Source of the DNA: Jatrophihabitans cynanchi
GTDB lineage: Bacteria > Actinomycetota > Actinomycetes > Mycobacteriales > Jatrophihabitantaceae
DNA: 64,000 nucleotides
NCBI RefSeq assembly: GCF_027247405.1
Contig: NZ_CP097463.1
Span: 3,162,001 to 3,226,000 of the forward strand
Direction: 5' to 3'
This document shows, piece after piece, positions 1 through 64,000 of the stretch (its first letter is position 1; each line of letters begins with the position of its first letter). The position numbers and the translations under genes were made by a program. Below the pieces are notes generated by a model. It ran no database searches, was not told where the DNA came from, and saw only the letters and a list, made by a program, of their open reading frames with translations.

Positions 1-3141
<3,141 letters not shown>

Positions 3142-4080
3142 CTGCGCTTCCCCCACCGGGTGACCGTTTCTCGGCGCGCTTCCCGCACCTTGTGCCCGTT
3201 TCTCGGCGCGCTTCCCCCACCGGGTGACCAGTTCTCGCCTGCTTGCCCCACCGGGTGACCGTTTCTCGCGCGCTTGCCCCACTGGATGACGAGATTGCGG
3301 GCCGAGATTTGGTGGGTCGGTGGGGGAAGCGGCGGCGGCATGGGAACCCGGTGGGGGAAGGCGGCGCGGCAGGGGCTTGCTCGCCCGGCCGCCGCGTCCG
3401 CCTGACTGCGCTTCCCCCACCGGGTGACCGTTTCTCGCGTGCTTCCCACACCGGGTGCCCGTTTCTCGCGCGCTTCCCCCACCGGGTGACCGTTTCTCGC
3501 GCGCTTCCCCCACCGGGTGACGAGATTGCGGGCCGAGATTTGGTGGGTCGGTGGGGGAAGCGTCGGCGGCATGGGAACCGGGTGGGGGAAGGCGGCGCGG
3601 CAGGGGCTCGCTCGCCCGGGTCGCCGCGTCCGCGTGACTGCGCTTCCCCCACCGGGTGACCGTTTCTCGCGTGCTTCCCACACCGGGTGCCCGTTTCTCG
3701 CGTGCTTCCCACACCGGGTGCCCGTTTCTCGCGCGCTTGCCCCACCGGGTGACGAGATTGCGGGTCGAGATTTGGTGGGTCGGTGGGGGAAGCGGCCGCG
3801 GCATGGGAACCCGGTGGGGGAAGGCGGCGCGGCAGGGGCTCGCTCGCCCGGCCGCCGCGTCCGCGTGTGCGCGCTCGGCCCACCGGGTGACCGTTTCTCG
3901 GCGTGCTTCCCGCACCTTGTGCCCGTTTCTCGGCGCGCTTCCCCCACCGGGTGCCCAGTTCTCGCGCGCTTCCCCCACCAGGTGACGAGATTGCGGGCCG
4001 AGATTTGGTAGGTCGGTGGGGGAAGCGGCGGCAGCATGGGAACCGGGTGGGGGAAGGCGGCGCGGCAGGGGCTCGGTCGG
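3142..4080. repeat. Family A tandem array, four units of about 232 bp
   Basis: No gene is supported here. The anchor GACGAGATTGCGGG recurs at 3288, 3519, 3751 and 3984 (spacings 231, 232, 233). Each unit has several copies of a roughly 28-bp subrepeat with core CTTCCCCCACCGGGTGACC, then a GC-rich part with the inverse core GGTGGGGGAAG. Each unit can fold: CGCTTCCCCCACC at 3502-3514 pairs with 3550-3562. Unit ends also carry a copy of the mfd stop region (CCGCGTCCGCCTGACTGCG near 3391-3410, original at 3128-3146). Long frames cross the array on both strands, but 232 is not a multiple of three, so they shift frame from unit to unit. Confidence 0.95.
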
Positions 4081-4143
4081 CATGAGATTCTGGGACGTCG
4101 CACCCGTCCCACCCGCACCCGTCCCACCGCAGGAGACCGCGTC

Positions 4144-4770
4144 GTGAGATTCCGCAAGCTGTCCGCCACAGCTGCCGCAGCCGTGCTCGCCGTCGCCGGG
4201 CTCACCGCCTGCCAGAGCAAGGGCGGTGTCGCCGCGATCATCGACGGACACCGGATCACCGACTCCGACGTCGCCGGCTACATGACCCGCAAGGCGCAGC
4301 CGTTCCCCGCGCAGGACGCGAACGGCGGCACCATCTCGATCGCGCCGCGCGTGTTCGTCCTGGAGACGCTGCTCGACGAGCGGGTGTACACCAAGATCTT
4401 GCAGAAGACGCCGAACGGCCTGCCTGACGAGGCCCAGCTCAACGCGGCCAAGGAGCAGCTGTACGGCACGACCGCCGACGCCGACATCGCCAAGCAGTAC
4501 GTGCAGCACGGCTACACCAGCGCGTTGTCCAAGCACGCGCTACGGGTGCAGGTGCTGCTCGAGGTGATCAAGTCCGAGGCGCAGCAGGGGCTCGACATCC
4601 AGTCCGTGCTGGCCAAGGCCACGCCGGACGTCACGGTCAGCGGCCGCTACGGCAAGTGGGACGCGAAGAACCTGCAGCTCTCCACCGACCCGAGCGCCGG
4701 GCTGCCGGACTTCGTCAGCTTCAAGTCCCGGCCGGTCACCGCGACGGACACCACCGCGCCGACGAGCTGA
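4144..4770 (+). CDS. SurA N-terminal-like lipoprotein
   Basis: Probable exported lipoprotein of 208 residues. GTG at 4144 is chosen because AGGAG at 4131-4135 lies 8 bases upstream; an ATG at 4036 in the same frame starts inside the repeat array. The N-terminus is basic, then hydrophobic, ending in lipobox LTAC (Cys near residue 20). The rest resembles the SurA N-terminal chaperone fold, starting KGGVAAIIDGHRITDSDVAGYM; I see no PPIase domain, so a chaperone-like rather than isomerase role is inferred. It lies 7 bases upstream of mazG. Homologues are commonly found between mfd and mazG in actinomycetes. Confidence 0.8.
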   Translation: MRFRKLSATAAAAVLAVAGLTACQSKGGVAAIIDGHRITDSDVAGYMTRKAQPFPAQDANGGTISIAPRVFVLETLLDERVYTKILQKTPNGLPDEAQLNAAKEQLYGTTADADIAKQYVQHGYTSALSKHALRVQVLLEVIKSEAQQGLDIQSVLAKATPDVTVSGRYGKWDAKNLQLSTDPSAGLPDFVSFKSRPVTATDTTAPTS

Positions 4771-4777
4771 GCCCGGC

Positions 4778-5599
4778 GTGACCTCGCAGCTCGAGCGCGC
4801 GGTGCAGGTCATGGACCGGCTGCGCTCACCGGGCGGTTGCCCGTGGGACGCCGCGCAGACGCACGAGTCGCTCACCCGGTACCTGCTCGAGGAGACCTAC
4901 GAGGTCATCGAGGCGATCGAGACCGGCGACCTGGCGCTGCTGCGCGAGGAACTCGGCGACCTGCTGCTGCAAGTGCTCTTCCACGCGCGCCTGGCCGAGG
5001 AGTTGCCCGACGACGAGCGGTTCGACATCGAGGACGTCGCGGGCGCGCTCGCCGGCAAGTTGATCAGTCGGCACCCGCACGTTTTCGGCGACATGCAGGT
5101 GGCCTCCGTCGAGGAGCAGACCGAGCTCTGGGAGGAACTCAAGGTCGCCGAGAAGGGCCGGACGTCCGCGGTGGACGGCGTCCCGCTCGCGCAGCCGGCG
5201 CTGGCCCTGACGGCGAAGCTGATCAGCCGCGCGCAGCGCGCCGGCCTGGGCGATTTGGCCGACCTGGCCAGCCTCGCCGACCCGCGAAGCCTCGCCGACC
5301 TGGCCAGCCTCGCCGACCTGGGCAGCCTGACCGATCCGGGTGGCCCGGCCGATGCCCTCGCGAGTGGCGAGTCGAGGCCCCGAGTGGCGACGAATTCCTC
5401 GCCACTCGGCAGGTCAGGTCGCCACTCGGCGCAGGATGTTGCGGAGGACGGCCAGGCGGAGGACGTCGAGCGGGAGATCGGGGCGCGGCTGCTCGCGGTG
5501 GTACGCGACGCGGTCGCCGCGGGCGTCGACCCGGAGGCCGCGCTGCGCCGCACCGCCCGCGCGTACCGCGCCGCGATCACCTCCGCCGAGCGGAGCTGA
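4778..5599 (+). CDS. mazG: MazG-family nucleoside triphosphate pyrophosphohydrolase
   Basis: House-cleaning NTP pyrophosphatase that converts non-canonical NTPs to NMPs. The N-terminal MazG domain (about residues 5-115) starts LRSPGGCPWDAAQTHESL and has the metal-binding helices EETYEVIE and EELGD. GTG at 4778 follows the lipoprotein gene by 7 bases. After LISRAQRAGL (near residue 155) the protein is expanded by LADLASLAD-like repeats (5257-5335), then by an in-frame family B palindrome (5361-5428), before the C-terminal helix VEREIGARLLAVVRD resumes. The expansions would form a low-complexity loop. I infer the enzyme is still active because both metal motifs are N-terminal. Confidence 0.9.
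   Translation: MTSQLERAVQVMDRLRSPGGCPWDAAQTHESLTRYLLEETYEVIEAIETGDLALLREELGDLLLQVLFHARLAEELPDDERFDIEDVAGALAGKLISRHPHVFGDMQVASVEEQTELWEELKVAEKGRTSAVDGVPLAQPALALTAKLISRAQRAGLGDLADLASLADPRSLADLASLADLGSLTDPGGPADALASGESRPRVATNSSPLGRSGRHSAQDVAEDGQAEDVEREIGARLLAVVRDAVAAGVDPEAALRRTARAYRAAITSAERS
5361..5428. repeat. Family B palindromic repeat inside mazG
   Basis: Two forward copies of CGAGTGGCGA (5361-5370 and 5381-5390) face two inverse copies TCGCCACTCG (5399-5408 and 5419-5428). The 20-base spacing within each pair matches the intergenic copy at 41785-41858. Here the element is translated in frame. Confidence 0.9.
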
Positions 5600-5641
5600 A
5601 TCCTGCATTGACCACACGCGGGTGTGGCGGATGCGGGAATC
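5598..5641 (+). terminator. Hairpin after mazG
   Basis: An 11-base outer arm (5598-5608) pairs with 5631-5641 with one mismatch and one G:U, enclosing an inner CCACAC/GTGTGG stem (5612-5627). It overlaps the mazG stop and precedes eno. It could end mazG transcription or attenuate into eno. Confidence 0.5.
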
Positions 5642-5683
5642 ATCAGCCGGAGCAATAGGGTGAACCCGACTGTGCATGCCTGA

Positions 5684-7449
<1,766 letters not shown>

Positions 7450-7456
7450 GCGCCGG

Positions 7457-7966
7457 GTGAGCGCCGAACCGCTCGTCTCGAACGCCGATCGCGCGGCAGT
7501 GGCCGCCCAACTGGGCCGCCCGCCGCGCGCGATCCGGACGGTCGCGCACCGTTGCCCGTGCACCAATCCGGACGTCATCGAGACCTCGCCGCGGCTGGCG
7601 GACGGAACGCCGTTCCCCACGCTGTACTACCTGACCTGCCCGCGCGCGGCATCGGCGATCGGCACGCTGGAGTCCTCCGGCCTGATGCGCGAGATGACCG
7701 AACGGCTCGGCACCGATGCGGGGTTGGCCGACCGGTACCGCGCCGCGCACGAGGCGTACCTGGCACGCCGCGAGCAGATCGGCCACGTGGCCGAGATCGC
7801 CGGTGTGAGCGCGGGCGGCATGCCCAACCGGGTCAAGTGCCTGCACGTGCTGGTGGGTCACGCGCTGGCGGCCGGCCCGGGCGTGAACCCGCTGGGCGAC
7901 GAGGCGCTCGCGCTGCTGCCGCGCTGGTGGGACGCCGGCCCGTGCGTCCCGCTGGAGCAGCCATGA
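7457..7966 (+). CDS. DUF501 family protein
   Basis: Conserved actinobacterial protein of unknown function (169 aa). It has the DUF501 pattern: an early cysteine cluster HRCPCTNPDVIETSP, PTLYYLTCPRA, GLMREMTERL and the late block GMPNRVKCLHVLVGHALAAGPGVNPLGDEAL, which I break here only for length. Conserved Cys and His residues suggest metal binding, which is unproven. GTG at 7457 follows ftsB by 7 bases, and its stop overlaps the ppx ATG. Position between ftsB and ppx is a strongly conserved linkage. Confidence 0.92.
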   Translation: MSAEPLVSNADRAAVAAQLGRPPRAIRTVAHRCPCTNPDVIETSPRLADGTPFPTLYYLTCPRAASAIGTLESSGLMREMTERLGTDAGLADRYRAAHEAYLARREQIGHVAEIAGVSAGGMPNRVKCLHVLVGHALAAGPGVNPLGDEALALLPRWWDAGPCVPLEQP

Positions 7967-8880
7967 CGCGCGTCGCGGGGATCGACTGCGGGACGAACTC
8001 GATCCGGCTGCTGATCGCCGATGCCGACGACGGCCGTCTGCTGGACATCGTCCGCGAGATGCGGATCGTGCGGCTCGGTCAGGGGGTCGACCGCACCGGG
8101 CGGTTGGCACCGGACGCGCTCGAACGTACCCGTGTCGCGCTGGCCGACTACGCCGCGTCGATCGCGGAGCACGGCGCCGAACGGGTCCGGATGACCGCGA
8201 CCAGCGCCACGCGCGATGCCGCGAACCGGGCCGACTTCGTGGCGATGGTGCGCGCCGAGCTCGGTGTGGACCCCGAGGTGATCAGCGGGGCCGAGGAGGC
8301 CGAACTGTCCTTTCGCGGTGCCGTCGCGGGCCTGCCCGGCGTGACCCCGCCGCTGCTCGTCGCCGACATCGGCGGCGGCTCCACCGAGCTGGTCCTGGGG
8401 GGCGCGGGCGAACCGCTCCGCAGCCACAGCATGGACGTCGGGTGCGTCCGCATGACCGAGCGCCATCTGCACGACGACCCGCCCACGGCCGAGCAGATCG
8501 CGGCCACCGTGCGCGACCTGAACGCCGCCATCGACCGCGCCGCGCAGCACGTGCCGCTGACGTCCGGCGCCACCTTCGTCGGCCTCGCGGGCACGGTCAC
8601 CACGATCGCCGCCCTTGCACTCGGGTTGGACCACTACGACCCCGAAGCCATCCACGCTTCGGTGATCTCCACCGACGACGTGCGTACCGTGACCGCGCGG
8701 CTGCTGGCCATGACGCACGCCGAGCGCGCCGCGCTGCCGGTCATGCACCCCGGCCGGGTCGACGTCATCGGCGGCGGCGCGCTCGTGCTGCGCACCCTGC
8801 TCGAGCGCACCGGGGCGGACGCGGTCGTGACCAGCGAGCACGACATCCTCGACGGGATCGCGCTGAGCCTGCTTCCGTAA
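7963..8880 (+). CDS. ppx: Exopolyphosphatase (Ppx/GppA family)
   Basis: Ppx/GppA phosphatase of 305 residues with the sugar-kinase/actin-like fold; it hydrolyses polyphosphate or pppGpp. Motifs: phosphate-1 GIDCGTNSIRLLIAD, TSATRDAANR, the catalytic Glu in ISGAEEAELSF, phosphate-2 VADIGGGSTEL, and SMDVGCVRMTE. It has the short two-lobe form without the C-terminal HD extension, as in the mycobacterial Ppx proteins. The start overlaps the DUF501 stop (ATGA), so the two are likely coupled. It is the last gene of the mfd-eno block. Confidence 0.93.
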   Translation: MTRVAGIDCGTNSIRLLIADADDGRLLDIVREMRIVRLGQGVDRTGRLAPDALERTRVALADYAASIAEHGAERVRMTATSATRDAANRADFVAMVRAELGVDPEVISGAEEAELSFRGAVAGLPGVTPPLLVADIGGGSTELVLGGAGEPLRSHSMDVGCVRMTERHLHDDPPTAEQIAATVRDLNAAIDRAAQHVPLTSGATFVGLAGTVTTIAALALGLDHYDPEAIHASVISTDDVRTVTARLLAMTHAERAALPVMHPGRVDVIGGGALVLRTLLERTGADAVVTSEHDILDGIALSLLP

Positions 8881-8913
8881 CGAGCGGAATAGTGGTTCAG
8901 ACAACTCTTGGCC

Positions 8914-8929
8914 AATGGTATAGACCAGT
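8914..8929. promoter_or_regulatory. DasR-like (GntR) operator
   Basis: AATGGTATAGACCAGT is a 16-base near-palindrome with core TGGTATAGACCA. It matches the known Streptomyces dre consensus (core TGGTCTAGACCA) except one central base. It lies 79 bases before the binding-protein gene, so GlcNAc or chitobiose-responsive control is inferred. Confidence 0.65.
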
Positions 8930-9007
8930 GCGCCGGTTCGGGGTAGGTTCTCGAGCGAACGCCCACCGACACAATCTGGTACATGTCATGAAATGGGGTC
9001 CTCGTCC

Positions 9008-10255
9008 ATGAAGCGACGTCTGCTCGGTGCCGTGAGCCTGGCGCTCACCGCGGCGCTGACCATCACCGGCTGCGGGAGTTCCGGTGGCGGCGGCGGCACG
9101 AACGGGACCACGACCTTGAAGCTGGTCGCCGCCGACTACGGCACCGGCCCGGAGAACACCAGCCAGAAGTACTGGCAGGACATCGCCGACGCCTTCCACA
9201 AGCAGAACCCGAAGATCACCGTCAAGGTGCAGACCATCAACTGGAACGACTTCGACGACCAGGTCAAGACGATGGTCCAGAACCACAACTACCCGGACAT
9301 CACCGAGGGCGACTATTTCCCGGACTTCGCGCAGGCCAAGCTGCTCTACCCGGCCAAGGACGTGATGTCCGACAGCACGTTCAAGAACCTGATCCCGGTG
9401 TTCGCGAACCTGGGCACCTACAACGGCACCCAGTACGGGATGCCGTTCACCACCAGCTCGCGCACCATGTTCTACAACAAGAAGTTGTTCACCCAGGCCG
9501 GCATCGCCAACCCGCCGCAGACGTGGGACGACGTCAAGACCGACGCGCTGAAGATCAAGGCGCTCGGCAAGGTCGGCTTCGGGCTGCCGCTGGGCAAGGA
9601 AGAGGCCCAGGCCGAGACGCTGCTGTGGATGCTCGGCAACGGCGGCGGCTACCAGGACAACGGCAAGTGGACGATCGACAGCTCGCAGAACGTCGAGACG
9701 ATGCAGTTCCTGGCCGACCTCGTCAAGTCCGGCGCGACCGAGCCCAACCCGGGCACCAAGAACCGCACCGACCTGTGGAAGCAGTTCGCCTCCGGTGACA
9801 TCGGCATGATCAACGGGCAGGGTGCGCTCATCCCGATCATCAAGAGCGGCGGCAAGCTCAGCGACGCCGACTGGGCCTCGGTGCCGATCCCGGGCAAGAC
9901 CGGCCCGCTGGACAAGACCCTCGGCGTCTGCGACAACGTCTCGGCGTTCAACGGCAACGGGCACCAGGCGCAGATCAAGGCGTTCCTCGACTTCGCCTAT
10001 CAGGACACCTACCAGGTCGCATTCGACAAGGAGTACGACCTGCTGCCGGCGACCAACTCCGGGGTGCAGGCGCTCAGCTCGGACCCGGTCTTCGCCCCGT
10101 TCCTGAAGGCGCTGCCGAACTCCGTCCAGTACCCGAACGACCCGGTGTGGTCGACGGTCAAGTCGCAGATCCAGACCAGTATCGGGACGATCGTCAGCAA
10201 GGACCCGAAGTCGGTGCTGAGCGCACTGCAGCAGACCGCGACCAAGGGCAGCTGA
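9008..10255 (+). CDS. ABC sugar-binding lipoprotein (DasA-like)
   Basis: Extracytoplasmic family 1 sugar-binding protein, 415 aa from ATG 9008; an in-frame ATG at 8993 has a poorer context. The signal peptide MKRRLLGAVSLALTAALTIT ends in lipobox ITGC, followed by a Gly-rich linker. Mature features are typical: KLVAADYGTG, DIADAFHKQNPKITVKV, YPDITEGDYF, MPFTTSSRTMFYNKKLF. Two permease genes follow directly and no ATPase gene is present, as in Streptomyces importers energised by the shared ATPase MsiK. With the upstream operator, uptake of an amino sugar or chitobiose is a reasonable inference, not proven. Confidence 0.85.
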   Translation: MKRRLLGAVSLALTAALTITGCGSSGGGGGTNGTTTLKLVAADYGTGPENTSQKYWQDIADAFHKQNPKITVKVQTINWNDFDDQVKTMVQNHNYPDITEGDYFPDFAQAKLLYPAKDVMSDSTFKNLIPVFANLGTYNGTQYGMPFTTSSRTMFYNKKLFTQAGIANPPQTWDDVKTDALKIKALGKVGFGLPLGKEEAQAETLLWMLGNGGGYQDNGKWTIDSSQNVETMQFLADLVKSGATEPNPGTKNRTDLWKQFASGDIGMINGQGALIPIIKSGGKLSDADWASVPIPGKTGPLDKTLGVCDNVSAFNGNGHQAQIKAFLDFAYQDTYQVAFDKEYDLLPATNSGVQALSSDPVFAPFLKALPNSVQYPNDPVWSTVKSQIQTSIGTIVSKDPKSVLSALQQTATKGS

Positions 10256-10258
10256 GGC

Positions 10259-11164
10259 TTGCCCGCACGCAAGGGAACGGCCGCGCGGGTCACCCGCACG
10301 GCCGCACCCCTGTTATGGCTCGGCCCGGCCATCGCGCTGGTCGGCGTGGTCGTGATCTGGCCGGTCGTGGTGCTGTTCCGCACCTCGCTGCAGCACTTCA
10401 CCCCGAACGGCTTCCTGATCGGCAGCGCCGGCATGGACAACTTCCGCGCGCTGTTCGACGAGCCGGACCTGCGCGGCATCCTGCTGCGCACCGTGGCCTG
10501 GGTGGTCGTCGTAGTGGCCGTGACGATGCTGCTCTCACTGGCGCTGGCGCAGCTGTTCAACCAGCGCTTCCCGGGCCGTCGCGTCGCACGATGGGCGCTG
10601 ATCGCACCCTGGGCGGCGTCGGTCGTGATGACCTCACTGGTGTTCCGCTGGGCGCTGGACTCCAACAGCGGCGTCGTCAACGTGTTCCTGCACGACCTCG
10701 GCCTGGTGAAGTTCGGTAGCAACGAGGCGGACTGGCTGGGCCGGCCGTTCTCGGCGTTCGTCTGGATGATGATCGTCGCCGTCTTCGTCTCGCTGCCGTT
10801 CTCCACCTACGCACTGCTCGCCGGGCTGCAGACGATCCCGCCCGAGCTGCACGAGGCGGCCCGGGTGGACGGCGCGTCGCCGTGGCGCAGCTACCGCTCG
10901 ATCACGCTCCCGTTGCTGCGCCCGGCGTTCCTGGTCGCGGCGCTGATCAACGTCATCAACGTGTTCAACTCGTTCCCGATCATCTGGGAGATGACCGGCG
11001 GCGGACCCGGGCACGAGACCAGCACGACGACCGTGTTCATGTACCAGCTCAAGCAGGCCTACATCGGCGAGTCCGCCGCGATGTCCGTGATCAACTTCCT
11101 GCTCGTGATCATCGTGGTGCTCGTCTTCCTCAAGGCGACCCGCTGGAAGGATCAGGTGAACTGA
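10259..11164 (+). CDS. ABC sugar permease 1, with a TTA codon
   Basis: MalF-type inner membrane permease of 301 aa with about six membrane segments. The EAA loop that contacts the ATPase is EAARVDGASPWRSYRSITLP. TTG at 10259 is the only workable start: the stop of the preceding gene (10253-10255) is in the same frame one codon upstream. Codon 19 is TTA (10313-10315), the only leucine TTA codon I noticed in the window's genes. A tRNA with the matching UAA anticodon lies at 14663. It is translationally close to both neighbours (3- and 1-base gaps). Confidence 0.9.
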   Translation: MPARKGTAARVTRTAAPLLWLGPAIALVGVVVIWPVVVLFRTSLQHFTPNGFLIGSAGMDNFRALFDEPDLRGILLRTVAWVVVVVAVTMLLSLALAQLFNQRFPGRRVARWALIAPWAASVVMTSLVFRWALDSNSGVVNVFLHDLGLVKFGSNEADWLGRPFSAFVWMMIVAVFVSLPFSTYALLAGLQTIPPELHEAARVDGASPWRSYRSITLPLLRPAFLVAALINVINVFNSFPIIWEMTGGGPGHETSTTTVFMYQLKQAYIGESAAMSVINFLLVIIVVLVFLKATRWKDQVN

Positions 11165-11165
11165 C

Positions 11166-12053
11166 GTGTCGGCCACCGTCGCCGCGCCCGTGCCGCGATC
11201 CGAGGCCACCGGCACCGAGCGCCGCCCCCGCGCGCCGCGCCGCCGCAGCGGCCGCACGGTGATCCTCGCCCTGTTCGGCTACCTGATCGCGATCGTCTTC
11301 CTGCTGCCGTACGCAGAGATGGTGATCACTGCGCTGCGTCCGGCCAAGGAGCTGAGCGACCGCGGCTACGTCCCGAAGCACTGGGACTTCAGCAACTTCA
11401 CCAGCATCTGGAAGACCGGGTTCGGCGACAACCTGAAGGTGAGCCTGCAGGTCGCCGGCGGGGCGACGCTGGTGGTGCTGCTGGTCGCGCTGCCCGCCGC
11501 GTACTACACGGCGCGGCACCGCTTCCGCGGCCGCGGCCTGTTCCTGCTGCTCGTGCTGGTGACCCAGATGTTCCAGCCGGCCGCGATGCTGGTCGGCATC
11601 CAGCGCGAGTTCCTCAGCTTCGACCTGCCCAGCCCCACCCTGTCGCTGATCCTGGTCAACGCCGGCTTCAACCTGGCGTTCGCGGTCTGGATCCTGAACG
11701 CCTACTTCTCCTCCATCCCGGTCGAACTGGAGGAGGCGGCGATGGTGGACGGGACGGGACGGCTCGGCGCGATGGGGCGCATCACGCTGCCGCTCGCTCT
11801 GCCCGGCATCGTCACCGCGGTGATCTTCACGTTCATCGCCGCGTGGAACGAGTTCATCGTCGCGCTGACCCTCACCAGCGAGCCGAGCCAGCGTCCGCTC
11901 ACGGTCGCGATCCACAACTACATCGGGCAGTACTCGGTCGACTGGGGGCACCTGTTCGCGGGCTCGGTGATCGCGACCATCCCGGTGATCGTGCTGTTCG
12001 CGGTGATCGAGGGCAAGATCGTCGGCGGGCTCACCGCCGGGTCGATCAAGTAG
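11166..12053 (+). CDS. ABC sugar permease 2
   Basis: MalG-type permease (295 aa) forming a heterodimer with the previous product. A basic Ala/Arg-rich N-terminus precedes the first membrane segment LALFGYLIAIVFLLPYAEMV. The EAA motif EEAAMVDGTGRLGAMGRITL and the ending [16 protein letters not shown] are typical. GTG at 11166 begins one base after the preceding stop. Its last 8 bases overlap the convergent DUF4235 gene. Third and last gene of the importer operon. Confidence 0.92.
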   Translation: MSATVAAPVPRSEATGTERRPRAPRRRSGRTVILALFGYLIAIVFLLPYAEMVITALRPAKELSDRGYVPKHWDFSNFTSIWKTGFGDNLKVSLQVAGGATLVVLLVALPAAYYTARHRFRGRGLFLLLVLVTQMFQPAAMLVGIQREFLSFDLPSPTLSLILVNAGFNLAFAVWILNAYFSSIPVELEEAAMVDGTGRLGAMGRITLPLALPGIVTAVIFTFIAAWNEFIVALTLTSEPSQRPLTVAIHNYIGQYSVDWGHLFAGSVIATIPVIVLFAVIEGKIVGGLTAGSIK

Positions 12054-12378
12054 CCGCGTTCTCGGTCGCCTGCTGGAGCCGCTTCTGCTCGCGGGTGGGT
12101 CCGGCGGCCGGCGGTTCGACGCCGAGCAGCTTGCGGTACGTGGTCTCGGCGCCCTTGCGGGTGAGCAGCTTCGCGGCGACGCCGCCCGCGCCGGCCAGCG
12201 CCGCATAGCCCATCACGTCCGCCCAGCGGGCCTCGCGGTCCTTGACGGTGTGGGCGGGCTGTTCCGGGCGGAACGCCACCCACAGCCGGGCGACCGCCTT
12301 GCGGGTCGCGATGCCGACCGGGACTCCGACCGCGATGGTCAGTACCTTCATGCCGATCTTGCCGACGACCTGGGCCAT
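12046..12378 (-). CDS. DUF4235 membrane protein
   Basis: Small actinobacterial membrane protein of unknown function (110 aa, ATG at 12378). Two hydrophobic stretches are visible ([18 protein letters not shown] and [19 protein letters not shown]), separated by a charged loop [11 protein letters not shown], the DUF4235 pattern. The C-terminus is charged ([16 protein letters not shown]). It converges on the permease gene with an 8-base overlap and is divergent from the glycosylase gene. Confidence 0.85.
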
Positions 12379-12467
12379 GTGCACTCCGTCCGGCGCTGCT
12401 AAGACGTCCTCGCTGCAGACCCTACCCAGCGCGGGCCGATCGCTCCCGCCGTGCGAGGCTGGCGGGC

Positions 12468-13259
12468 ATGTACGCGGTGCCGGGCTCGGGCTGGCCGGGC
12501 GATCTGGCCACGCCGCGCACCCCGGTGGCGGCCGACGCGGCGGACGTCGGTCGGCTGGCGGCCTCGGCCCGGGACCTGCGGCAACTGGATGCAAGGGTGA
12601 CCGTCTGCCGCGCCTGCCCGCGGCTGGTGGCCTGGCGCGAGCAGGTCGCCGACGTCAAGCGGCGCGCCTTCGCCGACGAGCCGTACTGGGGGCGTCCGGT
12701 GAGCGGGTTCGGGCCGCCCGACCCGCGGATCCTGATCCTGGGCCTCGCGCCCGCGGCACACGGGGCGAACCGCACCGGGCGGATGTTCACCGGCGACCGC
12801 AGCGGCGACTGGCTGTACGCCGCGCTGTACCGGGTCGGGCTGGCGAACCGCCCGACCGCCGTCTCGGCCGGCGACGGGCTGGAGCTGAACGGGGTGCGGA
12901 TCACCGCGCCGGTGCACTGCGCGCCGCCGGCGAACAAGCCGACCACGGTTGAGCGCGACACCTGCCGCGGCTGGCTGACCCGCGAGCTCGAACTGCTGTG
13001 GCCCGGCGTGCGCGCGGTCGTGGTGCTCGGCGCGTTCGGCTGGAACTCGCTGTGGCCGACGCTGCGTGCCTGCGGCATCGTCACCCCGGCGCGGGTGCCG
13101 CGCTTCGCGCACGGCGTCGAGGCGCAGGTCGACGGCCGGCTCGCGATAGGCAGCTACCACGTCAGCCAGCAGAACACCTTCACCGGCCGGCTGACCGAGC
13201 CGATGCTCGACGCGGTGCTGGCCCGGGCAGCCGATGCGGCGGGGCTGCCGGTTCGCTAG
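12468..13259 (+). CDS. udgB: Type 5 uracil-DNA glycosylase (UdgB)
   Basis: Family 5 uracil-DNA glycosylase, 263 aa; excises uracil and other deaminated bases from DNA. The active-site block [19 protein letters not shown] is characteristic of UdgB, which has Ala where other families have a catalytic Asp or Asn. The second motif is [11 protein letters not shown]. Cysteines in [18 protein letters not shown] and TCRGW suit the [4Fe-4S] cluster of the family. ATG at 12468 has only a weak GGCGGG upstream. High-G+C genomes are prone to C deamination, which fits. Confidence 0.93.
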
Positions 13260-13269
13260 CGTCGACGGT

Positions 13270-14601
13270 ATGACAGGGCAACCCGTACGGATCCTGATCG
13301 TCGGCGGCGGCTACGTCGGCATGTACACCGCGCTCGGCCTGCAGAAGAAGCTCTCCCGCGGGGCGGCCGAGATCACCCTCGTCGAGCCGCAGTCCAACAT
13401 GACCTACCAGCCGTTCCTGCCCGAGGCCGCGGCGGGCAGCGTCGAACCGCGGCACGTCGTCGTCCCGTTGCGCAAGGTGTTGCGGCACTGCACGGTGCTC
13501 AGCGGCGCGGTGACGAGGGTCGAGCACGCCGCCAAGCGGGTGACCGTCCAGCCGGTGCAGGGCGAGGCGTACCGACGCGACTACGACCTGCTCGTCATGT
13601 GCCCGGGCTCGATCTCGCGGCTGCTGCCCATCCCGGGGCTGGCCGAGAACGGCATCGGCTTCAAGACCATCGGCGAGGCGATCTACCTGCGCAACCACGT
13701 CCTGTCCCAGCTCGACCTCGCCGCCTCCACCGACGACCCCGAGCAGCGGCGCCGCGCGCTCACCTTCGTGTTCGTCGGCGGTGGTTACGCCGGCGTGGAG
13801 GCGATGGCCGAACTGGAGGACATGGCGCGGTACGCCACCCGCTACATCGACAACGTCGAGCCGTCCGACATGCGCTGGGTGCTGGTCGAGGCGGCCAGCC
13901 GGATCATGCCCGAGGTGTCCGTGCGGCTGTCGGCGTACACGGTCGACCGGCTCACCGAGCGCGCCATCGACGTCCGGCTCAACACCCGGCTGGAGTCGGC
14001 CGAAGGCGGCCGGATCGTGCTGTCCGACGGCGAGCAGTTCGACGCGGATACCCTGGTGTGGACGGCCGGGGTCAAGGCGAACCCGATATTGCAGCAGACC
14101 GATCTGCCGCTGGACGACAAGGGCCGGCTGCCCTGCGCGGCGAACCTGACCGTCAAGGGCGTCACCGGGGTGTTCGCCGCGGGCGACTGCGCCGCCGTCC
14201 CGGACCTGACCAAGGACGACCCCAACGCGCTGTGCGGGCCGAGCGCGCAACACGCGGTGCGGCAGGCGAAGACGCTCGCCGGCAACGTTGCGGCGGCCGT
14301 GCACGGCGGGACGTTGCGCGACTACCGGCACGCCTACGCCGGCTCGGTCGCCTCGCTCGGGCTGTATCGCGGCGTCGCGGAGGTCTACGGCATCAAGCTG
14401 CGCGGCTTCCCGGCGTGGTGGATGCACCGCACCTACCACGTGTCGCGGATGCCGACGTTCAACCGCAAGGTGCGGATCATCGCCGACTGGACCGGCGCGC
14501 TGCTGTTCCGCCGCGAGGTCGTCTCGCTCGGGCAGTTGCAGCGGCCGCGGACCGAGTTCGAGCAGGCGGCCGGCAAGCGCGAGTTGCCCGAGGTCTCCTG
14601 A
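13270..14601 (+). CDS. ndh: Type II NADH dehydrogenase
   Basis: Single-subunit, non-proton-pumping NADH:quinone oxidoreductase (443 aa) that feeds electrons to the menaquinone pool from the inner face of the membrane. FAD-binding GGGYVGMYTALGLQKK, quinone-site-type segment TYQPFLPEAAAGSVEPRHV, NADH-binding FVGGGYAGVEAMAELEDM, and the second FAD motif GVFAAGDCAAVPD are all present. The C-terminus (IKLRGFPAWWMHRTYHVSR) is the amphipathic membrane-binding part. ATG at 13270 lies 10 bases after the udgB stop. The stop codon is the first triplet of a family C repeat. Confidence 0.93.
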   Translation: MTGQPVRILIVGGGYVGMYTALGLQKKLSRGAAEITLVEPQSNMTYQPFLPEAAAGSVEPRHVVVPLRKVLRHCTVLSGAVTRVEHAAKRVTVQPVQGEAYRRDYDLLVMCPGSISRLLPIPGLAENGIGFKTIGEAIYLRNHVLSQLDLAASTDDPEQRRRALTFVFVGGGYAGVEAMAELEDMARYATRYIDNVEPSDMRWVLVEAASRIMPEVSVRLSAYTVDRLTERAIDVRLNTRLESAEGGRIVLSDGEQFDADTLVWTAGVKANPILQQTDLPLDDKGRLPCAANLTVKGVTGVFAAGDCAAVPDLTKDDPNALCGPSAQHAVRQAKTLAGNVAAAVHGGTLRDYRHAYAGSVASLGLYRGVAEVYGIKLRGFPAWWMHRTYHVSRMPTFNRKVRIIADWTGALLFRREVVSLGQLQRPRTEFEQAAGKRELPEVS

Positions 14602-14657
14602 CCCGAGCGCGCAACGTTCCGCGGCGTCGGGCCGCGATACGTTGCACAATCGGGTCG
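14599..14657. repeat. Family C palindromic element (copy 1)
   Basis: Starts at the ndh stop as TGACCCGAGCGCGCAACG and ends with CGTTGCACAATCGGGTC, enclosing a CCGCGG/CCGCG inner stem. It fills most of the gap between ndh and the tRNA. Likely acts as a terminator or is a REP-like repeat. Confidence 0.8.
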
Positions 14658-14662
14658 GCGGC

Positions 14663-14735
14663 GCCCCCGTAGCCCAATGGCAGAGGCAGACCCCTTAAAA
14701 GGGTCCCAGTGTCGGTTCGAGTCCGACCGGGGGTA
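14663..14735 (+). tRNA. tRNA with anticodon UAA, class I body
   Basis: Acceptor stem 14663-14669 pairs with 14728-14734 (G1:U72 wobble), discriminator A73 at 14735, no encoded CCA. The D arm begins GCCC at 14672. The anticodon stem GACCC/GGGTC (14689-14693 and 14701-14705) is perfect and holds loop CTTAAAA, giving anticodon TAA (14696-14698), which reads UUA leucine codons. T arm GTCGG-TTCGAGT-CCGAC (14711-14727). The variable region is only 5 bases, although bacterial tRNA-Leu normally has a long variable arm. It could be a true rare-leucine tRNA of unusual shape, a tRNA of other charging identity, or a non-functional relic. Confidence 0.8.
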
Positions 14736-14807
14736 CTCGCGGGACCGAACGACACGCCGACGGAACATGTGGTGCCGCCTGTTGTCAGAGCGTCCACATA
14801 TAGTGCT

Positions 14808-14987
14808 CAACGCAGCTGGTTCGCGCGTCCCGGCCAGGGGCGTGCGAGGCAACAGGGAACCCGGTGCGATACCGGGACTGCCCCGCAGCGGTGAGTGGGA
14901 ACGACAACCGTCCGCTTCGTGAAGACGAAGCGACAGCACTGGGATCCGGCCAGCCAGATCGGGCCCCGGGAAGCGACGGTCAGTAGG
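14808..14987 (+). promoter_or_regulatory. Cobalamin (B12) riboswitch
   Basis: The conserved core is clear: GGAACCCGGTGCGATACCGG near 14858, ACTGCCCCGCAGCGGTGAG near 14879, GGGAACGACAACCGTCC near 14896, CACTGGGATCCGG near 14937, and the B12 box GGGAAGCGACGGTCAGTAGG near 14969. It lies about 200 bases upstream of nrdA. A hairpin GCGCCCCGACCGGGGTGC near 15043-15060 may serve in the expression platform. In Streptomyces the same arrangement lets B12 repress the B12-independent reductase. Confidence 0.93.
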
Positions 14988-15186
14988 TGATCGGGTGCGT
15001 GCACCTGATCGTGCCCGCGAGTCCGAAGACCTGCCAGCGCGCTGCGCCCCGACCGGGGTGCAGTGGTCCGAGGCTCCGTGGGAGAGCCGACGGCACGTGC
15101 GGCGGGAGCACCTACTCTCCGGCCCGGCGACCGCCCCCTCCCCGCAGCCTCGGACCTTCGGACCGAGCTCGCGAGGAGAGAGCCAG

Positions 15187-17526
15187 ATGACGGTCACCGA
15201 CACCCCACCCCCGACCCGGCGCACGACGATGCAGGTGCGCAAGCGCAACGGCGACACCGAGGACGTCGACGTCAACAAGATCGTCCGCGCGGTCGAGCGC
15301 TGGGCGGGCGAGTTGGACGAGGTCGACCCGCTGCGCGTGGCCACCAAGACGATCAGCGGCCTGTACGACGGCGCCACCACGTCCGAGCTGGACCGGCTCT
15401 CGATCCGGACGGCGGCGGAGATGATCGGCGAGGAGCCGCAGTACTCCCGGCTCGCCGCCCGCTTGCTGGCCGGTTACCTCGACAAGGAGGTACGCGGTCA
15501 GGGCATCGCGTCGTTCAGCCAGGCGATCGCGCTCGGGCACGCCGAGGGCCTGATCGGCGACGAGACCGCCGGCTTCGTCAAGGACAACGCGCGCAAGCTC
15601 GACTTCGCCGTCGACCACCGCGCCGATCTGCGCTTCGAGTACTTCGGGCTGCGGACCGTGTACGACCGCTACCTGCTGCGGCACCCGAGCAGCCGGCTGG
15701 TGATCGAGACGCCGCAGTACTTCCTGCTGCGCGTCTCTTGCGGCCTGTCACACACGCCGGCCGAGGCGATCGACTTCTACCGGCTGATGTCCTCGCTCGC
15801 ATACCTGCCGTCCAGCCCGACGCTGTTCAACTCCGGAACGCGGCACACCCAGATGTCCTCGTGCTACCTGCTCGACTCCCCGCGCGACGAGCTGGACTCC
15901 ATCTACGAGCGCTACCAGCAGGTCGCCCGGCTGTCCAAGTTCGCCGGCGGGATCGGCATCTCGTGGTCCCGGGTGCGGTCGCGCGGCGCGCTGATCCGCG
16001 GCACCAACGGCGAGTCCAACGGCATCGTGCCCTGGCTGCGCACGCTGGACTCGTCGGTCGCCGCCGTCAACCAGGGCGGCCGGCGCAAGGGCGCGGCGTG
16101 CGTCTACCTCGAGCCGTGGCACCCGGACGTCGAGGAGTTCCTCGCGCTGCGCGACAACACCGGCGAGGACGCCCGCCGCACGCACAACCTGAACCTGGCC
16201 AACTGGATCCCGGACGAGTTCATGCGCCGCGTCGAGGCCGACGAGGCCTGGTCGCTGATGGACCCGGACGCCGTGCCCGAGCTGCCCGACCTGTGGGGCG
16301 AGGCGTTCGACGCGGCGTACCGCGCCGCCGAGGCGGACGGCCGGTACGTGCGGCAGGTGCCGGCACGCGAGCTGTTCGGCCGGATGATGCGCACGCTGGC
16401 GCAGACCGGCAACGGGTGGATGTGCTTCAAGGACGCCGCCAACGCACGCTGCAACCAGAGTGCCGACCCGGCGAACGTCGTGCACCTGTCCAACCTGTGC
16501 ACCGAGATCATCGAGGTCAGTTCGGACGCCGAGACCGCGGTGTGCAACCTCGGCTCGGTCAACCTGGCGCAGCATCTGACCGGCGACGCGGTCGACTGGG
16601 ACAAGCTGCGCGCGACCGTGCGCACCGCCGTCCCGTTCCTGGACCGGGTGATCGACACCAACTACTACCCGAGTGCCGAGGCGGCGGCGTCCAACCCGCG
16701 CTGGCGGCCGGTCGGGCTCGGCGTGATGGGACTGCAGGACGTCTTCTTCGCGCTGCGCCTGCCGTTCGACTCCGCGGCCGCGCGCGAGCTGTCCACCCGG
16801 ATCGCCGAGGAGATCTACCTGACGGCGCTGGAGACGTCAGCCGGGCTGGCCGAGCAGTTCGGCCCGCACCCCGCGTTCGCCGCGACGCGTGCCGCCGACG
16901 GGCAGCTGCAACCGGACCTGTGGGGCGTGCCGCCGACCCAGACGCAGCGATGGGCCGAACTGCGCGCGCGGGTCGCGCGGACCGGGCTGCGCAATTCGCT
17001 GCTGATCGCGATCGCCCCCACCGCGACGATCGCGTCGATCGCCGGCTGCTACGAGTGCATCGAGCCGCAGGTGTCCAACCTGTTCAAACGCGAGACGCTG
17101 TCCGGGGAGTTCCTGCAGCTCAACGGCGCGCTCGTGCGCGAGCTCAAGCGGCTGGGGCTGTGGACCGTGCAGACGCGTGATGCGATCAAGCGCGCGGACG
17201 GCTCGGTGCAGGGCATCGCCGAGCTCCCCGCCGAGACGCGCGAGCTGTTCCGCACCGCGTGGGAGTTGCCGCAACGCGCCCTGATCGACCTGGCCGCCGC
17301 GCGGGCGCCGTACGTCGACCAGAGCCAGTCGCTGAACCTGTTCATGGCCGCGCCGTCGATCGGCAAGCTCAGCTCGATGTACCTGTATGCGTGGCAGGCC
17401 GGGCTGAAGTCGACCTACTACCTGCGCTCGCGCCCGGCCACCCGCATCGCGCAGGCGACCGTGACCGACCAGGCGGCGATCGCCTGCAGCCTGGAGAACC
17501 CCGAGAGCTGCGAGGCGTGCCAGTGA
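15187..17526 (+). CDS. nrdA: Class I ribonucleotide reductase, alpha subunit
   Basis: Catalytic subunit (779 aa) reducing ribonucleoside diphosphates to deoxy forms. The N-terminal ATP-cone (about residues 15-105, MQVRKRNGDTEDVDVNKIV) provides dATP feedback. The barrel has substrate cysteine SSCYLLDSP, the radical-site block NLCTEIIEVS (Asn, Cys, Glu), and APTATIASI. The C-terminal tail ESCEACQ carries the redox pair. It is not class II NrdJ: a beta subunit gene overlaps its stop. ATG at 15187 is preceded by GGAGAG. Upstream residues in the same frame fall in the riboswitch leader and are not coding. Confidence 0.96.
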   Translation: MTVTDTPPPTRRTTMQVRKRNGDTEDVDVNKIVRAVERWAGELDEVDPLRVATKTISGLYDGATTSELDRLSIRTAAEMIGEEPQYSRLAARLLAGYLDKEVRGQGIASFSQAIALGHAEGLIGDETAGFVKDNARKLDFAVDHRADLRFEYFGLRTVYDRYLLRHPSSRLVIETPQYFLLRVSCGLSHTPAEAIDFYRLMSSLAYLPSSPTLFNSGTRHTQMSSCYLLDSPRDELDSIYERYQQVARLSKFAGGIGISWSRVRSRGALIRGTNGESNGIVPWLRTLDSSVAAVNQGGRRKGAACVYLEPWHPDVEEFLALRDNTGEDARRTHNLNLANWIPDEFMRRVEADEAWSLMDPDAVPELPDLWGEAFDAAYRAAEADGRYVRQVPARELFGRMMRTLAQTGNGWMCFKDAANARCNQSADPANVVHLSNLCTEIIEVSSDAETAVCNLGSVNLAQHLTGDAVDWDKLRATVRTAVPFLDRVIDTNYYPSAEAAASNPRWRPVGLGVMGLQDVFFALRLPFDSAAARELSTRIAEEIYLTALETSAGLAEQFGPHPAFAATRAADGQLQPDLWGVPPTQTQRWAELRARVARTGLRNSLLIAIAPTATIASIAGCYECIEPQVSNLFKRETLSGEFLQLNGALVRELKRLGLWTVQTRDAIKRADGSVQGIAELPAETRELFRTAWELPQRALIDLAAARAPYVDQSQSLNLFMAAPSIGKLSSMYLYAWQAGLKSTYYLRSRPATRIAQATVTDQAAIACSLENPESCEACQ

Positions 17527-18527
17527 CCGGCATGCTGCTGGATCCCGGGATGAACCTGACCCTGCGGCCGATGCGCTACCCGCACTTCTACGACCGGTAC
17601 CGCGACGCGATCAAGAATCACTGGACGGTCGAGGAGGTCGACCTGCACAGCGACCTGAAGGACCTGACCCGGCTCACGCCCGCCGAGCAACACCTGGTCG
17701 GCCGGCTGGTCGCATTCTTCGCCACCGGCGACACCATCGTCGCGAACAACCTGGTGCTCAACCTGTACCAGCACCTCAATGCGCCCGAGGCCCGGCTGTA
17801 CCTGAGCCGCCAGCTGTTCGAGGAGGCGGTGCACGTCCAGTTCTACCTGACCCTGCTGGACACGTACGTCCCCGACGAGCGGGAGCGGTTCGAGGCGTTC
17901 GCCGCGGTCGAGAACATCCCGTCGATCAAGGTGAAAGCGGAGTTCTGCTTCACCTGGATCGACACGGTGTTCGAACTCGATGCGCTGCGCACGCGGGACG
18001 AACGCCGCGCCTTCCTGCTCAACCTGATCTGCTTCGCGGCCTGCATCGAAGGGCTGTTCTTCTACGGCGCGTTCGCCTACGTGTACTTCCTGCGCTCGCG
18101 CGGGCTGTTGCACGGGCTGGCGTCCGGGACGAACTGGGTCTTCCGCGACGAGTCCATGCACATGGCGTTCGCCTTCGACGTGGTCGACACGGTGCGCGCC
18201 GAGGAACCCGACCTGTTCGACGCGGAGCTGGCCGGGCAGGTGCGCGAGATGATCGTCGCCGCGGTCGAGGCCGAGGCGCAGTTCGCCGAGGACCTGCTCG
18301 GCGGCGGGGTGGCCGGGCTGTCGAGCGCGGACATGCGCAGCTACCTCGAGCACGTGGCAGACAGGCGGATGCGCCGGCTCGGGCTCGAGCCGATCTACGG
18401 CACCGCGAACCCGCTCGCGTTCCTGGACCTGCAGGACGTCCAGGAGCTGTCGAACTTCTTCGAGCGCAAGGTGTCGGCCTACCAGGTCGGTGTGGGCGGA
18501 TCGGTGGCGTTTGATGACGATTTCTAG
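17523..18527 (+). CDS. nrdB: Class I ribonucleotide reductase, beta subunit
   Basis: Di-metal radical subunit (334 aa) partner of NrdA. Ferritin-like helices carry the carboxylate and His ligands: Asp in FFATGDTIVANN, ExxH in EEAVHVQFY, Glu in IEGLFFYG, and ExxH in RDESMHMAF. A Tyr four residues after the first ligand His (HVQFY) matches the stable radical tyrosine of class Ia enzymes. GTG at 17523 overlaps the nrdA stop (GTGA), so translation is coupled; ATG at 17532 is an alternative. It shares the upstream B12 riboswitch with nrdA. Confidence 0.95.
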   Translation: MTGMLLDPGMNLTLRPMRYPHFYDRYRDAIKNHWTVEEVDLHSDLKDLTRLTPAEQHLVGRLVAFFATGDTIVANNLVLNLYQHLNAPEARLYLSRQLFEEAVHVQFYLTLLDTYVPDERERFEAFAAVENIPSIKVKAEFCFTWIDTVFELDALRTRDERRAFLLNLICFAACIEGLFFYGAFAYVYFLRSRGLLHGLASGTNWVFRDESMHMAFAFDVVDTVRAEEPDLFDAELAGQVREMIVAAVEAEAQFAEDLLGGGVAGLSSADMRSYLEHVADRRMRRLGLEPIYGTANPLAFLDLQDVQELSNFFERKVSAYQVGVGGSVAFDDDF

Positions 18528-18588
18528 GCCCGGCGCGAAGGGTTGCAGATCACATGGCGGCATCCCGGTGCCAGCTGTCCGGCGCGTC

Positions 18589-18628
18589 GTCCTGATACTC
18601 AGATTGGAGTGAGAACAGTTATCAGGAC
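18589..18628 (+). promoter_or_regulatory. Inverted repeat before the redox-stress operon
   Basis: Perfect 9-base arms GTCCTGATA (18589-18597) and TATCAGGAC (18620-18628) flank 22 bases, ending 11 bases before the ATG at 18640. It may be an operator for the Fur/PerR-type regulator encoded two genes down, or an mRNA hairpin. Confidence 0.4.
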
Positions 18629-18639
18629 GGGGAGTGCCG

Positions 18640-18885
18640 ATGACCGACGTTGCGTTGCCGTTGCCCGAGCCCACCGAGCTGGACGAGGCGCGGCACCGGG
18701 AACTGCAGATCCTCGCCGACGACGCCGTGCTGAAGGGGCATCCCTACGGCGATGAGCGCTGCCGGAACTGCCTGTTCTACCTGGACGTCGACGACTCGAT
18801 CTCCTACTGCTGGCACCCGAAGCTGCGCGTCCTGGTCGGCGCCGACTGGTGGTGCCAGTGGTGGGAGGAGATCCCCGAGAGCTGA
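18640..18885 (+). CDS. HiPIP-like four-cysteine protein
   Basis: Small soluble protein (81 aa) with pattern CRNCLFYL, YCWHPKLRVLVG and WWCQWWEEI. The CxxC, later C, then GxxWWCxxW arrangement resembles high-potential iron-sulfur proteins (CxxCxF, CxxFPGK, GWCxxW). A [4Fe-4S] electron carrier is therefore a good guess but not proven; a zinc protein is possible. ATG at 18640 follows GGGGAG; GTG at 18634 is in frame and possible. The next gene, a Fur-family regulator, starts 4 bases after the stop, so they form one operon with rubrerythrin. Confidence 0.7.
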   Translation: MTDVALPLPEPTELDEARHRELQILADDAVLKGHPYGDERCRNCLFYLDVDDSISYCWHPKLRVLVGADWWCQWWEEIPES

Positions 18886-18889
18886 GGCG

Positions 18890-19308
18890 ATGCGCGCAAT
18901 GGCCGACGACCTGCGGCTGACACCGCAGCGGCAGGCGGTACTCGACACGCTCGCCGCCTCCGACGATCACCCCACCGCGGCCCAGGTGCTCGAGCGGGTA
19001 CGCGCGCACCTACCGGGCATCGGGCCCGCGACCGTGTACCGCGCGCTCGCCCTGCTCGTCGAAGCCGGCCGGGCGGGCGAGCTGCGGGCCGGCGAGGGAC
19101 AGGCCATCCGGTACGACCGCACCGCGACCCGGCACGACCACCTGGTGTGCACCGGTTGCGGGCGGGTCTGCGACGTCCAGGTCGGGCTCGATCCGGACGC
19201 GCTTCGAGAGCTGAACACGAGCACGTCGTTCACCGTCACGGGGTACGACGTCCGACTGCACGGCCGCTGCGCACGGTGCGCGGCGCAGGACACCGTCAAG
19301 GAGAGAGC

Positions 19309-19312
<4 letters not shown>
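18890..19312 (+). CDS. Fur-family (PerR-like) repressor
   Basis: Metal-dependent repressor of 140 aa. The N-terminal winged helix [13 protein letters not shown] with [11 protein letters not shown] and [12 protein letters not shown] is typical, followed by a dimerisation domain with [12 protein letters not shown] and HGRCARCA, giving two CxxC pairs for the structural zinc. Adjacent rubrerythrin and the four-Cys protein suggest peroxide sensing (PerR) over iron sensing, by context. ATG at 18890; ATG at 18899 is an alternative. Its stop overlaps the rubrerythrin start (ATGA). Confidence 0.88.
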
Positions 19313-19731
<419 letters not shown>

Positions 19732-19800
19732 GCGAGCCGCCTGGGTGCGGGCCGGCCGATCGGGCCGTCCCGCACCGATCACGACGACGTTGGAGGAACC

Positions 19801-20385
19801 GTGCCCGGTCTCAACCTGGACGAGCTGATTCTCGACCGCGAGCAATACCGAGCCGTGCGTGCCGAGGTGCGCGCGCGGATGCTGCCGCTGCGCCGTAGCC
19901 GGCGGGTGCAGGTCGGTGACGCGCTCGCGCTGGAGTTCGAGAACGAGCAGACGCTGCGCTACCAGGTGCAGGAGATGATCTACGCCGAGAACATCACGTC
20001 CGAGGCAGCGGCCGGCGAGGAGATCGAGACCTACCGGCGGCTGCTGCCTACGGCGGGCTCGGTATCGGCGACGATGTTCCTGGAGTTCGCCGACCTGGAC
20101 ACCGTCCGCACGAGCCTGGACGGCCTGAGCGGCATCCAGCACCTGATCGAGCTACGGCTCGGCTCGTCCCGGATCGCCGGTGTGGACGTGCCGCCGCCGG
20201 ACGAGGCGGACGATCGCCAGACGTACTCGGTGCACTTCGTCCGCTTCGACCTGGCGCCGGCTCAGCGCGCCGACCTGGCGAACCTGACCGTTCCGGCGCA
20301 GCTGTCGGTGGAGCATCCCGCGTATCGCGCCGCGACCGAACTGCCTGCCGAGTTGCGCACCCAGCTGGTCGCCGACCTGGCCTGA
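19801..20385 (+). CDS. DUF3501 family protein
   Basis: Protein of unknown biochemical role (194 aa) that matches DUF3501: LDREQYRAVRAEVRARMLPLRRSR near the start (shown broken: RAVRAEVRARM), LEFENEQTLRYQVQEMI, and the late part YSVHFVRFDLAP. DUF3501 genes commonly accompany rubrerythrin genes. GTG at 19801 has a strong GGAGG at 19792-19796. A GC-rich inverted repeat (about 19747-19772) sits in the 69-base gap after rubrerythrin. The stop TGA is the start of a family C element, so the operon probably ends here. Confidence 0.88.
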   Translation: MPGLNLDELILDREQYRAVRAEVRARMLPLRRSRRVQVGDALALEFENEQTLRYQVQEMIYAENITSEAAAGEEIETYRRLLPTAGSVSATMFLEFADLDTVRTSLDGLSGIQHLIELRLGSSRIAGVDVPPPDEADDRQTYSVHFVRFDLAPAQRADLANLTVPAQLSVEHPAYRAATELPAELRTQLVADLA

Positions 20386-20440
20386 CCCGATCGGGCAACG
20401 CGCTGCGGCCCGAGGCCGCAGCGCGTTGCACAATCGGGTT
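20383..20440. repeat. Family C palindromic element (copy 2)
   Basis: Begins at the DUF3501 stop (TGACCCGATCGGG) and fills the whole gap to the SDR ATG at 20442. Inner stem 20396-20410 pairs perfectly with 20414-20428 (15 bp, 3-base loop); outer CCCGAT pairs with ATCGGG. The best terminator-like copy. Confidence 0.85.
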
Positions 20441-20441
20441 C

Positions 20442-20954
20442 ATGCGCATCGCGGTGGCCGGTGGCACCGGCCGAGTCGGCCGGCTCGTCGTCGAGGCCGC
20501 CGGGTCGTCCGGCCACGAACCCGTGGTGCTGGCCCGCTCGGCCGGGGTCGACCTGACGACCGGTGCCGGACTGGATGCGGCGCTGGCTGGTGTCGCCGCG
20601 GTGATAGACGTGAGCGATCCGGCAACCACCAGCCGGCGCAAGGCGACCGCGTTCTACGAGCGTGCTGCCGAACACCTGCTGCCCGCCGAGCAACGCGCCG
20701 GCGTTCGGCATCACGTGGTGCTGTCCATCGTCGGCATCGACCGCGTAGGGCTCGGTTACTACCGCGCCAAGCAGCGGCAGGAGGCGCTCGCGATGGCCGG
20801 TCCGGTGCCGGCGAGCGTGCTTCGGGCTACCCAGTTCCACGAGTTCACGCTGCAGGTCAGCGAGCGCGGCGGCCGGTTCGGGGGTGCGCTGCTGCCGAAG
20901 GGCCCAGGCCCGCGCGGTCAGCAGACCTTCGACGAATGGTTCGCTGCGCGCTGA
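20442..20954 (+). pseudogene. Atypical SDR/NmrA-like protein with internal deletion
   Basis: NAD(P)-binding Rossmann protein of 170 aa. The start MRIAVAGGTGRVGRLVVEAA and VLSIVGIDRVGLGYYRAKQRQE are typical of atypical SDRs of about 240-260 aa. Identity runs normally to ATQFHEFTLQVSE, then jumps within a few residues to GALLPKGPGPRGQQTFDEWFAAR, which is the usual extreme C-terminus. About 70-80 residues of substrate domain therefore seem to be missing in frame. Called a probable pseudogene; it could instead be a shortened functional protein. ATG at 20442 directly follows the family C element. Confidence 0.6.
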
Positions 20955-20993
20955 GGTCGCCAGTCGCCCCGTGTCGGCGGTGAGCCGGTGCCG

Positions 20994-21179
20994 TCAGCCG
21001 CTCTTGCGGCGGAAGGTGCGCTTGGCGCCGGCGGCGCCGTGCGCCTCGTGGATCTTGGACTCGCCGTGCGTCTCGGCCGCCCGCTCGGCCTGGTGGTGGC
21101 GCTTGCGCTCCAGGGCCTCGCGGAACTTGGCCTTGGGGTCGTCGGTGTCGCCGCCGGCCTTGGCGTCGTTGTCAGGCAT
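20994..21179 (-). CDS. DUF5302 small protein
   Basis: Charged 61-residue protein of unknown function with the pattern DPKAKFREALERKRH and a basic end GAAGAKRTFRRKSG, as in actinobacterial DUF5302. The highly hydrophilic sequence may be nucleic-acid associated, which is speculation. It lies 37 bases downstream of the reductase gene on the same strand and may be cotranscribed with pirin and the reductase. Confidence 0.8.
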   Translation of the reverse strand: MPDNDAKAGGDTDDPKAKFREALERKRHHQAERAAETHGESKIHEAHGAAGAKRTFRRKSG

Positions 21180-21216
21180 GGCCCCAGCCTCGCACGCGAC
21201 GCCGCGGCCGTGCCAC

Positions 21217-21624
21217 TCAGGCCCGCTCGAGGACGACGACGGGGATCTCGCGGGCCGTCTTCTGCTGGTACTCGTCGTAGGCCGGCCACACCTCGGTCAT
21301 CTCGCGCCACAGCTGGGGCTTCTCCTCGGCGGTGGCGGTGCGGGCGCGGGCGTTGAACACCTCGCCCTTGATCTGCACCGTCACCTCGGGGTCGGCCTGC
21401 AGGTTGACGTACCAGGCCGGCGGCTCGGGCGCGCCGCCCTTGGAGGCGACGACCAGGTAGGCGCCGTCGTGCTCGCGGAAGATCAGCGGGTGGGTGTACT
21501 CGCGGCCGGACTTGCGGCCCTTGGTGCCCAGCAGCAGGATCGTCGTCCCCTTCTGCCACTCGTAGCCCTCGGCGCCGTCGGTCGCCCGGTACCGCTCGAC
21601 GTGCTCCTTGCCGAACAAGGTCAT
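21217..21624 (-). CDS. Deazaflavin (F420)-dependent nitroreductase-family protein
   Basis: Split-barrel protein of 135 aa in the Ddn/F420H2-dependent quinone reductase family. Motifs: TTILLLGTKGRKSGREYTHPL, YLVVASKGGAPEPPAWYVNL and PEVTVQIKGEVFNA. The TKGRKSG segment is the expected F420 phosphate-binding site. ATG at 21624 overlaps the stop of the pirin gene upstream (ATGA). Quinone reduction against oxidative stress is the known family role; the substrate here is unknown. Confidence 0.88.
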   Translation of the reverse strand: MTLFGKEHVERYRATDGAEGYEWQKGTTILLLGTKGRKSGREYTHPLIFREHDGAYLVVASKGGAPEPPAWYVNLQADPEVTVQIKGEVFNARARTATAEEKPQLWREMTEVWPAYDEYQQKTAREIPVVVLERA

Positions 21625-22583
21625 CGTTCGCGTCCTCTCGGTCGTAGTCGTCCCGCCGGCAGCGGGGGAGCGGGCAACGGTGCGCCCGCGTCGCGTACAA
21701 CCCCGAAGCGCTCCTGGTTCATCCAGTCCGCACGCGCGGCCTCGATCTCGTCGTGGTCGCGCGCGAGGAAGTTCCACCACATCAGGATCCGTTCCTCGAA
21801 CGGGACGCCGCCGAGCAGCAACGCGCGCGCGCCGGCGGGGGCATGCAGCCGCAGGTCGCGCCGTCCGCAGCCGAGGTAGAGCATCGAGCCGACCGTCAGT
21901 GTCGCGTTCTCGACTGCCACCGAGCCGCTCATCGCGAGCAGGGCGTACTCGAAGCCGGGCTCCAGCGGCAGCAGCACCTCGCCGTCCGCGTCCAGCGCCA
22001 CATCGGCGCCGACCATCGGGGCATAGGTGCGGCCCGGCGAGACCGCGCCGGCCAGCTCGCCCATGATCACCGTGGTGCGGGCGCCGGGTTCGGTGAGCAC
22101 GGGCAGCATCGCGTGGTGATCCCACGCCGGTGCGACCGTCCTCGATCCGTCCGGCAGCGCCACCCACAGCTGGACGCCGTGCAGCAGCGCCGGGTGCGGC
22201 ACGGGGGAGCGCTCGGCGTGCGCGATGCCCACGCCGGCCGTCATCAGCCCGAGCTGGCCCGGGCTGATCAGCTGGTCGCTGCCGAGGCTGTCCTGGTGGT
22301 GCACCTCGCCGGCGAGCAGCCAGCTGACCGTCTGCAGCCCGCAGTGCGGGTGCGGCGGCACCTGCATGCCGGGCGACGTGCTGATGTCGTCCGGACCGTA
22401 GTGGTCGACGAAGCACCACGGCCCGACCAGGCGCCTGCCCAGGTTCGGCAGCAACCGGCGCACCTTGGTGCTCTCGCCGAGCAGCACCTCGCGGCCGGCG
22501 AACAGTTCGTGCACCGGCCGGATGGCGACGTCGGTCAACCCGCCGAGCGGTGTCAGCCCCGGCGTACGGTCGAGGTTGCTCAT
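21621..22583 (-). CDS. Pirin family protein
   Basis: Bicupin of 320 aa. The N-terminal cupin has metal-binding HPHCGLQTVSWLLAGEVHHQD (key residues His, His, His near VPPHPHCGLQ and Glu in the GEV segment) and PGQLGLMTAGVGIAHAERS. ATG at 22583 is preferred because residues upstream in the frame lack support. Pirins act as redox-sensing regulators or quercetinases; the role here is open. It is the first gene of a leftward operon with the F420-type reductase and is divergent from the acetyltransferase gene. Confidence 0.9.
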   Translation of the reverse strand: MSNLDRTPGLTPLGGLTDVAIRPVHELFAGREVLLGESTKVRRLLPNLGRRLVGPWCFVDHYGPDDISTSPGMQVPPHPHCGLQTVSWLLAGEVHHQDSLGSDQLISPGQLGLMTAGVGIAHAERSPVPHPALLHGVQLWVALPDGSRTVAPAWDHHAMLPVLTEPGARTTVIMGELAGAVSPGRTYAPMVGADVALDADGEVLLPLEPGFEYALLAMSGSVAVENATLTVGSMLYLGCGRRDLRLHAPAGARALLLGGVPFEERILMWWNFLARDHDEIEAARADWMNQERFGVVRDAGAPLPAPPLPAGRLRPRGRER

Positions 22584-22617
22584 ATCCCGACAGTAACGCC
22601 GTTCGAGGAGAGTGCCG

Positions 22618-22896
22618 ATGGCAACCGAGGTACGCCGCAACGACGAGGCCGGCCGTTACGAGATCACCGTCGACGGCGACGTCGCCGGCTTCGCCGCGTT
22701 CCACCCGGACGGCGATGTGCTGGTCTTCCCGCACACCGAGATCGACGAGCGCTACTCCGGGCAGGGGCTGGCCAAGGTCCTGATCGGACAAGCCTTGGGC
22801 GACGTGCGTGCGCGCGGCCTCACCATCGTGCCGACCTGCGAGTTCGTGCAGGGGTACCTGGAGAAGAACCCGCGGTACCAGGATCTGATCGCGTAG
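22618..22896 (+). CDS. Small GNAT-like acetyltransferase (COG2388)
   Basis: Compact N-acetyltransferase-like protein (92 aa) of the YidJ/NAT_SF_1 type. EVRRNDEAGRYEITVDGD, VFPHTEIDERYSGQGLAKVL (acetyl-CoA loop with Q/G-x-G-x-A) and IVPTCEFVQGYLEKNPRYQDL give the family pattern, including the Cys near the end. ATG at 22618 follows GAGGAG (22605-22610). Substrate unknown. It is divergent from pirin across 34 bases. Confidence 0.87.
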   Translation: MATEVRRNDEAGRYEITVDGDVAGFAAFHPDGDVLVFPHTEIDERYSGQGLAKVLIGQALGDVRARGLTIVPTCEFVQGYLEKNPRYQDLIA

Positions 22897-23346
22897 CCGC
22901 CGTCTCGAGCGCGCTCGCGGCGTCACGCAGCACACGCGGCTGTGGATGAAGGTGTGTGCGAGCCGGTGGAAAACCAGCGCAGCGGGGGATAACCCGTCCA
23001 CTTCTGTGGACGAGCGTGTGGACGAGCAAAACTTCTCGAAATTGCCCTCGATTGCCTATTGCGCAAGCAGATCGTGGTCAGTAGAAATACGTCATCGCTT
23101 CGGCGAGGAGTTCGAACCGGAGGCAACTTCGGGCGCAGGAGGACCGGGCAAGCGGGACTTCGGAGGATCGGGAAACCGGATCTTCGAAAGGAACGGGCGG
23201 CCGGGACTCGACGGGAACCGGGAGACCGGTGACCGGCGGGATCGGCAGTACGGGAGACCGGGGTGCCGAGCCACGGATTTCCACGCGGGGCGACGGTCGC
23301 GCAACGCACGCGCGCCGAGCGATCGGCGAGTGGTGCAGCGAGACAG
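22897..23346 (+). other. Gene-free region, possible structured RNA
   Basis: I find no convincing coding frame on either strand. About 23062-23092 has a promoter-like TTGCGC, 17 bases, TAGAAA. From about 23100 the sequence is rich in short GGGA/CCGG blocks that fold locally, for example GGATCGGGAAACCGGATC with a GAAA loop near 23168. Reading rightward it ends at the hairpin 23347-23385. A ncRNA of about 290 nt would fit; this is inference. Confidence 0.35.
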
Positions 23347-23385
23347 GACGAGGCCCCTCCATCTCATACATGGAGGGGCCTCGTC
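23347..23385. terminator. Strong hairpin terminator
   Basis: A perfect 16-base stem (23347-23362 with 23370-23385), 7-base loop, sequence GACGAGGCCCCTCCAT in the left arm, no U-tract. It can end leftward transcription from the acyl-CoA dehydrogenase operon and rightward transcription from the gene-free region. Confidence 0.85.
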
Positions 23386-23452
23386 TGCGTCTGGCTACCG
23401 ACAGTCTGTCGCGCCCGGCCCGTGATCGCCGGCAGCGACACGCCGCCGCGCC

Positions 23453-24661
23453 CTACTTCAGTTCGGTCGAGCTCTTGTTCAGCAGCCGGCGCGCGACGAT
23501 CAGCTGCTGGATCTGCTGGGTGCCCTCGAAGATGTCCAGGATCTTCGAATCGCGCGCCCACTTCTCCAGCAGCGCGCCCTCGCCGTAGCCGTACGCGCCG
23601 GCCAGTTCGACGCAGCGCAAGGTGATCTCCACGCCGACCCGGCCCGCCTTCGCCTTGGCCATCGAGGCCTGCAGCGAGTTCGGCTTGTTGTTGTCGGCCA
23701 TCCAGGTCGCCTGCAGCGTGAGCAGGTACGCCGCCTCCCAGTCGGCCTCCAGCTTCAAGAACTCCGCCGCCGCCGCGTGCTGCGTGAATACCGGCTGGTC
23801 GTAGTCGATCGGCACGCCGGCGTCGGCGAGCAGGTCGTGCAGTTCGTCCAGCGCCGCCCGGGCACATCCGACCGCCATGCCGGCAACCAGCGGACGGGTG
23901 TTGTCGAAGGTCTGCATGACGCCGGCAAAGCCCTGATCGGCCTCGATCTCCGCCGAACCCAGCAGGTTCTCCCGCGGTACCCGGCAGTCGGTGAACCGGA
24001 TCGTCGCGGTGTCCGACGCGCGGATCCCGAGCTTGTGCTCGAGCCGCTCGACCTGCATGCCGGGCGTGCCCTTCTCCACCACGAAGGACTTGATCGCGGC
24101 GCGGCCCTTGCTGCGGTCCAGCGAGGCCCAGACGACGACCGAGTCGCAGCGCCCGCCGGCCGTCACGAAGATCTTCTCGCCGTTGAGGACGTAGTGGTCC
24201 CCGTCCAGCACCGCGGTCGTCTGCACGGCGGCCGAGTCCGAGCCGAAGGACGGCTCGGTGATCGCCATGGCCGCCCACGTCTTGTCGAACCGCGCGTGCT
24301 GCTCGTCATTGGCGACCGACGCGATCGCGGCGTTGCCCAGTCCCTGGCGCGGCATCGACAGCACCATCGCGACATCGCCCCAGCACGCCTCGATGATCGA
24401 CAGCACCCCGGACATGTTGGTGCCGTTGCGGTTCCCGGTGTCGCCGCTCGCCTCGCGGCGCACCCCGCGCGCGCCGGTGCTCGCCTCGCCCGAGGCGTTC
24501 ATGCCGTCGATGAGCGAGGCGAGCATGTCCAGTTCCTTCGGGTACTCGTGCTCGCTCTGGTCGTACTTGCGCGAGATCGGCCGGAAGATCTCCTGGGACA
24601 CCTGCCGGGCCTGGTTCACGATCAGCGCGAACTTCTTCGGCACCTCGAGGTTGATCGTCAT
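23453..24661 (-). CDS. Acyl-CoA dehydrogenase (FadE23-like)
   Basis: FAD-dependent acyl-CoA dehydrogenase (402 aa). MAITEPSFGSDSAAVQT is the FAD/substrate signature, with GIRASDTATIRFTDCRVP and the catalytic Glu in DIFEGTQQIQQLIVARRLL. A hydrophilic stretch rich in Gly, Arg and Ser (about residues 56-84) precedes NMSGVLSIIEACWGDV. Order and type, a second dehydrogenase 55 bases upstream, resemble the mycobacterial fadE24-fadE23 pair from memory. The two may form a hetero-oligomer. Substrate unknown. Confidence 0.9.
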   Translation of the reverse strand: MTINLEVPKKFALIVNQARQVSQEIFRPISRKYDQSEHEYPKELDMLASLIDGMNASGEASTGARGVRREASGDTGNRNGTNMSGVLSIIEACWGDVAMVLSMPRQGLGNAAIASVANDEQHARFDKTWAAMAITEPSFGSDSAAVQTTAVLDGDHYVLNGEKIFVTAGGRCDSVVVWASLDRSKGRAAIKSFVVEKGTPGMQVERLEHKLGIRASDTATIRFTDCRVPRENLLGSAEIEADQGFAGVMQTFDNTRPLVAGMAVGCARAALDELHDLLADAGVPIDYDQPVFTQHAAAAEFLKLEADWEAAYLLTLQATWMADNNKPNSLQASMAKAKAGRVGVEITLRCVELAGAYGYGEGALLEKWARDSKILDIFEGTQQIQQLIVARRLLNKSSTELK

Positions 24662-24716
24662 GCGGGGCCCCCGCGAAAGTGCGTAGCGTTCTGTGCAGAG
24701 CAGTTTCCTGAGGTGT

Positions 24717-26060
24717 TCATACGAGCACCACGCCTTCCATCACGCCGGCCGCGCGCAGGTCGCGGTACCAGCGCTCCACCGGATGTTCCTTCACATACCC
24801 GTGCCCGCCGAGCAACTGCACCCCGTTGCTGCCGATCTGCATGCCGTACTCGGACGTGAGCCGCCGAGCCAGCGCGCTCTCGCGGGCGAACGGCAGACCC
24901 TGCTCGGCGCGCGCGGCCGCCCGCAGCGTCACCAGCCGGGCGCCCTCGAGCTCGATGCCGATGTTCGCGACCATGAAGGCGACCGCCTGCCGGTGGCTGA
25001 TCGGCTCGCCGAATGCCTGCCGCTCGTTGACGTACGGGATCACGTAGTCCAGCACGGCCCGGCACGTACCCAACGCCAGCGCCGCCCACCCGATCCGGCC
25101 CAGCCGGATGCAGTCGCCGTAGGCCCGTGCGTCGCCGAGCACGGCCGTTTCCGGCACCTGCACCTCGTCCAGCACCAGCCGGCCCATGCGGGCGGCCCGC
25201 AGGCCCATCGCCGGTTCGGACTCGATCTGCACACCGCGCGACGAGGACTCGACGAGGAGCAGGGCGGGGGCGCCGTCCAGCATCGCGCCGACGACGAACA
25301 GTTCGGCACTGTCGGCGCGCGGCACCAGCGACTTCACCCCGTCGAGGACGAAACCGCCCGGCACCCGCCGGGCCACCGTCCGCAGTGCGAACGGGTTGAA
25401 CAGCACGTGCGGTTCCAGCACGGCGACGGCGGCGGCGAGCGGACCGTTCTCCCCGCCCTTAACGAAGGACGGCAGGTAGCCGGCCTGCTGGTCGGCGTCG
25501 CCCCACAGCGTGAGCGCGGTGCTGACCGCGGCGGGGGCGAGGCACGCCACCGCCAGCCCCATGTCCCCGTGCGCGAGCGCCTCGTTCACCAGGACGCCGG
25601 TGGTGACGGACCGCTCGCCGCCGAACCCGCCGAGCGATTCGGGCACGGTGAGCTGGCCGACCCCGAGCTCGTCGACCGCGCGCGCGAGCAGCGGCGCCGG
25701 AGCCGCGCAGTCCTGGTCGGCGGCGGCCGCGGCCGGACGAAGCTGTTCGGCGGCGAACTCGGCGCTCGCCTGCGCGATCATCGCCTGCTCGTCGGTGGGC
25801 GTCAGGTCGAACAGCGCCCGCTCGGGCGCCACCGCGGGCCGCTCGGGCGTGCCGTGCCCGCCGGGCCGCGCCGGCGCGGCGAAACGGCGGTTGGCGGCGC
25901 CGACGGCACGAAAGCCGGTGCGGGTGGCCTGGTACACGGCCCGCTCGGCGGGCTTGCGCAGCTTGAGCCGGTCGATGAGGCCGGCACCGGCGAGCTTGTT
26001 CAGCGCGGCGAGCCCGAGGCCCATCGCATCGCGTGGGCGGGTGCTGCGGCGGGTCGGCAT
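24717..26060 (-). CDS. Acyl-CoA dehydrogenase (FadE24-like)
   Basis: Acyl-CoA dehydrogenase family protein (447 aa) with an N-terminal extension of about 85 residues (LGLAALNKLAGAGLIDRLKLR) before the core LTPTDEQAMIAQASAEFAAE. Core blocks VPESLGGFGGERSV, ARMGRLVLDEVQVPE and GSNGVQLLGGHGYVKEHPVE are present. The sequence ends soon after GVMEGVVLV, retaining the usual Glu position but with a short tail. First gene of the leftward operon with the FadE23-like gene. Both may act together in acyl or sterol side-chain oxidation. Confidence 0.88.
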   Translation of the reverse strand: MPTRRSTRPRDAMGLGLAALNKLAGAGLIDRLKLRKPAERAVYQATRTGFRAVGAANRRFAAPARPGGHGTPERPAVAPERALFDLTPTDEQAMIAQASAEFAAEQLRPAAAAADQDCAAPAPLLARAVDELGVGQLTVPESLGGFGGERSVTTGVLVNEALAHGDMGLAVACLAPAAVSTALTLWGDADQQAGYLPSFVKGGENGPLAAAVAVLEPHVLFNPFALRTVARRVPGGFVLDGVKSLVPRADSAELFVVGAMLDGAPALLLVESSSRGVQIESEPAMGLRAARMGRLVLDEVQVPETAVLGDARAYGDCIRLGRIGWAALALGTCRAVLDYVIPYVNERQAFGEPISHRQAVAFMVANIGIELEGARLVTLRAAARAEQGLPFARESALARRLTSEYGMQIGSNGVQLLGGHGYVKEHPVERWYRDLRAAGVMEGVVLV

Positions 26061-26124
26061 GGCGGCTCCCGGTGATGATCGGCGGCGTTCTCGTTGTGTG
26101 GTACGCGATGTCGTAGATACAAGT

Positions 26125-26136
26125 TACCCGCGAGTA
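26125..26136. promoter_or_regulatory. Palindromic candidate operator
   Basis: TACCCGCGAGTA matches its own reverse complement at 10 of 12 bases and lies 65 bases upstream of the dehydrogenase operon start, in the divergent gap. TetR regulators of fatty-acid genes use operators of this type; the regulator is not in the window. Confidence 0.35.
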
Positions 26137-26250
26137 GTGGCACTGCCAACGCGGCGCGACCGATTGTGTCGACCGGCACGGCTGCGGGAACCCCGCTCCG
26201 GTCGGCTACGTTGAGCAGGAGTAAGTGCGAGAGAACAGGAGGCCCGGCAC

Positions 26251-27027
26251 ATGGCAGAGAACCCGGTCATCAGGAACTTCGGCAAAGCGACCGGCGCCAC
26301 GCCGTCCGCCGTCGACCTGCAGAAGATGTACGACCAGCCGGCATACGCCGGGCCGCGTGCGGGCCAGCGCTACCTCACGCTCGACGACGTCGTGCAGCGC
26401 ACCGGCGCGATGCTGTTCGTGCTGCTCGCCGCCGGCACCGTCTCGTGGGTGGCACTGCCGACCAACCTGACGGCTCCGGTGCTCATCGTCTCGCTCATGG
26501 GCGGGCTGGGGCTGGGCCTGTACATGGCGTTCAAGCAGGTGGCCAACGCCCCGCTCGCGCTGCTGTACTCGGCGTTGCAGGGCGTGCTGCTCGGCGGCAT
26601 CAGCCGCGCGTTCGAGCACGCCTACAACGGCATCGTGATCCAGGCGATCACCGGCACCGTGATGGTCGCCGCCGGCATGCTGTTCGTCTACAAGATCGGC
26701 GCGATCCGGGTCACGCCCAAGTTCACCCGCGTGGTCGTCGGTGCGACCATCGGCGTCTTCGGCCTGATGCTGGTCAACCTGGTCTCCTACCTGTTCAGCT
26801 CCGACGGCCTGGGGCTGCGCAGCGGCGGAGTCATCGCGATCGTGTTCAGCCTGGTCTGCATCGTCATCGCCTCGATGAACCTGGTCATGGACTTCGACAT
26901 GATCGAGCGCGGCATCCGCAACGGCGCCGACCAGAAGTTCGCCTGGTACGCCGCGTTCGGCCTGGTCGTGACGCTGATCTGGCTGTACATCGAGATCCTG
27001 CGGCTGCTCAGCTACCTGCGCGACTGA
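26251..27027 (+). CDS. Bax inhibitor-1/YccA family membrane protein
   Basis: Integral membrane protein (258 aa) with about seven membrane segments after a soluble N-terminus (VIRNFGKATGATPSAVDLQ). Its family features include PLALLYSALQGVLLGGIS, ASMNLVMDFDMIERGIRNGA and FAWYAAFGLVVTLIWLYIEILRLL, containing the conserved acidic pair (D, E). Bacterial members act as pH-sensitive calcium leak channels or FtsH modulators; the actual role is unknown. ATG at 26251 follows AGGAGG. The gene ends at a strong terminator. Confidence 0.92.
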   Translation: MAENPVIRNFGKATGATPSAVDLQKMYDQPAYAGPRAGQRYLTLDDVVQRTGAMLFVLLAAGTVSWVALPTNLTAPVLIVSLMGGLGLGLYMAFKQVANAPLALLYSALQGVLLGGISRAFEHAYNGIVIQAITGTVMVAAGMLFVYKIGAIRVTPKFTRVVVGATIGVFGLMLVNLVSYLFSSDGLGLRSGGVIAIVFSLVCIVIASMNLVMDFDMIERGIRNGADQKFAWYAAFGLVVTLIWLYIEILRLLSYLRD

Positions 27028-27052
27028 CGCCGAACCCTACTGCGCATCGTCG

Positions 27053-27085
27053 ATGAGGGCGGGCCCCGCGGGGGCCCGCCCTCAT
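27053..27085. terminator. Bidirectional hairpin terminator
   Basis: Fifteen-base perfect stem ATGAGGGCGGGCCCC (27053-27067) with 27071-27085, loop GCG. It lies between the convergent Bax-inhibitor-like and thiolase genes and can serve both. Confidence 0.9.
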
Positions 27086-27196
27086 TCATGTGCTGCGACT
27101 TCCGGACACTCCCCCACGGATGCCCGGACGCGCGCACCGGACCAACGAGCGCGGTCCGGCGCGGTTACGCGGTAGGCGGTGGCGTGCCCGGTGCGG

Positions 27197-28417
27197 TCAG
27201 GACAGCCGCTCGATGACCATGGCCATGCCCTGGCCGCCACCGACGCACATCGTCTCCAGGCCGAACTGCTTGTCATGCGCCTGCAGCGAGTTGATCAACG
27301 TCGTGGTGATGCGCGCGCCGGTCATGCCGAACGGGTGGCCGACCGCGATGGCGCCGCCGTTGACGTTCAGCCGGTCCATCTCGATGCCGAGCTCGCGCTG
27401 TGACGGCAGCACCTGCGCGGCGAACGCCTCGTTGATCTCGACCAGGTCGATGTCGCCGATGCTCATGCCCGCGTGCGCCAGTGCGCGCCGTGACGCCTCG
27501 ACCGGGCCGAGCCCCATGATCTCGGGCGAGAGCCCGGAGACGCCGGTGGCGACGATGCGCGCGAGCGGCGTGAGCCCCAGCTCGGCGGCCTTGGTGTCGC
27601 TCATGATGATCACCGCGGCGGCGCCGTCGTTGAGCGGGCAGCAGTTTCCGGCCGTCACGCGGCCGTCCGGGCGGAACACCGGCTTGAGCTGGGAGACCGC
27701 CTCGTAGGTGACCCCGGCGCGGGGCCCGTCGTCGGCGGAGACCACGGTGCCGTCCGGCAGCGTGATCGGGGTGATGTCACGCGCCCAGAAGCCGTTCTTG
27801 ATCGCCTCCTCGGCCAGGTTCTGCGACCGGACGCCGAAGTGGTCCATGTCCTCGCGGCTGACGTCCTTGAAGCGGGCCACGTTCTCGGCGGTCTGCCCCA
27901 TCGCGATGTAGACGTCCGGCACGTTGCCGTCCTCGCGCGGGTCGCGCCACGAGTCGCTGCCGCTCTCGGCGACCTTGGCGGTGCGCGCCTCGGCGTCGGC
28001 GAAGCGCGGGTTGTGCGTGTTCGGCCAGCCGTCGGCGTTGCCGTTCGCGTAGCGCGAGACGGTCTCGACGCCGGCAGAGATGAACACGTCGCCCTCGCCG
28101 GCCTTGATCGCGTGGAACGCCATCCGGGACGTCTGCAGCGACGAGGAGCAGTACCGCTGGACGGTGGTGCCGGGCAGGAAGTCGTAGCCGAGCTGGACGG
28201 CGACCACGCGGCCGATGTTGAAGCCGGATTCGCCGCCGGGCTGCCCGCAGCCCATCATCAGGTCGTCGATGTCGTGCGGGTCCAGCGCGGGCACCTTGTC
28301 CAGCGCGGCCCGCACGATCTGGGTGGCCAGCTCGTCCGGACGGATCGTCGCCAGCGAGCCCTTCACGGCACGGCCGATCGGCGAGCGGGCGGTGGAGACG
28401 ATCACGGCTTCGGACAT
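27197..28417 (-). CDS. Acetyl-CoA acyltransferase (thiolase)
   Basis: Thiolase (406 aa) catalysing thiolytic cleavage of 3-ketoacyl-CoA in beta-oxidation. Nucleophile Cys in VQRYCSSSLQT, VEINEAFAAQVL, base His in NVNGGAIAVGHPFGMTGAR, and second Cys in CVGGGQGMAMVIE. ATG at 28417 is followed by the standard SEAVIVSTARSPIGRAVKG. It is third in a leftward run with the SGNH genes, as in mycobacteria where a fadA gene neighbours SGNH and cbs genes. Degradative rather than biosynthetic role inferred from context. Confidence 0.93.
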   Translation of the reverse strand: MSEAVIVSTARSPIGRAVKGSLATIRPDELATQIVRAALDKVPALDPHDIDDLMMGCGQPGGESGFNIGRVVAVQLGYDFLPGTTVQRYCSSSLQTSRMAFHAIKAGEGDVFISAGVETVSRYANGNADGWPNTHNPRFADAEARTAKVAESGSDSWRDPREDGNVPDVYIAMGQTAENVARFKDVSREDMDHFGVRSQNLAEEAIKNGFWARDITPITLPDGTVVSADDGPRAGVTYEAVSQLKPVFRPDGRVTAGNCCPLNDGAAAVIIMSDTKAAELGLTPLARIVATGVSGLSPEIMGLGPVEASRRALAHAGMSIGDIDLVEINEAFAAQVLPSQRELGIEMDRLNVNGGAIAVGHPFGMTGARITTTLINSLQAHDKQFGLETMCVGGGQGMAMVIERLS

Positions 28418-28477
28418 TGCAGGACTCCTCGACGTCGGCAGGCTTGCCGCCGATCGTGCCATTTGGCCCGCGCGGTG

Positions 28478-29521
28478 TCAGTCGGCGGTGGTCGGGGTCA
28501 CCTCGGTCGCGGCACCCTCGCCGGCCTCGGGCACCCGGCGCGCGTGGCGCCGGCGCAGCTGGGCCACCGGCCCGCGGCGGGTGAGCGCGCCGCCGCGCGA
28601 CGGCGCGGGCGCGACCTCGCTGCCGGGCCGGGCGGCAGCCTGGGCGGCGGCCTTGGCGACCGGCTTGGGGCGCCGGGTGGTGAACGCGCTGGCCGACCGG
28701 GCCCGGGTGCGCAGGCCCAGGGCGTCCAGGCAGGAGGGCAGCAGCGCCTTGGACGCCTCCGCGTAACCCGCCGCCGAGGGGTGGAAGCGGTCCTCGGCGA
28801 ACAGGTCGAGCCGGGTCGCGAACAACGGACCGAGCAGGTCGCCGAGGGACACCGTCCGCCCGCCCGCCCGCACCACGGCGATCGTCTGGGCGGCGGCCAT
28901 CTGGCGGGACAGGTGCCGCGCGTACCAGCGCAGCGGCTGCGGCAGCGGGCGGATCGTGCCTAGATCGGGACAGGTGCCGACCACGACCTGTATGCCGTCG
29001 GCCTTCAGCCGCCGCACCGCCTGTTCCAGGTAGTGCACCGGACCCGACGGGCGGCGCCCCTCGGTGACGTCGTTCGCCCCGATCATCACGATCGCCAGCT
29101 CGGGCCGGATGTGCCGGGCCAGCCGCTCCAGCTGCTCGCCCAGATCCCGGGACTCCGCGCCGACGACCGCCACGTTGGTGACGTGGACCGGGCGCCGCGC
29201 CGCCGCCGAGATGCCGATGGCGAGCTGGGCGGCCGGCGTCTCGCGGTCGCGTGCCGCGCCGTAACCGGCGGCGGTGGAGTCGCCCAGCAGCGCGATGCGG
29301 ATCGGCGGCCGCAGCCGGCTCACCCCGGCGGCCGCCCAGGTGGTGTCGTGCGAGACGGGCGGGTCGGTCACGGCCACCGGGATGCGGCGGCGCGCCAGCT
29401 TCGTCTCGCCGAACATCACGCCCACGAGCGCGGCGCCGCCGAGGGCGCCCAGCGCGCCGATGCCGCCACCGCCGTAGGCCGCCGCGGTGGCGATCCGCTT
29501 CGCCTTGCTCGCCCGACTCAC
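28478..29521 (-). CDS. SGNH/GDSL hydrolase, membrane anchored
   Basis: Esterase/lipase-like protein (347 aa). Basic start, then a hydrophobic segment (about residues 10-38, AYGGGGIGALGALGGAALVGV) as signal anchor. Block I LLGDSTAAGYGA has the catalytic Ser; block III VMIGANDVTEG has the Asn; block V FAEDRFHPSAAGY has Asp and His. A basic Ala-rich tail follows (about residues 245-347). GTG at 29521 is chosen because upstream in-frame codons lie in a family C repeat. Homologous position to the exported SGNH protein between fadA and cbs in mycobacteria. Confidence 0.88.
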   Translation of the reverse strand: MSRASKAKRIATAAAYGGGGIGALGALGGAALVGVMFGETKLARRRIPVAVTDPPVSHDTTWAAAGVSRLRPPIRIALLGDSTAAGYGAARDRETPAAQLAIGISAAARRPVHVTNVAVVGAESRDLGEQLERLARHIRPELAIVMIGANDVTEGRRPSGPVHYLEQAVRRLKADGIQVVVGTCPDLGTIRPLPQPLRWYARHLSRQMAAAQTIAVVRAGGRTVSLGDLLGPLFATRLDLFAEDRFHPSAAGYAEASKALLPSCLDALGLRTRARSASAFTTRRPKPVAKAAAQAAARPGSEVAPAPSRGGALTRRGPVAQLRRRHARRVPEAGEGAATEVTPTTAD

Positions 29522-29542
29522 TCGGCATCCTTCCCGGCCGCG

Positions 29543-29600
29543 GACCCGATCGTGCAACCGGCCGCGGCCTCAGAGCGCAGCCGGGTGCACGATCGGGTCA
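29543..29600. repeat. Family C palindromic element (copy 3)
   Basis: Perfect 14-base arms GACCCGATCGTGCA (29543-29556) and 29586-29599, with a GCCGCGGCC-rich centre. Read on the minus strand it starts with the TGA stop of the upstream SGNH-like gene (29600-29598). Confidence 0.85.
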
Positions 29601-30119
29601 GGTGTCTGCGACCGAGGTTAACAGCGTCCGGTCCGGGGCGAACAGGGGAGCGAGCGCCGCATGCAGCGCCGGCGGGCAGCCGAGCGCCACCTCGGCGCCG
29701 AGCAGTTGCAGTCGGTGGACGGCGAGCGCGAGCTGCCGGACCGATCGGCAGGCGGACCGGTGGCGCAGGTCGCCGATCACGATCACGGCGACGTCCGGGA
29801 CGAACGCGAGCAGCCGCTGCAGCTGGCCGCGCAGAGCCTCGGGGCCGGCGCCGCGGGCGGACACGTTGCGGACCCGCACCGGGCGGTCCCACTGCCGGGA
29901 CACCCGCAGCGCGAGCCGGGCAGCTCTGCTCGCGCCGGCAGCCTCGGTGGCCGCCGTGCCGTCAGGCACGGCAGAGCCGGCGAAGGCGAGGGAGCCGCCC
30001 AGCAGCGCGAGGCGGACCGGCTCGCCGTTCGCGGCGACGCCCGGTGCGCGCAGGGTCAGCCCGTCACAGGCCGGCCCGCAGTCCGCGAACCGCCGCAGTG
30101 CCACCCGTGCGATCGTCAT
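29598..30119 (-). CDS. Degenerate SGNH-like protein
   Basis: Protein of 173 aa that looks like a decayed or diverged relative of the SGNH gene downstream. LALLGGSLAFAG occupies block I (Ser kept, Asp of GDS lost) and VIVIGDLRHRS occupies block III (Asn of GAND lost). It stops before the D-x-x-H block. Hydrolase activity is unlikely. ATG at 30119 opens a plausible frame MTIARVALRRFAD. The stop TGA is supplied by a family C element. Could be a non-enzymatic partner or a relic. Confidence 0.6.
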   Translation of the reverse strand: MTIARVALRRFADCGPACDGLTLRAPGVAANGEPVRLALLGGSLAFAGSAVPDGTAATEAAGASRAARLALRVSRQWDRPVRVRNVSARGAGPEALRGQLQRLLAFVPDVAVIVIGDLRHRSACRSVRQLALAVHRLQLLGAEVALGCPPALHAALAPLFAPDRTLLTSVADT

Positions 30120-30190
30120 GGCCGGCCTCCTCCGACGCGCCCCGCATTCACACGCACTATCGGCACCGGTTCGCACCATGAGAACGACCA

Positions 30191-30224
30191 GGGACACGAA
30201 CTACTGGGGGACACGAACTACTAG
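30191..30224. repeat. Two-copy 17-bp direct repeat
   Basis: GGGACACGAACTACTGG (30191-30207) is followed directly by GGGACACGAACTACTAG (30208-30224). It lies in the divergent gap just upstream of cbs and may include its promoter or a regulator site. Confidence 0.6.
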
Positions 30225-30234
30225 GGTCGCGCTC

Positions 30235-31599
30235 ATGCGCTATTGCGAATCACTCCTGGACCTGATCGGCAACACCCCGCTCGTCAGGCTCCGCTCCGTC
30301 ACCAGCGGCCTGGCACCGACCGTGCTGGCCAAGGTCGAGTACTTCAACCCGGGCGGGTCGGTGAAGGACCGCATCGCGGTCCGCATGATCGACGCCGCCG
30401 AGCAGTCCGGCGAGCTCAAGCCGGGCGGCACGATCGTCGAGCCGACGTCCGGCAACACCGGCATCGGGCTGGCCCTGGTCGCCCAGCAGCGCGGCTACCA
30501 CTGCATCTTCGTCTGCCCGGACAAGGTGAGCGGCGACAAGATCAACACGCTGCGCGCGTACGGCGCCGAGGTCGTCGTCTGCCCGACCGCGGTCGCACCC
30601 GAGGACCCGCGCTCCTACTACTCGGTGTCCGACCGGCTGGCGCGCGAGACGCCCGGCGGCTGGAAGCCGGACCAGTACGCCAACGTCAACAACCCGCGCT
30701 CGCACTACGAGACGACGGGACCGGAGCTGTGGGAGCAGACCGACGGCCGGATCACCCACTTCGTCGCCGGCGTCGGCACCGGTGGAACCATCAGCGGCAC
30801 CGGCCGCTATCTCAAGGAGCACGGCCCGGTGCGGGTGATCGGCGCCGACCCGGAGGGCTCGGTCTACTCCGGCGGGACGGGCCGCCCCTACCTGGTCGAG
30901 GGCGTCGGCGAGGACTTCTGGCCGGCCACCTACGACCGCGAGATCTGCGACGAGATCGTGGCGGTGTCCGACGCCGACTCCTTCGCGATGACGCGCCGGC
31001 TGGCCCGCGAGGAGGGGCTGCTCGTCGGCGGCTCCTGCGGCATGGCGGTAGTGGCCGCGCTGCGGGTGGCCGAGCGGGCCGGACCGGACGACGTGATCGT
31101 CGTGCTGCTGCCCGACGGCGGCCGCGGCTACCTGTCCAAGATCTTCTCGGACGCGTGGATGGCCGACTACGGGTTCCTGCGCGGCTCGGCCGAGACCACG
31201 GTGCTGGACGTGCTGCGCGGCAAGTCCGGCGAGACCCCCTCGCTGGTGCACGGGCACCCGAACGAGACGATCCGCGAGGCCATCGACATCCTGCGTGAGT
31301 ACGGCGTCTCGCAGATGCCGGTGGTGCGCGCCGAGCCGCCCGTGACCGCGGGCGAGGTGGTCGGCTCGGTGTCGGAGAAGGCGCTGATGGACGCGCTGTT
31401 CACCGGGCACGCGTCACTGGCCGACGCCGTCGAGCCGCACATGTCACCGCCGCTGCCGATCATCGGTTCCGGCGAGCCGGTGACCGCGGCCACCGCCGCG
31501 CTGACCGACGCCGACGCGCTGCTCGTGCACGTCGACGGCAAGCCGGCCGGCATCATCACCCGCCAGGACCTGCTCGGCCATCTCACCGCCGCCGGGTGA
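30235..31599 (+). CDS. cbs: Cystathionine beta-synthase
   Basis: PLP enzyme condensing serine and homocysteine to cystathionine (454 aa). The catalytic domain (about 1-320) starts LLDLIGNTPLVRLRSVT, with PLP Lys in NPGGSVKDRIA, phosphate loop GTGGTISGTGRYLK and EPTSGNTGIGLAL. Two C-terminal CBS domains (about 335-454) follow, as in human and mycobacterial enzymes, and may bind adenosyl ligands. ATG at 30235 is preceded by an AGGG. Together with metB downstream it supports transsulfuration, which feeds cysteine for mycothiol. Confidence 0.95.
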   Translation: MRYCESLLDLIGNTPLVRLRSVTSGLAPTVLAKVEYFNPGGSVKDRIAVRMIDAAEQSGELKPGGTIVEPTSGNTGIGLALVAQQRGYHCIFVCPDKVSGDKINTLRAYGAEVVVCPTAVAPEDPRSYYSVSDRLARETPGGWKPDQYANVNNPRSHYETTGPELWEQTDGRITHFVAGVGTGGTISGTGRYLKEHGPVRVIGADPEGSVYSGGTGRPYLVEGVGEDFWPATYDREICDEIVAVSDADSFAMTRRLAREEGLLVGGSCGMAVVAALRVAERAGPDDVIVVLLPDGGRGYLSKIFSDAWMADYGFLRGSAETTVLDVLRGKSGETPSLVHGHPNETIREAIDILREYGVSQMPVVRAEPPVTAGEVVGSVSEKALMDALFTGHASLADAVEPHMSPPLPIIGSGEPVTAATAALTDADALLVHVDGKPAGIITRQDLLGHLTAAG

Positions 31600-31618
31600 T
31601 GCGGCTCGCTGGTGCCCC

Positions 31619-31688
31619 GTTGAGTGGCGGGTTCGGGTTTCAGTGGCGACCTATAACCCGCCACTGAGCCCATAAGCCGCCACTCAAC
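31619..31688. repeat. Family B palindromic repeat between cbs and metB
   Basis: Outer arms GTTGAGTGGCGG (31619-31630) and CCGCCACTCAAC (31677-31688) are perfect; inner arms CAGTGGCG (31641-31648) and CGCCACTG (31659-31666). Same two-forward, two-reverse layout as copies in mazG and at 41785. Confidence 0.9.
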
Positions 31689-31721
31689 GAGGACGCGGGC
31701 GGGTGCAGGTACGGTCGGGGC

Positions 31722-32858
31722 ATGCCTGGTTTCGACACGACGGCCATCCATGCGGGGCAGGAACCCGATCCGCTGACGGGGGCGGTCGCCGTCCCCATCT
31801 ACCAGACCTCGACGTACAAGCAGGACGGCGTCGGCGGGCTGCGCGGCGGCTACGAGTACAGCCGCAGCGCCAACCCGACCCGCACCGCGCTCGAGGTCGC
31901 GCTCGCCGCGCTGGAGCAGGGCACCCGCGGCCTCGCGTTCGCCAGCGGCCTGGCGGCCGAGGACACCCTGCTGCGCACCGTCTGCCGGCCGGGCGATCAC
32001 GTGATCCTGCCCGGCGACGCGTACGGCGGGACGTTCCGGCTCGTCGCCCGGGTGCTCACCAACTGGGGCCTGGAGTACACGCCGGTGCCGCTCGCCGACC
32101 TGGACGCGGTGCGTGCCGCACTGCGCGAGAACACCAGGGTGATCTGGTGCGAGACGCCGACCAACCCGCTGCTCGGGATCGCCGACATCGCCGCGCTCGC
32201 CGAGATCGCCCGCGCGGCGAACGCGAAACTGGTCGTCGACAACACCTTCGCCAGCCCGTACCTGCAGCAGCCGATCACGCTCGGTGCCGACGTCGTCGTG
32301 CACTCGATGACCAAGTACCTGGGCGGGCACTCGGACGTCGTCGGCGGCGCGCTGATCACCGCGGATGACGAGCTGGGCCAGCAACTCGCATTCCACCAGA
32401 ACTCGATGGGGGCGATCGCCGGGCCGTTCGACTCGTGGCTGGTGCTGCGCGGCATCAAGACACTGGGCGTGCGGATGGACCGGCACTGCAGCAACGCCGA
32501 GCGCGTCGTCGACTTCCTGACCGGCCACCCCGCGGTGGCCGCGGTGCTCTACCCGGGCCTGCCCGAGCACCCCGGGCACGAGACGGCGGCGCGGCAGATG
32601 CGCGGCTTCGGCGGCATGGTCTCGTTCCGGCTGCGCGGCGGCGAGGAGGCCGCGCTCAAGGTGTGCGAGCTGGTGCAGGTGTTCACCCTCGGCGAGTCGC
32701 TCGGCGGCGTCGAGTCGCTGATCGAGCACCCCGGCAAGATGACGCACGCCAGCGTCGCCGGCTCGCCGCTGGAGGTGCCGGGCGATCTCGTCCGGCTGTC
32801 CGTCGGGATCGAGAACGTCGAGGACCTGCTCGCGGACCTGGCTCAGGCGCTGGCCTGA
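31722..32858 (+). CDS. metB: Cystathionine gamma-synthase/lyase
   Basis: PLP enzyme of the Cys/Met metabolism family (378 aa). FDTTAIHAGQEPDPLTGAVAV, YEYSRSANPTRTALE, ETPTNPLLGIADI and the PLP Lys in VHSMTKYLGGHSDVVGG are diagnostic; the end HASVAGSPLEVPGDLVRLSV is typical. Synthase (MetB) or gamma-lyase specificity cannot be separated by eye; position after cbs matches mycobacterial metB. ATG at 31722. A family B repeat lies between cbs and this gene. The 3' end overlaps a convergent acetyltransferase gene by 16 bases. Confidence 0.92.
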   Translation: MPGFDTTAIHAGQEPDPLTGAVAVPIYQTSTYKQDGVGGLRGGYEYSRSANPTRTALEVALAALEQGTRGLAFASGLAAEDTLLRTVCRPGDHVILPGDAYGGTFRLVARVLTNWGLEYTPVPLADLDAVRAALRENTRVIWCETPTNPLLGIADIAALAEIARAANAKLVVDNTFASPYLQQPITLGADVVVHSMTKYLGGHSDVVGGALITADDELGQQLAFHQNSMGAIAGPFDSWLVLRGIKTLGVRMDRHCSNAERVVDFLTGHPAVAAVLYPGLPEHPGHETAARQMRGFGGMVSFRLRGGEEAALKVCELVQVFTLGESLGGVESLIEHPGKMTHASVAGSPLEVPGDLVRLSVGIENVEDLLADLAQALA

Positions 32859-33424
32859 GCCTGCCCCGCCCGCCACTCGGCGGCGAGGATGGCGAAGTCG
32901 AGCTCGGTCGTCCACTCGCCCTTGAACCACTCGTTCTCGACGAGGACGGCCTCCTGGCGCATCCCGAGCCGGCGCAGCACGGCCGCGGACTTCTCGTTGC
33001 GGGCGTCGACCCGCCCGACGACGCGGTGCAGGTCCAGCCCGTCGAAGGCGAGCGCGAGCAGCGCCCGGCATGCCTCGGTCACGTAGCCGTGACCCTCGTG
33101 CTCGGGGTTGAGCACGTACCCGATCTCGCCGGCGCGGTGCTCGGCGCTGTGCCACATCAGCATGACGTCGCCCACCAGTTCGCCGGTGTCGCGGCGCACC
33201 ACCGCGAGCGCGATCGCCTGGCCGGCCTCGTCGAGCGTCGAGCGGGTGCGCTGCGGATCGGCCAGCCGCCCGGCCACCTCGTCCCGGCTGCGCGGCGAGT
33301 ACGGGATGTAGCGGCAGACGTCCTCGCGCGACTGGTAGGCGTGCACGGCGTCGACGTCGGTGGCCGCGTCGAGCGGGCGCAGCAGCAGCCGTTCGGTGCG
33401 GATCGGGTAGTCCGGGGTGAGCAT
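32843..33424 (-). CDS. GNAT acetyltransferase, RimJ/RimL type
   Basis: Protein of 193 aa. Start LTPDYPIRTERLLLRPLDA, acetyl-CoA region EIGYVLNPEHEGHGYVTEA and DARNEKSAAVLRRLGMRQEA are the ribosomal-protein acetyltransferase-like pattern. Substrate unknown. The start lies 23 bases from the divergent acuC gene, so both share a short control region. It converges with metB with a 16-base overlap. Confidence 0.9.
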   Translation of the reverse strand: MLTPDYPIRTERLLLRPLDAATDVDAVHAYQSREDVCRYIPYSPRSRDEVAGRLADPQRTRSTLDEAGQAIALAVVRRDTGELVGDVMLMWHSAEHRAGEIGYVLNPEHEGHGYVTEACRALLALAFDGLDLHRVVGRVDARNEKSAAVLRRLGMRQEAVLVENEWFKGEWTTELDFAILAAEWRAGQAQASA

Positions 33425-33447
33425 CGCGTCACGCTAGCGTGGTACGC

Positions 33448-34620
33448 ATGAGCTGCACAGCGTGCGCCATCTGGGACGAGGGTTACCTCGCGTACGACTT
33501 CGGCGAGCACCCGATGAACCCGGTGCGGCTCGAGCTGACGATCCGGCTCGCGCGCGAGCTCGGCGTACTGGACCGGCTCGAGGTGCTGCCGCCGCGCGCC
33601 GCCGACGAGCAGCAACTGCGCACCGTCCACGCCGCCGACTACCTCGACGCGGTCCGCACGGCGAGCGTCGACCAGGACTTCACCGGCTACGGCCTCGGCA
33701 CCGACGACGACCCGGTGTTCCCCGGCATGTTCGAGGCGTCGGCGCTGATCGCGGGCGGCTCGGCGATCGCGGCGCAGCAGGTGTGGGGCGGGCACGTGCA
33801 GCACGCGGTGAACATCGCCGGCGGCCTGCACCACGCGATGCCGGGCTACGCCAGCGGGTTCTGCGTCTTCAACGACGTCGCGCTGGCGATCCGCACTATG
33901 CTGGCCGCGGGCGCCACCAGGATCGCGTACGTCGACATCGACGTGCACCACGGCGACGGCGTGCAGGCCGCGTTCTACGAAGACCCGCGGGTGCTGACGA
34001 TCAGCCTGCACCAGGACCCACGCACCCTGTTCCCTGGCACGGGCATGCCGACCGAGACCGGGCGCGGCCCGGGCGAGGGCACCGCGATCAACCTGGCCCT
34101 GCCGCCCGGCACCGGTGATTCAGGCTGGTTGCGCGCCTTCCGCGCCGTCGTGCCCGGGGCGGTACGGGCGTTCGCGCCGGAGGTGCTGGTCACCCAGTGC
34201 GGCTGCGACACGCACCACGAGGACCCGCTGGCCAACCTGGAGCTGTCCGTCGACGGGCAGCGGGCCGCGATCGGCGAGCTGCACGCCCTCGCGCACGAGG
34301 CCGCCGGCGGCAGGTGGGTGGCGTTCGGCGGCGGCGGATACGGGGTGATCCGGTGCGTGCCGCGCACCTGGACGCACCTGCTGGCCGAGGCCTCCGGCGT
34401 CCGCGTCCCGCCGGAGACCCGGATCCCGGACGCGTGGACGGACCACCTGCGCGGCCGGGGCGTCTCCGGCGAGCTGCCGCGCACGATGGGCGAGGACCGC
34501 GTCCCGTTCGCCGAACGGTGGCAGCCGGGTGGGGAGAGCTGGCTGGACCGCGCGATCGGCGCGACCCGCCACGCGTCCTTCCCGCTGCTCGGCCTGGACC
34601 CGGACGACCCCCGTGACTGA
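33448..34620 (+). CDS. acuC: AcuC-like histone-deacetylase-family enzyme
   Basis: Class I HDAC-fold, zinc-dependent lysine deacetylase (390 aa). Visible: GGLHHAMPGYASGFCVFND with the catalytic His pair, zinc-ligand block YVDIDVHHGDGVQ, ISLHQDPRTLFPGTG, the later Asp in TQCGCDTHHEDPL, and catalytic Tyr in FGGGGYG. In actinomycetes and Bacillus AcuC activates acetyl-CoA synthetase by removing acetyl-lysine. ATG at 33448 (GTG 33439 also in frame). Its last 8 bases overlap a GNAT-fusion gene, so deacetylase and acetyltransferase are coexpressed. Confidence 0.92.
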   Translation: MSCTACAIWDEGYLAYDFGEHPMNPVRLELTIRLARELGVLDRLEVLPPRAADEQQLRTVHAADYLDAVRTASVDQDFTGYGLGTDDDPVFPGMFEASALIAGGSAIAAQQVWGGHVQHAVNIAGGLHHAMPGYASGFCVFNDVALAIRTMLAAGATRIAYVDIDVHHGDGVQAAFYEDPRVLTISLHQDPRTLFPGTGMPTETGRGPGEGTAINLALPPGTGDSGWLRAFRAVVPGAVRAFAPEVLVTQCGCDTHHEDPLANLELSVDGQRAAIGELHALAHEAAGGRWVAFGGGGYGVIRCVPRTWTHLLAEASGVRVPPETRIPDAWTDHLRGRGVSGELPRTMGEDRVPFAERWQPGGESWLDRAIGATRHASFPLLGLDPDDPRD

Positions 34621-37120
34621 CTCCGCCGACCCCGTCCCGGACTACGACGACGCCGAGGCGCCGCCCCCGCCGCCGCACTGGGAGGCCGACGTGGTGGTCG
34701 CCGACGGCGGGACCGTGCACCTGCGCCCGATCCGTCCGTCCGACGCGCCGAAGCTGGTCGCCCTGCACGGCGGGCTGTCCCCGCGCACCCGCTACCTGCG
34801 TTACTTCTCCGCCTATCCGCGCATCCCCGAGCGCGACCTGTACCGGTTCAGCCATGTCGACCACCACGACCGGGTGGCGCTGATCGTCGAACTCGGCGGT
34901 GCGGCGATAGCCGTCGGCCGGTACGAGCGGTCACCCGGGACCGACGGTGTACCCAGCGCCGAGGTCGCGTTCGTGGTCGCCGACGCGCACCAGGGCCGTG
35001 GCATCGGCTCGGTGCTGCTCGAACACCTCGCGGCGGCCGGGCGCGAATGCGGCATCAGGCGGTTCGTCGCGGTCGTGCTCGCCGAGAACAGCGCGATGAT
35101 CCGGGTGTTCCGCGACGCCGGATACGAGGTCACGCGGCACCTGGAGTACGGCGAGGTGAACCTGGAGTTCGCGATCGACGAGACGGCGGTGACCGAGGCG
35201 GTGATGCGCGAGCGCGAGCAGCGGGCCGAGGCGCGCTCGATCGCCCGGCTGCTCAACCCGGGGTCGGTGGCGATCGTCGGGGCCAGCAACGACGCCGGCA
35301 AGATCGGGCACGCGGTCGTGGTCAACCTGTTGCGCAGCGGCTTCGACGGACCGCTCTACCCGGTGAACCCGGACGCGCGGCACGTCAGCGGGATCCCGGC
35401 GTACCGCAGCGTGCTGGACGTCCCGGGCGAGCTCGACCTGGCGGTGATCGCGGTCCCGGCGCCGTCGGTGGCGGCGGTCGTCGACGAGTGCGCCCAGCGC
35501 GGGGTCAAGGGGCTGATCGTGATCAGCGGCGGGTTCGGCGAGCGCGGCGCCGAAGAGGAACGCGAGGCGGGCCGGACGGCCCAGCGCGCCCTGGTCACGG
35601 CGGCCCGGGCACACGGGATGCGCGTGGTCGGCCCGAACTGCCTCGGCGTGGTGAACACCGCGGCCGGGGTGCGGCTGAACGCCTCGCTCGCGCCGCTGCC
35701 GCCGCTGCCCGGGCGGGTCGGCTTCTTCTCCCAGTCCGGTGCGCTGGGCGTGACGATCCTGGGCGAGGCCGCGCGGCGCGGGCTGGGCGTCTCGACGTTC
35801 GTCTCGGCCGGGAACCGCGCGGACGTGTCCGGCAATGACATGCTGCAGTTCTGGGAGACCGACGAGCGCACCGACGTCGTGCTGATGTACCTGGAGAGCT
35901 TCGGCAACCCGCGCAAGTTCGCCCGGTTGACCCGCCGGCTCGGCCGCACCAAGCCGATCGTCACCATCAAGAGCGGCACCGGAACCGTCCTGGTCGCCGG
36001 CCTGGAGCAGACGTCGGTCGACGTGCCGGACGTCAGCGCGCGCGCCCTGTTCGAGGCGTCCGGCGTGATCCGGGTGGAGACGGTCAGCGGCATGTTCGAC
36101 GTGGCGCTGCTGCTGTCGACGCAGCCGCTGCCGGCGGGCGGCCGGGTCGCGGTGGTCGGCAACTCGACCGCGATCGGGGTGCTCGTGGCGAACGCCTGTT
36201 CCGCCGAGGGGCTGCAGCTGACGCGTCTGGTCGACGTCGGGGTGGACGCCGGCGCGGAGGCGTTCGAGCCGGCCCTGGCCGGTGCGGTGGCCGACCCGGA
36301 CGTCGACGCGATCGTGGTGGTGTTCGTTCCGCCGCTGCCGCGTTCGGCCGGTGACGATGTGGCCGTCGCCCTGCGCACGATCGCGGCGTCGAGCCAGAAG
36401 CCGGTGCTGTCGACCTTCCTCGGCTTCGAGGGCGTGCCGGACGCGCTCGCGGCAGCCGGCGAGGAGGCTGCGCCCCGCGGCTCGGTGCCGTCGTACCCGT
36501 CCCCGGAGCGGGCGGTGCGGGCCCTGGCCCGGGCGGTGCGGTACGCGGCGTGGCGCGCGACCCCGGCCGGGGTGGTGCCCGAGCTCGCGGACCTCGACCT
36601 CGACCGCGCGCGGGAGCTGGTGGACGGCGTGCTGACGGCCGCGCCGCAGGGCCGCGAGCTGACCGTCGACGAGGCCGGCCGGCTGCTCGGCTCGGTGGGC
36701 GTGCTGCTGTCCTACGAGGAGCCGGCGCGGACCGTCGAGGTGGTCTTCACCGTGTTCGACGACCACTCGTTCGGCGCGCTGGTGTCCTTCGGGCTGGGCG
36801 GGGTGGCCACCGAGTTGCTCGGCGACACCGCGTACGCCGCTGCGCCGCTCACCACCCAGGACGCGGAGCAGCTGATCGGTACCCCGCGCGCCGCGCCGCT
36901 GCTCACCGGCTACGAGGGCAGCGAACCGTGCGACACCGCGGCGCTCGCCGACCTGGCGCTGCGGCTGTCGGCGCTCGGCGACGCGCTGCCGGAGCTGGCC
37001 GAGTGCCGGGTGGGCGCGCTGGCCACGCCGTTCGGCGTGCAGGTGACGTCGGTGGCCGCCCGGCTGGCGCCGCCCACGGCGCGCGGAGACACCGGCCCGC
37101 GGCGCATGCGCGGCCTCTAG
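34613..37120 (+). CDS. GNAT/NDP-forming acyl-CoA-synthetase fusion (Pat-like)
   Basis: Probable protein lysine acetyltransferase (835 aa). N-terminal GNAT domain (about 25-205) has EVAFVVADAHQGRGIGSVLLEHL. The CoA-binding SucD-like domain follows (about 215-660): PGSVAIVGASNDAGKIGHAV, GFFSQSGALGVTILG, and ISGGFGERGA. The C-terminal ATP-grasp part is short: it passes from GRLLGSVGVLLSYEEPARTV to FGALVSFGLGGVATELLGD without the usual ALK...HKTDLGGV lobe, so about 70-80 residues seem missing. It likely senses acyl-CoA rather than making it, as in Salmonella Pat. GTG at 34613 overlaps the acuC stop. Confidence 0.88.
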   Translation: MTDSADPVPDYDDAEAPPPPPHWEADVVVADGGTVHLRPIRPSDAPKLVALHGGLSPRTRYLRYFSAYPRIPERDLYRFSHVDHHDRVALIVELGGAAIAVGRYERSPGTDGVPSAEVAFVVADAHQGRGIGSVLLEHLAAAGRECGIRRFVAVVLAENSAMIRVFRDAGYEVTRHLEYGEVNLEFAIDETAVTEAVMREREQRAEARSIARLLNPGSVAIVGASNDAGKIGHAVVVNLLRSGFDGPLYPVNPDARHVSGIPAYRSVLDVPGELDLAVIAVPAPSVAAVVDECAQRGVKGLIVISGGFGERGAEEEREAGRTAQRALVTAARAHGMRVVGPNCLGVVNTAAGVRLNASLAPLPPLPGRVGFFSQSGALGVTILGEAARRGLGVSTFVSAGNRADVSGNDMLQFWETDERTDVVLMYLESFGNPRKFARLTRRLGRTKPIVTIKSGTGTVLVAGLEQTSVDVPDVSARALFEASGVIRVETVSGMFDVALLLSTQPLPAGGRVAVVGNSTAIGVLVANACSAEGLQLTRLVDVGVDAGAEAFEPALAGAVADPDVDAIVVVFVPPLPRSAGDDVAVALRTIAASSQKPVLSTFLGFEGVPDALAAAGEEAAPRGSVPSYPSPERAVRALARAVRYAAWRATPAGVVPELADLDLDRARELVDGVLTAAPQGRELTVDEAGRLLGSVGVLLSYEEPARTVEVVFTVFDDHSFGALVSFGLGGVATELLGDTAYAAAPLTTQDAEQLIGTPRAAPLLTGYEGSEPCDTAALADLALRLSALGDALPELAECRVGALATPFGVQVTSVAARLAPPTARGDTGPRRMRGL

Positions 37121-37128
37121 CTGCTGCG

Positions 37129-37222
37129 GCGCTCCCCCCACCGGGTGGCGAGTCTTGCTGCGCTCCCCCCACCGGGTGACGGAATTTGGGGCCGGATTTT
37201 GGTAACCCGGTGGGGGAAGCGC
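37129..37222. repeat. Family A element between convergent genes
   Basis: Arms GCGCTCCCCCCACCGGGT (37160-37177) and ACCCGGTGGGGGAAGCGC (37205-37222) pair over 18 bases with one mismatch around an AATTTGGGGCCGGATTTT-type centre; an extra half copy lies at 37129-37148. The right arm touches the stop of the leftward gene, so it likely ends transcription both ways. Confidence 0.9.
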
Positions 37223-38031
37223 TAGCGCTTCGGTGAGCCGGACGGTTCGATCGGGTGCGGCCCGGGCACGCTCGGCAGCCCCGGGGTGGCGCGCGTCAGC
37301 CGGTTGAGCAGGCCGGACGTACCGGCCGGCGGCGTCCAGTCGTAGCGGACCGCGGTGCCGTTGGTGGCCCACGGTGCGCAGCCGGCGTAGCTGACCACGA
37401 CGGGGGCGAGCCGGCCGCCCGTGGTCGCGGTCGGGTACAGCACCAGCTCGCGCACCGGCTGGACCGGGCACGGCCGTGCCGACCGGGTGACCGCGGCCGC
37501 GTTCAGGCTGGTGGCCACGTCAGCAGCGTCCCGGCCGAGCAGCACGGTGCTGCCGGTGGCCTCGATCCGCCCGCCCAACGAGGTGGCCGCGTAGCCGCAC
37601 ACCCGGATCGAGTCGACCAGTTCGGCGAACAGCGGTCCCGAGCCGCCGAACTGGCCGGTGCCACCCCCGCCGGGAACCATCAGCCGGATCGGAGTCGCCG
37701 GGCAACTCGCGGTGTCAGCGCCGTTCGCCCCGCCTGCCGTCTCGGGTGCCGCGCGCGGCGCCGTCCCCTCCGGCGCCGCCGCCTTGCCCTGCAGGTCGCC
37801 CGAGACCGAACTGCCGGCGGCCGAATCGCCGGAGCCGTTCGTCCCGGTACTGAGCGCGGCGATACCGGTGCCGATACCGCCCACTGCGATGACCGCCGCG
37901 GCGATCGACCCGACCCGCATCCGCCGGTTGTGCCGGACGGCCCGGGCGTGCGCGATCACCAGATCGGGGTTGACCGGCTGGCCTTCGCCGGCGCGCAGCG
38001 CGGCGCGCAGCTGCGACTCGCTCGGGCTCAT
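37222..38031 (-). CDS. Probable anti-sigma factor or membrane partner of the sigma factor
   Basis: Bitopic membrane protein (269 aa). Cytoplasmic N-terminus (about 1-50, SPSESQLRAALRAGEGQPV), one membrane segment (about 53-75, VGSIAAAVIAVGGIGTGIAAL), then a Gly/Ala/Ser-rich linker and an extracytoplasmic domain with several Cys (SCPATPIRL, VCGYAATS, PCPVQPVREL, GCAPWAT). ATG at 38031 overlaps the sigma gene stop (ATGA). This pairing is typical of SigE-family sigma factors. Anti-sigma action is inferred from position only; there is no ZAS motif. Confidence 0.7.
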   Translation of the reverse strand: MSPSESQLRAALRAGEGQPVNPDLVIAHARAVRHNRRMRVGSIAAAVIAVGGIGTGIAALSTGTNGSGDSAAGSSVSGDLQGKAAAPEGTAPRAAPETAGGANGADTASCPATPIRLMVPGGGGTGQFGGSGPLFAELVDSIRVCGYAATSLGGRIEATGSTVLLGRDAADVATSLNAAAVTRSARPCPVQPVRELVLYPTATTGGRLAPVVVSYAGCAPWATNGTAVRYDWTPPAGTSGLLNRLTRATPGLPSVPGPHPIEPSGSPKR

Positions 38032-38510
38032 GGCGTTCCTCCTACCGACAGCTCGACGCGCAGCCGGGCCAGCGCGCGCGAACAGGTGCTCTTGACCGTG
38101 CCGACCGGCATCCCCAGCGTCTCTGCGGTTTCCTGTTCCGGCAGGTCGCAGTAGTAGCGCAGCACGATCACCGCGCGTTCCTTGGGGCTCAGCCCGGTGA
38201 GCAGGCGGCGCAGCTCGTCCCGCTCGTCGGTGCCGGTGGTGCTGTCGGCGACCGGCACCTCCGGCAGTGTCTCGGTCGGCCGCTCGCCCCACCACTTGCG
38301 GCGCGTGGAATCGATGTGCGCGGTGACCATCGCCTTGCGCGCGTACGCCAGCGGTGCGTCGATCCGGTCCCACTTGAGGTAGACCCGGGTGAGCGCGGTC
38401 TGCACGAGGTCCTCTCCACGGTAATGGTCGCCGGTCAGCAGCCGGGCAGCGTGCAGCAGCGTCGCGCCGTTCGCCTCGACGAACGCGCGGAACGCCGGCT
38501 CGTCACGCAT
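38028..38510 (-). CDS. SigE-family RNA polymerase sigma factor
   Basis: ECF-type sigma factor (160 aa). Region 2: FRAFVEANGATLLHAARLLTG, DLVQTALTRVYLKWDRI; region 4: LSPKERAVIVLRYYCDLPEQE and MPVGTVKSTCSRALARLR. This is the actinobacterial sigma-E family pattern. ATG at 38510 overlaps the preceding acetyltransferase gene end by 8 bases, and its stop overlaps the next membrane protein gene. Its operon also includes the SET and VWA genes upstream, so those may be in its regulon or simply cotranscribed. Confidence 0.92.
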   Translation of the reverse strand: MRDEPAFRAFVEANGATLLHAARLLTGDHYRGEDLVQTALTRVYLKWDRIDAPLAYARKAMVTAHIDSTRRKWWGERPTETLPEVPVADSTTGTDERDELRRLLTGLSPKERAVIVLRYYCDLPEQETAETLGMPVGTVKSTCSRALARLRVELSVGGTP

Positions 38511-38988
38511 CGCCACCTGCCTCCACCTGCATCGACGAGGTGGGCGCGTCACCGAGTTCCAGCCACAGCCGCTGGTGCGGGATCTCGTGTTCGACGAAGA
38601 TCCCGCCGTGCGGCCGGAAACCCTGCCGAAGGTAGAAGCCGATCGCGCTCTCGCGCGCGTTGCACCACAACAGCGCGCCGCCGCGCTCGCGTGCCTGCCG
38701 GACGGCGGCGCCGACCACGAGCGCACCGAGACCACGCCCGCGGTATCCGGGAAGCGTGGCCATCTGGCGCAGGTGCCAGCCGTCCGTGCGGCCCGGCTGC
38801 CACGGCGGGGCGTCCCGGTAGATGAAGCAGGTGCACAGCGCGACGCCGTCGTCGCCGATCGCGCCGAGGTGCACCGCGCCGGTCAGCTCGTCACCGGGCA
38901 GCGGTGCACCAGGCAGCAGGTTCGGGCGCAGCACGCTCCGGCGCAGCCCGCGGGTCAGCGCCTCGTCGACGACCTCGACACGCACCAC
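38503..38988 (-). CDS. GNAT acetyltransferase
   Basis: N-acetyltransferase of 161 aa. Acetyl-CoA loop RQMATLPGYRGRGLGALVVGA, with CNARESAIGFYLRQGFRPHG as motif B. GTG at 38988 starts at the base immediately before the stop of the membrane protein gene upstream (38989), so the genes are adjacent without a gap. It overlaps the sigma gene by 8 bases. Substrate unknown. Confidence 0.88.
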   Translation of the reverse strand: MVRVEVVDEALTRGLRRSVLRPNLLPGAPLPGDELTGAVHLGAIGDDGVALCTCFIYRDAPPWQPGRTDGWHLRQMATLPGYRGRGLGALVVGAAVRQARERGGALLWCNARESAIGFYLRQGFRPHGGIFVEHEIPHQRLWLELGDAPTSSMQVEAGGDA

Positions 38989-39438
38989 CTAGCTGCCCGG
39001 CTGGTACACCATCAGGAAGACGATCACGGCGAAGATGATGCCGACGATCCCGCCGGTGGCGGCGACGCGCGCGCTCAGCGACGAGGCCGGCTCCGAGCCG
39101 GCCAGCGCGGTGGCCCGCTCCAGCGTCGGGACGATCACACCCAGCACCAGCGCGACCGCGACCAGCCAGAGCAGCGCGGACACCCAGATCCACGGCTCAC
39201 TGAACTCGGCCACCTTCTCGTGCTTGCCGTACGGCGACTTGCTCGACATCAGCGCGAAGCCGAACACGATCACCAGGATCGAGGCGTAGCTGTAGATCTT
39301 CAGCACGCGCGAGGACGACGCGGTCGCGGCGGCATCGCCGGTGCGCACGCCACGCGCCGCGGTCGTGGCCGCGTGCACGAGCGGGCCGACCGCGAACACG
39401 GTGAACAGCAGGTGCAGCGCCAGCATGATTTTGAACAT
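38989..39438 (-). CDS. Four-helix membrane protein (DUF2269-like)
   Basis: Membrane protein (149 aa) with about four hydrophobic segments: IMLALHLLFTVFAVGPLV, YASILVIVFGFALM, WIWVSALLWLVAVALVLGV and VGIIFAVIVFLMVY. ATG at 39438 is preferred over a GTG at 39447. General shape resembles DUF2269-type predicted membrane proteins; no function is assigned. It lies 10 bases after the SET gene and abuts the acetyltransferase gene. Confidence 0.75.
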   Translation of the reverse strand: MFKIMLALHLLFTVFAVGPLVHAATTAARGVRTGDAAATASSSRVLKIYSYASILVIVFGFALMSSKSPYGKHEKVAEFSEPWIWVSALLWLVAVALVLGVIVPTLERATALAGSEPASSLSARVAATGGIVGIIFAVIVFLMVYQPGS

Positions 39439-39448
39439 GGCGCCCACG

Positions 39449-39814
39449 CTAGCTGTCGAGCCGCTCCCGCACGTCGGGTCCCCACCGTCCGGCGTACAGC
39501 CGTTGCAGCTGCGGGATCTGCCAGTCCTCGCCGGTCACCATCTGCCGGCACCGGTAGCTCTCGCAGTGGCAACGCAGCAGGAACTGCGGGTCGGCGATCA
39601 CGGTCGCGTAGTCGTAGGTGAGCTCCTCGCCGGCTGCGATCTCGCGGCGCGCCAGGAACCGGTGCGGGCCGGCCCACCACAGGTTCGGCTCGCAGCTGTG
39701 ATTGACCGCCTCGCCGAGTGCGAGCTCGGTGCCGGCGGCGATCGCGCGCGCCGCGAACGTTCCGGCGCCGGCGATCGCCGACGGGGCTACGCGGGCGAGC
39801 ACCGCGGCGGTCAC
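39449..39814 (-). CDS. SET-domain protein
   Basis: Compact SET-domain protein (121 aa), probable SAM-dependent lysine methyltransferase. GxG motif in AIAGAGTFAARAI, pseudoknot NHSCEPNLWW, catalytic Tyr segment GEELTYDYAT, and a post-SET cysteine group CHCESYRCRQM. Very small, with a minimal insert domain, but all core motifs are there. GTG at 39814 overlaps the VWA gene stop (GTGA), so the two are translationally coupled. Substrate unknown; proteins of the same operon are candidates. Confidence 0.88.
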   Translation of the reverse strand: MTAAVLARVAPSAIAGAGTFAARAIAAGTELALGEAVNHSCEPNLWWAGPHRFLARREIAAGEELTYDYATVIADPQFLLRCHCESYRCRQMVTGEDWQIPQLQRLYAGRWGPDVRERLDS

Positions 39815-41769
39815 CCGGCCCGCCGCTGCCGGCGACCGTGCCGGGCACGCAGGTAGTCGGCCACCACGAACTCGCCGAGCCGCCCGAGTTTGGGCAGGAA
39901 GACCCGGCCGCCGTTGCGCCGGCCCACCTCCTGCATGAACTCGATCAGCCGCGGGTCGTCGTCCAGCATGAAGATGTTGATGGTCGCGCCGCGGCGGGTG
40001 CAGCGCTCGACCTCGGCCAGCGTGGCCGCAATGGTCTCCGGCGTGGGTGGCCAGGAGAAGTCGGCGAAGCCGTCGCGGGCCAGGTGCGCGGTCGGCTCAC
40101 CGTCGGTGATGACCAGGATCACCGGCTCGGCGTTGCGGTGCTTGTCCAGGAACCGGCGCGCCAGCATCAGGCCGTGTTGCAGGTTGGTGCCCTGCACGCG
40201 GTCCCAGTCGTGCTCGACGAGCGCGCCGGTGGACATCACCCGGGCATAGTCGCTGAACCCGATGATCTCGATCGCGTCCTGCGGGTACTTCGTGCTGATC
40301 AGCGAGTGCAGCGCGAGCGCGGTCGTCTTCGCCTCGCCCCAGGTGCCGCGCAGCTCCATCGAGTACGACATGTCCACGAGCAGCGCGACGGCGGCGGACG
40401 AGCGGCGCTCGGTCTCGACCACCTCGAAGTCCTCGCCGGTCAGCCGCAGCGGACGGCCTTCCACGGACGACCGCAACACCGCATTGCGGACGGTGCGCAC
40501 GACGTCCAGCGGCTGCTCGTCGCCGAAGCGCCACTCGCGGCTGGCGCCGGTGACCTCGCCCGCCGCGCCCGCATCGCGCACGTCGTGCCCGCCGCGTCCA
40601 CGGGATTCGAGCACGTCGAAGACGCGCCGCAGCGCGGTCGAGCCGAGCCGGCGCAGCGCGCGCGGCGTCAGCTTGAGGCCGTCGCTGCCGCGCTGCAGGT
40701 AGCCCTGCTCGCGCAGCTCGCGCTCGATGCGGCGCAACTGGTCCATGTCGTCGACGGCGCTGCTGCCGAGCGCGCGCTCGATCAGCTCCTCGTCGATGTC
40801 CTCCAGGCTGGCGCCCGGGTATTCCTGGGACAGCAGTTCGTCGAGCTGGTCGAGGTCGGCGAGCTCGGCCAGCGCGCCGGTGGCGTCCGCGTAGCCGAGG
40901 CCCTGGTCACCGTCCATCCGCTGCCGGCCGCCCCACGGCAGGTCGGGACGGGCCGAGCGCAGGCCCTGCTGCAGCCGGGCCATCTGCTCGGCCAGCCCGG
41001 CGTCGCCGAGTGCCTGCTGCATCAGCGACTCGAGCTCGCCGCGCTGTTCGGGGGTCAGCGAGTCCATCAGCCGCTGGGCCGCCGCCGCCCGGCGGGCGAG
41101 CGAGTCGACGAGCTCGGCGAGGTTCTGCGGGCTGTCCGGGAAGTACTGCCCGTACTGCGCCATGAACGCCTCGAACTGAGCCTGGGTGTGCTCGCCGCGG
41201 GCGTCCGCGTCGAGCATGTCGTTGAGCGCCTGCATCATCTGCCGGATCTGGTCGAGGTCCTGCGACGTCGCGTTCTGCAGCGCGTTGCGCATGCCGGCGA
41301 ACTGCGCGTCGAGCACCTCCTCGCGCAGCAGTTGCTGGATCCGCGCGTAGGCGGCAGCAGCCTCCGGTGAGCGCCACTGGTACTCGGCCAGGGCGCGCAC
41401 CGCGCGGGCGGCGTCGTTGGGCAGCGCGTCCAGCTCGGCCTCGGCCATTCGCGCCGAATCGTCCGGGTCGGGGAACAGGGCGCGGCGCTCGGCCTCGAGA
41501 GCCTGCTCGAGCAGCTCGCGGACCTGCTGCAGCGTCCCGTCCAGCCGGCCGCTGTTGCGCAGCTCGCGGGCGCGCGAGCGGGCACGGCGGCGCAGCGCGT
41601 CCAGCCCGTCGCGGTCGCCCGCGCCCTGCCGCAGCAGCCGGTTCAGCGCCTGGCGCGGCGAGGCGCCGGCCAGCACGTCGTCGCCGACCCGGTCCAGCGC
41701 CTCGCGGATGTCGAACGGCGGTTCCAGCGGGTCCGGCCCCCCGTGCCAGGCCCCGTATCGCGCGCTCAC
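39811..41769 (-). CDS. VWA-domain protein (chelatase-type partner)
   Basis: Protein of 652 aa. A long charged, helical N-terminus (about 10-330) rich in Arg/Glu/Gln is followed by a C-terminal von Willebrand A domain with MIDAS: LLVDMSYSMELRG, Thr in VQGTNLQHG, and VITDGEPTAH. GTG at 41769 is chosen; codons further upstream in frame come from a family B repeat. It pairs with the AAA ATPase gene just upstream, like the BchI/BchD and MoxR/VWA pairs that remodel or load metal into proteins. Target unknown. Confidence 0.88.
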   Translation of the reverse strand: MSARYGAWHGGPDPLEPPFDIREALDRVGDDVLAGASPRQALNRLLRQGAGDRDGLDALRRRARSRARELRNSGRLDGTLQQVRELLEQALEAERRALFPDPDDSARMAEAELDALPNDAARAVRALAEYQWRSPEAAAAYARIQQLLREEVLDAQFAGMRNALQNATSQDLDQIRQMMQALNDMLDADARGEHTQAQFEAFMAQYGQYFPDSPQNLAELVDSLARRAAAAQRLMDSLTPEQRGELESLMQQALGDAGLAEQMARLQQGLRSARPDLPWGGRQRMDGDQGLGYADATGALAELADLDQLDELLSQEYPGASLEDIDEELIERALGSSAVDDMDQLRRIERELREQGYLQRGSDGLKLTPRALRRLGSTALRRVFDVLESRGRGGHDVRDAGAAGEVTGASREWRFGDEQPLDVVRTVRNAVLRSSVEGRPLRLTGEDFEVVETERRSSAAVALLVDMSYSMELRGTWGEAKTTALALHSLISTKYPQDAIEIIGFSDYARVMSTGALVEHDWDRVQGTNLQHGLMLARRFLDKHRNAEPVILVITDGEPTAHLARDGFADFSWPPTPETIAATLAEVERCTRRGATINIFMLDDDPRLIEFMQEVGRRNGGRVFLPKLGRLGEFVVADYLRARHGRRQRRAG

Positions 41770-41784
41770 GCCTGCCCGCAATCT

Positions 41785-41858
41785 CCGCCGAGTGGCGACT
41801 CGACACGCCGAGTGGCGAGATTCAGGTCGCCACTGGGCACCCGAGGTCGCCACTCGCG
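41785..41858. repeat. Family B palindromic repeat between ATPase and VWA genes
   Basis: Two GAGTGGCGA copies (from 41790 and 41810) and two inverse TCGCCACT copies (from 41827 and 41847), each pair 20 bases apart, as in mazG. It occupies nearly the whole gap between two genes that otherwise form one operon. Confidence 0.9.
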
Positions 41859-41865
41859 CATGGTG

Positions 41866-43302
41866 TCAGTGCCCATAGATCGTCCGGACGCCGTCGCTGT
41901 CCTTGGCCAGGCGCTTGTTCAGGTGCAGGCCCTCCAGCGCGAACTCCAAGGCCGCCGCCGCGATCCCCACCGCCGCCGGGCCCTCCCCGATCCCGTCCGG
42001 CTCCAGGCGCTCGAGCAGCGCGGAGAGCACCGGCACCGGGCCGAGCTGGGCGAGCAGCGCGTCGGCGCCGACCGCGTCGCCGCTGCTCACCGTGAGCCCG
42101 TCGTCGAACTTCTGCTGCAGCGGGCGCAGGTCCAGCCCGGCCAGCCGCGCCCGGAACGTCTCGGCGACGGCGCGCCGCAGCAGGTGTTCGAGCACCTCGA
42201 ACTCGCGCCCCTCGTCGGCGTCGTCGAACTCCACCTTGCCGCGCGAGGCGGGGATGACGCAGGGCAGGTCGGCGACCCGCGCGACGGCCAGCGGTTCGCC
42301 GGCGATCGCGGCCCGGCGCACCGCCGACGCGGCGACCGTCTCGACGGCGGCGATAGCGAACCGCGCGGACACTCCGGAGCGCTGGTCGACCTGCGGTGCG
42401 TCGCGCACCCCCCGCGCGAAGCGGGCGATCACCTCGAGCAGGTGCGCGGGCACGACCGGCGCCGCGTGCGAGGCGTCCGTCCACAGCACCGCGGCCTCCT
42501 GCGCGACCAGGGTCAGCTCGTCGATGAGCTCGAGCGGGTAGTGGGTGCGCACCTCGGCCCCGAACCGGTCCTTGAGCGGGGTGATGATCCGGCCGCGGTT
42601 GGTGTAGTCCTCCGGATTCGCACTGGCGACCAGCAGCAGGTCCAGCGGCATCCGCAACTGGTAGCCGCGCACCTGGATGTCGCGTTCTTCCAGCACGTTG
42701 AGCAGCGCGACCTGGATCCGCTCGGCCAGGTCGGGCAGCTCGTTCACTGCGATGATGCCGCGGTTGGTGCGCGGCACCAGCCCGTAGTGGATGGTCTCCG
42801 GGTCGCCGAGCGTGCGGCCCGCGGCGACCTTGATCGGGTCGACGTCACCGATCAGGTCACCGACCGAGGTGTCCGGGGTGGCCAGCTTCTCGCCGTACCG
42901 CTCGCTGCGGTGCTTCCAGGCCACCGGGGTGAGGTCGCCGTCGGTGGCGACGATCGCCACGCAGCGGCCGCACACCGGTGCGTACGGGTGATCGTTGATC
43001 TCGCAGCCGGCGATCACGGGCGTCCACTCGTCGAGCAGGCCGGTGATGGTGCGGATCAGCCGGGTCTTGCCCTGGCCGCGCTCGCCGAGCAGCACCAGGT
43101 CGTGCCCGGCGAGCAGCGCGCGCTCGACCTCCGGCACCACGGTGTCCTCGAAGCCGACGATGCCGGGCAGTGTCGGTTCGCCGGCCGCGAGCCGGCCGAT
43201 CAGGTTCTCGCGGATCTCGGTCTTGACGCTGCGGTGCACGTGCCCGGACGCGCGTAGCTCGCCGAGTGTGGAGATGGACGGGGCAGTGGTGGGGGCGCTC
43301 AC
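41866..43302 (-). CDS. Magnesium-chelatase-like AAA ATPase
   Basis: AAA+ ATPase (478 aa) of the ChlI/MoxR group. Walker A LLGERGQGKTRLIRTI, Walker B GIIAVNELPDLAERIQ, sensor LVASANPEDYTNRGRI, and an Arg-finger-like DRFGAEVRTHYP. Cysteines VCGRC and GCEIN follow the P-loop. GTG at 43302 is preferred over codons further upstream. First gene of the compact leftward run ATPase-VWA-SET-membrane-GNAT-sigma-antisigma. With the VWA protein it likely forms a chaperone or metal-loading complex. Confidence 0.88.
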   Translation of the reverse strand: MSAPTTAPSISTLGELRASGHVHRSVKTEIRENLIGRLAAGEPTLPGIVGFEDTVVPEVERALLAGHDLVLLGERGQGKTRLIRTITGLLDEWTPVIAGCEINDHPYAPVCGRCVAIVATDGDLTPVAWKHRSERYGEKLATPDTSVGDLIGDVDPIKVAAGRTLGDPETIHYGLVPRTNRGIIAVNELPDLAERIQVALLNVLEERDIQVRGYQLRMPLDLLLVASANPEDYTNRGRIITPLKDRFGAEVRTHYPLELIDELTLVAQEAAVLWTDASHAAPVVPAHLLEVIARFARGVRDAPQVDQRSGVSARFAIAAVETVAASAVRRAAIAGEPLAVARVADLPCVIPASRGKVEFDDADEGREFEVLEHLLRRAVAETFRARLAGLDLRPLQQKFDDGLTVSSGDAVGADALLAQLGPVPVLSALLERLEPDGIGEGPAAVGIAAAALEFALEGLHLNKRLAKDSDGVRTIYGH

Positions 43303-43341
43303 CCGCTCGACGCTACGACCCGGAGGCAAACGCCGCCACGG

Positions 43342-44103
43342 TCACGGCACCTGCAGGAAGATCGACTGGGCGAGCGTGACGAGCTCCGGATCGTTCTCGC
43401 GCGTCGGCCCGTCCAGGTACCAGGCGTCGACCACCTCGACGCCCGCGTCCTGTCCCAGCGCGCTGAAGGCGTCCGGGCTCGGAACCGCGGCAGGTCCCGC
43501 GGGCAGGCGATACCCCTCGCGGAGCAGATCGACCAGGTTGCCGGTGCCGTTCCTGGTCACGAGCTTCACGAAGTCGCCCGCCGTCTTGTAGACGCCCGGG
43601 TCGCGGCCGGTGAAGCCGAGGTCGGAGATCGCCAGGCCCACCGCGCGCCTGTGCAAGGTGGTGGTGGCCAGGCGTCTGGTCAGCCCGGAGCACTTGTGCG
43701 CCCGCAGGAAGTCGATCATCGGCTGCCCGTACGCGTGGTCGGCGCAGGTGGGCGTGCGGACCGAGGCCCAGACCTGGACGAGGAACGTGCTGCCGTCCGG
43801 AGCGGTCACGGTGGCACTGCGCAGCGGCGCGCTCGGCACCGGGTGCGTGCCCGGCGCTGTCGAGCGGGGCGCCGAGGCCGAAGCGGTGGCCGAAGCGGTG
43901 GCCGAAGCGGTGGCCGACGCGGTGGCGGCCGGCGGCGTCACCGTCGCGACGGGCGAGCCGGCCAGCGCGCTCGGTGCGGGGAAGTCCGCGCTCCTGCCGC
44001 CGGCCGGGACGGTGCCGCCGTGCCCGACGCCCTGGGTGGACGTGGTGCACGCGGTCAGCGTCACCAGCGCACCGGCCAGCGCCGCCCATCGTCTCGAACG
44101 CAT
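43342..44103 (-). CDS. Lipoprotein with Ala/Ser/Thr repeat linker
   Basis: Exported lipoprotein of 253 aa with lipobox LTAC after a hydrophobic signal. Residues around 60-78 are an ATAS repeat, encoded by four 12-base units GCCGAAGCGGTG (43877-43924, as read on the plus strand). The following domain has VTAPDGSTFLVQVWASVRT, HAYGQPMIDFLRAHKCSGLTR (broken here for length) and EVVDAWYLDGPTREND; I do not recognise the family. ATG at 44103 chosen over GTG 44109. It is 39 bases upstream of the ATPase gene on the same strand, so may belong to that operon. Confidence 0.75.
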   Translation of the reverse strand: MRSRRWAALAGALVTLTACTTSTQGVGHGGTVPAGGRSADFPAPSALAGSPVATVTPPAATASATASATASATASASAPRSTAPGTHPVPSAPLRSATVTAPDGSTFLVQVWASVRTPTCADHAYGQPMIDFLRAHKCSGLTRRLATTTLHRRAVGLAISDLGFTGRDPGVYKTAGDFVKLVTRNGTGNLVDLLREGYRLPAGPAAVPSPDAFSALGQDAGVEVVDAWYLDGPTRENDPELVTLAQSIFLQVP

Positions 44104-44180
44104 GCGCACAGCATGACCGCTCGGACCCGATCACGGAATACACCCCCGGGTGGATCCGGCGGTGTGCCAGGCTTGGGCCC

Positions 44181-44669
44181 GTGGCGACGGACGACGGACG
44201 CGGTGTCGACGGTTTGGACGCACGGCTGCTGGCCGAGCTGGACGCCGCGCCGCGGGTCGGCGTGCTGGAGCTGTCCCGTCGGCTCGGCGTCGCGCGGGCG
44301 ACCGTGCAGGCTCGGCTGGACCGGCTGGTGGCACGCGGCGTGATCGCCACGTTCTCGCCCACCCTGGACCCGGTGGCGCTCGGCTACCGGGTGACCGCGT
44401 TCGCCACGCTGGAGATCCGCCAGGGTCGCGGCCGCACCGTGCTGGAGCACCTGAACGCGATCCCCGAGGTGCTGGAGGTGCACACCATCACCGGGCAGGG
44501 CGACATGCTGTGCCGGCTGGTGGCGCGCTCGAACGAGGACCTGCAGCGCGTCATCGACAGCGTCACCCAGGTTGCCGAGATCGTCCGGACCTCGACGGTG
44601 ATCGCGCTGACCAACCCGATCTCGCACCGGGTGTTGCCGCTGGTGACCGGCGAGCGGGTCAGCCGCTGA
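44181..44669 (+). CDS. Lrp/AsnC-family regulator
   Basis: 162-residue regulator. Winged [24 protein letters not shown] and [24 protein letters not shown] ligand-binding domain [18 protein letters not shown] and [21 protein letters not shown] at 44181. It is divergent from the lipoprotein gene and converges on greA with an 11-base overlap. The effector, likely an amino acid, is unknown. Confidence 0.9.
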
Positions 44670-45168
44670 ACGGCTTGGCGCTGATCAGCTCCACCTTCAT
44701 GGTCTTGCCGTTGGGCGTCTCGTACTCGACCGTCTCGCCCTCGTGGCGCCCGTGCAGCGCCTTGCCGATCGGCGACTGCGGCGAGTACACCGCGACGCCG
44801 GCGGTCTCGGCCTCCTCGCGGGAGCCGAGCAGGAACGTCTCGGTCTCGTCCTCGCCCTCGTAGCGGACGGTGACGAGCATGCCGGGCTCGGCAACGCCGT
44901 CGTCCGGGGGAGCCTCGCCGACCTTCGCGCGGCGCAGCATGTCCTGCAGTTGCAGGATGCGGCCCTCCTGCTTGCCCTGCTCCTCCCGGGCGGCCTGGTA
45001 CCCGCCGTTCTCGCGCAGATCGCCCTCCTCGCGCCGGTCGTTGATCTCCTTCGCGAGCACCGGGCGGTTCGCCTTGAGCTCCTCGAGCTCGTTGGTCAGG
45101 CGGTCGTACGCCTCTTGGGTCAGCCAGGTGACGGCGGTGGTGTCGGGCGTGGACACAGGGCTCTCCAT
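44659..45168 (-). CDS. greA: Transcription elongation factor GreA
   Basis: RNA polymerase secondary-channel factor (169 aa) that stimulates cleavage of backtracked transcripts. The N-terminal coiled coil has acidic tip [20 protein letters not shown], with the two acidic residues needed for activity; the C-terminal FKBP-like domain includes [22 protein letters not shown] at 45168; a GTG four codons later is possible. Neighbour of mca, as in mycobacteria (greA, then mca divergent). Confidence 0.96.
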
Positions 45169-45345
45169 GCAGCTAGCGGTCGAGGTACGAACTTCGAACG
45201 TAACACCGGCGGCACGCCAGAGCGAAGTCGCGACGCCGGAAGCGCCCGATTCGTGGCAGGTTGCGTACCGCAGCGCCCGCGTCGTCGCCACACCGGCAAG
45301 GGCGCTGCCGACCGGTGTGCGGCCGGCTGTGGGTGATCGGTGACA

Positions 45346-46245
45346 ATGGACGCCGTGAGCAACGGACTGCGGCTGATGGCCGTCCACGCGCACCCCGACG
45401 ACGAGTCGAGCAAGGGGGCGGCGACGATGGCCCGCTACGTCGACGAGGGTGTCGAGGTGCTGGTGGTGACGTGCACCGGTGGCGAGCGGGGCAGCATCCT
45501 GAACCCGGCGTTGCAGGGGCGTGCTGAGATCGAGGCGAACATCTCCGAGATCCGCCGCAAGGAGATGGAGCGCGCCCGCGACATCCTCGGGGTACAGCAG
45601 AGCTGGCTGGGCTTCGTCGACTCGGGCCTGCCCGAGGGCGACCCGCTGCCGCCGCTGCCCGAGGGCTGTTTCGCCCTCGTGCCGCTGGCGGAGGCGACCG
45701 AGGCGCTGGTGGCCGAGATCCGCCGCTTCCGCCCGCACGTGATCACGACGTACGACGAGAAGGGCGGCTACCCGCACCCGGACCACGTGCGCTGTCACGA
45801 GATCAGCGTCGCCGCGTTCGAGGCGGCCGGCGACCCCGACCGGTTCCCCGGGACCGGCGAGCCGTGGCAGCCGCTCAAGCTCTACTACGACGTCGGCTTC
45901 AGCGACGGGAAGATCGCCGCGCTGCACGCCGCCATGACGGCGCTGGGGTTGGAATCGCCCTTCGCCGAGTGGCGAGAGCGGCGCCGGCAATGGGAGGGCA
46001 AGGTGCGCCCGCCCAAGATCACCACGCAGGTGCCGGTCGGTGACTGGTTCGAGCGGCGCGATCAGGCGCTGCTGGCGCACGCCACCCAGGTGGACCCGAA
46101 CGGCTGGTTCTTCGCGATACCGCTGGATGTGCAACGCACCGCGTGGCCGACCGAGGACTTCGAGCTGGTGCGGTCCCTTGTCGACTCGACGGTGCCCGAG
46201 GACGACCTGTTCGCCGGTGTTCGCGAGCAGGTCGACGCGCGATGA
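45346..46245 (+). CDS. mca: Mycothiol S-conjugate amidase
   Basis: Zinc amidase (299 aa) cleaving mycothiol conjugates to a mercapturic acid and GlcN-Ins in detoxification. Metal motif [20 protein letters not shown] (H-P-D-D) and the later His in [15 protein letters not shown] mark the LmbE/MshB superfamily; [21 protein letters not shown] is typical of Mca rather than MshB. ATG at 45346 chosen; GTG at 45340 and 45355 are alternatives. Its stop overlaps the next small membrane gene (ATGA). Shows the host makes mycothiol. Confidence 0.95.
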
Positions 46246-46577
46246 CGCCGTTCGTGGTGCTGGCCGACGGCCCGACCGGGGAGGCCGCCAAGTCCGGCCC
46301 CTGGGGGCTGGCGATCATCCTGCTGCTGTGCGCGGGCTGCTACTTCCTGTTCAAGTCGATGTCCAAGCACCTGCGCCGGGTGCGCGAGCAGTTCGGCGGG
46401 GACGAGCCGACGCCGCCGGCGCCTGCCGGGCCGGACGGCGGTGCGGCTGAGGCGCAGCCGAGCGAGCCGTCGCTGGCCACGCCGCCGCACCCCGATCACG
46501 ACGCCGGTCAGGACGCGCCGCCGGAGACGCCGGCGGAGACACGGCCGGAGACACGGCCCGAGACACGGCCCGAGTAG
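46242..46577 (+). CDS. Small membrane protein downstream of mca
   Basis: Protein of 111 aa with one membrane segment (about residues 20-39, [19 protein letters not shown]) and a cytoplasmic tail starting [19 protein letters not shown], then Pro/Glu/Ala-rich low complexity ending in PETR repeats. The same small gene follows mca in mycobacteria. ATG overlaps the mca stop. Function unknown. The last 70 bases are also the coding 3' end of the convergent WYL gene, with a 12-base tandem repeat read in both directions. Confidence 0.85.
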
Positions 46578-47542
46578 CGCTCGGCCAGCGCTCGCGCACT
46601 CGCGGCGATCAGCTCGCGCAGTTCGGCCGGCTCGACAACCTCGACCTCGGCGCCGAGTTGCAGCAGGGCGTGGTGCCCGTGCCGGACCGACTCGATCGGC
46701 ACGGTGGTGCTCGCCCACCCCGCGGCGTCCGGCTCGGACATCGCCGCATGCCCGGCACGGGCGGGGAGGGTGCCGAGCAGGAACAGCAGTTGGCGGCCCG
46801 CGGCGGAGAGCCGGATCCGCGCCGTCTCCCGGTACACCCGCTGCTCGTAGTCACGCTGGTAGCCGCACCAGTGCTGCTCGAGGTCGAAACCGTCCGGCCG
46901 CTCGAACCGCTCGTCCAGCGCCGCCGCGGCATGCACGCGCGACACCCGGTAGGTGCGGGGGCCGCGATGGTCGGCGGGCACCGACGCGACGAGGTACCAG
47001 GTGCCGGCCTTGAGCACGAGGCCGAGCGGTTCCAGGGTGCGTTCGACGATCGCCCGGTTCGCGCGCTCGTAGCGGACCTCGATCCGCCGTTGCCCCCACA
47101 CGGCGCCGGCGATGGTGGCCAGGTACGGCGGTGCCTCCGTCTCGCGCAGCCAGCCCGGTGCGTCCAGGTGGAACCGGTCGCGGATGCGGGCGGCCCGCTC
47201 GCGCAGGTCAGGCGGCAGGGCGGCGAGCAGCTTGAGCTGGGTAGCGGCAAGCGTGCTGCCGAGCCCTAGATCGGCGGCCGCGCCGGGCAGCCCGGCAAGG
47301 AACAGCGCGTCGGCCTCGTCCGCGGTGAGGCCGGTGAGCTTGGTGCGGTACCCCTCGAGCAGCTGGAAGCCGCCGGCCCGCCCGCGCGTCGCGTACACCG
47401 GGATGCCTGCGGCCGACAACGCGTCGATGTCGCGGTACACCGTGCGCAGCGAGACCTCCAGCTCGTCGGCGAGCTGCTGCGCGCTCACCCGGCCACGGGT
47501 GTGCAGCATCAGCAGGATCGACAGCAGCCGGCTCGCGCGCAC
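46508..47542 (-). CDS. YafY-type transcriptional regulator (HTH-11 and WYL)
   Basis: 344-aa regulator. N-terminal helix-turn-helix: ASRLLSILLMLHTRGRVSAQ and LEVSLRTVYRDIDALSAAG; WYL domain: RRIEVRYERANRAIVERTLE, LVLKAGTWYLVASV. The C-terminal tail [15 protein letters not shown] is a minisatellite product. GTG at 47542. It is divergent from a DUF3224 gene across 95 bases and probably controls that operon; effector unknown. Confidence 0.9.
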   Translation of the reverse strand: MRASRLLSILLMLHTRGRVSAQQLADELEVSLRTVYRDIDALSAAGIPVYATRGRAGGFQLLEGYRTKLTGLTADEADALFLAGLPGAAADLGLGSTLAATQLKLLAALPPDLRERAARIRDRFHLDAPGWLRETEAPPYLATIAGAVWGQRRIEVRYERANRAIVERTLEPLGLVLKAGTWYLVASVPADHRGPRTYRVSRVHAAAALDERFERPDGFDLEQHWCGYQRDYEQRVYRETARIRLSAAGRQLLFLLGTLPARAGHAAMSEPDAAGWASTTVPIESVRHGHHALLQLGAEVEVVEPAELRELIAASARALAERYSGRVSGRVSGRVSAGVSGGAS

Positions 47543-47637
47543 CCGCCGAGTATCGCGCGAATACCTGACCCAAGCTGACAGGTATAGCCGGAATCCTGGT
47601 TCGCATCGACCCGACGGACGTCAACGAGGAGAACCAG

Positions 47638-48123
47638 ATGGCCGAGTCCACCGAGATGACCGAGTCCACCGAGATGACCGAGTACACCCAGCACGCCGGC
47701 ATCGTCGTCACCGGCAAGTCCTGGGACGAGAAGCGGATCGCCGAGGCCGACGCGGTGCACGCCGTCGCCACCGCCACGTTCACCACCAGCTACGCCGGAG
47801 ACCTGGTGGGCGAATCGACCTGCGGACTGCTGATCTCGTACGTCGGCGGCAGCCCGGACCAGCCGGAGACGCTCGTCGGGCCGTACACCGGCTACGAGCA
47901 GGTCACCGGCACCCTGGCCGGCCGGACCGGAACGTTCGTCCTGGCCGCGTCGGGCACTCACAGCGAGGGCGTGGCGCGCACCGGGTTGCGGGTGGTCCCC
48001 GGTTCCGGCACTGGCGAGCTCGCCGGGCTGCGCGGCGAAGGGCACTACACCGCCGACGCGATGCAGTACAAGATGGAGCTGCGCTACGACTTCGACCAGG
48101 AGAGCCGTGAAGCTCACGCGTGA
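47638..48123 (+). CDS. DUF3224 domain protein
   Basis: 161-aa protein. The N-terminus has a duplicated ESTEMT from a 21-base direct repeat. The DUF3224 beta-barrel follows: GESTCGLLISYVGG, YTGYEQVTGTLAGRTGTFVL, GTGELAGLRGEGHY, YDFD at the end. Related to AOC-barrel-like proteins; function unknown. Divergent from the WYL regulator. Its end overlaps the next gene by 17 bases, implying coexpression. Confidence 0.88.
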   Translation: MAESTEMTESTEMTEYTQHAGIVVTGKSWDEKRIAEADAVHAVATATFTTSYAGDLVGESTCGLLISYVGGSPDQPETLVGPYTGYEQVTGTLAGRTGTFVLAASGTHSEGVARTGLRVVPGSGTGELAGLRGEGHYTADAMQYKMELRYDFDQESREAHA

Positions 48124-49222
48124 GCAGGTGTTGTCCTACCGGGTGGCGGCGCAGGGCCTGTACCGCGACGCCACCCGGACGGATCGGCTGGCCGTGCTCG
48201 ACTTCGGCGTGCAGGACTCCGCGGGCGAGCAGGCCAGGCTGGCGTTCGACGCGCGGTTGAGCAAGCCGCCGGCCGCCGAGGCGTTCGGGCCCGGCAAGCC
48301 ACTGGCGCTCGTCTGGTCGCTGCGCGGCGCGCCGCACGTGCACCGGCGCGCCGGCCTGGACGCGCTGGCCGGTGCGCTGTACCCGCTGTCCGAGCAGGAC
48401 GCGGCGGGACGGCTCAACGAGACCGGCCCCAGCGTGGCGCGCGCCGGCATCAGCGCCCTGGACCAGTACGCGATCGCGGTGCGCGAGCTGCGCGCGGCAG
48501 TACGCGCGCCCACCGGTAAGGGTGCGGTGAGCACCGCCGTGTCGCGTGCCATCCCGCCCGTCATGCTGCGCGATTGCCGTCCGTGCAAGGCGAAACACAT
48601 CTCCGACTCGGCGATGCGCGCGCCCTCGCTGGCCGCCGGGCTGGAGCTCGTCCCGGACACCGCGCCGCCGGTGTTGCAGCGCCGCCCGGGCGCGCGGGTG
48701 CCCACGCGGCCCGACCGCGACGCGCTCCGGGAGCTGGCGCTGCGCTACCTGACCCTGCTCGGTCCGGCCACCCCGGCCGACGTCGCCGGCTATCTCGGCG
48801 CACGCCGGGCCGACCTGATGCAGGTCTGGCCGGAGGAGCTCGTCGAGGTGAGCGTCGACGGGCGGCGGGCCTGGCTGCCGGGCGCGCAGCAGGACGACGT
48901 CGCCGGCGCGCAGCCGGCCGAGCTGGTGCGGCTGCTCGGCGGGTTCGACCCGTTCCTGCAGGCCCGCGACCGCGACCTGATCGTCCCGGACAAGGCGGCG
49001 CAGAAGGCGCTGTGGCCGGTGCTCGGGCGCCCGGGCGCGCTGTTCGTCGACGGCGAGGTGGTCGGCACGTGGCGTCCCAAGTCGTCCGGCCGCAAGCTCA
49101 CCGTCCAGGTCGAGGCGTTCGCGCCGCTGCCGGCGTCGGTCTGGACGTCGGTCGCGGCCGAGGCCGAGCGGGTCGGCGCGGTGCGCGGCGCGACCGACGT
49201 GAGCGTGACCCGAGCGCAGTGA
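48107..49222 (+). CDS. Winged-helix DNA-binding domain protein (HTH_42)
   Basis: 371-aa protein of the COG3214/HTH_42 superfamily, which includes AlkZ-type DNA glycosylases. Features: LTREQVLSYRVAAQGLYRD, LALVWSLRGAPHVHRRAG, PPVLQRRPGARVPTRPDRDA, LLGPATPADVAGYLGARRADL and GGFDPFLQARDRDLIVPD. I do not see a clear AlkZ catalytic QxQ/QxD motif, so glycosylase activity is uncertain. GTG at 48107 lies inside the DUF3224 gene end. Confidence 0.82.
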   Translation: MKLTREQVLSYRVAAQGLYRDATRTDRLAVLDFGVQDSAGEQARLAFDARLSKPPAAEAFGPGKPLALVWSLRGAPHVHRRAGLDALAGALYPLSEQDAAGRLNETGPSVARAGISALDQYAIAVRELRAAVRAPTGKGAVSTAVSRAIPPVMLRDCRPCKAKHISDSAMRAPSLAAGLELVPDTAPPVLQRRPGARVPTRPDRDALRELALRYLTLLGPATPADVAGYLGARRADLMQVWPEELVEVSVDGRRAWLPGAQQDDVAGAQPAELVRLLGGFDPFLQARDRDLIVPDKAAQKALWPVLGRPGALFVDGEVVGTWRPKSSGRKLTVQVEAFAPLPASVWTSVAAEAERVGAVRGATDVSVTRAQ

Positions 49223-49262
49223 ACAGCGCCGGCGGCAGCCGGCGACGTGAGAGAGGGAACTG

Positions 49263-49781
49263 ATGAGCCAGACACTGAGCGCGGAGCGGGCCGACCTGCT
49301 GGAGTCGCTGAACCGGCACCGGTTCTTCCTGCTGCAGACGGCCCGTGACCTCACCGACACCCAGGCGGCCGAGCGGAGCACGGTGAGCGCGCTGTGCATC
49401 GGTGGCCTGATCAAGCATGTCAGCGCGACCGAGAAGCGGTGGATCGAGTTCGCCCAGCACGGCCCGTCGGCGATGCCGGCGTGGAGCGACGCGGACCCGT
49501 CCGCCTTCGAGGAGCACGCGGCCGGCTTCCGCATGCAGCCGGCCGAGACGCTCGCGGGCCTGCGCGCCGACTACGCCGCCGTGGCCGAGCAGACGAACGC
49601 GCTGGTGGCCAGCCTCGACCTGGACGCCTCGCAGCCGCTGCCCGAGGCGCCGTGGTTCCCGCCGGGAGCGCGATGGACTGTGCGCCGCGTGCTGCTGCAC
49701 ATCATCGCCGAGACGGCCCAGCACGCCGGGCATGCCGACATCATCCGCGAGGCGATCGACGGCGCGAAGACGATGGGCTGA
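49263..49781 (+). CDS. DinB-family protein (DUF664)
   Basis: Four-helix-bundle protein of 172 aa, DinB/YfiT-like putative metal-dependent enzyme. LIKHVSATEKRWIE and LLHIIAETAQHAGHADIIREA provide the His triad typical of this fold. Some actinobacterial members are mycothiol-dependent, which would fit mca nearby, but specificity is unknown. ATG at 49263 follows GAGAGGGAA. Likely same operon as the two preceding genes (40-base gap). Confidence 0.88.
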   Translation: MSQTLSAERADLLESLNRHRFFLLQTARDLTDTQAAERSTVSALCIGGLIKHVSATEKRWIEFAQHGPSAMPAWSDADPSAFEEHAAGFRMQPAETLAGLRADYAAVAEQTNALVASLDLDASQPLPEAPWFPPGARWTVRRVLLHIIAETAQHAGHADIIREAIDGAKTMG

Positions 49782-49807
49782 GGCCGCCCGCGGCCGGCGC
49801 TACGCGC

Positions 49808-50200
49808 TCAGCCGGCGAACGTCGAGGAGTCGAGGCTGTAGTCGCGGTGCACGGTCGCGACCCGCACCCGGTAGTCGCCGTACCAGCGTTCGCGTCCCAG
49901 CCGCTGCGCGCCCACGTGCGCCGCGACCTGCTTCCAGGCGAGGGCGGCCTGCTCGTCGCGCCAGTACGACACCGTGATCCCCACGTCTTGGCGGGCGGAC
50001 TCCATGCCGAGATACCCGGGTTGCCGCGGGGCGAGCTCTTCCATCGCGTCGGACATCGCGCCGTATCCGTTGTCGCCGTCCGTGCGCGTCGAGGTGAAGA
50101 TCACCGCGACGTACGGCGGCTCCGGCGTGTCGGCAAACGGCGTGTCGGCAAACGGCGTGTCGGCAAACGGCGTGTCGACAAACGGCGTGTCGGCAGTCAT
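49808..50200 (-). CDS. Antibiotic biosynthesis monooxygenase-like protein
   Basis: 130-aa dimeric ferredoxin-fold (ABM superfamily) protein: YVAVIFTSTRTDGDNGY, ELAPRQPGYLGMESARQ, GITVSYWRDEQAALAWKQVA, WYGDYRVRVATV. The N-terminus is an expanded FADTP repeat encoded by 15-base units (50124-50193). ATG at 50200. Such proteins act as small monooxygenases or heme degraders; function here is unknown. Convergent with the DinB-like gene. Confidence 0.85.
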   Translation of the reverse strand: MTADTPFVDTPFADTPFADTPFADTPEPPYVAVIFTSTRTDGDNGYGAMSDAMEELAPRQPGYLGMESARQDVGITVSYWRDEQAALAWKQVAAHVGAQRLGRERWYGDYRVRVATVHRDYSLDSSTFAG

Positions 50201-50283
50201 GGCCCCGAGCCTGCCAGAGGCGGCGAACGAGATTCGACGGGCGCGCTGCCCCGGCGGCCCCCCAACCGCTAGCTTCGCCAGTT

Positions 50284-52182
50284 ATGACCATCCCTGCACC
50301 GGCGGCGCCGTCGGCCGGAGCATCGCCCTGGCGCGGCCGGACGCTGTGGGCGCGCAGCCGTGCGGCGCCGCTGCGCGCGTTCTTGCGCACCGAGTCCGCA
50401 AGTGCGGGCGTGCTGGTCGCCGCGGTGGTGGCTGCGCTGATCTGGGCCAACGTCGACGCCTCGGGCTACCACTCGGTATGGCAGACCCAGTTCGGCTTGC
50501 GGTTGGGCAGCGCCGGCGTCACCCGCGACCTGCAGACCTGGATCAACAGTGCGTTGATGACGCTGTTCTTCCTGGTGGTGGGGCTGGAGACGCGCCGCGA
50601 GTTCGATCTCGGTGACCTGCGTGAGCGCCGCCGGTTCGTGCTGCCGCTCGCGGCCGGACTGGTGGGCATGCTCGTCCCGGTGCTGATCTACCTGGCGGTC
50701 AACGCCGGCCGGCCCAGCGCGCATGGCTGGGGCGTGGCCATGTCCACCGACACCGCCCTCGCGCTCGGCCTGTTGGCCCTGCTCGGCCGAAACGTCCCGT
50801 ACCGCGCGCGGGTGTTCCTGCTGACCGTGTTCGTCGTCGACGATCTCGCCGCGCTGGTGGTGATCGCCGTCGTCTACAGCGGGCGGATCGCCGTGCTACC
50901 ACTCGGGATCGCCCTTGCGGTCTTCGCCGTCGTGATCGTGACCGCGCGGCTCGGGATATCGCATCGCGTGCTCTACGCGGGGCTCGGCGCCTGCATGTGG
51001 GGCGCGCTGTTCGCCAGTGGCGTGGACCCGATCGTGACCGGGCTCGTCATCGGCCTGGTCGCGCCCGCGTACACGCCGAACCGCGACGAACTGGAGGCGG
51101 CGACAGGACTGGTGCGGCGGTTCCGGGAACAACCCACCCCCGCGCTCGCCCGTGACGCCGCGACCGGGCTGACCGGCACCTTGTCCCCGAACGAACGGAT
51201 GCAGAGCTTCTTCCACCCCTGGACGAGCTATGTCATCGTTCCGCTGTTCGCGCTGGCCAACGCCGGCATCGTCCTTGACGGCCACTTCCTCGCGCACGCC
51301 TACACGGCGCCCGTCACCCTGGGCGTCCTGCTCGGCTACCTCGCCGGCAAGCCGCTCGCGGTGGTCGCCACGTCGTGGCTGGTCGCGCGGCTCAGCCGCG
51401 GGCGGATCGTGCCTCCGGTCGGCTGGGCCGCCGTACTGGGTAGCGGAACGATCGCCGGTATCGGCTTCACCGTCGCGTTGTTGATCGCCGACCGGGCCTT
51501 CGAGGGGCCGCAGTTGGCCGAGGCCAAGCTCGGTGCGCTCACCGCCGCATTCGTCGCCGCGCTGCTGACAGGGGCGGTCTACCGAACGGCCGGCCTGCTG
51601 CCGCCCGCCCGGCGCGCGCGTGCCCTGCTCGGGGACGCGCGGGTGGTTCAGGACCTGATACCCGAGGTGGACCCGGTGCGCGACCACATCCGCGGACCGG
51701 CCGAGGCGGCGATCACGCTGATCGAGTTCGGGGACTTCGAATGCCCGTACTGCGGCCGCGCCGAGCAGGTGGTGCGCGAACTCCTCGACGACACCGGCAT
51801 CCGCTTCGTGTTCCGTCACCTACCGCTGGGCGACGTGCATCCGGGAGCACAACTGGCGGCCGAGGCGACCGAAGCAGCCGGGGCGCAGGGCGCCTTCTGG
51901 CCGATGCACGACCTGCTCATGCGCAATCAGGACGACCTCAGCGTCCGGAAACTGGTCGGCCTCGCGGCCGAACTCGGACTCGACACCGAGCAGTTCCGGT
52001 CGGACCTGACCCGGCACAGCTACGCGACGCGGGTGGCTCAGGACGTCGAATCCGCCGATGTGAGCGGCGTGTCCGGCACGCCGACGTTCTTCGTGAACGG
52101 TCAACGGCACTACGGGGCGTTCGATCTCGACACGCTGTCCGAGGCGATCATGGCCGCGCGGGCGGCGCTGGCAGCGCGCTGA
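50284..52182 (+). CDS. nhaA: NhaA Na+/H+ antiporter fused to DsbA-like thioredoxin domain
   Basis: 632-aa fusion. The NhaA part (about 30-435) has ion-site aspartates in MSTDTALALGLL and VFVVDDLAALVVIAV, and about 11-12 membrane segments. The C-terminal DsbA/DSBA-like domain (about 455-632) has active site FECPYCGRAEQVV and cis-Pro segment SGVSGTPTFFVNGQ. This fusion is known in actinobacteria; the thiol domain may sense or adjust redox state of the transporter. The C-terminus would be cytoplasmic or extracellular depending on segment count. ATG at 50284. Confidence 0.93.
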   Translation: MTIPAPAAPSAGASPWRGRTLWARSRAAPLRAFLRTESASAGVLVAAVVAALIWANVDASGYHSVWQTQFGLRLGSAGVTRDLQTWINSALMTLFFLVVGLETRREFDLGDLRERRRFVLPLAAGLVGMLVPVLIYLAVNAGRPSAHGWGVAMSTDTALALGLLALLGRNVPYRARVFLLTVFVVDDLAALVVIAVVYSGRIAVLPLGIALAVFAVVIVTARLGISHRVLYAGLGACMWGALFASGVDPIVTGLVIGLVAPAYTPNRDELEAATGLVRRFREQPTPALARDAATGLTGTLSPNERMQSFFHPWTSYVIVPLFALANAGIVLDGHFLAHAYTAPVTLGVLLGYLAGKPLAVVATSWLVARLSRGRIVPPVGWAAVLGSGTIAGIGFTVALLIADRAFEGPQLAEAKLGALTAAFVAALLTGAVYRTAGLLPPARRARALLGDARVVQDLIPEVDPVRDHIRGPAEAAITLIEFGDFECPYCGRAEQVVRELLDDTGIRFVFRHLPLGDVHPGAQLAAEATEAAGAQGAFWPMHDLLMRNQDDLSVRKLVGLAAELGLDTEQFRSDLTRHSYATRVAQDVESADVSGVSGTPTFFVNGQRHYGAFDLDTLSEAIMAARAALAAR

Positions 52183-52197
52183 CTGCCTGCCCACAGC

Positions 52198-52413
52198 TCA
52201 GGCCGCGCGGGCGGCGTGCAGGGCGCGCGAGTGTGCCGTGATCGCCTCGTGCAACCGGTCCGCGGCCGCGGTGATCCAGGCGTCGACGTGGCTCTGGTGG
52301 GCGAAGTGCAGCGCGCACTCGGCGTCGTACATGCGGCGTTCGGCGTCGCGCAACTCGCTCGCCGGTACGTATCCGGCGAGCGGCACGCCAGCCGGCTGGC
52401 TCGTGGTGGTCAC
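52198..52413 (-). CDS. Small hypothetical protein
   Basis: 71-aa soluble helical protein, Ala- and His-rich (CALHFAHQSHVDAWITAAAD). Not recognised. Support: an AGGAGG at 52419-52424 spaced 6 bases before the GTG at 52413, and the frame fills the gap between nhaA and arfB. No signal or membrane segment. Confidence 0.6.
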   Translation of the reverse strand: MTTTSQPAGVPLAGYVPASELRDAERRMYDAECALHFAHQSHVDAWITAAADRLHEAITAHSRALHAARAA

Positions 52414-52482
52414 CGCGACCTCCTGACAGAGAACTGTTCGCTCAGGAGGTTCGGCGGCCCGGGTTGATACTTGAGCCGAACG

Positions 52483-52932
52483 TCACGCACTGTCCGGATC
52501 GCGACGCCCGCGCCCGGCCTTCAGGTCCCCGCGGCGGCGTTTGCTGTCCAGCCGCCGCTCGCGCGCTGCCCGGCTCGGCCGGGTCGGGCGGCGCACCGGG
52601 GCGGGCGGGGTCAGCGCAGCGGCGAGCAGCGCCCCCAGCCGGGCGCGTGCGGCCGTCCGGTTCTGGCGTTGCGAGCGGTGTTCCGAGGCGACGAGCACCA
52701 CGGCGCCGTCGACGACACGGCGTCCCAGCCGCTCGATCAGCTGGGTGCGCTGCACGTCGGTCAGGGCAGTCGAAGCGGCGAGGTCCCAGCGCAGTTCGAC
52801 CCTGCTGTCGGTCGTGTTCACGCCCTGGCCGCCCGGGCCGGACGAGCGGCTGAACCGCTCGATCAGCTCGGCGGCCGGGACGACCAGTCCGTCGGGCAGC
52901 CCCCGCTGCGGCCGCAGGACCAGGTCGGTCAC
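52483..52932 (-). CDS. arfB: Alternative ribosome-rescue factor ArfB
   Basis: 149-aa peptidyl-tRNA hydrolase-like release factor (YaeJ/ICT1) that frees stalled ribosomes. GGQ region RSSGPGGQGVNTTDSRVELR, then a basic C-terminal tail (RAARERRLDSKRRRGDLKAGRG) that enters the mRNA channel. GTG at 52932 overlaps the stop of the peptidase gene (GTGA). Independent of tmRNA. Confidence 0.94.
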   Translation of the reverse strand: MTDLVLRPQRGLPDGLVVPAAELIERFSRSSGPGGQGVNTTDSRVELRWDLAASTALTDVQRTQLIERLGRRVVDGAVVLVASEHRSQRQNRTAARARLGALLAAALTPPAPVRRPTRPSRAARERRLDSKRRRGDLKAGRGRRDPDSA

Positions 52933-54422
52933 GGCAGCGCTGGCGTGCCCTGCGCGTGCCGCATCCAAGCGGTGATCTCGTCCGGATCGCGGGGCAGCCC
53001 GGCGGACAGGTTGACCGGAGAGCCGTCGGTGACCGCGATGTCGTCCTCGATCCGCACCCCGATGCCGCGCAACTCGGCCGGGGCGGTGCGGTCGTTGACC
53101 TGGAAGTACAGCCCGGGTTCCACGGTGAGCACGTGCCCGGCTGCCAGGGTGCCCTCGCGGTAGGCCTGTTCGCGTGCCTGCGCGCAGTCGTGCACGTCGA
53201 TGCCGAGCATGTGCGACGTGCCGTGCAGCGTGTACCGCCGGTGCAGCCCGGCACCCGGCCGCTCCGGGTCGGCGTCGCAGGACACCGCGGCCGGCACCGG
53301 CAAGATCCCCCAGCTGTGCAGGTAATCGGCGAGCACCCACATCGCCGCCCGGTGCGCGGCCAGGAAGTCCGCGCCCGCCTTGACCTCGCTGATGCCCGCG
53401 ATCTGCGCCTCCTGCACCGCGCGGTAGACACGCAGCTGTTCCGGCGTCCACTCGCCGGTCACCGGCATGGTGCGGGTGACGTCGGCGGTGTACAGCTCGT
53501 CGGTCTCCACGCCCATGTCCGCGAGCAGCAGTTGCCCGGACCGGATCTGCCCGTGGTTGCGCCACCAGTGCAGCGTCGTGGCGTGCCGGCCGGCGCCGAC
53601 GATCGAGGTGTAGCCCACCTCGTTGCCCTCCAGCCGGGCGCGCCGCCAGAACGTCCCCTCCAGCCAGCGTTCGCCGCGTACCGGCCGGTCGAGCACGTTC
53701 GGCAGCTCGCGCGCCACGTCGGCGAAGCCGCGCGCGGTGATCTCGCACGCCTGTTGCAGCCGGGCCAGCTCCCACTCGTCCTTGACGAGGCGCAGCTCGT
53801 CGATCACCTCGGCGAGCGAGCCGGCGCTGGCGTGCGGCAGCTGCGCGTCGACGGATCGGTCGATGCCGGTGAGCACCGCCGTCGCCCGACCGCGGTGGGC
53901 GCGCAGGTCGTCGGCGAGGGCGGCGAGCGGGCGGGTCGCCAGGTCCAGTGCGGCGGACGTGTCGGCCAGGTCGGGCACGTTGCCGACCCACACCGCGCCG
54001 TGCGTCCGGCTGGTGAAGTAGCCGACGTCGCCGGGCTGGGCATATTCGCGCACGTACAGCGTGGCCTCGTGACCGGTCGGTGCGGGCGCCAGGACCAGGA
54101 CGGCGTCGGCAACCGTCTCGCCGGTGAGCCAGGTGAACGCGCTGTTCGCCCGGAACGGGTAGTCGGTGTCGTTGGCGCGAGCGGCCAGGCCGCCGGCCGG
54201 CACGACCAGCACGGTGCCGGGGAACCTCGCCGACAGCGCCGCGCGGCGTGCCCGCGCGTACGGCCCCACGCCGGTCTGCGCCGGGTGCGGCATCGGGGGC
54301 GCCGGGTCCCAGTCCTGGGCGATCGCGGCGCGCAGGTGCTCGGCCATCGGGATGTCGTAGGACGTGCTGCCGCCGGCCTCCGGCATCTCGCCGGCGGATT
54401 CGGGGGTGTCGCTCTGGCTCAT
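52929..54422 (-). CDS. pepP: Xaa-Pro aminopeptidase (M24B)
   Basis: Metallopeptidase of 497 aa removing N-terminal residues before proline. The N-terminal aminopeptidase-P domain (about 45-200) includes NDTDYPFRANSAFTWLTG. The pita-bread domain supplies five ligands: Asp and Asp in LLADMGVETDELYTADVTRT, His in GTSHMLGIDVHD, Glu in LTVEPGLYF and Glu in VRIEDDIAVT. ATG at 54422 is followed by a short acidic leader. Overlaps arfB at the 3' end. Confidence 0.95.
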   Translation of the reverse strand: MSQSDTPESAGEMPEAGGSTSYDIPMAEHLRAAIAQDWDPAPPMPHPAQTGVGPYARARRAALSARFPGTVLVVPAGGLAARANDTDYPFRANSAFTWLTGETVADAVLVLAPAPTGHEATLYVREYAQPGDVGYFTSRTHGAVWVGNVPDLADTSAALDLATRPLAALADDLRAHRGRATAVLTGIDRSVDAQLPHASAGSLAEVIDELRLVKDEWELARLQQACEITARGFADVARELPNVLDRPVRGERWLEGTFWRRARLEGNEVGYTSIVGAGRHATTLHWWRNHGQIRSGQLLLADMGVETDELYTADVTRTMPVTGEWTPEQLRVYRAVQEAQIAGISEVKAGADFLAAHRAAMWVLADYLHSWGILPVPAAVSCDADPERPGAGLHRRYTLHGTSHMLGIDVHDCAQAREQAYREGTLAAGHVLTVEPGLYFQVNDRTAPAELRGIGVRIEDDIAVTDGSPVNLSAGLPRDPDEITAWMRHAQGTPALP

Positions 54423-54461
54423 ATCCCCGAGTCTAGGGCGGATTGAAGTTAGCCTCGACGG

Positions 54462-55508
54462 ATGGAGCCAGCCGACCAGTCGACCCTTTCGTCGCCCTCC
54501 GGACCTGCCCAGGACCAGGTGCGGACCTACCGCATCCGCCCGTGGCTCGTCGCGCTCACCGCGCTGTTCGCGGAGCTGGTGGTGATCGCCGCCGTCGACA
54601 ACCAGGGCGTGGCGGGTGCGCTGCGGAACTATCTGAAAGACCCGGCGCACCGGTTCGCGGACTACTCGCGCGGTGCCCTGGACGCGGCGTTGACGTTCTC
54701 GTGGCGCTTCGCCCCCGCGCACGGGCAGGCGACGCACGAGTGGGCGGCGCAGCTCGCCGGCATCGGCACGCTGCTGCTGCTGACCCTGCTCGCCGTCGCG
54801 GTGGTGGCGCGCGGGGTGGGCGGGTTCGGCCGGGTGCTGGTGTCGGTCTGGGCCGTCGTCGCGATCCTGACGCCGGTGGCGATCATGGTGCGCAACGTGA
54901 TCGTCGTCCCGTCGACGCCGGGCCCGTTGCAGTCGCGGATCGGGCAGTCGGTGTACGGCTATCCGGACTTCGGCCCGGTCCTCGTCGCCGGGCTGGCGCT
55001 GGGGTTGGTGACCGGCCTGGTCGCGGCGATCGTCGCGTTGCTGAGCCGCCGCGCGATCGGCGGCGCTGCGGCAGGCGGCGCGCCGCGTGACGACGAGGCG
55101 GACGAGTACTTCGACACGGCCTTCGCGCCCCGCTACGACACCGAGGCGACCACGCAGTTCCCCCGTACGCCGCAGCAGCGGGCGCCGGGCGACGAACCCA
55201 CCCACCAGCTGCCGACCTACCAGCAGCCCGCGTACCGGCAGCCGGACGAGCAATCGCAGTACGGGCAACAGGCGTACGGGCAGCAGCGCACCGAGCAGCA
55301 GCCGGCGTACGAGTACCGGCAGCCGCAGCGCGATCCGGCGGCCTCCGATCCGGCGGCCTCCGATCCGGCGGCCTCCGATCCGGACGCGCCGCAGCGGCCG
55401 GCAGTGCAGCGGTCCGCGGCGCAGGAGCCTGCCGAGCAGCCGACGGCGGAGCAGCGGGCGGTGTACCCGGGTGATCCGGCCGCCCGGCGTCGCGCCGACC
55501 AGCAGTAG
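54462..55508 (+). CDS. Four-helix membrane protein with Gln/Pro-rich tail
   Basis: 348-aa protein. About four membrane segments between residues 25 and 195 (PWLVALTALFAELVVIAAV, LLLLTLLAVAVVARGV, VSVWAVVAILTPVAIMV, VLVAGLALGLVTGLVAAIVAL), then a cytoplasmic tail rich in Gln, Tyr, Pro, with DPAAS repeats (three 15-base units, 55336-55383). Not recognised. Divergent from the peptidase gene. Similar Pro/Gln tails occur in actinobacterial envelope and division proteins, so this is speculation. Confidence 0.8.
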   Translation: MEPADQSTLSSPSGPAQDQVRTYRIRPWLVALTALFAELVVIAAVDNQGVAGALRNYLKDPAHRFADYSRGALDAALTFSWRFAPAHGQATHEWAAQLAGIGTLLLLTLLAVAVVARGVGGFGRVLVSVWAVVAILTPVAIMVRNVIVVPSTPGPLQSRIGQSVYGYPDFGPVLVAGLALGLVTGLVAAIVALLSRRAIGGAAAGGAPRDDEADEYFDTAFAPRYDTEATTQFPRTPQQRAPGDEPTHQLPTYQQPAYRQPDEQSQYGQQAYGQQRTEQQPAYEYRQPQRDPAASDPAASDPAASDPDAPQRPAVQRSAAQEPAEQPTAEQRAVYPGDPAARRRADQQ

Positions 55509-55512
55509 CCGC

Positions 55513-56682
55513 TCAGCCGAGAACGGTGAAGCCGATCCCTGCTTGCTGCAACCGGCGGGTCAAGGCTTCCCCCATTGCGGCGACTGTGGTGAGCTGCCCG
55601 GACGCCGGCGGCAACGGGTCGTACGCCAGGCACAGCGCAGACTCGGCGAGCATCGTCGCGGTCTCGCCGTAGCCCGGATCGCCGCCGGACACCCTGGTGA
55701 CGACGCGCTGTCCGCCGCCGGTACCTACGAAGGTCACGGTGAACCAGCTGCGCGCACGCCGCTGCGCACTCGGGCCGGCACCCTGCGGGAAACGCCGCAA
55801 CACTGCCCGCCGCAGCGGCGCGACCTGGGCCGCGGCGAGCAGCGCACCGACCCCGGCCACCCCGCCCACCGCCGTCCACAGGTGCGGTACCGAGGCGTAG
55901 TGCGAGTAGCCGAAGTCGGGCCCGTATTCCGCCGACGCGCGCGCCGAGCGCGCCACCACCTGCCCGTCGATCGTCGGCAGCGGGATCGCCCAGCCGCCGT
56001 TGACCGGGTCGCGGCCGGGACGTCCGGGCAGGTAGCGGGCGGTGCGCCCGGACGGCCCCGGCTCGCGCGCTCGCCGTTCTCGGGCGACTGCCAGGTTCTG
56101 CCGGCCGCGGGACATCGCGCCCAGCGCCGAGTGGACGGTTCCGCCGGAGACCATGCCCGACGCGCGCACGTAGCCGGCGACCCGCAGCGGCACGTCGGCG
56201 GGCAGTTGCCGCACGGTGAAGTAGGCGCCCAGATCGTGCGGCACCGAGTCGAAACCGCACGAGTGAACCAGTCGCGCGCCGGTCTGCACCGCGCGCGCGT
56301 GGTGGCGCAGGTAGGTGGTGTCGACGAACTCCGGCTCGCCGCACAAGTCGAGGTAGTCGGTGCCTGCCTCGGCGCACGCCGCGACCAGCGGGTAGCCGAG
56401 CTGCACGTACGGTCCGACGGTCGTGATGACGACCCGCGCGCGCCCGGCGACCTCGCGGACGGTGACGGGGTCCGTCACGTCCGCCCGAACCAGTTCGAGC
56501 GTCGCCAGTGCCGGGTCGATCGCCGCGACCCGCTCGCGCACCCGCTGCAGCTTGTCCGGGATGCGTCCGGCAAGTGCCCAACGGCCGCCGCGCGGCATGG
56601 TGCGGGCCAGGTACTCGGCGGTCAGCCCGCCGGTGAACCCGGTTGCGCCGAACAGGATCAGATCGAGCTCGCGTCCTGCCAT
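55513..56682 (-). CDS. Saccharopine dehydrogenase-like / trans-acting enoyl reductase family
   Basis: 389-aa NAD(P)-binding protein. Rossmann start LILFGATGFTGGLTAEYLA, then TVGPYVQLGYPLVAACAEAG, YLDLCGEPEFVDTTYL, HSCGFDSVPHDLGAYF. This is the group that includes mycobacterial trans-acting enoyl reductases of lipid synthesis; the substrate here is unknown. ATG at 56682 is chosen because codons further upstream in frame run into a minisatellite. Converges with the membrane protein gene (4-base gap). Confidence 0.88.
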   Translation of the reverse strand: MAGRELDLILFGATGFTGGLTAEYLARTMPRGGRWALAGRIPDKLQRVRERVAAIDPALATLELVRADVTDPVTVREVAGRARVVITTVGPYVQLGYPLVAACAEAGTDYLDLCGEPEFVDTTYLRHHARAVQTGARLVHSCGFDSVPHDLGAYFTVRQLPADVPLRVAGYVRASGMVSGGTVHSALGAMSRGRQNLAVARERRAREPGPSGRTARYLPGRPGRDPVNGGWAIPLPTIDGQVVARSARASAEYGPDFGYSHYASVPHLWTAVGGVAGVGALLAAAQVAPLRRAVLRRFPQGAGPSAQRRARSWFTVTFVGTGGGQRVVTRVSGGDPGYGETATMLAESALCLAYDPLPPASGQLTTVAAMGEALTRRLQQAGIGFTVLG

Positions 56683-56740
56683 CGGGCCAGCGTAGATGCG
56701 GGCGCGCCCCCGACGCGCTAGCGGACGCGGCAGCAACGCG

Positions 56741-56895
56741 CAGCGGTGCAGAGCGGCGCAGAGCGGCGCAGAGCAGCGCAGAGCAGCGCAGAGCAGCGCA
56801 GAGCAGCGCACAGCAGCGCACAGCAGCGCTCAGCAGAAGAGGCAGCGGAAGAGGCAGCGGAAGAGGCAGCGGAAGAGGCAGCGGAAGAAGCAGCA
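56741..56895. repeat. Compound minisatellite (10-bp and 12-bp units)
   Basis: About nine units of GAGCAGCGCA-type 10-mers (56741-56835) run into five units of GAAGAGGCAGCG (56836-56895). The rest of the 450-base gap up to 57134 holds a hairpin CGGGCTCTGCA (56913-56923) with 56936-56946 and no gene I can support. Confidence 0.92.
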
Positions 56896-57134
56896 GTACT
56901 TGTCGGATCGGTCGGGCTCTGCAGGCAAGAATGCATGCAGAGCCCGATCGGCCCGACGACATGTGCGCCGGCGCCGGGCGTCGGCACGCGCGTCAGCCAC
57001 GGATGCACCGGCGGAGCCTGTTACCTGGCTGTTTGGAGCACGTCCGCGAACGGGTATGCCAACGGCAACCGATTCGCCTCGTGTGTGCCGGAAACCCCGA
57101 GCCATGCGCGGCGGACCAAGCAAGGGAGCAGGAC

Positions 57135-57380
57135 ATGCGTATCGGCGGGAGCTTGTTACTGATTGCGATCGGCGCCATCTTGAAGTGGGCGATCACCGAC
57201 AACGTGAAGAATGTCGACCTCGGCGTCATCGGCGTCATCTTGATGGTGGTCGGCCTCGTCGGACTCATCTTCTCGATCATCTGGATGTCCACCCGTCGTC
57301 GTACCGAGGTCATCCACCGCACCCCGGCCGGCACCAGCGGCACCACGTACGTGCAGCCGAACGACGGGCTGGACTACTGA
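57135..57380 (+). CDS. DUF6458 small membrane protein
   Basis: 81-aa protein with two membrane segments: MRIGGSLLLIAIGAILKWAI and GVIGVILMVVGLVGLIFSI, then a basic turn MSTRRRTEV and a short soluble tail. This matches actinobacterial DUF6458. ATG at 57135 is preceded by GGGAGCAGGAC. Function unknown. Convergent with the 2-oxoacid dehydrogenase operon. Confidence 0.87.
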   Translation: MRIGGSLLLIAIGAILKWAITDNVKNVDLGVIGVILMVVGLVGLIFSIIWMSTRRRTEVIHRTPAGTSGTTYVQPNDGLDY

Positions 57381-57423
57381 CGGACTGCTGACGGGCTACT
57401 GATGCGCCGCTGACGGCGGCGCG

Positions 57424-58731
57424 CTACAGGTCCGCGAGCGTGGCGACGGGTGACTCGACGCAGTCGGCGATGAAGCGCAGGAAGCCGCCGGCTGTGCCGC
57501 CGTCGCACACGCGGTGGTCGAACGCGAGGGTCAGCTGGCTGACCTTGCGCACCGCGAGCGCACCGTCGACTACCCAGGGCCGGTCGATGATGCGGCCCAT
57601 GCCGATGATCGCGACCTCCGGGTGGTTGATGATCGCCGCGGAGCCGTCGACGCCGAACACGCCGTAGTTGTTGACGGTGACGGTGCCCCCGGTGAGGTCG
57701 GCCGGTGCCAGCGAGCCGTCGCGCGCGGACGCGGTGCGTGCGGCGAGTGCGGCGGACAGTTCGCGGGTGGTCAGCCGCTGCGCGTGGCGCACGACCGGGA
57801 CCAGCAGGCCGCGCTCGGTCTGCGCGGCGAAGCCGAGGTGCACGTGCTCGGGGACGACGATCGCGTCCTGCTCCACCCGGGCGTTCAGCTCGGGGTAGCG
57901 GCGCAACCCCAGGATCGTGAACCGGGCGAGCAGCGCGAGCAGGCTGACGGGCTGGTGCGGGTCGCGCGCGTTGATCGCGGCGCGGGCCGCGAGCAGTTCG
58001 GTGGCATCGACGTCCACCCAGACGGTCGCTTCGGGGATCTCCCGGCGCGAGCGGGCGAGCTTGTCCGCGACCGCTCGGCGCACCCCCTGCAGCGGGATCC
58101 GCGTCGGCCCGGCGTCGGCAGCCACAGCCTCACGCGGCGCACCGTCGCTCGACGCTGCCGCTGCCGGTCCTGCCGGCGCCGATGCCGCAGCCACATCGCG
58201 GCGCAGCACTAGGCCGCCGGGCCCGCTGCCGGGCAGTGAGGCGAGGTCGAGGCCGGCGTCGCGCGCCTGCTTGCGCACCAGGGGCGAGATCACCGGCACC
58301 GGGCCGTCGTGGCGGCGCACCGGCTCGGGCGTGGTCGCGGGCGCGGTCCGGTTGCGGCGCCGCCGCCGCTCGCCGCTGGTGCCGCCGCTGGTGCCGCCGC
58401 TGGTGCCGTAGCCGATGAGGACGTTGCCGCTGCCGCCGGGAGCATCGCTCGCGACGGGTGCGCTGACCACGCCGGGCTCTTGCAAACCGGCTGCCGCTTC
58501 GGTGGTCACGCTGATCAGCGGCGTCCCGACGACCACCGTCGCCCCCTCGGCACCGTGCAGCGCGGACACCACACCCGCGAACGGCACCGGTACCTCCACA
58601 GCCGCCTTGGCCGTCTCCACCTCGACGACGATCTGGTCCACCTCGACGCGGTCACCGACCTGCACCCGCCAGCTGACGATCTCGGCGGTCTCCAGCCCCT
58701 CGCCCAGATCGGGCAGCAGGAAATCAGACAT
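57424..58731 (-). CDS. bkdC: 2-oxoacid dehydrogenase E2 (dihydrolipoyl acyltransferase)
   Basis: 435-aa E2. Lipoyl domain (1-78) with lipoyl Lys in VEVETAKAAVEVP; a variable linker with GGTS repeats (three 12-base units, 58369-58404) and basic RRRRRNR; subunit-binding domain (about 145-182, ISPLVRKQARDAGLDL); acyltransferase domain ending with catalytic LAFDHRVCDGGTAGG. A single lipoyl domain and the operon with E1 alpha and beta as separate genes favour a branched-chain 2-oxoacid dehydrogenase; a pyruvate role is possible. Overlaps the E1-beta gene by 8 bases. Confidence 0.92.
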   Translation of the reverse strand: MSDFLLPDLGEGLETAEIVSWRVQVGDRVEVDQIVVEVETAKAAVEVPVPFAGVVSALHGAEGATVVVGTPLISVTTEAAAGLQEPGVVSAPVASDAPGGSGNVLIGYGTSGGTSGGTSGERRRRRNRTAPATTPEPVRRHDGPVPVISPLVRKQARDAGLDLASLPGSGPGGLVLRRDVAAASAPAGPAAAASSDGAPREAVAADAGPTRIPLQGVRRAVADKLARSRREIPEATVWVDVDATELLAARAAINARDPHQPVSLLALLARFTILGLRRYPELNARVEQDAIVVPEHVHLGFAAQTERGLLVPVVRHAQRLTTRELSAALAARTASARDGSLAPADLTGGTVTVNNYGVFGVDGSAAIINHPEVAIIGMGRIIDRPWVVDGALAVRKVSQLTLAFDHRVCDGGTAGGFLRFIADCVESPVATLADL

Positions 58732-59755
58732 GATCGTCCCATTGCAGGCGGGCGATCGCGTCCAGGATCCGGTCGACGTCCGGCAGGTGGTGCTGCTCCA
58801 GCTTGGGCGGCGGGTACGGGATGTCGAGTCCGGTCACCCGCAGGATCGGCGCCTGCAGGTAGTGGAAGCACTGCTCGGTGAGCCGGGCGACGACCTCGGC
58901 GCCGTAGCCGCCGAAGCGGGACGCCTCGTGCACGACGACCGCCCGGCCGGTGCGGCGTACCGATGCGCTCACGGTGGCGTCGTCGAACGGGCTCAGGCTG
59001 CGCAGGTCGATCACCTCGACGTCCCAACCCTCCGCCGTCGCCGCTTCGGCCGCGTCCAGCACGGTGCCGACCGTGCCGCCGTAGCCGATCAGCGTGACGT
59101 CGGTGCCGGCGCGGCGGATCGCGGCGCTGTCGATTCCCGGACCGTTCGTGGTCAGCTCGGCGCTCTCGCGCGACCAGTAGCGCCGCTTCGGCTCGAGGAA
59201 GATCACCGGGTCGGGGCAGGCGATCGCCTGGCGCAGCAGCAGGTACGCGTCCGCCGGGGTGCCGGGTGCGACCACGCGCAGCCCGGGGGTGTGCGTGTAG
59301 TACGCCTCGGACGAGTCGCAGTGGTGCTCGACCCCGCCGATGCCGCCGCCGAACGGCACGCGGACCACCACCGGCAGCGCGACCTTTCCGCGCGTGCGGT
59401 TGTGCAGCTTGGCCAGGTGGCTGGTGATCTGCTCGAACGCGGGGTAGGCGAACGCGTCGAACTGCATCTCGACGACGGGCACGAGGCCGTTCATGGCCAT
59501 GCCGATCGCGGTGCCGACGATGCCGGACTCGGCGAGCGGGGTGTCGAACACCCTTGTCTCGCCGAAGCGTTGGGCCAGCCCGTCGGTGACCCGGAAGACG
59601 CCGCCGAGCGCGGCGACGTCCTCGCCGAACACGAGCACGCGCGGGTCGTCGGCAAGCGCGTCGGCCAGTGCGGCGTTCAGCGCGCCGGCCATGGTCACCG
59701 GCGCCGGGGTGGGTGCGGGTTCGGTGGCGGCGTCGCGGTGCAGGGTGCTGGTCAC
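58724..59755 (-). CDS. bkdB: 2-oxoacid dehydrogenase E1 beta
   Basis: Beta subunit (343 aa) of the ThDP-dependent decarboxylase. Features: DPRVLVFGEDVAALGGVFRV (acidic residue contacting ThDP), RVFDTPLAESGIVGTAIGMA, VEMQFDAFAYPAFEQITSHL, and VRVPFGGGIGGVEHHCDSSE. GTG at 59755 overlaps the E1-alpha stop (GTGA). Together with E1 alpha, E2 and a distant E3 it oxidatively decarboxylates 2-oxoacids. Confidence 0.94.
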   Translation of the reverse strand: MTSTLHRDAATEPAPTPAPVTMAGALNAALADALADDPRVLVFGEDVAALGGVFRVTDGLAQRFGETRVFDTPLAESGIVGTAIGMAMNGLVPVVEMQFDAFAYPAFEQITSHLAKLHNRTRGKVALPVVVRVPFGGGIGGVEHHCDSSEAYYTHTPGLRVVAPGTPADAYLLLRQAIACPDPVIFLEPKRRYWSRESAELTTNGPGIDSAAIRRAGTDVTLIGYGGTVGTVLDAAEAATAEGWDVEVIDLRSLSPFDDATVSASVRRTGRAVVVHEASRFGGYGAEVVARLTEQCFHYLQAPILRVTGLDIPYPPPKLEQHHLPDVDRILDAIARLQWDDHV

Positions 59756-60858
59756 GCGTCCTCCTGGTTCCCGAGTTCGGCCAGCAGTTCCTGGCGCTGC
59801 GCGACGAGCTGGGCGGTCGGTCGCGCGTAGACGTGCTCGAACAGTTCGGCCGGGTCGAGTTCGTCGTCCTGGTTCATCCGCTCGCGGACGGACGCGGCGA
59901 ACTCCTCCGCCTCGGCCTGCACGGCGGCGGCCCGCTCGTCGTCGAGCAGGTCGTGCTCGCGCAGGTAGGTCTCCAGCCGTGTCAGCGGGTCGCGGGCCAG
60001 CCAGCGCTGCACCTCGGCGTCGGCGCGGTAGCGGGACGCGTCGTCGGCGTTGGTGTGCGCCTCCATGCGGTAGGTGATTGCCTCGATGAGCGTCGGCCCG
60101 CCGCCGGCCGCGGCACCTTCGACCGCCTCGCGCACGCTTGCGTACACCACGGCGGGATCGTTGCCGTCGATCAGCACCGAGCGAACGCCGTAGCCGATCC
60201 CCTTGTATGCGAGGGATGGCGCGGCCGTCTGCTTGGCCAGCGGCACGCTGATCGCGTAGCCGTTGTTCTGGACGAGGAACACCACCGGCGCGTTCCAGAC
60301 CCCGGCGAAGTTGAGCGCCTCATGGGTGTCGCCCTCGCTGCTCGCACCGTCGCCGAGCAGCACCACGGCGATGGTGTCCTCGCCCTTGAGCCGCGCTGCA
60401 TGCGCCAGGCCGACCGCGTGCAGCGTGTTCGTCGCGAGCGGCGTGCACTGCGGAGCCACCCGGTGCTCGTACGGGTCGTAGCCGCAGTGCCACTCACCGC
60501 GCAGCAGGCAGAGCACCTCGATCGGGTCCACCGACCGGGACACGATGGCGACCGAGTCGCGATAGGTCGGGAACAGCCAGTCCTGCTCGCGCATCGCGAG
60601 CGCCGCGCCCACCTCGCATGCCTCCTGCCCGCGCGAGGACGGGTAGACGGCGAGCCGGCCCTGCTTGGTCAGCGCGGTGGCCTGGGTGTCGAAGCGGCGG
60701 CCGACCACCATGTCCCGGTACAGCCGGCGCAGCGCCTCCGGTGGGGGTAGCGCGCCATGCCCGGCGGTGGGCCGGCCCTGCGGATCGATCAGCTGCAGCG
60801 GTGTCTGGCTGGGCAGTAGCCCCTCGATGCGCGCCGCATCGGTGGCGGCAGTGGTCAC
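59752..60858 (-). CDS. bkdA: 2-oxoacid dehydrogenase E1 alpha
   Basis: Alpha subunit (368 aa). ThDP/Mg motif GDGASSEGDTHEALNFAGVW continuing to QNNGYAIS; phosphorylation-loop-type YRMEAHTNADDASRY; substrate-side YPSSRGQEACEVG. Start GTG at 60858 has AAAGGGA upstream; ATG at 60933 is an in-frame alternative. First gene of the operon. An Lrp-family gene runs the other way, and such regulators control branched-chain amino acid degradation, which supports the Bkd assignment. Confidence 0.93.
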   Translation of the reverse strand: MTTAATDAARIEGLLPSQTPLQLIDPQGRPTAGHGALPPPEALRRLYRDMVVGRRFDTQATALTKQGRLAVYPSSRGQEACEVGAALAMREQDWLFPTYRDSVAIVSRSVDPIEVLCLLRGEWHCGYDPYEHRVAPQCTPLATNTLHAVGLAHAARLKGEDTIAVVLLGDGASSEGDTHEALNFAGVWNAPVVFLVQNNGYAISVPLAKQTAAPSLAYKGIGYGVRSVLIDGNDPAVVYASVREAVEGAAAGGGPTLIEAITYRMEAHTNADDASRYRADAEVQRWLARDPLTRLETYLREHDLLDDERAAAVQAEAEEFAASVRERMNQDDELDPAELFEHVYARPTAQLVAQRQELLAELGNQEDA

Positions 60859-61033
60859 GGCGGCGTCCCTTTCGCGGTGTGCTGTACCCGGTCGTACCTG
60901 TTCGACAGTCTCGTCCGACCGGCGGCCATTCATCCACCCATCCAGTGATTTGCAAGACGAATGGCTTCATCTACCGGTACAGTTCAGAACTATGGCCGTC
61001 AGACCTGGAAGCGGCGCCGGTGCGGATGGACGA

Positions 61034-61468
61034 ATGGCGCCGCTGGACGAGCTCGATCGGCGCATCGTCGCCGCACTGCGGGCGGACGGCCGGATGTCCA
61101 TGCGCGCCCTCGCCAGCGCGCTGCACATTTCCCGGGCGAGCGTGTACAGCCGGGTGGAGCGGCTCGAGCGGGACAAGGTGATCACCGGCTACACCGCGAC
61201 CGTGGACCCGGAGAAGTGTGGCCTCGCCCTGTCGGCCTACGTCTACCTGAGCGTCAAGCAGCAGTCCTGGAAGGCGTTGCGGCGCAAGGTGTTGAGCATC
61301 GCCGAGGTCGACCACGCAGCGCTGGTGTCCGGCGAGCACGACATGGTGCTGCTGGTGCGCGCTCCCGATGCCGCGGCGCTGCGCGACCTGGTCCTGAACA
61401 AGTTGCAGGACATGCCGGAGGTGCAAGGCACCCAGACCGTCCTGATCTTCGAGGAGGCGACCCGCTGA
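61034..61468 (+). CDS. bkdR: Lrp/AsnC regulator divergent from the bkd operon
   Basis: Regulator of 144 aa. HTH LDELDRRIVAALRADGRMSM, LHISRASVYSRVERLERDKV; RAM domain LSAYVYLSVKQQSWKAL and HAALVSGEHDMVLLVRA. Start 61034 matches family N-termini; ATG at 60992 is in frame and only 8 bases after a -10-like TACAGT (60978-60983), so a leaderless longer form is possible. A 7-base inverted repeat GCCATTC (60925-60931)/GAATGGC (60959-60965) in the shared gap could be its operator. The bkdR symbol rests on context. Confidence 0.88.
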   Translation: MAPLDELDRRIVAALRADGRMSMRALASALHISRASVYSRVERLERDKVITGYTATVDPEKCGLALSAYVYLSVKQQSWKALRRKVLSIAEVDHAALVSGEHDMVLLVRAPDAAALRDLVLNKLQDMPEVQGTQTVLIFEEATR

Positions 61469-61489
61469 GGCGGCCTCAGCCTCTCCTGC

Positions 61490-61812
61490 GCGCGCTCCCC
61501 CCATCGGCAGTGACGTCTGCGCGCGCCTTCCCCCACCCGGTGACGCCCTGCGCGTGCGCCTTCCCCCACCCGGCTTACGCTCTGCGCGCGGCTTCCCCGA
61601 CCGGCTTACGCTCTGCGCGCGGCTTCCCCCACCGGCTTACGCCCTGCGCGCGGCTTCCCCCACCGGCTTACGAGATCCGGCCCCTCTTTTTGGTTACCCG
61701 GTGGGGGGAGACGGCCCGGTTTGGTCACCGGGTGGGGGGAGCCGAACCCGGGCTGGTCACATGGTGGGGGGAGCCGAACTCCCGGGCTGGTCACCTGGTG
61801 GGGGAGCCGAAG
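61490..61812. repeat. Family A cluster, diverged
   Basis: Six or so CTTCCCCCACCGG-type units facing left (61490-61675) are followed, after a CCGGCCCCTCTTTTTGG centre, by four GGTGGGGGGAG-type units (61696-61806). Cores match the element at 37129 and the array at 3142. The TetR gene ends inside it. Confidence 0.9.
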
Positions 61813-62419
61813 TGGGCAGCCGGAGACCGTCGAAGGCGATCGCGCAGACCGAGTCGGCCAGCGACTGGCCGCCGAGGCGCCGTCCCGGTCGGTACCACTC
61901 GACCAGCGAGTTGACCATGCCGAACAGCAGCCGGGCGGTCACCGCGGGGTCGACGTCCGGACGGATGTCGCCGTCGCGTTCGGCCTGCTTGACCAGGTCG
62001 GCGACCACCCGGTCGAACGCACGCCGGCGGTTCAGCGCGGCACGCTCGACGTCGGTGTTGCCCCGCACGCGTAGCAGCAGCGTGACGTAGGGCAGTTCGG
62101 CCTGCAGCACCTCGACGCTGCCCCGTACCAGCCGTTCCAGCCGTTCGATCGCCGGCGCCCTAAGAGCGCGGGCCTCGTCGGCAACGGCGAACAGCCCGTC
62201 CAGCGCGCGGTCGAGTGCGAGCCGCAGCAGTTCCTCCTTGCCGGAGACGTGGTGGTAGATCGCCGACTTGGCGATACCGAGGCGCCGGGACAGATCCTCC
62301 ATGCTGGTGCCGTCGTAGCCGCGTTCGTTGAACACCTCGACGGCCACGGCCAGCAGGCGCGCCACGTCGTAGCCCGGACGTCCGCGCCGGGCGGGCACCG
62401 CGTCCGGCGCGGCGGTCAC
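61757..62419 (-). CDS. TetR-family regulator of phenylacetate genes (PaaR-like)
   Basis: 220-aa TetR protein. HTH: VAVEVFNERGYDGTSMEDLSR and LGIAKSAIYHHVSGKEELL; ligand domain after that, ending RLLFGMVNSLVEWYRPGRRL. The last 17 residues (SAPPPGDQPGSSAPPTM) come from a family A repeat, so the original stop was lost or replaced. GTG at 62419 overlaps the paaI stop (GTGA). By context it represses paa genes until phenylacetyl-CoA appears. Confidence 0.9.
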   Translation of the reverse strand: MTAAPDAVPARRGRPGYDVARLLAVAVEVFNERGYDGTSMEDLSRRLGIAKSAIYHHVSGKEELLRLALDRALDGLFAVADEARALRAPAIERLERLVRGSVEVLQAELPYVTLLLRVRGNTDVERAALNRRRAFDRVVADLVKQAERDGDIRPDVDPAVTARLLFGMVNSLVEWYRPGRRLGGQSLADSVCAIAFDGLRLPTSAPPPGDQPGSSAPPTM

Positions 62420-62835
62420 GCGGGGCCCTCCCGAAGTGGCTGGCCGCGCAGTTGCTGGCTGCGCCCACGGAACTCGGCTATCACGTCGGTGCCGCGGCGC
62501 ACCGTGACGTCGTACACGCCGGAGCGGCCGAAGCGGGTCCGCACGACCGCTTCCGCGGTCAGCACGTCGCCCGTGCGGGCCGGTGCGACGAACACGATCT
62601 CGGCGGCGGCTGCGACGGTAACCGGGCCGTAGCTGTTGCACGCGCAGGCGAACGCGGTGTCGGCCAGCGAGAAGATCATCCCGCCGTGCGCCACGTCGTG
62701 CCCGTTCACCATGTCCGGACGGACGCTCATCCGGGTGACGGCGCGCCCCTCGGCCTGCTCGATCACCTCGATGCCCAGGGCGCGCGACGCTGCGTCGGCG
62801 GCCATCATCGCCTGCACGGCGGTCAGTTGCGCCAT
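62416..62835 (-). CDS. paaI: Hydroxyphenylacetyl-CoA thioesterase PaaI
   Basis: Hot-dog-fold thioesterase (139 aa). VRPDMVNGHDVAHGGMIFSLAD carries the catalytic region (GG with Asp), and ACACNSYGPVTVAAAAEIVFV is typical of PaaI. It rescues CoA from dead-end intermediates in phenylacetate breakdown. ATG at 62835; cotranscribed with the TetR gene. Its promoter overlaps the repeat operators upstream. Confidence 0.93.
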   Translation of the reverse strand: MAQLTAVQAMMAADAASRALGIEVIEQAEGRAVTRMSVRPDMVNGHDVAHGGMIFSLADTAFACACNSYGPVTVAAAAEIVFVAPARTGDVLTAEAVVRTRFGRSGVYDVTVRRGTDVIAEFRGRSQQLRGQPLREGPA

Positions 62836-62855
62836 CGCTCGGGCCTCCGCTCCTA

Positions 62856-62895
62856 TTACTGAACGTCCGGTCGAGTTACTGAACGTCCGGTCGAG
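62856..62895. promoter_or_regulatory. Tandem TetR (PaaR-like) operators
   Basis: TTACTGAACGTCCGGTCGAG occurs twice head to tail (62856-62875, 62876-62895), 20 bases upstream of paaI. GAACG and CGGTC make an imperfect palindrome within each unit, typical of TetR binding. Confidence 0.8.
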
Positions 62896-62939
62896 AATAG
62901 TGCCACAAGTCCTGTACAGTCCTGGACCTTACGGGTAAA

Positions 62940-62959
62940 TTACTGAACGTACGGTCGGG
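62940..62959. promoter_or_regulatory. Third TetR (PaaR-like) operator before paaZ
   Basis: TTACTGAACGTACGGTCGGG matches the tandem sites at 18 of 20 bases and lies 27 bases before the paaZ ATG, 64 bases from the second site. All three could let one regulator control both directions. Confidence 0.78.
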
Positions 62960-62986
62960 AATACGCGGGTTTGCGAGGTCTGATTG

Positions 62987-64000
62987 ATGACAGTGCTGCG
63001 CAGCTATGTCGGCGGTCGGTGGACGGCTCCGGACGACGGCCAGCCGGTCCATGACGCGGTGACCGGGCAGGAGGTCGTCCGCGTCTCGTCCGAGGGCGTC
63101 GACATGCGCGCTGCGCTCGAGTACGCGCGAGCCACCGGCGGCCCGGGCCTGCGCGCCCTCACCTTTCATGAGCGTGCGGCGCTTGCCAAGGCGGTGGGCC
63201 TGATGCTGCGTGAGCACCGCGAGGAGCTGTACGCACTGTCCGCCCGCACCGGCGCGACGCTGGGCGACTCCAGGTTCGACATCGACGGTGGCATCGGCGT
63301 GCTGCTCAGCTACGCCAGCAAGGCCAAGCGTGAGCTGCCGAACGACCGCTTCTACGTCGAGGGTGCGGTCGAACAGCTCGGCCGCGGCGGGCAGTTCGTC
63401 GCGCAGCACGTGCTGACCCCGCGGCTCGGCGTCGCCGTACAGATCAACGCGTTCAACTTCCCGGTGTGGGGCCCGCTGGAGAAGTTCGCACCCGCGCTGA
63501 TCGGCGGCGTGCCGTCGTTGATCAAGCCCGCGTCGCAGACGTCCTACCTGACCGCGCGCGTCGTCGAGCTGATCGTCGAGTCCGGCCTGCTGCCCGACGG
63601 CGTGCTGCAGCTGGTGTGCGGCAGCGCCGGCGACCTGCTCGACCACCTCGGCGAGCAGGACCTGCTTTCGTTCACCGGCTCGGCCGCGACCGCGCAGCGA
63701 CTGCGCTCGCACCCGTCGGTGGTGGCGCGCTCGGTGCGCTTCAACGCCGAGGCCGATTCGCTGAACTGCTCGATCCTCGGCCCGGACGCCGAGCCCGGTA
63801 CTGCCGAGTTCGACCTGTACGTGAAGCAGTTGGTGACCGAGATGACCGTGAAAGCGGGCCAGAAGTGCACCGCGATCCGGCGCGCGTTCGTCCCGCGCGA
63901 GCGGGTCGACGCGGTCGTAGCGGCCGTGTCGGCGCGACTGGCCAAGATCGTGGTCGGCAACCCGGCGGACGAGTCGGTGCGGATGGGGGCGCTGGCCAGC
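62987..64000 (+). CDS. paaZ: Phenylacetate-degradation bifunctional protein PaaZ (3' truncated)
   Basis: PaaZ opens the oxepin-CoA ring and oxidises the aldehyde product. 338 codons of the N-terminal aldehyde dehydrogenase domain are visible; the enoyl-CoA hydratase part, to about 680 aa, lies beyond the window. Start [38 protein letters not shown]; general-base Glu in [13 protein letters not shown]; catalytic Cys in [17 protein letters not shown] at 62987. Runs opposite to paaI and under the same operators. Confidence 0.94.

Follow-up and report, generated by a model that had tools for sequence, protein, structure and literature searches.

Our analysis of a 64,000-nucleotide stretch of the Jatrophihabitans cynanchi chromosome (the window) identified a tRNA-Leu(UAA) gene devoid of a long variable arm. 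This tRNA is very probably the sole decoder of UUA in the cell, would be leucylated by the single ordinary leucyl-tRNA synthetase (LeuRS) and belongs to a widespread short-armed type of leucine tRNA. The gene itself, its uniqueness, its conservation, the signature shared with other leucine tRNAs, the presence of one LeuRS and the reading of TTA as leucine in a relative support this conclusion, and from these we infer expression, charging and the basis of recognition. The gene is ordinary among its relatives, yet it contradicts the published rule, stated in an excerpt of a review (PMC9976931), that leucine tRNAs outside animal mitochondria carry a long arm.

ARAGORN called a tRNA-Leu(taa) at 14663-14736, and the Rfam tRNA model gave 54.7 bits (gathering score 29) over the positions shown in Table 1. 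The cloverleaf is complete, with the anticodon UAA and a variable region of 5 nt (CCAGT). The acceptor stem, GCCCCCG/CGGGGGT, includes G1.U72, the D-region is GCCCAATGGCAGAGGC, with a D-stem of three pairs and a C13.A22 mismatch, the anticodon arm is GACCC-CTTAAAA-GGGTC and the T-arm is GTCGG-TTCGAGT-CCGAC. The discriminator is A73 and CCA is not encoded. Allo-tRNAs combine an 8/4 or 9/3 acceptor/T-stem with a long arm; unlike them, the window tRNA has ordinary 7/5 stems and a short arm. The preliminary description of a clean UAA-anticodon tRNA with a 5-nt variable region is thus confirmed by ARAGORN, by Rfam and by the conserved relatives described below. A scan for promoters and terminators around the gene returned no match (0.0 and 0.3 expected). 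The upstream gene matched Pyr_redox_2 over the cut-off (146.1 bits) and NDH2_C just below it (24.8 bits, cut-off 27.7), while all its NCBIfam matches were sub-cut-off; the name ndh is a putative one.

Table 1. Position of the tRNA gene and of its neighbours in the window
Feature	Coordinates	Strand	Basis and remarks
tRNA-Leu(UAA)	14663..14735	+	ARAGORN and Rfam tRNA model
ndh-like pyridine-nucleotide oxidoreductase (type II NADH dehydrogenase-like)	13234..14601	+	Pfam Pyr_redox_2
Cobalamin riboswitch	14799..15052	+	Rfam; 63 nt 3' of the tRNA, in front of nrdA
nrdA, ribonucleotide reductase alpha subunit	15187..17526	+	Start codon picked by eye within ORF 14995-17526

The complete genome, a single contig of 4,515,412 bases, was searched with the Rfam tRNA model, which found 45 tRNAs above the cut-off; the next candidate, at 22.3 bits, fell short of the cut-off of 29. 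The second, class II tRNA-Leu(UAA) that the preliminary description had envisaged elsewhere in the genome was looked for, and no other UAA tRNA, class II or otherwise, is present among all 45. The short arm extends beyond the single UAA tRNA first noticed: three of the five leucine isoacceptors (UAA, CAA and UAG) have a variable region of 5 nt, the long arm being confined to CAG and GAG, with 15 and 17 nt. All five, and none of the 40 other tRNAs, combine A14A15, an unpaired 13.22, U48 and A73. As A73, A14A15 and U48 together with the string GGNAG are also found in tRNA-Ala(UGC) and in both tRNA-Lys, it is the addition of the 13.22 mismatch that makes the signature leucine-only. This mismatch is C13.A22 in the short-armed and G13.A22 in the long-armed leucine tRNAs of the genome, and among its 35 non-leucine short-armed tRNAs the 13-22 pair is missing only in tRNA-Cys. 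The LeuRS determinants listed as essential for E. coli in the consulted part of a review (A73, A15-U48, G18G19 and A20a) are all present in the window tRNA, A20a according to our own numbering of the D-loop. The window tRNA shares a variable region of 4-5 nt with ordinary class I tRNAs, but not their four-pair D-stem, as 13-22 is unpaired. Given the signature and the unpaired 13.22, a leucine tRNA that has lost its arm would fit better than a class I tRNA with an altered anticodon. The anticodon alone is insufficient to establish identity, since a human short-armed gene with a Leu(CAA) anticodon resembles tRNA-Met, according to an excerpt of the tRNAscan-SE 2.0 paper (PMC8450103).

The rarity of UUA, also claimed from the sequence at the outset, holds: TTA accounts for 2 of the 18,432 codons of the window (55 mechanically picked ORFs). 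This rarity and the short arm are what could be expected if UUA had been reassigned and the tRNA, its body being of class I, were charged with another amino acid, as the preliminary description had considered. We regard this as very unlikely. The meaning of the codon was examined in a relative, Actinobacteria bacterium IMCC26103, whose genome is complete (sample GC 46%) and in which the UAA pattern matched two short-armed genes and zero long-armed ones. TTA is the commonest leucine codon of this organism (2086 of 87,755 codons in a 300-kb sample, or 23.8 per 1000). When its TTA codons were masked as X and compared with homologues, leucine was found in 64.6% of 1291 cells and outnumbered every other residue at 150 of the 225 TTA sites. 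The other five leucine codons gave 63.8-72.6% leucine, as compared with 16.2% for ATT and 18.6% for TTT. Because TTA aligns like the other leucine codons and only the short type was found, these alignments indicate that UUA is read as leucine by the short-armed tRNA in IMCC26103. A signature common to the long-armed leucine tRNAs and present in no other tRNA of the J. cynanchi genome, together with the one LeuRS found, also argues against reassignment. With regard to J. cynanchi itself, twenty 20-kb stretches and the window provided 7 aligned TTA sites, 5 of which were dropped, as they lie in ORFs that have no Pfam match and were judged to be shadow frames. At the two usable sites, codon 504 of 508 in lysS aligns with leucine in one homologue, and leuS codon 956, which would favour reassignment, aligns in the homologues shown with valine (7 of 8) or isoleucine (1 of 8). 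This own-genome test, with two sites, is weak, and the meaning of UUA in J. cynanchi as leucine is suggested by carrying over the result from IMCC26103. The leuS gene (L463:10471-13467) holds a single TTA, codon 956, so that charging of the tRNA that decodes this codon would depend on the leuS product itself.

The tRNA is also too well conserved to be readily taken for a relic, another of the original suggestions, or for a pseudo-tRNA in a cell whose UUA codons are read by something else. The few UUA codons in need of a reader and the G1.U72 in place of a Watson-Crick pair could speak for such decay, which we nevertheless consider highly improbable. The complete genome has no other UAA tRNA, and its own lysS and leuS contain TTA. 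Across 178 distinct cellular short UAA tRNAs, 3545 of the 3560 cells of 20 stem pairs were paired (99.6%, a value partly built in, as the parser demanded that most pairs be formed), while in 200 shuffles of the 3' letters the paired share averaged 79.8% and never exceeded 81.0%. Stronger evidence comes from the variety of pair types: most acceptor, anticodon and T-stem pairs occur in several types among the 178 tRNAs, which reflects compensatory changes. G1.U72 itself is present in 31 of these sequences, our own included, and every other stem pair forms in at least 168. The 13.22 position is C.A in all 178, with the D-loop string fixed by the search pattern for the 119 named loci. Since the 30 best loci are all UAA and short-armed and the 178 relatives keep the cloverleaf with compensatory changes, its form appears to be more than chance.

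In 36 of 148 loci (14 of 29 relatives and 22 of the 119 named loci listed), an ndh-like gene precedes the tRNA on the same strand at a distance of no more than 400 nt, and this kept neighbour likewise disagrees with a relic. In the remaining 112 loci, which extend over 1.5-8 kb, ndh is further off or was not seen. The ndh-tRNA loci span Pseudonocardiaceae, Geodermatophilaceae, Streptosporangiaceae, Micrococcaceae and Microbacteriaceae. A regulatory or otherwise non-translational tRNA-like RNA, for instance one tied to the downstream cobalamin riboswitch and nrdA, is just as improbable as a relic: the tRNA does lie 63 nt ahead of that riboswitch, but it is the upstream neighbour that relatives keep, and around the tRNA in 20 relatives' loci (up to 1.5 kb on either side) no riboswitch was found, all 19 matches being tRNAs, so a link between tRNA and riboswitch as shared context was rejected. 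A bldA-like slow-decoding switch may nevertheless exist on top of translation.

The preliminary description assumed that bacterial leucine tRNAs carry a long arm, a premise that fails as a general one, while its proposal of an unusual leucine isoacceptor is supported. A BLAST search with the window tRNA gave a match in 84 of 101 genomes (own included), and the 30 best loci (own and 29 relatives) all have the anticodon UAA and variable regions of 5-6 nt. As a bldA-like query mixed UAA genes with other leucine tRNAs, anticodon-to-T-loop patterns were used instead. Among 28 hand-picked genomes of the order, most of them devoid of a match in the BLAST search, 25 had one UAA string, 7 short and 18 long as classed by the matched string, and none had both. 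A class sample of 118 evenly drawn genomes, own included, gave 90 matches to the first pattern, of which 73 + 2 were read and 15 second or chance-like matches in multi-match genomes were set aside (one of them, in G474, was read later). Reading of the cloverleaf gave 59 short (5-6 nt), 6 long and 3 intermediate tRNAs, the latter (L479, L480 and L522) having variable regions of 7, 8 and 9 nt, lengths that fall between those of class I and class II. A second pattern added 13 short and 19 long genomes, 29 of these 32 being typed by the matched string and 3 short ones being confirmed with ARAGORN. In total, 100 genomes were typed, comprising 72 short, 3 intermediate and 25 long, and 18 of the 118 were left untyped. 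In family f91 of this sample, neither UAA pattern found a tRNA-Leu(UAA), and the gene is either deviant or absent there.

All 11 members of one large genus in the class sample (f18/g51, probably Streptomyces, to judge from its size and bldA-like sequence) are long-armed for UAA. Their tRNA-Leu(CAA), read in seven genomes (L539-L545), is short in G123, G200, G248 and G385 and long in G219, G365 and G257. The UAG strings among the matches listed are mostly long, with short ones in the window's genome, G408, G410 and G421. The short UAA tRNA occurs in at least 119 stretches, among whose named carriers are Mycolicibacterium, Nocardia, Rhodococcus, Gordonia, Corynebacterium, Microbacterium, Arthrobacter, Nocardioides and Streptosporangium. 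A few metagenome-assembled genomes (MAGs) of Planctomycetota, Rokuibacteriota, Deltaproteobacteria and Acidobacteria were also among the matches listed; these matches in other phyla may be contamination. Short and long UAA strings occurred together in 2 of 16 genomes followed, the Rokuibacteriota MAG G395 and the cyanobacterial MAG G393, whose short copy sits in a tRNA array.

We have filed the window tRNA as a short-armed variant of bacterial tRNA-Leu(UAA) rather than as a canonical member, because the long variable arm is absent. It shares with canonical class II tRNA-Leu, including the bldA type, the anticodon, A73, A14, A15-U48, G18G19 and a 13.22 that is usually unpaired. Like bldA-type tRNAs, it is a single-copy reader of a rare codon and the only UUA-reading tRNA found in the genome. 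In contrast, 25 distinct long-armed UAA tRNAs have variable regions of 13-17 nt and, in 14 cases, G13.A22 instead of C13.A22; the acceptor stem is also different. According to an excerpt of the aforementioned review (PMC9976931), metazoan mitochondrial tRNA-Leu(UUR) is likewise a UUA/UUG leucine tRNA that has no long arm; the window tRNA, however, is bacterial and chromosomal, has strong intact stems and coexists with long-armed leucine tRNAs in the same cell. One explicit short-armed leucine tRNA of actinobacteria is described in the consulted part of PMC6582537: in Mycobacterium mucogenicum and its relatives, a tRNA-Leu(TAG) whose variable loop is short is encoded in a tRNA cluster. There it is additional to a normal long-armed gene, whereas ours is the only UAA gene found and occupies a chromosomal site common to relatives. 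Passages of PMC11541572 name tRNALeu-2, 3 and 5 of M. tuberculosis as having a long variable loop, so by implication leucine tRNAs 1 and 4 could be short-armed, and a tree legend in PMC2474678, also seen as an excerpt, mentions several Sec, Ser, Tyr and Leu tRNAs with short arms. No recognisable general account of short-armed leucine tRNAs in Actinomycetota emerged from the literature searched; tacit knowledge, unpublished or held in tRNA databases, may exist.

A single LeuRS gene scored above the TIGR00396 cut-off in each of 15 genomes, among them carriers of either UAA class. In the reading that we favour, the UUA codons of the cell would be decoded solely by the short-armed tRNA, to which the single ordinary LeuRS would attach leucine. 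The enzyme would recognise features that the cell's long-armed leucine tRNAs have as well, namely the discriminator A73, A14, the A15-U48 Levitt pair, G18G19 and a D-stem of three pairs in which 13.22 is mismatched, and the long arm would be dispensable. Another review, which in the part consulted (PMC7916415) presents the variable arm as the major determinant for LeuRS, counts against this reading. The molecule looks like an essential leucine tRNA for UUA, and its short-armed type is common in Actinomycetota. If such tRNAs are charged with leucine, the long-arm rule does not hold in a large group of bacteria (including the Mycolicibacterium, Nocardia and Corynebacterium loci), and short-armed leucine genes may be mislabelled by isotype classifiers that rely on the arm. 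Such genomes would also be natural experiments on what bacterial LeuRS needs, as one enzyme serves both classes in a cell and related genomes differ in class at the same locus.

The canonical class II tRNA-Leu(UAA) may indeed occupy the same site: in 11 genomes a long-armed UAA tRNA lies 66-424 nt behind ndh. A tree of 63 ndh proteins whose genes have the tRNA within 1.7 kb (52 short, 11 long), built by a quick method that includes no bootstrap, requires at least 4 changes of class, of which 2 are forced by well-supported branches, while shuffles need 10.4 changes on average. Within one family, the tRNA behind ndh is long in G410 and short in G421, with a pairing support of 94 against the tool's mark of 95. 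The class thus appears to have switched at one locus. Because the short and long bodies differ throughout, acceptor stem included, replacement or gene conversion seems likelier than bare deletion of the arm; an ancestral gene pair at the ndh site with differential losses may also have existed. It is conceivable, though rather doubtful, that leucine tRNA class is a freely switching bacterial trait, in which short-armed copies pass between phages or arrays and chromosomes and have repeatedly taken the place of, or given way to, long-armed actinobacterial UAA/CAA genes at the same site, as LeuRS would read only the elbow and A73.

At least 120 stretches of viral contigs match the pattern, whose fixed D-loop and anticodon-loop strings are constant by construction in these as in the genome scans, and ARAGORN reads 121 UAA tRNAs there, all shorter than 80 nt. 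Phage and chromosomal copies are mostly not close (median nearest identity 84%), and two near-identical pairs may represent prophage borders. In the array-like loci of Moorena (L142), a cyanobacterial MAG (L169) and a Pyrinomonadaceae MAG (L165), all leucine tRNAs read are 74-78 nt long; L165 and L169 also contain Ser and Tyr tRNAs, which measure 83-85 nt. The short leucine tRNAs GAG and TAG of L169 have a D-arm resembling that of long-armed leucine tRNAs, as would be expected if arm loss happened more than once.

Three further observations concern the surroundings of UAA genes. L577 (G474:C15:59000-72500) contains a second copy of the 3' half of tRNA-Leu(UAA), some 11.6 kb away from the intact gene, a pattern such as would be left by an element integrating into this tRNA. 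The two UAA genes of IMCC26103 (L296, G386:C1:70001-90000) lie about 12.9 kb apart; they share the 3' half, beginning at the anticodon loop, but differ in the 5' half, and one of them has a mismatched acceptor; the pair is perhaps an integration scar able to swap half a tRNA. Finally, in four loci from MAGs of other phyla (L084, L087, L102 and L151), a tRNA-Cys, accompanied in L087 by a tRNA-Gly, is followed by the short tRNA-Leu(UAA), which we take to be the same order as glyW-cysT-leuZ of E. coli, where leuZ is presumably long-armed.
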